From a virus: a DNA stretch of 28,886 nucleotides. The stretch covers positions 1 through 28,886 of IMG/VR virus record IMGVR_UViG_3300020392_000060. One strand, given 5' to 3'. A program made the position numbers and the translations under genes. Numbering within the stretch: position 1 is the stretch's first letter; each line of letters opens with the position of its first letter. Below, piece by piece: positions 1 through 28,886 of the stretch. The notes beneath the pieces are model-generated. The model had not been told where the DNA came from. It did no database searches and was given only the letters and a program-made list of their open reading frames with translations.

Positions 1-77
1 TGTATTTGTTCTCCATGCCTTTTGATCTATCTCATTGTAATAGACATTTTTTTCTTCGTTATAACCCATCATCAAAA
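1..77. repeat. Terminal direct repeat, copy 1 (circular overlap)
   Basis: Bases 1-77 are identical to 28810-28886. The repeat falls inside a coding gene that continues sensibly across the join, so the contig closes into a circle of 28,809 bp. A length of exactly 77 matches a common assembly k-mer, which makes an assembler overlap more likely than a biological terminal repeat. On the minus strand, bases 72 down to 1 encode the N-terminus of the 79-aa protein annotated at 28642-28881. Confidence 0.95.
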
Positions 78-433
78 TACTTTTTTATATAATTACAACA
101 ATCATCATAATTATTTGTCCAATATACCTCCCAATTATTCATTTTAAGCCTTTCTAAGCAATCTTTTTGATTTTTAGTAGGTTTATTATATCCAACCTTT
201 AGTTCTATCGCTAAACCACATTTAAATCGATTTTTAGTAAAACATAAAATATCAGGCACTCCACTAACCCCACCAAGGTGTTTGAATTTGAATCTCTCAA
301 ATGTAGTTCTGCGACCTTCATTGGGTACATGAATGACAAACGCTGAAGGATAATTGTATCTAAAATAGTTCATTACACTATTTTGCAGTTTATCCTCTTG
401 GCTTAAAAAATTCAGATATGGATTGTATGCCAT
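59..433 (-). CDS. VRR-NUC domain nuclease
   Basis: A 124-aa protein that is nearly all one VRR-NUC domain, a PD-(D/E)XK superfamily nuclease often found in phage replication modules and thought to act on branched or flap DNA. Visible family features are an N-terminal E-x-x-LQ helix, a HVPNEG stretch, a GVPDIL segment carrying the metal-binding Asp, an AIELK segment carrying the E-x-K catalytic pair, and a later TKNQ helix. The start is ATG at 433; an upstream TTG at 442 is less likely. The gene overlaps the end of the DnaA-like gene by 44 nt, and its stop overlaps the next gene by about 14 nt across the circular join, so it belongs to a tightly packed early operon. The fold is confident, the exact substrate is not. 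Confidence 0.9.
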   Translation of the reverse strand: MAYNPYLNFLSQEDKLQNSVMNYFRYNYPSAFVIHVPNEGRRTTFERFKFKHLGGVSGVPDILCFTKNRFKCGLAIELKVGYNKPTKNQKDCLERLKMNNWEVYWTNNYDDCCNYIKKYFDDGL

Positions 434-788
434 GATTATCAATAAGTTTTCTTTGATTCTTCACAATCATTTGTATTCTTTTATTAAATACTAACTTTTC
501 AAGTTGCTGGTAATTATCAATCAGAAAATCATCTTGTTTGTATTTTATAAGATTGTCAAATTGATTCAAACCATTGTAAACAGTGGCATGATTTCTCCCA
601 ATAGTTTTACCAATATCGGTAAGGCTAATTCTTGAATCATATTGTTTGCACAATTTATAAAAAATAGATCTTGCAAGTACAAACTTTCTACTTCTGCTTT
701 TAAAAGTAATATCAAATTCAAAGTAATCATCACATACCTTTTTTATGTGATCAATAACTATCTTTTGACTATAAATATATTGTGCCAT
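390..788 (-). CDS. Stand-alone DnaA domain IV-like DNA-binding protein
   Basis: A 132-aa protein resembling only the C-terminal DNA-binding domain (domain IV) of the replication initiator DnaA. The diagnostic helix-turn-helix is at about residues 54-78: SLTDIGKTIGRNHATVYNGL matches the DnaA signature S-x-x-x-IG-x-x-x-GR-x-H-x-TV. There is no AAA+ ATPase region, so it cannot act as a full initiator. It could bind DnaA boxes to recruit, compete with or redirect host DnaA; this role is inferred. ATG at 788 is preferred over the adjacent GTG at 791. It overlaps the exonuclease gene upstream by 20 nt and the VRR-NUC gene downstream by 44 nt. A DnaA-box-like site lies in the replication gene at 28365-28373. 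Confidence 0.85.
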   Translation of the reverse strand: MAQYIYSQKIVIDHIKKVCDDYFEFDITFKSRSRKFVLARSIFYKLCKQYDSRISLTDIGKTIGRNHATVYNGLNQFDNLIKYKQDDFLIDNYQQLEKLVFNKRIQMIVKNQRKLIDNHGIQSISEFFKPRG

Positions 789-1590
789 CACTATCTTGAT
801 TTGATGATTGATAAAGTTTTATTTCTTTTGTCCTAAGATACTCTTTCCATCGATCAAGTGCAATATTGTATTTATCATAACCTGATTGTATTGTGTTCTC
901 AGTTAAACCATAAACCTGTACCGAAAAAGGGTATTTAGTTTCTATGGCAATAAATCTAAAACTCTCAGGAGTTCTACACAAAACATCACAATAAAATAAT
1001 GCTTGAAGATCATAATTTAATCTTTTTATCTGATGGTAAAAAGCATAAGGTGAATTATCGCTGCAGGTTTTTATGTCAGATATAAAGTTTGTGCCAAGAG
1101 TATCTGGTCTGCATCTAACATCAACATCTTTGAATGTGCCATAATGACTGATCTCGTTTTCTCCTTTACAAAGATCTACAGCTATTTCATTATCGTAAAA
1201 GTTTTTACTTATAAGAGAAAAAGCCTCTTTATAGGTAATACCATTAATTAAATCTTGATCACAATACATAATCCTGTTATCTGCATTTATCTTATGTTGC
1301 TCATAAAGTTCTTTATCTGCTTTTTTTCTCATGTCTAATTTTGGCAACAGATAATATTCTTTTGAGAATTGCTCTTGACCTTCGAGTAAAAGAGTATGAA
1401 TCATAGTTCCAAACTCCATTTCTTTGGTCTTTTTAAATTGGTCATCCAAATAGTGAGCAACGCTTTTTTGATATATTTTTTTCAATCCGCTTGCAGAAAT
1501 ACTATCTTTTGAATGGTAATCTTCATTGGTATCTTTTACAGATGTAATTCTACCATATTCTGTTTCTTTACTAAAAGGGTAAGTCATCAT
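769..1590 (-). CDS. RecE/DUF3799-like PD-(D/E)XK exonuclease
   Basis: A 273-aa protein resembling the C-terminal nuclease of E. coli exonuclease VIII (RecE) and the DUF3799 family, which resect double-stranded ends for single-strand annealing. Numbering from Met at 1590, an SASGLKK segment near residue 32 and the FGTMIHTLL helix with His65 open the domain. RPD (Asp163) and SDIKT (Asp172, Lys174) form the metal-binding and D-x-K catalytic core, followed by the Y-x-x-Q-x-x-x-Y helix (NYDLQALFY). The frame is open to 1671, but those extra 27 codons lie inside the SSB gene, so paired ATGs at 1590/1587 are chosen, overlapping the SSB stop by 20 nt. No RecT, Erf or Red-beta annealase is recognisable; the neighbouring SSB may be the partner. 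Confidence 0.85.
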   Translation of the reverse strand: MMTYPFSKETEYGRITSVKDTNEDYHSKDSISASGLKKIYQKSVAHYLDDQFKKTKEMEFGTMIHTLLLEGQEQFSKEYYLLPKLDMRKKADKELYEQHKINADNRIMYCDQDLINGITYKEAFSLISKNFYDNEIAVDLCKGENEISHYGTFKDVDVRCRPDTLGTNFISDIKTCSDNSPYAFYHQIKRLNYDLQALFYCDVLCRTPESFRFIAIETKYPFSVQVYGLTENTIQSGYDKYNIALDRWKEYLRTKEIKLYQSSNQDSDGTIYL

Positions 1591-1966
1591 CTTGTTCTGT
1601 ATTTGTTTGTGTTGATATGTAAGTTGTTTTTTGTTCTTTTTGTATAGGGTTATTCTGTTGAGAATTTTCAAGTTTGGAAACTTTCCATTTGTTTAAATCA
1701 TCTTCTGTTATCCTCCAGCATCTTATGTTTGTAAAATTTCTACCCTTGTAATCCCTGCCTACAATATTAAAATGGAATATATATATCTCTCCAACTTTAA
1801 TATTTTCTAAAAGATCTGTTTTATCATTTAGAAATTCAATATCCCAAGGATTATGTTCCCATTTAACATTATCGTTTATCTCTTGAATTGTAACCTTAGT
1901 AACTTTTCCGTTGTTACCAAAGTTTTGTTGATCGTGTATTTTTAAAACTTTTGCTCTGATTTCCAT
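1571..1966 (-). CDS. DUF3127-type single-stranded DNA-binding protein
   Basis: A 131-aa protein with a single OB-fold-like region (about residues 1-95) followed by a polar linker and the acidic tip QDDDLPF. The pattern MEIRAKVLKI, then FHFNIVGRDYKGRNFTNIRCW, closely follows the DUF3127 family, a Bacteroidota SSB-like group. The DDLPF end is the classic SSB C-terminal peptide that recruits SSB-interacting replication and repair proteins. The gene sits directly upstream of the RecE-like nuclease and overlaps it, suggesting a joint end-processing or recombination role. Start is ATG at 1966, 2 nt after the preceding gene. DUF3127 membership is one of the better host-lineage indicators in this window. 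Confidence 0.88.
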   Translation of the reverse strand: MEIRAKVLKIHDQQNFGNNGKVTKVTIQEINDNVKWEHNPWDIEFLNDKTDLLENIKVGEIYIFHFNIVGRDYKGRNFTNIRCWRITEDDLNKWKVSKLENSQQNNPIQKEQKTTYISTQTNTEQDDDLPF

Positions 1967-1968
1967 AA

Positions 1969-2154
1969 TTATTGATTTTTGTTTTTAATTAATTTTACTA
2001 AAAATTCATGATATCCAATTATCACTTCTTTTTTCTTTTCTTTTGATAATTCTTTGAAGGGTATTGCACCGCATACAATCAAATCGGTAACCCTGTTAAG
2101 ACAACTCTGTCTTATGATATAATCTTGCTTTTGTTCATCTGGTATAAATGCCAT
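1969..2154 (-). CDS. Small hypothetical early protein (61 aa)
   Basis: I do not recognise this protein. It is 61 aa, helical and charged, with no signal peptide or membrane segment. Two cysteines (in QSCLN and IVCGAI) are not arranged as a metal site. The C-terminus is Lys-rich (ELSKEKKKEV, then LIKNKNQ). It lies 2 nt from SSB downstream and 1 nt from the preceding small gene, so it is probably co-transcribed and translationally coupled with the early operon. Its tight spacing supports it as a real gene. Confidence 0.65.
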   Translation of the reverse strand: MAFIPDEQKQDYIIRQSCLNRVTDLIVCGAIPFKELSKEKKKEVIIGYHEFLVKLIKNKNQ

Positions 2155-2155
2155 T

Positions 2156-2335
2156 TTAATTTATTTTGATGTTTATTGTTTGTAATAATTTTATTTCTCC
2201 AACTGTAAACAAATCAGGGTTATTGATTTTTTTCCTAAGTGTTTGTGGGGAGAGATCCAATAACTTTTCTATATCATAGAAATGTAATCGGTGAACATTA
2301 ATCTTTTTTTTAAATTCTAATATTTTATTTTCCAT
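2156..2335 (-). CDS. Small putative helix-turn-helix early protein (59 aa)
   Basis: A 59-aa protein from the ATG at 2335; the frame is open to 2374 but the extra codons overlap the preceding gene. Residues about 18-50 (HRLHFYDIEKLLDLSPQTLR, then KKI) look like a small helix-turn-helix in which LSPQTLRKK would be the recognition helix, reminiscent of phage-type DNA-binding proteins. No family is recognised with confidence. It overlaps the previous gene by 11 nt. A role as an early transcriptional regulator is possible but inferred only from the motif shape. Confidence 0.6.
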   Translation of the reverse strand: MENKILEFKKKINVHRLHFYDIEKLLDLSPQTLRKKINNPDLFTVGEIKLLQTINIKIN

Positions 2336-2525
2336 ACTTTTTTCTTTTATGTAATCGATTAATAATTGAATCAATCGTTATACCGCTAATTCCGTAGGGT
2401 ATTGTTAAAAACTTACCAACGAAACATTCAAACCATTCAAATGTTGATACAGTTGATTTTTTTTTCTCAATCTTATAACCTTTGTACTCCAAAGTGTACA
2501 AGGTTTCGATGTTTTGATTTTTCAT
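2325..2525 (-). CDS. Small hypothetical early protein (66 aa)
   Basis: A 66-aa basic protein, not recognised, with aromatic-rich beta-like segments (TLEYKGYKIEKKKS, FEWFECFVGKFL) and a Lys/Arg C-terminus. ATG at 2525 is preferred because it lies just downstream of an intrinsic terminator. An alternative ATG at 2549 would add 8 residues, but that codon sits inside the terminator hairpin, so using it would place initiation under control of that structure. The stop overlaps the next gene's start by 11 nt. Confidence 0.6.
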   Translation of the reverse strand: MKNQNIETLYTLEYKGYKIEKKKSTVSTFEWFECFVGKFLTIPYGISGITIDSIINRLHKRKKYGK

Positions 2526-2537
2526 ATTATTGTATAT

Positions 2538-2558
2538 AAAAAGGGACATTTTTGCCCC
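2538..2558 (-). terminator. Intrinsic terminator inside the early region
   Basis: On the minus strand GGGGCA, AAAA, TGTCCC, TTTTT forms a 6-bp stem (one G-U pair) with an AAAA tetraloop and a five-T tract, starting 10 nt after the stop of the 67-aa gene at 2568-2771. It lies between the first two small genes behind the early promoter and the rest of the early operon. It would therefore act as a full terminator, or as an attenuator that meters expression of the replication genes. Confidence 0.75.
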
Positions 2559-2567
2559 CTGTTGTTT

Positions 2568-2771
2568 TTAGATGTTTTTGAAAGTTATACCACTTGATGC
2601 TTTTATACCTCTGTCGTAAACTCTACTTATGGTATAGTAAGCAGTTTTGTAGTCTACTGTTTTTGACCTTTCCTTAGCTTTACGTTTAGCATCTTGAAGG
2701 TTTTGGGCATTAAATGTATCCACTATAGTAACACCATCCGAATAATAAACATTGTAAATAAAATCTTTCAT
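2568..2771 (-). CDS. Small hypothetical early protein (67 aa)
   Basis: A 67-aa protein of unknown function: an aromatic beta-like N-terminus (MKDFIYNVYYSDGVTIVDTF), a basic helix (NLQDAKRKAKERSK), then another Tyr-rich strand. The layout resembles small phage proteins of the 'Tyr-rich strand plus basic helix' type, but no named family is certain. It is the second gene behind the early promoter and the last before the terminator at 2538-2558. Its start context (AACAAGATT-ATG-AA) almost duplicates that of the gene upstream, suggesting matched, strong translation of the two. First-expressed phage genes are often host-takeover or anti-defence factors; that role is only a guess here. Confidence 0.65.
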   Translation of the reverse strand: MKDFIYNVYYSDGVTIVDTFNAQNLQDAKRKAKERSKTVDYKTAYYTISRVYDRGIKASSGITFKNI

Positions 2772-2788
2772 AATCTTGTTATTAATTA
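2769..2788 (-). repeat. Duplicated early gene leader, copy B
   Basis: The minus-strand leader ending in AACAAGATT-ATG upstream of the 67-aa gene matches the leader at 2983-3002 in 19 of 20 positions. It includes the start codon and may be a conserved translation-initiation element. Confidence 0.7.
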
Positions 2789-2985
2789 TTTTGTGAATAA
2801 TCTTTTAATTGCTTGAATGTATCAAACTGAACTGCCCAATTGTTTTCATTACTACATTCTTCTGGATTAATGCAGTCAAAAGCCTGCCAACCTCCGTTTA
2901 CTGTAGCAGAGCCACCTCTTGCTATCCAAGTTCCTTCAGAATCTTTTACTCTGTAAACTCCTTCTCTTATTCTTGTAACCTTCAT
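2782..2985 (-). CDS. Small hypothetical early protein (67 aa), first gene after the early promoter
   Basis: A 67-aa protein from ATG at 2985. The frame extends to 3021 but those codons are the AT-rich leader and promoter. It is acidic and Trp-rich, with a possible short beta-sheet repeat (VYRVKDSEGTWIARGGSATV, then NGGWQAFDC). Cys and Asn are frequent in the middle (DCINPEECSNENNW), and the end is FDTFKQLKDYSQNN. No known family is recognised. It is 10 nt upstream of the next small gene and shares its leader. As the promoter-proximal gene it is probably the most strongly expressed early product. Confidence 0.68.
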   Translation of the reverse strand: MKVTRIREGVYRVKDSEGTWIARGGSATVNGGWQAFDCINPEECSNENNWAVQFDTFKQLKDYSQNN

Positions 2986-3002
2986 AATCTTGTTTTTAAT
3001 TA
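2983..3002 (-). repeat. Duplicated early gene leader, copy A
   Basis: Counterpart of 2769-2788, upstream of the promoter-proximal early gene. It consists of an A-rich stretch followed by ACAAGATT and the ATG. No Shine-Dalgarno sequence is present; an A-rich leader is typical of Bacteroidota translation starts. Confidence 0.7.
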
Positions 3003-3007
3003 TGATG

Positions 3008-3039
3008 TAAATATACACCACTAAAACATAAAAAGCAAA
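3008..3039 (-). promoter_or_regulatory. Candidate early promoter (Bacteroidota-type)
   Basis: On the minus strand TTTG (3039-3036) is followed after 20 nt by TATATTTA (3015-3008), matching 7 of 8 positions including the wildcards of the Bacteroidota -33 TTTG / -7 TAnnTTTG consensus with normal spacing. It lies in the about 107-nt non-coding stretch between the last late gene and the first early gene, and 23 nt upstream of the ATG at 2985. This is the only box in the window that also has a correctly spaced -33 element. Confidence 0.6.
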
Positions 3040-3092
3040 TTATTTTACTTTTTTTTTTAATTTTTTTTATTTTTTATTGTAAAAAAGTTGTG

Positions 3093-4496
3093 TTATTCAA
3101 ACTTGATGATGTAGTCTGCGGATACATTATCATCTTGGTTTGGCAGGTGAAATTCTATATCGTAGCGATTAGATTTTACATTGTAAGTTAATTTATCAAT
3201 CATGCCACTTACTGGCTCTTGTTCATTTATAAAATTAACCCATATACGGTTATGAAATGATACAGGTATAGGTTGGGGGTTAGCATTATAGAAAGTGCCT
3301 CTAAACCTCTCTAAAAAGGCTCTAAAGTCATTTAAAATCTCTTGACCTACAATATTCTCAAGAGCAACGATTGAATTAGGCAATCTTCTTTGAACAAGTG
3401 ATTCTAATATTCTATGATCAGAAAAAGATCTTTTATGTACGTTTGTTAAAATACTTTCTATTTTTTTTACACCTGTATGAACTGAATTTCCATTATTTCT
3501 TGTAATTGTTGTTTGAGTTGGTTTTGTTCTTGGAATAGATTTTATTGAAACATTGTCAACGAGCAGACCTTGATAATTATCTGTAAAATTACTTGCACCA
3601 CTTGGAGATGTTAAAATAGGCTGTGAAACACCAATATTAATTCCAACTGTTTGTGATGTGTAATTTGTAGTGTTATCACCTGATGCAGATCCAACTCTGT
3701 ATGGAGGCATATCAATTGTCAAAGTTTGCCATTGATTGTACTGATTTACTTTGATATAATTATTTTCAGGATAAAACGAACCTCTGTAGGCATTAACTTT
3801 CCACTCACCATCTTCATCATCCCACTCAACCATGCCTATATCTGATGTATTATATACCCAAGCAAGAGATATTTGAATAACAAATTCAGCCTCCATGATG
3901 TTCTTATCATCCGTTAGACTTGTTATAAAATAATCAAAACTTACTCTTGTCGCTGCTTTTTGTGGTATCTGTTGTAAAGAATTTATGTTTGTGGTTGATT
4001 CTTGTGTTATTTGAAATGCACTATTAAACATAGCACCACCACTTGTGTTTATAACTGAAACAGATCGAGATGTCAAAAAGCCTAATGTTCTTAACATTTT
4101 ATTTTTAGAAAGCGGATGTACATCAAGACCAGTTGTTACCCCAAACTCTACAACCTTTACAGTATTGTTTGAATCTTCCTCTCCGCTTGAATCATTTAAA
4201 CCAACATTCCATTTATAACATTTGTTTGTATTTGTTCTACTATACATAAAATGGGTGTTTGGATGATTGTCAGCACCACTATCTCTTTTTGTGACATAAT
4301 GAACCTCTTTCAGCGGTCTTTCATATTCTACAGTTAAATTCTTATTAAGTGGAATCAGTACATTTGGCACTGTAAGTAATACATTTTCCTCATCATTAGA
4401 AATGTGATTCCCATCCTTATCATATCTCTTGAAAAGAATTCTTTCCTCTCCAGATGCTTTAAGCAAATTAAGTTGTTGTTCTCTTATTGTACTCAT
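3093..4496 (-). CDS. Putative tail-tip or adhesin protein, distal end of late operon
   Basis: A 467-aa protein placed directly after the large tail-tip protein (start and stop meet at 4496). The N-terminal ~120 residues are of unknown fold. Residues about 125-330 have the look of a jelly-roll carbohydrate-binding-type domain: alternating strands such as TRVSFDYFITSL and WQTLTIDMPPY, closing with GLLVDNVSIKSI, a typical last strand of CBM-like domains. The C-terminal ~130 residues (LPNSIVALENIVGQEILNDF through MIDKLTYNVKSNRYDIEFHL) resemble a baseplate or tail-tip attachment region. By position and composition it is probably part of the tail tip, perhaps contacting surface glycans. No catalytic motif is visible. 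The exact family is not recognised. Confidence 0.6.
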   Translation of the reverse strand: MSTIREQQLNLLKASGEERILFKRYDKDGNHISNDEENVLLTVPNVLIPLNKNLTVEYERPLKEVHYVTKRDSGADNHPNTHFMYSRTNTNKCYKWNVGLNDSSGEEDSNNTVKVVEFGVTTGLDVHPLSKNKMLRTLGFLTSRSVSVINTSGGAMFNSAFQITQESTTNINSLQQIPQKAATRVSFDYFITSLTDDKNIMEAEFVIQISLAWVYNTSDIGMVEWDDEDGEWKVNAYRGSFYPENNYIKVNQYNQWQTLTIDMPPYRVGSASGDNTTNYTSQTVGINIGVSQPILTSPSGASNFTDNYQGLLVDNVSIKSIPRTKPTQTTITRNNGNSVHTGVKKIESILTNVHKRSFSDHRILESLVQRRLPNSIVALENIVGQEILNDFRAFLERFRGTFYNANPQPIPVSFHNRIWVNFINEQEPVSGMIDKLTYNVKSNRYDIEFHLPNQDDNVSADYIIKFE

Positions 4497-6724
4497 TATC
4501 CTGTTCCTCTTATTTCATTATCATCACTTGGATAAATAAATCTGTTACCAAATCTGCTCTCGGCATATCTAAATAATTTTTTCTCAACTACCTTACCACT
4601 TGCAAGTCTAATTGTATAAACTGGTGTTATTGCGTCTATTCTATTAAGTGATGATAACATATCATTTAACTCTCTTAAATATAGGTTTGATGTATAGCTT
4701 ACATTTAAACTGCCATTTATATTTAAAGCTGTTGATCCCTCTCCGCCTAAAGGGATTATTTGTTTCATTGTAGGGAATCCTTCAGCAGCCACAATTTTAG
4801 CAGCTAAAAGATCTTGATGAGGAACATTTAGTCTTGATGAGCTTGTAACATTCAATGCAGTGATCATTCTAAAACTATAAAATCCATCTGGGGGAGTAAA
4901 TACACAATTATTAACTTGTGTAAGTCTTGGTTGTGGATTGTTTGACCCTGTCAATGCAAAATTTGGGAACTGTCTATGTCCAAAAGGAAAATCACTCGAT
5001 GAAGGTGTATAACTATGTGCAGTGTCTACTGTATTTGAATCTACCTTATAGAAAAAACCATCGCTTGGTGTTGATTGATCTTTTATAAAATACATAGATA
5101 AAAATGATCCAACAGGTAAATATTCATAAGTATCAGAGAAACTGCCATCTCTAATACCACAACCAAAACCAAATTGTACTTTATTGTAATATCTTAATAC
5201 ACTAAAATTATCTCTTGAAGTAGATGCATTTGAAAAGGTTAAATCTGATCTGTGACCATTTGGCACTAATCCTGTTGTATTTATACTTGTACTTTTAAGT
5301 ACAGAATCCATTGCCACCTTACCAACTGCAGATTTTGTAATATCATTTCCATTTACTAAATCGTTTAATGTTTGTAAAGATGTATTTGGATCATAGTAAA
5401 CATTAATTCCTCCTGCAAATCCAGTTGTAAATGGAACAAGTAATGGTTTTCCAGCTTGTAGATCTGCCGAGTTAAAACTTGGTTGCTTTTTAATTATTAC
5501 TGGAATGCTTTCCGTTGTAGATGATCCATCTGATGCTGTTACCTCAACATCAATAACATCTTCTTCTTCATCTTCTGTTATTGTTGGGGGTGAATACAAA
5601 ATCTCTGGAATTTCAGAACTTGGGTTTGCAATTGATGTGCTGCCTCTTGGTGTTGCTGATATTGCCACATCTGTTGCTGAATTATCTGGATTTAAAACTT
5701 GTGTTGGTATAAGCAGGTTATCTCCTTCCATTACCATAACAGATTTTGGCACAAGTATTAGTGGAATAGAAGATAAAATTGTTGGATTGATAAGACCTTG
5801 AGTAAATATCCTCTCATCAATCAGATTCGAATTTGATATAATATACCACCTACCTTGTGATTGAAATATTCTTGAGTTAAATGATTTTAATATCAATGAT
5901 AATAATTCTTTAGCATTAAAATTTGCAAATGAATCTGTCAAAAACCCATATTCATAAAATTCTATGTTGTGGAATATTGTTTGGTTATCTAAAAAATTAG
6001 ATCCACTTGTTCTAATATTATTAGCAATATAAATATTGAAATCAAGACCTGTAAGTTCTAATATTTTACGGATGTAATAGAATAAGCTATCAAAGTTACT
6101 TTGTGATGACATACTTATTTCATTACTTGAATCAAGTGTTATGGCACTATCAGGTGCAGTATATCCTTCTAACAGTCCAAGCTGATCACTTGCTACAATT
6201 TGTATAGGATATGGCTCTGTCATAATTAGCTGCTTAGACTGATCTACAACTAAAAAACCTTCCCAGTAAAATTCAAATCCTGTACCAAGAGGATCATCCC
6301 ATGTTATGTTTTTTGATTGAAACTCGGTTTCCTCTGTATCCCATTGTGGTGATCCACTAACATCACCTGTTGATATTTGTACTTTATATTCTCTTTCATC
6401 TGATTTATAAAAATCATCATAAAGTGTTGATATTGTCGCACCTCCTTGTGTAGACCAAACCTCATCTGTCAGTTCCCAATTTTTATCTACAAGTTCCCAA
6501 AACTCCCCACCACTATCACCAACAACCATTAAGTTAAGAGTACAAGTAGATCCAATTATAGGATTATAAAAATCATCTTTATTGTGCCATCTAATTACAA
6601 CTGGCTCATCTGTACCAATTAATGGGTATTTTACACCTGTATAATTTTTCTGAGATATTTGCAAAAGTCTTGGATTACCTTGGAGATCGGCAAATTCAAG
6701 TCTAAATTTTTCACCATAACTCAT
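4496..6724 (-). CDS. Large tail-tip/baseplate hub-like protein with an Ig-like insertion
   Basis: A 742-aa protein immediately after the tape measure (4-nt overlap), the usual position of the distal tail or hub proteins. The N-terminal ~300 residues include WEGFLVVDQSKQLIMTEPYP followed by an ASDQLGLLEGY segment, a pattern I associate with Bacteroidota phage tail proteins of the Dit/Tal region. Residues about 320-413 form an apparent Ig- or cadherin-like insertion: a proline/aspartate-rich linker, EDEEEDVIDVEVTASDG and a closing SIPVIIKK strand. The remaining ~330 residues are Ser/Asn-rich and beta-like (repeated SRLNV, NGSLNVSYTSNLYL), ending in a conserved-looking VYTIRLASGKVVEKKLFRY strand pair. 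The role in cell contact or tail-tip assembly is inferred from position. Confidence 0.72.
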   Translation of the reverse strand: MSYGEKFRLEFADLQGNPRLLQISQKNYTGVKYPLIGTDEPVVIRWHNKDDFYNPIIGSTCTLNLMVVGDSGGEFWELVDKNWELTDEVWSTQGGATISTLYDDFYKSDEREYKVQISTGDVSGSPQWDTEETEFQSKNITWDDPLGTGFEFYWEGFLVVDQSKQLIMTEPYPIQIVASDQLGLLEGYTAPDSAITLDSSNEISMSSQSNFDSLFYYIRKILELTGLDFNIYIANNIRTSGSNFLDNQTIFHNIEFYEYGFLTDSFANFNAKELLSLILKSFNSRIFQSQGRWYIISNSNLIDERIFTQGLINPTILSSIPLILVPKSVMVMEGDNLLIPTQVLNPDNSATDVAISATPRGSTSIANPSSEIPEILYSPPTITEDEEEDVIDVEVTASDGSSTTESIPVIIKKQPSFNSADLQAGKPLLVPFTTGFAGGINVYYDPNTSLQTLNDLVNGNDITKSAVGKVAMDSVLKSTSINTTGLVPNGHRSDLTFSNASTSRDNFSVLRYYNKVQFGFGCGIRDGSFSDTYEYLPVGSFLSMYFIKDQSTPSDGFFYKVDSNTVDTAHSYTPSSSDFPFGHRQFPNFALTGSNNPQPRLTQVNNCVFTPPDGFYSFRMITALNVTSSSRLNVPHQDLLAAKIVAAEGFPTMKQIIPLGGEGSTALNINGSLNVSYTSNLYLRELNDMLSSLNRIDAITPVYTIRLASGKVVEKKLFRYAESRFGNRFIYPSDDNEIRGTG

Positions 6725-8643
6725 AATAATCTATTTCTATTTCTGTTGGCATTCTCAAGTGCTAGTACAAGATCTTGACCATCAAGTCTGAAATTACCAT
6801 TAAGATTTACGTTTGAATTATTTAATGCATTAGTTGGTAGTGCATTACCTAAGTTTGGTGATGCTATATTTGGTGCGGCAGCTGCACCTGAAAAAAGACT
6901 TCCTAATCCAGTAAAACTTCCTATTAAATTTCCTAAAGAAAGTCTTGAATCTGATGCACCTCCAAAAAGTGGCAAAAGTAGTTGCAATGCTTGGGCGGCT
7001 AAAACTGCGGCAACTAAACGTTTTGCCAATTGTTTTAATGAGTTGATAACACCTTGAAAAAAATTACCACCTGAAGATAATGCTTCAACGCCGCTACTGA
7101 AAATGCCCATCAAATGGTTACCAACAGACAAAGCATTGTTTACCTTTTCATTCAAGATCGCAGCACGCATTTCATCTAATTTATTGACTGCTTCCATGCT
7201 TTTTTCCTGCTGAGTAAAAATTTTGTTATATTTCTCTGCTGCTGTCAAAACCTTTGGCCCAAATGCTTTCTCTAATCTACTTCTAAGTTCACCCAATACA
7301 GTGTTTGGCTTTTTAAGACTTTCCGTTACATCATCATTTGCTTTTGTTGCGTTTGGTAAAATTTTATTTGTCAATTCCTCATAAACATCTTTTAATACTT
7401 CAATAGTAGATTTTAAATCATTTGTTGCCCTCTCTGTTTCACCTTGTTTTTTGTTGTAATCAATCTGCTCTTGTGTTGTTTTTCTTATTGCAGCGGCTTG
7501 CTCATCATACTTTTTATTTATTTCATCAAAATTTGCTTTGAATTTATTTGTTATAATCTCATTAAATTTCTGTTTTAAAGTATTGAAATCAAGCACTAAT
7601 AAAGAGATTGCCTCTTTGATCCTTTCAACTGCATTTAAAAAAGTTTGTTTTACAAACGATGAAAAATCATTAAAGACATTTCTTAAATCATTGAATATCA
7701 AAACCAGTCCAACAACCGCTGCGGTAATCAAAGCAATTTTAAGTGCAAGCGGTGTAATTAATAATGTTAGAGATCCTATAACAACTAAAGCTGGGCCAAT
7801 CGCTGCTGCAAGCATACCAAACACCGCAACATTCTTTTTTGTTTGTGTATCTAATTCTGTAAATTTTCTGGCAAGTCCTGTAATTAATTTTAAAACTTTA
7901 GTAAGCAGGGGTAATAATAATTTACCAAAATCAGCAAGTGCAATATTTAAATTATCCTTTAAGGTTGAAAACTGACCTTGGAAGGTTTGAGAAAGTTTTT
8001 GCATACCATTCTCAAATCTACCTCCTTCTGATGTTGCTGTTTGGAATCCCTGTTTTAAAAGATCAAATGTTATAAGTCCTTCAGATGCTAACTCTCTTAA
8101 CTCTCCAGCATTTTTACCTGTAATCTCTCCAAGGATCTGGAAAATAGGAATACCATTATTCACAAATTGATTTAAGTCTTGTGTCATCACACGACCTGCT
8201 GCTGCCGATTGACCAAATGCAATGGCAACCCTTGATAAATCTGATCCTGCTACTGCTGAAACATCTCCTAATAGTTTAAGAGAATCAAAAGCATCATTCG
8301 CAGATAAACCAAAACCGATGAGTTGATTATTTACCGCAGCAAGATCTGCAAGTTGAAAAGGTGTCTGAGCTGAAAATTTAACAAGTTTTTCAAATGCTTT
8401 TGCACCTTGTGCTGCACCTCCTGTTAGAACTGATAAGGATGTTTGAAGTCTTTCAAAATCTGATGCTGCTTTTACCGCTTGACCTCCTGCTAAAAGAATT
8501 GGTGCAGTTAGTTTTAAACTCAGGTTTCTACCAACATTTTGGGCGCTCTTACCAAATGCATTTAATTTTTGCTGTGCAGTTGACAATGACTTGTTCAAAC
8601 CACTTGCATCACCAGCAAGTATGACTTTTAAAATGTTGCTCAT
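6721..8643 (-). CDS. Tail tape measure protein
   Basis: A 640-aa protein setting tail length and probably helping DNA passage. The N-terminus (about 1-230) is the recognisable phage tape-measure N-terminal domain: LAGDASGLNKSLSTAQQKLN, LLAGGQAVKAASDFERLQ, then FSAQTPFQLADL and LNQFVNNGIPIFQIL. Hydrophobic segments near 275-318 (VAVFGMLAAAIGPALVVIGS and following) look like membrane-interacting helices, followed by long charged helices (320-500) and a Gly/Ala/Leu-rich C-terminus (540-600). At the usual ~0.15 nm per residue this predicts a tail of roughly 95 nm. It starts 17 nt after the stop of the frameshift extension of the chaperone and is preceded by a TAAATTTG box. Confidence 0.95.
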   Translation of the reverse strand: MSNILKVILAGDASGLNKSLSTAQQKLNAFGKSAQNVGRNLSLKLTAPILLAGGQAVKAASDFERLQTSLSVLTGGAAQGAKAFEKLVKFSAQTPFQLADLAAVNNQLIGFGLSANDAFDSLKLLGDVSAVAGSDLSRVAIAFGQSAAAGRVMTQDLNQFVNNGIPIFQILGEITGKNAGELRELASEGLITFDLLKQGFQTATSEGGRFENGMQKLSQTFQGQFSTLKDNLNIALADFGKLLLPLLTKVLKLITGLARKFTELDTQTKKNVAVFGMLAAAIGPALVVIGSLTLLITPLALKIALITAAVVGLVLIFNDLRNVFNDFSSFVKQTFLNAVERIKEAISLLVLDFNTLKQKFNEIITNKFKANFDEINKKYDEQAAAIRKTTQEQIDYNKKQGETERATNDLKSTIEVLKDVYEELTNKILPNATKANDDVTESLKKPNTVLGELRSRLEKAFGPKVLTAAEKYNKIFTQQEKSMEAVNKLDEMRAAILNEKVNNALSVGNHLMGIFSSGVEALSSGGNFFQGVINSLKQLAKRLVAAVLAAQALQLLLPLFGGASDSRLSLGNLIGSFTGLGSLFSGAAAAPNIASPNLGNALPTNALNNSNVNLNGNFRLDGQDLVLALENANRNRNRLL

Positions 8644-8647
8644 ATTA

Positions 8648-8655
8648 CAAATTTA
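8648..8655 (-). promoter_or_regulatory. TAnnTTTG box upstream of tape measure
   Basis: Minus-strand TAAATTTG lies between the stop of the chaperone extension and the tape-measure ATG, only 4 nt from it. It matches the Bacteroidota -7 consensus, but no good -33 element is seen. The very short distance means a transcript would be almost leaderless, so this may instead be a translation-initiation element. Confidence 0.3.
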
Positions 8656-8659
8656 AACA

Positions 8660-9378
8660 TTAAAAAAGTTTTTTGCCTTTATTGTTTAAAGATTCTACCT
8701 TTTCAACAAATGCCTCAAATTGTTCTTTAGTTGATTTTATAGTGTTTTCAACCTTAATACTATCTTGTGGTAATTTAAATAATTCATGTGGCTTGATCAT
8801 ATCTTTTCTTTTAGAACAATTCACATTGTGGATCATTGTAGCTAAGTACCTAATTCTCTCCCACTCAAAGTTTTGTTTTATAGTATAAGATTCACCTAAT
8901 AAGAAATTCTCCTTCCAAGTGTTTAGCCAAAAGGTTGTTGGATCAATTCCAACTTGTCCGATAAAATAATCGATTAAGGTATTCCAGCTAATTTCTGCTG
9001 GCTCGTGATTGTTTTTTTTTCCTCTGTTGGATTTCTATCAATACCCATATTGAGTTGGTTTCCAAGGATTTTGGATTCCATTAAGGAGTTGGTAATGTCG
9101 GTTAATTTTTCAGCATCTACTTCTTCTAACCAATTTCCAACATCAAATACGTTGTAATCAATTTTGTTTTTGTTTTCCATATCAAAGGCATATAGACCAC
9201 AATAGACAATCTGTATGATCATCTTTATTGTTATGCCTTTTTCAAATGCTTCACCGAGTTTATCCAATGGCACATTTAATGCATCTGTGAATTCACTCCA
9301 AAAATTCATGGAGAAATGTAATGTACGTTTTTTACCTCCGATATCAAGATCGAGATAACCCCTTTTTTTATTGTGCAT
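8660..9378 (-). CDS. Tail assembly chaperone long form (G-T type), made by -1 frameshift
   Basis: The tail assembly chaperone frame (stop at 8974) is followed by an overlapping -1 frame that stays open to 8660. Shifting at the A9 run joins codon 122 (second Lys of EEKK) to an extension beginning NHEPAEISWNTLIDYFIGQV and ending NNKGKKLF, giving a protein of about 239 aa. The extension looks like the T-type domain: an early W, an L-x-L-x-P-like turn (GIDPTTFWLNTW) and a charged helical end. This copies the lambda G/GT strategy, in which a small fraction of ribosomes makes the long form needed to load the tail tube around the tape measure. It fills the otherwise gene-free 8660-8973 immediately upstream of the tape measure. 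Confidence 0.88.
8974..9378 (-). CDS. Tail assembly chaperone short form (G-type)
   Basis: A 134-aa protein read entirely in frame 0. The N-terminus (YLDLDIGGKKRTLHFSMNFW) with following helices (LGEAFEKGITIKMIIQIVYC, VFDVGNWLEEVDAEKLTDI) matches the pattern of small siphophage tail assembly chaperones encoded between the tube and tape-measure genes. Residues 119-122 (EEKK) sit on the slippery A9 run; the frame-0 tail TITSQQKLAGIP is unique to this short form. It starts 6 nt after the tail-tube stop, consistent with coupled expression. Confidence 0.88.
   Translation of the reverse strand: MHNKKRGYLDLDIGGKKRTLHFSMNFWSEFTDALNVPLDKLGEAFEKGITIKMIIQIVYCGLYAFDMENKNKIDYNVFDVGNWLEEVDAEKLTDITNSLMESKILGNQLNMGIDRNPTEEKKTITSQQKLAGIP
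9013..9019 (-). promoter_or_regulatory. A_AAA_AAA -1 ribosomal frameshift site
   Basis: The minus strand has nine consecutive A (9020-9012). In frame 0 the codons are GAA AAA AAA ACA, so positions 9019-9013 form A_AAA_AAA, a canonical X_XXY_YYZ -1 slippery heptamer with Lys codons. Slipping back one base gives AAC as the next codon and opens the frame to 8660. I did not identify a clear downstream stimulatory pseudoknot or upstream Shine-Dalgarno-like stimulator. Confidence 0.85.
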
Positions 9379-9384
9379 TATTTT

Positions 9385-9807
9385 TTAAGAGTTGTTAGCT
9401 TGTGTTATTGCACCAGTTGTTACTATTGTACCGCTAAAAGTAACAGCTGATTCCATATCCGCATTAATCTCTAAACTGCTTATAAAACCTTCACCTGATA
9501 ATACCGCATCACCGCTGACCGCTGTGCCAAAACTGTAATCAACTTTTGATCTATTAGATACCATCGTGAATATCTCATCGTGATTTAATGTATCGGTATA
9601 ATCTACTAAACCTTCAAAAGAAATCTCACCAGACCTTACACCACTTATTACCTCTTGGAATCCAGCACTATCTTTTGATGTAGATTCTGGTAAATCATGG
9701 GTGATAGTAAGTGTTGCTGATGTTGTATGTCCTAAAGTGACTGGTGAACTGCCATCAACTGCAAATTTTAAAAGTAGATTAGTTCCGTTGTAAACTGTAC
9801 TTGCCAT
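9385..9807 (-). CDS. Major tail tube protein (TP901-1/phi13 type)
   Basis: A 140-aa protein forming the tube of the tail. The sequence has the family layout: a variable N-terminus with GHTTSATLTITHDLPESTSK, the strongly typical D-x-x-GF-x-E-x-x-x-G-x-R-x-G-x-I-x-FEGLVDY core (residues 46-70), then SGEGFISSLEINADMESAV and TFSGTIVTTGAI. That order of beta strands is shared by tail tubes of long-tailed phages. It precedes the chaperone and tape measure as expected, but unusually it comes after the fibre and adhesin genes rather than directly after the tail terminator. Confidence 0.92.
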   Translation of the reverse strand: MASTVYNGTNLLLKFAVDGSSPVTLGHTTSATLTITHDLPESTSKDSAGFQEVISGVRSGEISFEGLVDYTDTLNHDEIFTMVSNRSKVDYSFGTAVSGDAVLSGEGFISSLEINADMESAVTFSGTIVTTGAITQANNS

Positions 9808-9824
9808 TTTATAAATATTTTATA

Positions 9825-9832
9825 CAAATATA
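9825..9832 (-). promoter_or_regulatory. TATATTTG box upstream of tail tube gene
   Basis: Minus-strand TATATTTG, a perfect TAnnTTTG -7 match, 17 nt before the tail tube ATG. The sequence that follows (TTTGTATAAAATA) is shared with the portal leader at 23230-23239. No properly spaced -33 TTTG is seen; the closest TTG is about 28 nt upstream, so this is a candidate only. Confidence 0.45.
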
Positions 9833-9852
9833 ATATTTTTATTTAATATTAT
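9830..9852. repeat. AT-only inverted repeat overlapping the tail tube promoter box
   Basis: ATAATATT (9830-9837) and AATATTAT (9845-9852) form a perfect 8-bp palindrome with a 7-base loop, overlapping the start of the TATATTTG box. It may be an operator-like site or simply AT-rich chance. It has no U-tract at a useful position, so it is not called a terminator. Confidence 0.4.
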
Positions 9853-9877
9853 TTTTTATACAATAAACGATTCCATT

Positions 9878-12868
9878 TTATTTAAATGCCATATATAAGT
9901 ATGTATCGCCATTAGAATTAGTTCCTAAACTTGTTGTATTTGCTACAATGAATCCGCTATCATTTACAGTTATATAAGCAGTAGAAACTGCACCTGTTTC
10001 TTGTGCATTACTATTGGCTCTTAACCAATTATTAAGTCTATCCTCTATTGTGTTTCTTCGATTGTCTAACATAACCCAATCACCTGTATCATCAACATTT
10101 TTTATCATTACAAAAGATGGTTTAAAACCTACATCTGAAACTGTAACTGTGCTATTTGTTCCTTCATAAGTACCAATTTTACTATATCCTGTAACTGAAT
10201 GCCAACAGTAGGCTATTGTTTCTAGCCCATTGTAATTTCTTACTTGTACATTAATATCATCGCCATTAGAACCAACGTGATTTGCGGTTGTACTTCCAAC
10301 GGAATCATTTGTATTTAATCTTAAAAAATTAGTTGTTGGACTGCTAAATATTGTACTATTTCCGCACACTATCCAACTATCTGTCCCGTTATCAAGACCT
10401 TTTAAGAAATATATTTCAGGTTCTGAATTTAATCCATGTTTTACTGTTTGACCACTACCGCTACCGCCTGTAAACTTTACTATACTAAACCCTGCATCTG
10501 TATTGGCTGATACTGATACATTTGTTACTCCTGTTCCTGTTCCTGCAACTGCCTCTTTACCTGCAAGCCAAGTCCACGCTACATAATTAGGTGATGATGA
10601 GCTACCATTTACAGCATCACTACTTCCTAAAAAGAAACCATTAGCATCAAATGATGTTAATTCATCTGTTGCATTACTTGCTGCTGTAGTTTGATTTGAT
10701 CTTATTCTATTTCCCGCACCTCTAACTGAATCATAAAGCATATGGTCTCTTGTACTTCCACCTGACCTCTTTTTAATCCAAACCAAACCACCATTTGTTT
10801 CTAAGTCCATTCCTACATTAGAAACATATTGAGCTGCACCACTCCCTTCATACAATACAGTCTTGAAGTTAGATGTATCTGTTTCAGGTTTTTCGTTGAA
10901 TAGTTTAAGTATGTTTTCTTCTGATAGAAATGAATTAAAAAATCTTAATTGGTCAATTTGTCCATCAAAATACAAACTTCCACTTGCTGAACCTATTACA
11001 TTATTACCTGAAACAGTAGGAAAATCTGTTGTATTAGTTGATGATGCTATTTCAACTCCATCTAACCATATTTTTGCGCCATCAGTTGAACTTTTTTGTA
11101 CAACTAAATGATACCATCTATTAACTTCCCACAATCCTGAAGCACTATCCAAATATGGGTCTTGTCCTGTAATGTGATGCAAATAACTTATTCTACCATC
11201 TGCACCTGTGCTTCCTGTAAAATTGCCATCATTAAAAGTGCTATTTAAACGAATGGCTTGTCTTTTTGTGTTATTTAAAGCAAGAATGAATTGGTTGTCC
11301 GCTTGACTATTAGCTTTAAACCACAAAGATGTAGTACAATTGTTTGAAGGTGTAGTAAAACTATTTATTGTTATCTCACTACTACTACCATTAAACACCG
11401 CAGCTTGACCATACTTGCCGAATCTGTATTCTATATCTGTTTCAGTACCATCGTTAGTACCTACCGAATCCTCTGCTGAATTGTCAAATTTGTAATACGC
11501 AAGGTTTGTAGTAGGATAATAATTATCAGTTGTAGTTGCAGTATGTACACAAGCGGTTTCTGCGTAAAGTGTGCTGACTTCTGTTGAATCTAACGCCTTA
11601 GAAAATATACGGATTTGGTCTAATGAGCCTGTAAATTGCCTATTAGAGCTTGTACTACATATTTCATTTATAGAACTATTAAACCCACTTGTTGTGTACG
11701 TATTACTTAAACTTCCATTTGTATATACTTTTAAAGTAGTACCATCTGATGTGAAAGCAATATGACTCCAAGCATCATTTGATATAGTAGCACTACTTCT
11801 TGCGGTTGTACCTTCGTAATATATTACCTTACTATTAGGTTTATCAAAAGTAATTGAGTTGGTATAAGATGTTCCGCCAACATCTCCAAATAATCTTCTT
11901 GCATAAGTAGCATTACCACTTGAATCAGGTTTAATCCAAAAAGAGTAAGTTTTTATACTGGAAATTGTAGAGGATAAAGTTATTTTACTACTACTTCCAT
12001 TAAACCTTGCACCTGTATTTATTTGTCCGCCTACTCCAAAATCAACATCAGTAGGTGTTCCATCATAATAACCACTTGCATCGCTTGCATCATAATCCAA
12101 AGAATATAAAGCTAAACCTGCACCTTCATTTAACAGATTGGTGTTAGATACAGTATCTGTTGTTTCAGAATAAAGTGTATAAGCATCGCTATCCGATACC
12201 GCTTTATTATAATACCTGTATTGGTCTAAGAGACCATCATATCCAACTGTACTAGTACCTCTTGTGTCAAGATTACCTAAAGTAATTGTTTCATCATTTT
12301 TTTGTCTTGCTAAACTTGATGCAGTAAATTCAGCTAAAGAACCGTCTATATAAATACTTGCACCGACACCATCACTCCAAGTCAGAACAACGTGATGCCA
12401 AGCATTAAGAGATACAGTTCCTGATACTTGGACATAGGCAGCATTACTTGTGTGTACTGTCCAATTAAGAGTTGTGCCATCACTAGACCAAAGATAATAT
12501 CCATAAAGACCGCTACCTCCACCATTCCAATAAGTCCCTAAGATAGCGTTATAACTGCCTGTGATTGAATGCTGATACATCCAAAAAGAATGGGTTAAGG
12601 CAGTGTCATCTGTGTTATATTCTGTGTCTATATGTTGAGTTGTTCCTGCAAAATCAGCAGAATATGAGCCAAATTTAGCAGTAGAAGAAAATGTAGCACC
12701 TGAATTTGTTGCTGAAGGTGTGCCTACATCATTAGTTACATCATTTTCAAATTGATAAAGTAATTTATTACTACTGTATGTGCTATCAGCACCAAATACC
12801 TGTACTGATTCAGTAAGACAAACTGCATCTGCTGCACCTGTACTAACAAATCTTCTACCTAAACTCAT
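9878..12868 (-). CDS. Tail adhesin with three LamG/concanavalin-like domains and a DUF7483-like C-terminus
   Basis: A 996-aa protein, the largest in the genome and a strong receptor-binding candidate. Three LamG-type (Laminin_G_3) domains are seen at about 35-236, 250-440 and 453-660, each ending in a GxLDQxRxYxKAL-like motif (LLDQYRYYNKAV, SLDQIRIFSKAL, QIDQLRFFNSFL) and carrying the mid-domain W-x-H-x-x-x-T/V signature (AWHHVVLTW, AWSHIAFTS, RWYHLVVQK). Residues 668-996 resemble the DUF7483 tail domain found in marine phages: GGLVWIKKRSGGSTRDHMLY, then NYVAWTWLAG and a terminal TYLYMAFK. It starts 2 nt after the chaperone-like gene. LamG domains usually bind glycans, which fits binding to a cell surface polysaccharide. 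The first ~30 residues may attach it to the tail. Confidence 0.88.
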   Translation of the reverse strand: MSLGRRFVSTGAADAVCLTESVQVFGADSTYSSNKLLYQFENDVTNDVGTPSATNSGATFSSTAKFGSYSADFAGTTQHIDTEYNTDDTALTHSFWMYQHSITGSYNAILGTYWNGGGSGLYGYYLWSSDGTTLNWTVHTSNAAYVQVSGTVSLNAWHHVVLTWSDGVGASIYIDGSLAEFTASSLARQKNDETITLGNLDTRGTSTVGYDGLLDQYRYYNKAVSDSDAYTLYSETTDTVSNTNLLNEGAGLALYSLDYDASDASGYYDGTPTDVDFGVGGQINTGARFNGSSSKITLSSTISSIKTYSFWIKPDSSGNATYARRLFGDVGGTSYTNSITFDKPNSKVIYYEGTTARSSATISNDAWSHIAFTSDGTTLKVYTNGSLSNTYTTSGFNSSINEICSTSSNRQFTGSLDQIRIFSKALDSTEVSTLYAETACVHTATTTDNYYPTTNLAYYKFDNSAEDSVGTNDGTETDIEYRFGKYGQAAVFNGSSSEITINSFTTPSNNCTTSLWFKANSQADNQFILALNNTKRQAIRLNSTFNDGNFTGSTGADGRISYLHHITGQDPYLDSASGLWEVNRWYHLVVQKSSTDGAKIWLDGVEIASSTNTTDFPTVSGNNVIGSASGSLYFDGQIDQLRFFNSFLSEENILKLFNEKPETDTSNFKTVLYEGSGAAQYVSNVGMDLETNGGLVWIKKRSGGSTRDHMLYDSVRGAGNRIRSNQTTAASNATDELTSFDANGFFLGSSDAVNGSSSSPNYVAWTWLAGKEAVAGTGTGVTNVSVSANTDAGFSIVKFTGGSGSGQTVKHGLNSEPEIYFLKGLDNGTDSWIVCGNSTIFSSPTTNFLRLNTNDSVGSTTANHVGSNGDDINVQVRNYNGLETIAYCWHSVTGYSKIGTYEGTNSTVTVSDVGFKPSFVMIKNVDDTGDWVMLDNRRNTIEDRLNNWLRANSNAQETGAVSTAYITVNDSGFIVANTTSLGTNSNGDTYLYMAFK

Positions 12869-12870
12869 GT

Positions 12871-13425
12871 TTACTCTGGTTTTTCAGCAGGAGGAAAAAA
12901 CTGGACATTATAAAGCAATGCACTCTTATAAGACTTTTTGGCATTCACTTCAGCCTCTAACCTATCAGCCTCTGTAAGTATCCCTGCTCTTTCTGTAGCA
13001 ACATCAGCATTAATATCAATACCCCTCTCTGACTTCCTTATTACTTGCCAATCTGTAGGTTGTAATAACTGGTTTGCTTTAGACTTAATTTCTGATATCT
13101 TAATTGCTTTTATATCTGCTAACTTATACCTTTTTTCTTTTTCACCTGTTGGCTCACCATCTTCTCCAATAACATCTACCTCCTTGTTAAAATCAATATC
13201 AGTAACATCATAAGTTACTATCTTTTTCTTTTCATCAAAGTACAAACCTCCCTTGGTTTGAGTAAGTGGATTAAAACTTGGTCTTACAATATCATAAAAC
13301 CCCTCTGCTTCCAATATCTCTTTTGATGCATTTCTAAAGTTTGTTATATGACCAGATTTAGAATTGAAAGTTTCTGGTAATATTTTCATTGGATAAATTC
13401 CTGTATTTGTTACTTGTGCCTTCAT
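12871..13425 (-). CDS. Putative tail fibre assembly chaperone-like protein
   Basis: A 184-aa protein from ATG at 13425; the frame extends to 13503 but the extra codons overlap the previous gene. The N-terminal half (about 25-75) has the layout of fibre-assembly proteins: EGFYDIVRPSFNPLTQ, then DEKKKIVTYDVTDIDF. The C-terminal half (about 115-184) has LLQPTDWQVIRKSERG and an ER-x-x-I-x-x-x-A-x-x-LE-x-x-V helix, similar to phage tail assembly chaperones (Phage_tail_APC/DUF4376-like). It sits between a fibre-like protein and the triple-LamG adhesin, where such chaperones are normally found, and it is separated from both by only 1-2 nt. Family assignment is tentative. Confidence 0.62.
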   Translation of the reverse strand: MKAQVTNTGIYPMKILPETFNSKSGHITNFRNASKEILEAEGFYDIVRPSFNPLTQTKGGLYFDEKKKIVTYDVTDIDFNKEVDVIGEDGEPTGEKEKRYKLADIKAIKISEIKSKANQLLQPTDWQVIRKSERGIDINADVATERAGILTEADRLEAEVNAKKSYKSALLYNVQFFPPAEKPE

Positions 13426-13426
13426 T

Positions 13427-14551
13427 TTAAGATGATATTTGGGAGTAAGAGTACCATGCTTCTGTTGTGGATATAAATTTAATTTGCAACAAATTCTTAA
13501 CATCTGTTGTGTCGCTATATGTTCCAGATATTTTATTAAATGTTCCTAATACAGTGGTTGATGATGTATCAGTAATATTTCCAAGTGTAACACCATAACT
13601 ATTACCGCCACCTGTTATAATAATAGTTTTAAAATCACCAATAGCTACGTTTGTAAAATTAAGTGTTGCACTATGACCTAAAGTAAGGGTAAAAACATCT
13701 GCGGTGTTCGTATCAACTGCCACTGCTGTACCTGATGATAATGCTTGTGATGCAGTAAACTCTGTACCTAACATTGTTCCAGTTACAGAACTTGTATCTC
13801 CTGTACCTACAAGTGTGCCTGTAGCAGAAGGCAAAGTTAGAACTGCACTACTTGCTGCTGAATGTGGTTGTGCTTTTAGAGTTTGTGCATGGGCATTACT
13901 TTCTTCGCAATAAAATTTCATTTGAGCGGGAACACTACCGCTTGTTCTAATGTCGATTTGTCCATCAGCTACTGTAACACCGCCTGTACTTCCATCACCT
14001 CCAGCAATTAAAGTGCCACTTGATGTAACAGTACCTGTAACAGAAAGAGCATTTGTCGCACCATCAAACGTTAAGTTTGATTCAGCTACGCCTGTTCCTG
14101 TACCTGATGATGTAATTACTCTATTATTGCCTTCATTAGAAACAATTAAACCACCATCTGCTGATGTTTGTGGAACCCATGTAAAACCACCAGTAGAGCT
14201 ATTATATGATAAGATATATGCATTAACAGCGGTGTTTGATGTGCTTAGTTCAGCAGCTTTGACCGATGAATCTGCAAGTTGTGTATTACCAACTGAATCA
14301 GCAGCTAAAAACGAAGATGCTAAGGTTGTCGCAACTGTACCATCGGCAAGCAGTATCTGTGAAGATGTACCACCTGATTTTACTAAAGTTGTTGCTTTTA
14401 ATTCACCAGATGTATTTACTTCAATCCCAAGATCATTCCCAAGACCATCAGTTAATTGTTTTGATGTCGATGATGCAGCGGCATTATCGGTTGTTTTTAT
14501 AAGTCCTTGATAGGTGTCTTTTATTTTTACACCAGATAAAGATGATCCCAT
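13427..14551 (-). CDS. Tail fibre/spike-like structural protein
   Basis: A 374-aa Ser/Thr/Gly/Ala-rich protein of fibre character. Residues 1-60 form a possible attachment head (SLSGVKIKDTYQGLIKTTDN). Residues 60-300 are repetitive beta-like segments typical of trimeric fibres in marine phages (SNLTFDGATNALSVTGTVTS, AVLTLPSATGTLVGTGDTSS). The C-terminal ~90 residues (ATLNFTNVAIGDFKTIIITG through EAWYSYSQ) resemble the 'knob' ends seen in environmental phage fibres. It follows the holin with a TAAATTTG box between them. Composition alone makes a structural surface role likely; the receptor is unknown. Confidence 0.72.
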   Translation of the reverse strand: MGSSLSGVKIKDTYQGLIKTTDNAAASSTSKQLTDGLGNDLGIEVNTSGELKATTLVKSGGTSSQILLADGTVATTLASSFLAADSVGNTQLADSSVKAAELSTSNTAVNAYILSYNSSTGGFTWVPQTSADGGLIVSNEGNNRVITSSGTGTGVAESNLTFDGATNALSVTGTVTSSGTLIAGGDGSTGGVTVADGQIDIRTSGSVPAQMKFYCEESNAHAQTLKAQPHSAASSAVLTLPSATGTLVGTGDTSSVTGTMLGTEFTASQALSSGTAVAVDTNTADVFTLTLGHSATLNFTNVAIGDFKTIIITGGGNSYGVTLGNITDTSSTTVLGTFNKISGTYSDTTDVKNLLQIKFISTTEAWYSYSQISS

Positions 14552-14564
14552 ACTTGTTTTTTTA

Positions 14565-14572
14565 CAAATTTA
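14565..14572 (-). promoter_or_regulatory. TAAATTTG box upstream of fibre gene
   Basis: Minus-strand TAAATTTG lies 13 nt before the fibre ATG, in the 58-nt gap after the holin stop (14552-14609). It matches TAnnTTTG exactly and is followed by TA. A TTTG sits only 11 nt upstream, too close for a normal -33 element. Confidence 0.35.
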
Positions 14573-14609
14573 ATAAATCTAAACAAACAACGTTTATAGT
14601 ATTGATAAC

Positions 14610-15098
14610 TTAGTCAATATCAACATCTCCTTTTATGATGTTTGTTTTTTGTTTGCTGCCCATAGAACTGCCAAAATAGTATCCTATAACTTGAGTAAAA
14701 GCAGCTACAACTGCACCAAACCCCATATCAAATAATCTTTGTGATTCTTTAGGTATTTCCCATAGACCTATAGCACCAGCCACAACTGCAACAAATGACA
14801 AGGTTATACCCCAACCAACTGTTTTGAATAATATATCATTTGACCCTGCGGCTACTGCTGCCATCTCTCTTTGTCTTGCTGATGCTCTATCTGCAACCTC
14901 AGCCTCATAAGCCTCTAAGATTAACTCTTGCGCTCTTATCTTATCTTCTTGTGGTGCATCAGATGATTTTATAGCAGATATAACTTCTTCAATTCCCATA
15001 TTACCACTTATCAAGCCTCCTAAAGCTGGGTTTATTAGTCCAACACTTGCTTTAAGTATTTTGCCTACAGTTGTCTGTCCAAATTTCTTTTTTGCCAT
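14610..15098 (-). CDS. Holin-like membrane protein (GTA/3TM-holin-like)
   Basis: A 162-aa protein with two clear hydrophobic helices in the C-terminal half, about 91-115 (ILFKTVGWGITLSFVAVVAG) and 125-147 (FGAVVAAFTQVIGYYFGSS), preceded by an amphipathic helix (15-30, ASVGLINPALGGLISGN) and a coiled charged segment rich in Glu, Ala and Arg (55-85, including VADRASARQREMAAV). This matches the holin family often encoded next to endolysins in siphophages and gene transfer agents. It lies 1 nt after the endolysin stop, so the pair is almost certainly co-translated. A structural role cannot be excluded, but the neighbour argues for lysis. Confidence 0.78.
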   Translation of the reverse strand: MAKKKFGQTTVGKILKASVGLINPALGGLISGNMGIEEVISAIKSSDAPQEDKIRAQELILEAYEAEVADRASARQREMAAVAAGSNDILFKTVGWGITLSFVAVVAGAIGLWEIPKESQRLFDMGFGAVVAAFTQVIGYYFGSSMGSKQKTNIIKGDVDID

Positions 15099-15099
15099 A

Positions 15100-15489
15100 T
15101 TAATAGAGCCAAATAGCTGGGTTTTTATCAGGATCTAAATCACAATGTATAAATGATTTAGCTATACCTAATCGAGTAAAAGAGGCATCAATAAGCGATT
15201 TTACAATTTCAATTCTTTGTCTTGAGTTTTTGCAAGATATATCAACTGCAAGTCCATATAAATGAGATGATCCTTTTGATATTACTTTGCCAAACTCATC
15301 AACAATTTTTTCTTTTCCTCCTACCTTTTTATTGTGTGAAGATGTTCTAAATCCACTATTTATTATGAATGGCACATTGCTAATTGATCTTGCATAATCT
15401 AATTTTTCTAAAAATTCACGATCCATATAATCCCTTCCAGAGTTAGGTAGATCAGGGGAATCAAATTCTGAAAATTTAAAGTGATTCAT
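15100..15489 (-). CDS. M15-family peptidase endolysin
   Basis: A 129-aa protein, the usual size for a minimal M15 L-alanyl-D-glutamate or D,D-peptidase endolysin. The Zn-binding motif SxHxxGxAxD is intact at [10 protein letters not shown] (His76, Asp83), and the second metal and catalytic site is HCD at His115/Asp117. N-terminal [15 protein letters not shown] with an SGFRTSSHN core (residues 45-53) is typical of the Peptidase_M15_3 fold. There is no signal peptide, so export depends on the holin encoded next to it. It overlaps the preceding membrane protein by 4 nt. It would cleave peptidoglycan stem peptides at the end of infection. Confidence 0.92.
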
Positions 15490-15854
15490 TTTTGATCTTC
15501 TTTATTCTCATCACAATCGCATGGCTTTTGTTTATCAACAAGATTTGTTATGATATCTTCTTGCACTTTAATAACAAGGTTTTCTAATGCATCTTTACTC
15601 TCAACAAGCATATCAATCTTCATTTGTAATGATGAGATTTGTTTTTTAGCCTCTGATAGTTCTGAAGGTTTAGAACCAGTGATGGAACTTATAATCATGG
15701 ATAGCGATGCCGCAATCATTCCTGTAAGCGTTAAAATAGGATCTCTGTTATCCTCTGGTATTTTATATTGAGTAAGATAATACATTATGAGAATTATTAA
15801 GCCAAAGACTAAAAGTGATCCTGTAAAATGTAATATCTCTTTTGCAGTTTTCAT
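15486..15854 (-). CDS. Membrane protein with C-terminal coiled coil, lysis-cassette (holin/spanin-like)
   Basis: A 122-aa protein. The N-terminus carries hydrophobic segments at about 8-27 ([19 protein letters not shown]) and a weaker one at about 40-60 ([20 protein letters not shown]). Residues 65-107 form a charged helical, coiled-coil-like segment ([20 protein letters not shown]), and the end is acidic with CDCDEN. Its place between two membrane or lysis genes suggests a holin, antiholin or inner-membrane spanin subunit; none of these is proven by motif. It begins at the ATGA overlap with the 45-aa membrane protein and ends 4 nt into the endolysin. Confidence 0.65.
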
Positions 15855-15988
15855 AGTTTATTTATTCTTATTATAGTATATACAAGTGTTGCTATAAGTA
15901 CAAGTATTTGCAACACAATTTGTATCTCCGTAAGTGATATTGCTAAAGCTGTAAAATTAAAAGCAAATATTTTTAAATCTTCTGTCAT
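15851..15988 (-). CDS. 45-aa single-pass membrane protein
   Basis: A short gene reading [16 protein letters not shown] through TIIRINKL (45 aa). Most of it is one hydrophobic helix (about residues 8-40, including [20 protein letters not shown]). Both ends are 4-nt ATGA overlaps: its ATG overlaps the TGA of the tail-completion gene (15985-15988) and its TGA overlaps the ATG of the next membrane protein (15851-15854). Such double coupling is strong support for a real gene. Possible roles are small holin, antiholin or lysis regulator, but no sequence motif settles it. Confidence 0.72.
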
Positions 15989-16428
15989 ATTTTTTCTACT
16001 TTATGGATTAAATCAATCTCTGCTCTAAAATAAGATCTTTCATCAAGATTTACTTCTTCATAAACAACAGTAGGTGCAGTTGTTACATAAACATTAAAAT
16101 TATCTGAACTTAAATCAAGATATCCACTTGATCTTGTTCTTACCCTGTTTAGTATTTGGTCAACAATTTTGTTGCAGTCTAATTGACCCCCAGAGTTGTA
16201 ATTTGAACTTGTAGTAACTTCTATTCTTGTTGTGCATTCTAAATTAAAAGATGATGCGTTTTGATCCGCTTCTGTTGATGAAAAACTAAATATTCTAATA
16301 TATGGCTCATCAATAGTATTTTTTATAACGTTGCCAACAGATACATAGTTAGATCCACCATCTAATGTTACATGATCTGTTAATGATGTAACAAGTGCTT
16401 TTCTTATATGATGTAAAGCCTCATTCAT
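15985..16428 (-). CDS. Tail completion/terminator-like protein (DUF3168-like)
   Basis: A 147-aa protein. The pattern ALHHIRKALVTSLT, then YVSVGN, EPYIRIFSFSSTE and CTTRIEVTT, through DQILNRVRTR and a closing [16 protein letters not shown], fits the DUF3168-type tail completion proteins that cap the tail tube and join it to the head. It follows the gp10-like gene with a 4-nt overlap, the usual order head-closure, gp10-like, tail terminator. The call rests more on position and length than on a diagnostic motif. Confidence 0.68.
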   Translation of the reverse strand: MNEALHHIRKALVTSLTDHVTLDGGSNYVSVGNVIKNTIDEPYIRIFSFSSTEADQNASSFNLECTTRIEVTTSSNYNSGGQLDCNKIVDQILNRVRTRSSGYLDLSSDNFNVYVTTAPTVVYEEVNLDERSYFRAEIDLIHKVEKI

Positions 16429-16868
16429 GAAGATAATTTTTTTAGCTTTAAATCAATCTTTCTTAAAAGAGATTCATAACCAATTCTTGCGTTTTTAAAG
16501 AAAAATTCTTTTGCTTTTATATTTGTAGGTTTTATCAGTGGAGATGCTTTAAATTGTAAGGCATAACTTTTTGGTATTCCAAGTGCAGTCATGTCTTGGG
16601 TTTTTATTGTTTCATATCTTGTGCCAAATTCTTGATAAGGTGAATATTCAACAACTGATGTAATTTGATTACCGTTTGTTGTCCTTGTATGATTTATGCC
16701 CCTTCTTAATTCACCAAATTTAGCTGGTGCATCTACCTTCATATCTCTAACAATATTACCAGCGGTGAAATTTATCTCCTGATTGACATCAATACCCAAT
16801 CTTTCTAACTTTTTTATTTTAAGAGTTAGATTCAATAAATCTGATTTATTGACTTTTATCTTAAGCAA
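16425..16868 (-). CDS. HK97 gp10-like head-tail/tail completion protein
   Basis: A 147-aa protein of the HK97 gp10-like family: helical N-terminus (KLERLGIDVNQEINFTAGNI), then APAKFGELRRGINH, the typical VVEYSPYQEFGTRYE segment in which EFGT is the family hallmark, and a C-terminal helical KAKEFFFKNARIGYESLLRK. The frame extends to 16940, but no ATG is available in the non-overlapping part. The TTG at 16868, overlapping the previous stop by 8 nt, is the best start, giving MLKIKVNKSDLL. It sits between the head-closure and tail-terminator genes. Confidence 0.82.
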   Translation of the reverse strand: MLKIKVNKSDLLNLTLKIKKLERLGIDVNQEINFTAGNIVRDMKVDAPAKFGELRRGINHTRTTNGNQITSVVEYSPYQEFGTRYETIKTQDMTALGIPKSYALQFKASPLIKPTNIKAKEFFFKNARIGYESLLRKIDLKLKKLSS

Positions 16869-17187
16869 CTTTTGTGACTTTAATGGATGTAAAATATTTA
16901 TGATCAGATTCAAAGATATTTGTGATAGTATATTCACCATCTTTATCTTTTATTTTTAGAAGATCACCATCTTGAATTAAACTTGCGGTATTTTTTCTCA
17001 TTATTAGTTCAAGATCAACCCTTTTTTGTCTTTTGCCATTTGTTAGGGTAATATCACCGCTTAATTCTCTTTTATATGCCCATACAGTGGCTATCGTGCC
17101 TGTAGTGTCAGTAAACCCACCAAAACCATCTGCGGATGTTGACAATCGCCTAATTTCAATTTTAGTGTCCAGATCAGATGCATTCAT
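16861..17187 (-). CDS. Head-tail joining/head closure protein (SPP1 gp16-like)
   Basis: A 108-aa protein of the Phage_H_T_join family, forming the stopper ring between connector and tail. Residues follow the pattern: IEIRRLSTSADGFGGFTDTT, VWAYKRELSGDI, RVDLELIMRKN, then GDLLKIKDKDGEYTITNI. The start ATG at 17187 overlaps the preceding connector stop by 4 nt. Size and gene order are standard for HK97/SPP1-like phages. Confidence 0.85.
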   Translation of the reverse strand: MNASDLDTKIEIRRLSTSADGFGGFTDTTGTIATVWAYKRELSGDITLTNGKRQKRVDLELIMRKNTASLIQDGDLLKIKDKDGEYTITNIFESDHKYFTSIKVTKVA

Positions 17188-17741
17188 ACATAGACATTTT
17201 TAAAAGTATTTAAAAGATCCTTGCTTGATAGCGGTATATCGTTGACTGTTTTGCCTTTGATAAAGTCCGTTCTATTGTCATATAGTGTCGAAACCATCAT
17301 AAGTAAGGCTTGTTGTATATGAAAATCATTTAAACCCTGTGTTGTGTAGGTGACAATAACATCATCTGCTGGCATTTCATTTAAAAAAACTACCTCATTG
17401 TTAAGTCCTTTGATCTGATGTGTTGCACTTGATCCTTCAACTGTAATTGATGATATTGATGCAACTGGTGCAAATGGCAGAGTAAATTTTTCTTTGACAA
17501 ACGCTTGATAATACTGTCTTTGTTTTGCAACGATATCACTACCAATATAGTTCTCTGCTACAATTCTTGATTGTGTAATCATCCTTAAAATAATACTATC
17601 ATCTGATGATGTATCAATACGAGTAAAATCTTTAACATCAGTAACAGCGATAATCTCGCTACCTGTAGTAGATACAATCTTCATTTGTTGCAGAAACCTG
17701 TCAGGAGGATTGCTGCTGTATGAACTTGCTTTGTAAGGCAT
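17184..17741 (-). CDS. Head-tail connector protein (HK97 gp6-like)
   Basis: A 185-aa protein of the gp6-like connector family that forms the ring under the portal. Visible features are VKDFTRIDTSSDDSIILRMI, the IVAENYIGSDI helix, the LPFAPVASISSITVEG strand with the proline-rich turn common to the family, VIVTYTTQGL, and an IQQALLMMVSTLYDNR helix. These come in the correct order. It is the first of four adjacent completion genes and begins 1 nt into the stop of the Lys-rich small gene. Confidence 0.88.
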   Translation of the reverse strand: MPYKASSYSSNPPDRFLQQMKIVSTTGSEIIAVTDVKDFTRIDTSSDDSIILRMITQSRIVAENYIGSDIVAKQRQYYQAFVKEKFTLPFAPVASISSITVEGSSATHQIKGLNNEVVFLNEMPADDVIVTYTTQGLNDFHIQQALLMMVSTLYDNRTDFIKGKTVNDIPLSSKDLLNTFKNVYV

Positions 17742-17950
17742 TATTTACTTTTTTTAGTAGTCCTTTTTTTGGCTGCTTTATTTTCTTTAGTTTCCGCAGG
17801 CTTTTGTTCTTTTACCGCTACTTCTTTGTGTTCAACTGCAATACCTTTTTTTAAGTAATCATTACATACAGGGGTTGCAACTTCGTAGACTTGACCTTCC
17901 CTTCTCCAACCCTCTGATGAGAGAACGTCTCTTAACATTAACATTTTCAT
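17741..17950 (-). CDS. Small Lys-rich protein of the head region (69 aa)
   Basis: A 69-aa protein. The N-terminal ~45 residues (MKMLMLRDVLSSEGWRREGQ) may form a small compact fold; the C-terminal third is highly basic and Lys/Ala/Glu-rich (KENKAAKKRTTKKSK). Small proteins with a basic tail next to head genes can be capsid accessory or packaging-associated proteins, but no family is recognised here. It is the first gene after the terminator behind the capsid gene and is preceded by a TATTTTTG box, so it may begin a separate transcript. It meets the connector ATG at a TAATG overlap. Confidence 0.6.
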   Translation of the reverse strand: MKMLMLRDVLSSEGWRREGQVYEVATPVCNDYLKKGIAVEHKEVAVKEQKPAETKENKAAKKRTTKKSK

Positions 17951-17966
17951 AATTATATATTTTAAA

Positions 17967-17974
17967 CAAAAATA
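17967..17974 (-). promoter_or_regulatory. TATTTTTG box upstream of the connector operon
   Basis: Minus-strand TATTTTTG (exact TAnnTTTG) lies 16 nt before the ATG at 17950, in the 128-nt gap between capsid and connector genes. A TTTG 11 nt upstream is too close to be a regular -33 element. Together with the terminator just upstream, it would restart transcription for the connector genes. Confidence 0.45.
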
Positions 17975-18023
17975 CTAATTAAAATCAAATTATGATTTTT
18001 AGATATTTTTTATTTAAATCCAT

Positions 18024-18052
18024 AAAAAAAGGGGAACAAAAAATATTCCCCT
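18024..18052 (-). terminator. Strong intrinsic terminator after the capsid gene
   Basis: On the minus strand AGGGGAA and TTCCCCT form a perfect 7-bp stem with a 9-nt loop (TATTTTTTG), and seven T run from inside the distal arm. It starts 26 nt after the capsid stop. It separates the head-assembly block from the connector block and presumably limits read-through from the abundant capsid transcript. Confidence 0.85.
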
Positions 18053-18078
18053 AATTGACAAACAAACAAAAACAAAAA

Positions 18079-19296
18079 TTAAGGAGTTTCCAATGCCGTT
18101 TTAGCACTTGAGAACGTACCTTGTACTATTCCATTAGGTGTGTATGTTGTTAAAGCAACTCTTTCCTGCGCTCTTACAGTAACAAAATTCTTGGTAAAAT
18201 TGTCAGAATCTTGTCTTGCAAATTCAAGAGATAATCCATCTCTAACCCAAAGTTGAGTTGATTGAGCTAAATTACCAACAAGGAACTTGCCTGCTGGCAT
18301 TGCGGTGTTTAAAGTTATCGGCACACCATTGATGGCTGGTTGTAATCCTTGAATTATTTGATTTCTCAAATATTCATTAGCAGTTGATTTCAGTAAAACA
18401 ATTTTATGGAAATCCGTTGGATTCATAATAATCGTGTCAGCCTGATAATTTAATACTGCTAACTGATTTAGTGCCACAACAATAACATCAAATTCATTGG
18501 CAGATTCTACACTTTGGTAAAATAAACCTCCGCTTGATGTAGTAAAGGCTAAACCATCTGTTAAAAGACCACTTAAATTTGGAGATGATCCATCACCTGA
18601 AATGATTTCTGTGTCTTCTATAGCCATTACTTTGCTTGGTATTCTTGCAGATAAGTAAGAAGATAATCCAGCAGTATCGTTCAACATTTCTTCAGTGATG
18701 CGAACAAATGTACCGATTTTCTCAACATTTACGCTTGTTGCAGTCACATCAAAGTCTGACTGACCAAGTGCTGATCCTTGAGCTGTTGCAGCAGCACCAT
18801 CATCAAACGCTGATTCTTTTGGGAATCTTATTGTTTGGGCATCTGTGCTTCCAATAGGCAAAAGACTTCTAATATGAACTGATCTTGATGGATCGAATTT
18901 AAAATCCTCAATTACTGTTTCACCAGCTACAACACCTGTAAAGGTATTAGCCATGGTCATATCACCTGCCTTTACTTCAAATCTTGCTGCATTAGCATTT
19001 CCCTTTTGAAATGATTCTATTGCACCATCTTTGATAGCAGTTTCCACTTCACTTTTAAAAGTTTTTGTGGTAACGTTTGTTAAAGTTTTTTTACTTTCAA
19101 CTTCGATTGCATCCATTCTTTTGGTTGCATTTTCGAATTTTTCATTATACTCATTAGTCAGATTTGTGATCTCACTTTTCAAAGATGATTCCACTTCACC
19201 CTTTGCATTTTCTTGTGCTTGGTTGAATGCTTTTTCAATCTTTGAGTCTACGATGTCACCTATCTGATCTAATTGATTTTTTACATCTTCGTTCAT
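18079..19296 (-). CDS. Major capsid protein (HK97 fold)
   Basis: A 405-aa protein. The N-terminal ~75 residues are a charged coiled-coil (IVDSKIEKAFNQAQENA, SLKSEITNLTNEYNEKFENA), matching the HK97 delta scaffold domain that is removed during maturation. The capsid fold then follows: VVAGETVIEDFKFDPSRSVH, LPIGSTDAQTIRFP, VEKIGTFVRITEEMLND, IEDTEIISGDGSSPNLSGLL and a C-terminal ERVALTTYTPNGIVQG. The delta domain should be cleaved by the prohead protease encoded 4 nt upstream; the exact cleavage site cannot be fixed from sequence, but the Ala/Asn/Gly-rich stretch near residues 95-107 is a reasonable place. A strong terminator follows. Confidence 0.95.
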   Translation of the reverse strand: MNEDVKNQLDQIGDIVDSKIEKAFNQAQENAKGEVESSLKSEITNLTNEYNEKFENATKRMDAIEVESKKTLTNVTTKTFKSEVETAIKDGAIESFQKGNANAARFEVKAGDMTMANTFTGVVAGETVIEDFKFDPSRSVHIRSLLPIGSTDAQTIRFPKESAFDDGAAATAQGSALGQSDFDVTATSVNVEKIGTFVRITEEMLNDTAGLSSYLSARIPSKVMAIEDTEIISGDGSSPNLSGLLTDGLAFTTSSGGLFYQSVESANEFDVIVVALNQLAVLNYQADTIIMNPTDFHKIVLLKSTANEYLRNQIIQGLQPAINGVPITLNTAMPAGKFLVGNLAQSTQLWVRDGLSLEFARQDSDNFTKNFVTVRAQERVALTTYTPNGIVQGTFSSAKTALETP

Positions 19297-19300
19297 TTTA

Positions 19301-19993
19301 TTATTTTTTTAGAACATTAGACAAATAGTTAAAAATTTCGGATGAATCATTTTCCAGATCATGCGACTTTGTAACATCGTTTCCAGTTGGCAAAGTGCTT
19401 ATTTGTTGAAATAATGATTTCAATTTTAGTATTTCCGATTCAAGTGCATATCCAAGTTCATCAGATATATCACCTTTACGGATAAGTTTAGCAATATTAT
19501 CATATCGCTTTGTTATAAGATCTTCATTTATATTACCCTTAACATCTAATATCATGGCTTTGTCATTTGCAGCAAGAGTAACCGCAGAAATCTCATATAA
19601 TTTTACTTCGGATATTTCCCTCTTACCGTTAACCATTTCTTTTTGTATTGGTAAAATACCAACGGAGTTTTCAGTTATAACTCCTGATTTTATAAGTTCA
19701 ATTACATCTTTTCCAAGTTGAGTTTTTGCTATCTCTGCTTCAAACATTAATCCTTTTTCATCTTCTTCGAGATATTTCATCTTACCTAAAGGCTTCATTA
19801 AATCGTGCTGATAAATATATCTAACCCTTGATCCATTCTCTTGGATGGTTTTTTTATAAGCACCTTTTTTAATGATATCTCCATCAGAATCAATATTATT
19901 AAAAACCGATGCGTATCCTTTCACGATACCAGCTTTACTATCGGCATCTAAAACTTCTCCTATTGGTGATTGTTTATAAATGATATTTTCCAT
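19301..19993 (-). CDS. HK97-type prohead protease (S78)
   Basis: A 230-aa protein with the caudoviral prohead protease core in its first ~160 residues. GYASVFNNIDSDGDIIKKGA is the typical opening; His63 in YIYQHD and Ser110 in TENSVG are the expected catalytic His and Ser; EVKLYEISAVTLAANDKAMI closes the domain. The C-terminal ~70 residues are charged and may be a scaffold-like tail. It lies directly upstream of the capsid gene, whose delta domain it would remove. A TATATTTG box overlaps the short leader. Confidence 0.93.
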   Translation of the reverse strand: MENIIYKQSPIGEVLDADSKAGIVKGYASVFNNIDSDGDIIKKGAYKKTIQENGSRVRYIYQHDLMKPLGKMKYLEEDEKGLMFEAEIAKTQLGKDVIELIKSGVITENSVGILPIQKEMVNGKREISEVKLYEISAVTLAANDKAMILDVKGNINEDLITKRYDNIAKLIRKGDISDELGYALESEILKLKSLFQQISTLPTGNDVTKSHDLENDSSEIFNYLSNVLKK

Positions 19994-19997
19994 AATA

Positions 19998-20005
19998 CAA
20001 ATATA
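19998..20005 (-). promoter_or_regulatory. TATATTTG box upstream of prohead protease
   Basis: Minus-strand TATATTTG lies only 4 nt before the protease ATG, within the 23-nt gap after the minor head gene. It is an exact TAnnTTTG match without a clear -33 element. It would give an almost leaderless transcript, or it is a translation-related element. Confidence 0.3.
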
Positions 20006-20016
20006 ATAATTTTACT

Positions 20017-20931
20017 TTACTCTTTTGGATAGACTGCAATGGCACATCTACAGTTGACAACATTAGCTGCACTTGCAGAAGGATCAGCTGGATTTGCCAT
20101 CAAATCACCCCCCACTTGAAACTTCTCATCTATGCCAACAATAGCACCATCGATGGCAACATGATTCTCTCTTGTTCTGCCATCACCGATAATTGATATC
20201 CATTCTTTGACAACGTTATTTTTACCATAGATATCGGTAGCAGATCTAATCGTTGCTTTGTTAGCAGCATTGGTTGCCTCCGTTCTTACAATCCTTTGTG
20301 CCTGATATCTTGATATCTTATTGAATCTTGTATTTAAAATCTTTGCCTTTTTTTCTGTTCCAGCCTTTTGGAAATCAGGATCAGCAAAAAGTTTTTTAAG
20401 TGTTTTTTGCAAGGTTTTCTTTGCAGTTCCCTGTACAAGTCCTTTCCTTTGATCATATACCTTTTTACCAAGTGCTGCAAATGTTTCACTCCAGACATCA
20501 TCGTATCCACTTACATCTTGTTGTTTTAAAATCATGCCCCTTATATTTTTACTGTACCACTTTGCAAATCTCAAACCTATATTTTGGTATATTGATACAT
20601 ATAGTTTTTCTATTTCTGCAAATTTAAAAATGTCAGGTTGTGGATTTGTGTCGTTATTGGTAAGTGCATATTCAATACCTTTTCGATATTGTTCACGATA
20701 ATACCTTCTTACTTTTATAACTTCAACGTTCTCCCCAATGTAGAGTTGTTTTCTAAAATCAACTTTCCAGCGATCACTTATTTGTTTGTTTTCTTTTCTA
20801 TCGTAAAGATCATAACAAACTGCAACTCTTTGATCATTATTTTCAAAATCAGCAATTACTTGGGGATGAATAGAGCATCTTTGTATGAAATCATTTTCAT
20901 CCTCATATCTCCTTGGCTTGGGTAATGGCAT
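20017..20931 (-). CDS. Minor head protein (Mu F / SPP1 gp7-like) with an N-terminal accessory module
   Basis: A 304-aa protein. The C-terminal ~100 residues are the Phage_Mu_F / SPP1 gp7 domain: RYQAQRIVRTEATNAANKAT, KEWISIIGDGRTRENHVAID, and a final ANVVNCRCAIAV, a well-conserved ending. The first ~45 residues form a separate module (PRRYEDENDFIQRC, then F-x-N-x-DQRVAVCYD with two Cys), a short pattern attached to the N-terminus of various phage head proteins. The middle is a long charged helical region. It begins one base into the stop of the portal gene, the standard position for this family, and probably sits at the portal vertex. Confidence 0.88.
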   Translation of the reverse strand: MPLPKPRRYEDENDFIQRCSIHPQVIADFENNDQRVAVCYDLYDRKENKQISDRWKVDFRKQLYIGENVEVIKVRRYYREQYRKGIEYALTNNDTNPQPDIFKFAEIEKLYVSIYQNIGLRFAKWYSKNIRGMILKQQDVSGYDDVWSETFAALGKKVYDQRKGLVQGTAKKTLQKTLKKLFADPDFQKAGTEKKAKILNTRFNKISRYQAQRIVRTEATNAANKATIRSATDIYGKNNVVKEWISIIGDGRTRENHVAIDGAIVGIDEKFQVGGDLMANPADPSASAANVVNCRCAIAVYPKE

Positions 20932-23219
20932 TAATCAAGTTTTTTGTTAGCATATCGTAACATTGCCTCACCTCCCCACATCAAATGGCTTGTGTAACCT
21001 TTATCTTTCCAAGGGGTATCTTTAAAGTCTGGATCAATTTTGTGATAACCACCTGCCATTGATCTTGTAAGGAAACTTCTTGTTCTAACTAAAATATCCA
21101 TCGATATAGGCTCACGCTTGGCAAGTTGATTCATTCTTGCAAGACCAACACTTGTGCCTCCGCTAACTTCATCTCTACCATATTTTTCAATCCAATCTCT
21201 AACCCTTCTTGCATTATTTGTTGCGGTCATAGGATAATCATCAAACATTTGCTTTTGGTTTTTTTTGGTAGATAATCTATGACCTTCAGGTAGTAGATCT
21301 GTATCGTAAGGTTTACGTTTGAATCTTCCGTTTCTAAGTGCATATAATAGACCGTTTACTCTACCCATTGCCCACTGTTCTTCACTTCTTACGTTTGGTC
21401 TTACTGATGATGGGTTTGTTCTATATGCACCGATTCCCCTAACGTAAGATCTGGCAAGCATTGAATAAGTTGCTCTTTTAGAAGGATTATCACCCACATC
21501 TTCGTTGTGATCTTTAACCTTATTTCGTAGTGCTGTTTCTTGCCTACCTGTAATTTCAGGTGTTTTCTTTCTCAGTATATCATCCATTGAAACAGATTCT
21601 GTATCCTCATCATCATCATAATAAGAATCAGCATCTATCATACCATAAAATTCATCCAGCTTACCTTGTTGTGCAGCTACATATTCATCATGCGTTTCAA
21701 ATGGCATAAATATTTCATTGCCATCATAAGTGTGAGTATGGAATCCAACACCTTCACCATTCCAACCCATATCTCTTGCTCTATCTTCTGCTTCTTCTCT
21801 TGTAGTATAGGCATCTAAAAATGCCATAATCTTATCTTTTGTTATAGACTTTTCGTCTACTTCAATCGGTTGAGGTGTCATATCTGGCATATCGCTATCT
21901 CCTACAGGCAAAAGATTGGCTGGAAAATAATAATCATCTAAAGCATCATTATCTTCATCTACACCATAACCTGATGCAACCCTTTTCTCATTAGGTGTCA
22001 GCCACCAAGATTGTGAAAGATTGGTTACTATCTTATCCGTTTCCTCTTGTAGTTCAGGAATAACTGTAAAATCAAAATCTAAGAATAAATTGTCACCAAA
22101 TTTAGGAACTAACCAACGATTCAATTCATCCCTTACTTTTATAAGTTCAGGGATTACCGCATTGGTGTACATCATTTTGCGTGCCTCTTTTATATTGTTA
22201 TATGTTGCAGATTCAACATTATTTAAAAGTATTGCTGGCACATTATAGATGTTACACAAGTCTTTAATGGATGCATTGTATTGTTCAATCAAAGATAAAT
22301 CTGATGCAGACATACCAAAATTCACCCATGATAATTTTTTTGGTGTAATGATTACATCACCTGCATTGTTTGATCCTTGATATTGTTGTCTAAATTTTTC
22401 CTTGAGTTGTCTTGCTTGAACTTCATTTAAATCACCTTCCTCACTCATTAAAACACCTCTTGCAGTTTGGTTTTGCAAGTATTTAACACCAGTAGTCAGT
22501 GCCTCATTATTGGCATCCAAAGATCTCAAACCTGCCCTAAGCGGTGACATACCATATAAATGTGATGCAGTACCATCAAAATTTGGATTGAAATCACCTA
22601 TGTGCAAAACGTTCTCCGATGGTATTTTAATTGATCCGTTGTATTGTAGAGTATAGTAATCAACAGGTTTCATAAATCCACCAGAGTTTATCTCAACAGA
22701 TTGTGATGGTAATACATATAACTCTGTAAATTTACTTGCGTTTGCACCTGTATTTGGTGATATACCATAAATATATCTGTTACCTGTTAGCTTACCAAAA
22801 GCAATTACCTCTGATATAAATTGAGCAAAGGATTGTGCAGGATTTGGTCTTTTTAATATATCATTAAGATCACTATTATCAATCTCTACAAGTGCATCTT
22901 TTTGTAGTATGTTAGATTTTAGTATTGTGTTACTATCAAAACCTGATGATGTTATTGCTTTATATTTTTTTAAACTGTTTTCGTTTTTAACCTCATAAAT
23001 TATAAAGGGAACAGTTGTGGCTGCTTTTGTAATTAAATTAATTATACTATAAACCGTTGAGTTAAATCTATAACCTTTATTAACATAAGTATCATCATTA
23101 TCTTGAGATGATATTAATGTGTTGCCTAAAAAGTTATATATCGCCCTGTTAAAGGATTGATTAGTTTGTTGATTTTTCGTTGTGAATATAGATCTAAATC
23201 TATCGATTAAGGTTGCCAT
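20931..23219 (-). CDS. Portal protein with three extra C-terminal modules
   Basis: A 762-aa protein, much longer than a typical HK97-like portal (about 400-450 aa). Residues 1-440 are a portal: FNSTVYSIINLITKAATTVP, FAQFISEVIAFGKLTGNRYI, VLHIGDFNPNFDG, MSPLRAG and EQYNASIKDLCNIYNVPAIL. Three added modules then follow: (A) about 468-515, AEDRARDMGWNGEGVGFHTH with MPFETHDEYV; (B) about 552-652, a YSMLARSYVRGIGAYRTNPS module continuing SVRPNVRSEEQWAMGRVNGL and ending DLLPEGHRLS; (C) about 660-762, ARRVRDWIEKYGRDEVSGGT to SHLMWGGEAMLRYA. An acidic linker (DSYYDDDEDTESVSMDD) separates A and B. Modules like these recur on other phage proteins. The start ATG at 23219 follows a TATTTTTG box. Confidence 0.9.
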   Translation of the reverse strand: MATLIDRFRSIFTTKNQQTNQSFNRAIYNFLGNTLISSQDNDDTYVNKGYRFNSTVYSIINLITKAATTVPFIIYEVKNENSLKKYKAITSSGFDSNTILKSNILQKDALVEIDNSDLNDILKRPNPAQSFAQFISEVIAFGKLTGNRYIYGISPNTGANASKFTELYVLPSQSVEINSGGFMKPVDYYTLQYNGSIKIPSENVLHIGDFNPNFDGTASHLYGMSPLRAGLRSLDANNEALTTGVKYLQNQTARGVLMSEEGDLNEVQARQLKEKFRQQYQGSNNAGDVIITPKKLSWVNFGMSASDLSLIEQYNASIKDLCNIYNVPAILLNNVESATYNNIKEARKMMYTNAVIPELIKVRDELNRWLVPKFGDNLFLDFDFTVIPELQEETDKIVTNLSQSWWLTPNEKRVASGYGVDEDNDALDDYYFPANLLPVGDSDMPDMTPQPIEVDEKSITKDKIMAFLDAYTTREEAEDRARDMGWNGEGVGFHTHTYDGNEIFMPFETHDEYVAAQQGKLDEFYGMIDADSYYDDDEDTESVSMDDILRKKTPEITGRQETALRNKVKDHNEDVGDNPSKRATYSMLARSYVRGIGAYRTNPSSVRPNVRSEEQWAMGRVNGLLYALRNGRFKRKPYDTDLLPEGHRLSTKKNQKQMFDDYPMTATNNARRVRDWIEKYGRDEVSGGTSVGLARMNQLAKREPISMDILVRTRSFLTRSMAGGYHKIDPDFKDTPWKDKGYTSHLMWGGEAMLRYANKKLD

Positions 23220-23235
23220 TTAAATTTATTTTATA

Positions 23236-23243
23236 CAAAAATA
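23236..23243 (-). promoter_or_regulatory. TATTTTTG box upstream of portal gene
   Basis: Minus-strand TATTTTTG lies 16 nt before the portal ATG. The leader after it (TTTGTATAAAATA) is nearly the same as that before the tail tube gene, and both genes begin ATGGCA. A TTTG only 12 nt upstream is too close for a standard -33 element. Confidence 0.45.
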
Positions 23244-23247
23244 ACAA

Positions 23248-24426
23248 TTATAAAACAAAAAATTCAGCTTGCCTTTTGTAGTGACTAAATACACAATATC
23301 TAATCGCATCACAAAGGTGATCATTTTTTGGTACTGCTTTGTTTATGATTGTTCCATCTTTTGTTTGATCCCACATATAACTGTTGTACTCCATCATTAT
23401 GTTTTTAGATGATTTTGATACAAAGATATCATGCTCTTTTAAAAGTGAAATACCAGCGTTTACAGATCCTTGCCCTTTTATTGATGGTTTTACTATCAGT
23501 CCACACCTCTTGAGTTCCTCTCCACTTTTTACCTCCGCTGAATCATAATATGCAAGTATATCATTTAATTTATTTGCATACATAAAATCAGCAATATCTT
23601 GATTTGTCATTCCAAGTTTATAGCATAATTCTTTGATATATATTTTATCATTAAACTTTTGTAATAATACAATTGCAGTTTTAGATACAGAGAAACCAAA
23701 ATCAATCCCTATTATAGGATCATCAAACTCTGGAAAATCCATCTCATCAATAAAGTTCCAGTTGTTAAATATTTGCCTATCAGAAAAATAAGCCTTTTCA
23801 CCAAGACCGTAAACTCGCCAATAATCTGGATCACGATCTTTTAATCTCTCTAATTCTCTCACAAGATCATCACTTAAAAACTTATTATCCTTGTAAGTGC
23901 TGATCCACATATCACAATCCTCTCTTGGTAATATCTCATCATAAATCCAATGCATAGGATCACTTGGATTGTAGTCCATAATCACACATTCAGATCTCAT
24001 ATTGATTTGCCTAAAATCCTCCAGCCATAACTCATTAGCCTCATTTAGTATGGCAATATCTCTTTTCCTTCCTCTGATCTTGATAGGTTGATCAACAGAA
24101 ATAAACTCAACTAAGTGCTTTTTGTATCTAAATGTATTTTCAGCTTTATTGTGTATGCCGCTGTAATACATATTAACCTGCTCTAATATGTGTAAAAAAT
24201 CTCTTTGTATAGAACCTTTAAGTGCAGGTAGAGTTTTTCTTATAATAGATATTACAAGTGGCTTTTTTGAAGATGTTAATAAGTAGATAATATACTGACA
24301 AATAGCATAGGTTTTACCAGATCTACTACCTCCTTGTAGTACTCTGAATCTTTTTTTTGAGTTAAGTAAATCGTAGAACTGTCGATTACATAATTGGTTG
24401 ACTATTCTTTGTCCGCTGGTTTCCAT
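23248..24426 (-). CDS. Terminase large subunit
   Basis: A 392-aa packaging motor ATPase-nuclease. Walker A is GGSRSGKT (Gly32-Thr39); Walker B is DIAILNEAN (123-131) with catalytic Glu129; a DYNPSDP coupling motif follows at 151-157. The nuclease has GIDFGFS (Asp242), YYDSAE (Asp295) and a C-terminal NDHLCDAIRYC (Asp369, Asp373), the RNase H-like metal ligands. Both activities look intact. It overlaps the small subunit by 25 nt. The closest recognisable group is the PBSX/phage large-terminase type; packaging mode (cos or pac) cannot be told from sequence alone. Confidence 0.95.
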   Translation of the reverse strand: METSGQRIVNQLCNRQFYDLLNSKKRFRVLQGGSRSGKTYAICQYIIYLLTSSKKPLVISIIRKTLPALKGSIQRDFLHILEQVNMYYSGIHNKAENTFRYKKHLVEFISVDQPIKIRGRKRDIAILNEANELWLEDFRQINMRSECVIMDYNPSDPMHWIYDEILPREDCDMWISTYKDNKFLSDDLVRELERLKDRDPDYWRVYGLGEKAYFSDRQIFNNWNFIDEMDFPEFDDPIIGIDFGFSVSKTAIVLLQKFNDKIYIKELCYKLGMTNQDIADFMYANKLNDILAYYDSAEVKSGEELKRCGLIVKPSIKGQGSVNAGISLLKEHDIFVSKSSKNIMMEYNSYMWDQTKDGTIINKAVPKNDHLCDAIRYCVFSHYKRQAEFFVL

Positions 24427-24755
24427 TGGATTAAAGTTGATTCAATACTGCCATCATGAGCAATCTCTTGACGTTCAACATAGCCTCTTGGCTTGCCTTT
24501 AGTTTTAAGATAAAAAATTGTAGCGGCAGTATTACCATCTTGTATCTGTTTATGTAATTGGCTCTCAGCAAAATCAATTACAAGATTTTCTACATCATCA
24601 ATAATCTCTTTGTACTCACTATCTGATTTCATCCATCTGTAATGGGTTGCTCTATCAATTCCTACTACTTTACAAGCAGTTGAAACAACACCAAGACATT
24701 TTTCCATTGCCTTGATCATAGCCTTCTTTTTTTTATCTGTTGCTTTTTGTTGCAT
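24402..24755 (-). CDS. Terminase small subunit
   Basis: A 117-aa DNA-recognition subunit. Residues about 22-48 form the helix-turn-helix (GVVSTACKVVGIDRATHYRW), typical of phBC6A51-like small terminases. A helical middle (DDVENLVIDFAESQLHKQIQ) would drive oligomerisation, followed by TIFYLKTKGKPRGYVER, a common family ending. It is the first gene after the structured RNA element at 24829-24895 and may recognise a packaging site near there. It overlaps the large subunit start, so the two are translationally coupled. Confidence 0.88.
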   Translation of the reverse strand: MQQKATDKKKKAMIKAMEKCLGVVSTACKVVGIDRATHYRWMKSDSEYKEIIDDVENLVIDFAESQLHKQIQDGNTAATIFYLKTKGKPRGYVERQEIAHDGSIESTLIQWKPADKE

Positions 24756-24762
24756 GATTATG

Positions 24763-24770
24763 CAAAATTA
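24763..24770 (-). promoter_or_regulatory. Candidate late promoter -7 box upstream of terminase
   Basis: Minus-strand TAATTTTG matches TAnnTTTG exactly and lies 7 nt before the small-terminase ATG. It is downstream of the structured U-tract element, where a late promoter would be expected. The -33 partner is weak: only a TTG 13 nt upstream, which is too close. Confidence 0.4.
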
Positions 24771-24828
24771 AAAATATTTTTTACAACATTTCTTTACTAA
24801 ACTTAAATAAATAATAATGGTAAATATG

Positions 24829-24895
24829 AAAAAAAGGCAGCCGATAGTTGTGGGTTACTATTAATCAAAAATTTCAAAAATGATACGACTGCCTT
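24829..24895 (-). terminator. Three-way-junction RNA element with U-tract (candidate terminator / structured RNA)
   Basis: On the minus strand a 62-nt segment (24895 to 24834) starts AAGGCAGTCG and ends CGGCTGCCTT, pairing as a 10-bp stem with one G-U pair, and runs into seven T (24835-24829). The 42-nt interior can form two further hairpins: ATCA/TGAT (4 bp, 13-nt loop) and ATAGT/ACTAT (5 bp, 8-nt loop), leaving only 1 and 2 unpaired bases at the junction. The element fills the 184-nt gap between the nuclease gene and the terminase genes. It is at least a terminator for the replication operon. It could also be a regulatory RNA or a packaging site. The 4-bp arm is weak on its own. Confidence 0.65.
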
Positions 24896-24939
24896 AAACC
24901 AACAATTATTAAAAAACTAATTATGTTTAAATATAACAA

Positions 24940-25419
24940 TTAAATATTTGATACAACAATTGAATGTTGTTCATATTTATTTAAATCAAGTTTTTTTACA
25001 AGCAAGCACAAATCTTTCCTCCCCCAGTGTTGTCTTGAATACCAATGATAATATTTTTTTGATGTCGATTTTTTTCTAAATTTTTTTGCAAAATCTAACA
25101 AATCTAATCTTTTGTAAAAGCAAAACTTTTGTATGTCAGTATAATATATCACAATGTAATCAGACTTGCCAAGTAACCATCCATCATGACCATAAATACC
25201 TTTTGCCTCTAACCAGACAACATTTTGATATGCTCTGCTTTTTATATCATAGGATTTGTTGCCAATAAAAAAATCTATATGCTGGTACTTGTTTTGATTT
25301 TCTGATGATCTTCTGATTGGTCTTTTTATCATGTTCATTATGTAGAAAAAAATATCTTCTGCATTATTGCCATCAAATATCATTCTCTTTACTTTTTTAC
25401 TTTGTCTAATTGTTTTCAT
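24940..25419 (-). CDS. Putative PD-(D/E)XK-like endonuclease
   Basis: A 159-aa protein from ATG at 25419, which overlaps the preceding TGA as ATGA; the frame extends further but 25443 is not needed. The core (residues about 47-90) reads QHIDFFIGNKSYDIKSR, VVWLEAKG and GWLLGKSDYIVIYY. The pattern D49, D58-I-K60 and E71-x-K73 fits a PD-(D/E)XK nuclease, and GWLLGK-x-DYI recurs in phage proteins of this kind. The exact catalytic set is not certain. It is paired with the PP-loop enzyme upstream and lies directly before the structured RNA element. It might cut host or phage DNA, resolve junctions, or work with the PP-loop protein on modified DNA. Confidence 0.6.
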   Translation of the reverse strand: MKTIRQSKKVKRMIFDGNNAEDIFFYIMNMIKRPIRRSSENQNKYQHIDFFIGNKSYDIKSRAYQNVVWLEAKGIYGHDGWLLGKSDYIVIYYTDIQKFCFYKRLDLLDFAKKFRKKSTSKKYYHWYSRQHWGRKDLCLLVKKLDLNKYEQHSIVVSNI

Positions 25420-26261
25420 ATCCCACAATATCCTGAATCGCACTCGTTAAAGTCATCATTAAATAGTTCTTGTTGCACATTCCAATTCTTAATATCTAAA
25501 AAAGATAAGTTTTTGTCTTTATACCAAACATCTTTTTTGTGCTTTAATCTTTCTTTAGAAGCAAACCATTGTAATTTGTTTTCGTGTTGTTCCCACATCT
25601 TTCTTATAAGTAATGGGTTTTTATGAAAACAGCCAACACAATTATTCATCCAAGCAAATCTAATAAGTTTATCTTTCCAATATTTTTCTATATTGTCTTT
25701 ATATATATTATCGTTTATTAGTGGATAAGTTGGTTTTTGCCATTCTACTAATCCCCACTTGTTTCTTGTTTTTCTTTTACCAATTACTGCTTTCATTTCT
25801 AAAAAACCATTTTGGTTTGTTTTCGCAGTTGTTCTGTTTGCCCTTTTAGTTTCATTTGCCCTAAAACCTAACCTAAATTCACAAGGTGTTTTTACTGTTT
25901 CTCTCCACCAATCAAACATAGGCTGCATTTTCATTTCTGTTGTACAGTACCTTCTTAAAGGGTCAGGTAAAGTTCCTGCACTATCTAATACTTTGTCAAA
26001 TGTCTTACCTGTTACCCAAGTTATTTTTCTACCTATGTACTGTTCTAAATCTAACATAGTATAAATAATCATATCATCCTCAGCAGTTCCAATAAATGGT
26101 GCTTGTATTCTATCTTCTACTTCTTGTCTTATTTTCTTATCAGGAAATTTAGATGGCTTATGTTCTATCCTTACAAGTGCAAACACATCATGGTCAGCAG
26201 GATAATTTGCAGCTATGTATGAGGATGTCTTACCACCACTCAAAGAATTTACTGTAATCAT
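25416..26261 (-). CDS. PAPS reductase/PP-loop ATP-pyrophosphatase-like protein
   Basis: A 281-aa protein of the phosphoadenosine-phosphosulfate reductase / adenine nucleotide alpha-hydrolase superfamily. The PP-loop SLSGGKTS is at residues 6-13. Conserved elements follow: TWVTGKTFDK, RRYCTTEMKMQP (Cys106), LGFRANETKRANR, CVGCFHKNP (Cys208, Cys211) and a C-terminal CDSGYC (Cys274, Cys279). The Cys set could hold a [4Fe-4S] cluster, as in the Dnd phosphorothioation enzyme DndC and some sulfur-transfer enzymes, but this is not proof of either activity. As a stand-alone phage gene it could act in nucleotide or DNA modification rather than sulfate assimilation. It is coupled by ATGA overlap to the nuclease gene and follows the primase-helicase by 9 nt. 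Confidence 0.82.
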   Translation of the reverse strand: MITVNSLSGGKTSSYIAANYPADHDVFALVRIEHKPSKFPDKKIRQEVEDRIQAPFIGTAEDDMIIYTMLDLEQYIGRKITWVTGKTFDKVLDSAGTLPDPLRRYCTTEMKMQPMFDWWRETVKTPCEFRLGFRANETKRANRTTAKTNQNGFLEMKAVIGKRKTRNKWGLVEWQKPTYPLINDNIYKDNIEKYWKDKLIRFAWMNNCVGCFHKNPLLIRKMWEQHENKLQWFASKERLKHKKDVWYKDKNLSFLDIKNWNVQQELFNDDFNECDSGYCGI

Positions 26262-26270
26262 AGTTTATAT

Positions 26271-27959
26271 TTAAAAAGGTACATCATCATTTAAAGCGGT
26301 AAACCTTTGTTTGTTAGGATCAATTGATCTATATACACCACCACATTTAAAATCTGGTGCAGTTGTAAACATACCTAATTTACCATTTTCTTTTCTTTTT
26401 ACTTTTTGTATGTATATTTTAACTGCATCACTATCAAACTCAGTTCTCTCTCCAATAGATCTATAAACAGTCAAACAATTAAAAGATTTATTGAAAAAAT
26501 CAGATGATCCGCTAATATCATAAGGGGTTGGTACTTTATAAATATTATTTTCAACTTCCATTTTTCTTGGATGTGCCACTAAAAATAAATGTGTATTAGT
26601 TTGTTGGCAAAATTGAGTTATGTATGATAACATTGTACCGATATATTGATAATCTCTTTGTGCGGTGTGGTCAAGCATATTCCAAGGATCAATCACACAT
26701 AAGTTTATTCCATGCCTAAAAACGAGTTGTTTAAAATTATCAAGTATGCCTTTTAGTGTTAAATTTTCAATATCTATTTTAATAAAAAAGAAATGATCTT
26801 CAATGAAAGATTTTGAACTATTAAGATCTTCTGTTGTACAATATTTTTCATTAATCTTATTTGCCAAACGTTTTATATGACCTTCATAAGGGAAAGATTC
26901 AGGTGCAAAAAACCCTGTTTTAAAACCTTTTGTTAGTGCCATATTTACACATACTTGATCAACAAAATCAGATTTACCACTATTAGGTACACCGCAAACG
27001 GTACTCCATTCTCCCATTTGGATTTTAAAAAATTCATCAGAATTGTTTATGCCTAATGAATAATTTTCAACACCATTTTCATTTAAATTAATTACATCTT
27101 CCCATATCTCATCAATATTAAGAATGCCTTCCAAGGGAAAGTCTTTTTTACTTTTTAACATAGTTCTCAACACTTCTGCACCTTCTGTTGATAGAATCTC
27201 ATTGGCATCTTTATACTTATCAAAATCAACATATTGACATTTTTCTTTTCCAAACCTTCTTGCAAGTTCATGCCTTAGAGAAAGTCCAGCTTTATCATTA
27301 TCTGTACATAAAATAATTTTATTGACATCTGTAAAAAACTCCCAGCTATTATCCAAATATTCAAGTTTTTGGTTGCCTTGAGATGCACCGTTTGGAACTG
27401 ATATAACATTATAAATGCCACATTCATGTAATGATAAGGCATCCATCTCTCCCTCTACAATATAAATCTCATCATTCTTTAGACAATTATCTATGCCATA
27501 AAATGTAAGTTCAGCATTGCTAACCATCTTAAAATTCTTCTCAGCATCTCTATATTTTATATTAACAACTTTGCCATGTTTGTAATATTTAAAATTTATA
27601 GATTTTCTTTTTTTTTGAATCTTTTGAAAATACTCATCAGATTCAGATATATCCCAATCTTTAAGTGTTTTCTTTGATATGCCTCTTTTGGAAAAATAAG
27701 ATAAAGTTCTACTTGATAGATTAATTGATTTATCTACAGGCAAAACAAATTCTTTTTTTTGTTTTAGGTTGGCATTACCTGACCATCCGCAGTTATGGCA
27801 GTTGAAAAAACCTTTTTCAAGATTAACGCTTAAACAAGGATCTTTCTTATTTTTTCTATTATGACTGCATTTTGGGCAGGTAGTTTTTTGTTGCAGATTG
27901 TTTGTTTTAAGAGTAATGCCTAAATCATAAAGATTTTCTCTTATTTGGGTATTTATCAA
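26271..27959 (-). CDS. TOPRIM primase-helicase (T7 gp4-like)
   Basis: A 562-aa fused primase and replicative helicase. An N-terminal zinc finger is given by CPKC (Cys28, Cys31) and CHNC (Cys54, Cys57). The TOPRIM part has IYIVEGEMDA (Glu169) and CTDNDKAG (Asp220, Asp222). The DnaB/RecA-like helicase has Walker A GVPNSGKS (323-330) and Walker B LCVID (420-424). The C-terminus ends in LNDDVPF, like an SSB acidic tip. No ATG lies in this frame before a stop; TTG at 27959 is the start, overlapping the upstream gene by 35 nt. With no DNA polymerase found, it would load onto host polymerase at the fork. Confidence 0.93.
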   Translation of the reverse strand: MINTQIRENLYDLGITLKTNNLQQKTTCPKCSHNRKNKKDPCLSVNLEKGFFNCHNCGWSGNANLKQKKEFVLPVDKSINLSSRTLSYFSKRGISKKTLKDWDISESDEYFQKIQKKRKSINFKYYKHGKVVNIKYRDAEKNFKMVSNAELTFYGIDNCLKNDEIYIVEGEMDALSLHECGIYNVISVPNGASQGNQKLEYLDNSWEFFTDVNKIILCTDNDKAGLSLRHELARRFGKEKCQYVDFDKYKDANEILSTEGAEVLRTMLKSKKDFPLEGILNIDEIWEDVINLNENGVENYSLGINNSDEFFKIQMGEWSTVCGVPNSGKSDFVDQVCVNMALTKGFKTGFFAPESFPYEGHIKRLANKINEKYCTTEDLNSSKSFIEDHFFFIKIDIENLTLKGILDNFKQLVFRHGINLCVIDPWNMLDHTAQRDYQYIGTMLSYITQFCQQTNTHLFLVAHPRKMEVENNIYKVPTPYDISGSSDFFNKSFNCLTVYRSIGERTEFDSDAVKIYIQKVKRKENGKLGMFTTAPDFKCGGVYRSIDPNKQRFTALNDDVPF

Positions 27960-28638
27960 AATGTTTGTTTTTTAAATGGTTGGCAAAAATACTATCGAAA
28001 TAATCAATGTATTTTATTTTGTCTTTGTTTGTTCTCCTTAGTTTTAAAATAGTGTTGCAGTTTTTATTCCAAAAATCATCCTTGGAAACTTTATCCAAAA
28101 TAATATAAACTTTTCTGGGATGATAATCATCTAACCTCCACAAGTCATCAATGGCTTTTACCCACTCTTTTTTTTGCCTTTTAGTCTTTGGTAAAAATTT
28201 ATTTTGAAAAATTTTTTCAAGCGATAAAAAAAGTCCTTGCACTTCCTTTGGATAGTCTTTAAAATTGATTTTAATTTTTTCATACTTATTATTATTTATA
28301 TTATTATTATTATTATTATATATATATACCTTATCATTTTTGTATATACCCCTATCATCATTTTTGTGGATAGTATCCTTAATTTTGATGATACGTTTTT
28401 TTACTTGTTTTGTCTGCTTATCAACGATTATTTTTGTTTCAATAAAATTATTTTTTTTTAATTGATTTATTACTCTTGATGCTGATTGTTTTGATACTTT
28501 AAATCTATCGGCAAAATAATTATTATCAAACTCACAAGATCCGTTTTTTTTTATCTGAAATAAAATTTCATAATAAAAGATCTTTGCCGTTGATGAAATA
28601 CTATCGCTATACCTAACATCATTAGGTAGTAAAATCAT
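27925..28638 (-). CDS. Replication initiator/organizer-like protein (winged helix, DnaD-like C-terminus)
   Basis: A 237-aa protein. Residues about 12-72 form a winged-helix domain (STAKIFYYEILFQIK, then DRFKVSKQSASRVINQLKKN, NFIETKIIV), as in phage replisome organizers (lambda O and DnaD/RepA-like). An Asn-rich low-complexity spacer (YNNNNNNINNN) at about 106-117 joins it to a C-terminal helical domain (KRQKKEWVKAIDDLWRLDDY). It directly precedes the primase-helicase, the usual position of an initiator/loader. The spacer corresponds to an AT-rich run and adjacent direct repeats in the DNA, a possible origin. Family assignment is by fold and context; no sequence-specific motif was fixed. Confidence 0.72.
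   Translation of the reverse strand: MILLPNDVRYSDSISSTAKIFYYEILFQIKKNGSCEFDNNYFADRFKVSKQSASRVINQLKKNNFIETKIIVDKQTKQVKKRIIKIKDTIHKNDDRGIYKNDKVYIYNNNNNNINNNKYEKIKINFKDYPKEVQGLFLSLEKIFQNKFLPKTKRQKKEWVKAIDDLWRLDDYHPRKVYIILDKVSKDDFWNKNCNTILKLRRTNKDKIKYIDYFDSIFANHLKNKHFDKYPNKRKSL
28275..28373. other. Candidate replication origin inside the initiator gene
   Basis: Bases 28280-28327 are almost pure A/T (repeated att, then tatatata), a likely unwinding element. Right beside it are two 11-bp direct repeats, ATCATTTTTGT at 28333-28343 and 28357-28367 (24 bp apart), and TGTGGATAG at 28365-28373, which on the minus strand is CTATCCACA, 8 of 9 to the DnaA box TTATCCACA. The arrangement (AT-rich run plus repeats inside the initiator gene) is like the lambda origin inside gene O. 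Because 8/9 DnaA-box matches occur elsewhere in this genome, the box alone is weak evidence. Confidence 0.45.
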
Positions 28639-28641
28639 AAT

Positions 28642-28881
28642 TTATATTTTATCACAAAATTTTCTGATCAACTCAAATACATCTTTAAATTGATCTTTTG
28701 TAATCGAATCACCATTATACTTTTTATAAAGTGATTCAATCAGTAGATTATATTCAGTTTCTGTCATCGATCCAATTAAATCAAATGATATTGGAAGATC
28801 TCCAGCAGTTGTATTTGTTCTCCATGCCTTTTGATCTATCTCATTGTAATAGACATTTTTTTCTTCGTTATAACCCATCAT
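28642..28881 (-). CDS. Small acidic hypothetical early protein, crossing the circular join
   Basis: A 79-aa protein from tandem ATGs at 28881/28878; a TTG further up is not needed. It is acidic and helical, with MTETEYNLLIESLYKKYNG and a C-terminal TKDQFKDVFELIRKFCDKI, and has no membrane segment or recognised domain. Because the ends of the window repeat, the same N-terminus is also at 1-72, and on the circle its start overlaps the stop of the VRR-NUC gene by about 14 nt. It ends 3 nt before the initiator gene. Function unknown. Confidence 0.65.
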   Translation of the reverse strand: MMGYNEEKNVYYNEIDQKAWRTNTTAGDLPISFDLIGSMTETEYNLLIESLYKKYNGDSITKDQFKDVFELIRKFCDKI

Positions 28882-28886
28882 CAAAA
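28810..28886. repeat. Terminal direct repeat, copy 2 (circular overlap)
   Basis: Exact copy of bases 1-77. Removing one copy gives the non-redundant circular genome. A circular map fits either circularly permuted headful packaging or a cos phage closed by assembly. The sequence alone does not show which. Confidence 0.95.

Follow-up and report, generated by a model that had tools for sequence, protein, structure and literature searches.

The window, by which we mean the whole 28,886-nucleotide stretch of viral DNA analyzed here, carries a previously undescribed member of the lambda-type G/GT class: a short, putative tail assembly chaperone (N) followed by a second half (T) in the overlapping -1 frame. 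We are nearly certain that the two halves are fused in the window by -1 recoding. Conservation of this -1 frameshift in the tail assembly genes of dsDNA phages was described by Xu, Hendrix and Duda 2004 (reviewed in PMC5009743). What is added here is that two alternative designs for the shift occur within one family, one of them with a covarying RNA stem. The features of the locus are the following.

9385..9807, minus strand: major tail (tube) protein (PF06199, E 2e-12)
8974..9378, minus strand: zero-frame ORF of 134 aa, putative short chaperone (gpG-like N half)
9012..9020, minus strand: A9 run, from the sequence
9013..9019, minus strand: slippery heptamer A_AAA_AAA, in phase with the zero frame, from the sequence
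8984..9001, minus strand: local hairpin CCAGC-8-GCUGG, candidate stimulator 11 nt past the heptamer
8660..9034, minus strand: -1 frame ORF; T half read from 9013, 117 aa, stop at 8662-8660
6721..8643, minus strand: tape measure protein, 640 aa (PF20155, E 1e-30)

An earlier note on this DNA had proposed a chaperone frame ending at 8974 with a -1 frame open to 8660, and these coordinates are exact to the base; the codon phase likewise bears out its placing of an in-phase A_AAA_AAA at 9019-9013 within A9. The zero-frame codons across the run are GAG GAA AAA AAA ACA, and the 134-aa zero-frame product has the C-terminal end EEKKTITSQQKLAGIP. The -1 frame has an upstream stop at 9037, is open from 9034 and runs for 117 codons from the shift point to its stop, giving an N-T fusion of 122 + 117 = 239 aa. 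The window contains seven A9 runs where shuffles lead one to expect 7.7, which is not significant. Since the A9 count is thus about what chance gives, comparison with relatives decides the significance of the site.

We propose that most translation would yield the 134-aa N (gpG-like) protein, while a minority of ribosomes would slip one base back at A_AAA_AAA and continue in the -1 frame to make the 239-aa N-T (gpGT-like) fusion. If the pair works as in lambda, N would coat the tape measure protein and T would recruit tail tube subunits. Taken as a whole, with a ribosomal slip, N plus N-T fusion and lambda-like roles, this explanation is the one we consider probable.

The gene order is tail tube, N, T, tape measure, with the two overlapping frames lying between tube and tape measure genes, and terminase, portal and major capsid genes belong to the same head-tail block. 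N hits phrog_2115 'tail protein' at E 2e-7 and T hits phrog_16333, a family with no assigned function, at E 2e-6; every aligned relative matches the respective family too, 32 for N and 30 for T. A structure predicted for N (mean pLDDT 79) resembles viral proteins in BFVD at TM of about 0.6-0.7 and E down to 4e-6, several of them named tail assembly chaperone; by this predicted fold, N appears to be a relative of tail assembly chaperones. No PDB match to the N half was found by sequence or fold. The chaperone identity put forward in the earlier note is favored by phrog_2115 and the fold matches, but not by the named Pfam and NCBIfam chaperone families, to which there is no sequence similarity above cut-off, a difference from lambda-type chaperones. 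A chaperone function is suggested by fold, position and analogy.

Viral contigs were scanned six times, using as queries the T half of the window and five T halves from separate branches. Loci holding both halves numbered 384, with some of them retrieved repeatedly. Together with the window, and leaving aside twelve loci that all carry GGGAAAG, these comprise 148 distinct 150-nt junctions, or 85 nonredundant sequences at a 93% cut-off. The T half lies in the -1 frame at every one of the 384 loci, and every junction has an in-phase X_XXY_YYZ. By comparison, strong in-phase heptamers elsewhere in the same N frames number 8 in 10,236 codons. GGGAAAG is the commonest junction heptamer, A_AAA_AAA comes next, and AAAAAAG and GGGAAAC are rare; one locus scored as AAAAAAG nevertheless has GGGAAAA at the aligned point. 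The terminase is 56-69% identical to that of the window in 8 of 10 sampled contigs, indicating a coherent phage group.

Conservation of the A-run is less uniform. Relatives of the A class keep 9-10 As, but most relatives, more than half of the 384 loci, have GGGAAAG without a long A-run. The earlier note had counted relatives without the run as evidence against recoding, and such relatives do exist in the literal sense, yet another -1 heptamer takes the place of the run at the homologous point. This replacement strengthens the case for recoding.

Direct tblastn of either half against INPHARED phages found no relatives, and the T query had no match in GTDB genomes. An N profile recovered three MAG contigs from GTDB that hold relatives of this phage group, labeled Gammaproteobacteria, Woesearchaeota and Rhodobiaceae; because these labels conflict, the contigs are probably misbinned phage and give no host information. 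The record PP511318 (Dulem virus 31) is classed as Microviridae, yet its genome is 35.8 kb long and encodes a tail sheath, a tail tube and a tape measure, so that its taxonomy line looks wrong.

In the GGGAAAG relatives, a helix of 6-7 bp begins 5-6 nt after the heptamer, with its 3' arm about 40 nt further on, within the conserved GQVGI codons. The outer helix undergoes compensatory changes across 28 ungapped sequences (GCCGAC/GTCGGC, GCCAAC/GTTGGC, GCCAGC/GCTGGC and GCCGAT/ATCGGC). Its covariation score is 0.179 versus 0.106 in shuffles, with 0 of 500 shuffles as high and each slid register far worse, and a second GGGAAAG subgroup of five shows the same covariation in its own register. Tested against shuffles restricted to synonymous codons, which leave the protein unchanged, at a threshold of p<0.05, the helix is found at 56 of 59 GGGAAAG junctions (mean z -3.84), whereas it is found at none of the 22 A-run junctions, including the window (mean z -0.34). 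The 2x2 contrast between stem and heptamer class is extreme, with a p-value that is descriptive only because the sequences are related. An A-run locus (L059) falls with good support inside the GGGAAAG clade on the tree and is without the stem, which points to at least one joint change of motif and stem. The window sits on a long branch of uncertain placement. The presence of a stem is in itself no novelty, since a survey of E. coli genes predicted hairpins in three of five phage clusters with conserved heptamers (PMC4066793).

The long-range downstream helix is absent in the window (p 0.51). The local hairpin CCAGC/GCUGG has a z of -1.85 against dinucleotide shuffles; we rejected it as a stimulator, as folding of the region does not exceed that of protein-preserving synonymous shuffles (p 0.185). 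An Rfam search gave no convincing match, and no tRNAs were found in the window.

The A-run is 9-10 As long at each of the 22 nonredundant A-class junctions. Seven of these As are all that tandem ribosomal slippage uses. Of 46 other in-phase A7 sites in coding sequence, 33 are exactly 7 long and 2 reach 9. The codons flanking the long runs differ by branch (GAA AAA AAA ACN; ACA AAA AAA AAG; TCA AAA AAA AAA; GAA AAA AAA AAT), and for this reason shared descent alone explains the long runs poorly. Runs of 9 As are efficient slippage sites for bacterial RNA polymerase, and dnaX relies on the ribosome to slip in E. coli but on the polymerase, at A9, in Thermus (PMC5009743, PMC3711429). A conserved junction run of at least about 9 As, the criterion of the Thermus dnaX type, is present at all 22 A-class junctions.

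These observations bear on the machine that slips. RNA polymerase slipping at A9 would leave some mRNAs an A longer, or two As shorter, and their normal translation would give the same fusion. Such a route would account for runs of 9-10 As where seven suffice, for the variety of codons that flank them from branch to branch, and for the missing stem, conserved at 0 of 22 A-class junctions and lacking in L059 despite its nesting in the GGGAAAG clade; run length and missing stem also weigh against the ribosome in the window. The alternation known from dnaX is a precedent, and Cellulophaga phages phi10:1 and phi39:1, which have A8 and a second half in the other shifted frame, also favor polymerase slippage. 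Any run of 9, however, also holds an in-phase A_AAA_AAA, so that sequence cannot separate ribosome from polymerase. In E. coli reporters of another gene, frameshifting rose from 10% at 7 As to 40% at 9 and 63% at 11, in experiments that did not separate the two mechanisms (PMC3711429). The tail chaperone cases described in the literature consulted are ribosomal. No tail chaperone pair made by transcriptional slippage came up in our literature search, nor do we know of one shown to be made in this way. Two further A9 runs with in-phase A_AAA_AAA lie at 28544-28552 and 28451-28459 (minus strand) of the window, within one 237-aa ORF (27925-28638). This also speaks against the polymerase, in that A9 slippage would at least be tolerated; if A9 slips efficiently, that ORF should be affected too. 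Weighing both sides, we regard polymerase slippage as the main source of the fusion in the window as unlikely, though a serious contender. A family that alternates between a ribosomal route (GGGAAAG with stem) and a polymerase route (A9-10, no stem), with the window on the polymerase side, is a tentative possibility.

GGGAAAG followed by a covarying downstream stem is a signature of ribosomal slippage. As the homologous site of the GGGAAAG relatives bears these ribosomal marks, and the tail chaperone cases in the literature consulted are ribosomal, the ribosome is rather likely to be the main slipping machine in the window. What can be read off the sequences is the frame, the phase, their conservation, the gene order, the alternative heptamers in relatives and, for one class, the covarying stem. 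When the earlier note spoke of a canonical -1 frameshift, it was right that a G/GT-type chaperone would be produced by -1 recoding at this exact site; 'canonical' in the sense of ribosomal slippage goes further than the data, since an A-run class of 9-10 As without a conserved downstream stimulator also fits RNA-polymerase slippage.

The remaining alternatives do without recoding. T could be a separate protein, made by re-initiation or from its own start with no fusion, as might be supposed from the two overlapping frames and from the annotation of such a pair as two hypothetical genes in Bacteroides phage F4. Yet close to the junction the T frame lacks an ATG throughout the 85 nonredundant sequences, and in 73 it lacks GTG and TTG as well; separate initiation would also leave the in-phase heptamer at every junction unexplained, and we consider it very improbable. 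That the A-run was misread or misassembled, or that the gene has decayed, with one continuous frame in reality, can be dismissed: long A-runs are error-prone and A9 is about as frequent in the window as chance predicts, but the 384 loci come from many metagenomes, all are in -1 with an in-phase heptamer and none in one frame, and more than half have GGGAAAG instead of a long A-run.

Comparison with known systems places the window in the lambda G/GT class. It shares with lambda a short protein and its -1 fusion, the position between tail tube and tape measure, and an in-phase X_XXY_YYZ, so that the G/GT design claimed for it holds in the exact site, in the neighbors and in the -1 frame of every relative. 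The GGGAAAG relatives even share lambda's own heptamer, G_GGA_AAG. Unlike lambda, the window slips at A_AAA_AAA within A9, and its GGGAAAG relatives carry a covarying long-range stem. With dnaX the family shares the presence of two designs, heptamer plus stimulator or long A-run without stem; here, however, slippage would lengthen the product into a fusion where dnaX yields a truncated subunit, and for the A-run class either mechanism is a proposal. The family thus offers a natural experiment in which the same frameshift is reached through two interchangeable designs, covarying stem or long A-run, with which the identity of the slipping machine can be tested directly.

A host in the Bacteroidota is likely, as Shine-Dalgarno-like motifs are scarce (1 of 29 window genes, versus 13.7% of all positions) and among isolates the best matches to terminase and tape measure belong to Bacteroides and Cellulophaga phages, with identities of 37% and 32%. 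The results confirm the G/GT design in an uncultivated phage group that probably infects Bacteroidota. A literature search that covered a minority of subscription journals found no paper on a tail chaperone frameshift in a Bacteroidota phage.

The analysis also directs attention to an isolate, Bacteroides phage F4 (MT806185, 2681-3333), in which a hypothetical ORF and a second one overlapping it in -1 lie between the genes for tail tube and tape measure. As in the window, A_AAA_AAA lies in phase within an A9 run at the same place. Genes 00039/00038 of this phage, annotated as two hypothetical proteins, are probably a G/GT pair resembling N and T in arrangement; they differ from those of the window in that the T similarity is weak (30%, E 0.04) and the N half has no tblastn match. 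In the Cellulophaga phages phi10:1 (NC_021802, near 3346) and phi39:1 (NC_021804, near 2600), a tail chaperone-like pair is joined at an A8 run in the corresponding place, with its second half in +1/-2 and not -1; the first half of the phi10:1 pair is unannotated.

Two other genes of the window's structural block deserve mention. Before the tail tube gene lies an ORF of 996 aa (9878-12868, minus strand) with repeated laminin-G/concanavalin-like stretches by eye, possibly a receptor-binding or adhesion protein. The portal protein (20931-23219, minus strand, 762 aa) matches a separate family, phrog_2859, over its C-terminal residues 663-757 (E 2.5e-6), suggesting that the portal may be a fused protein.
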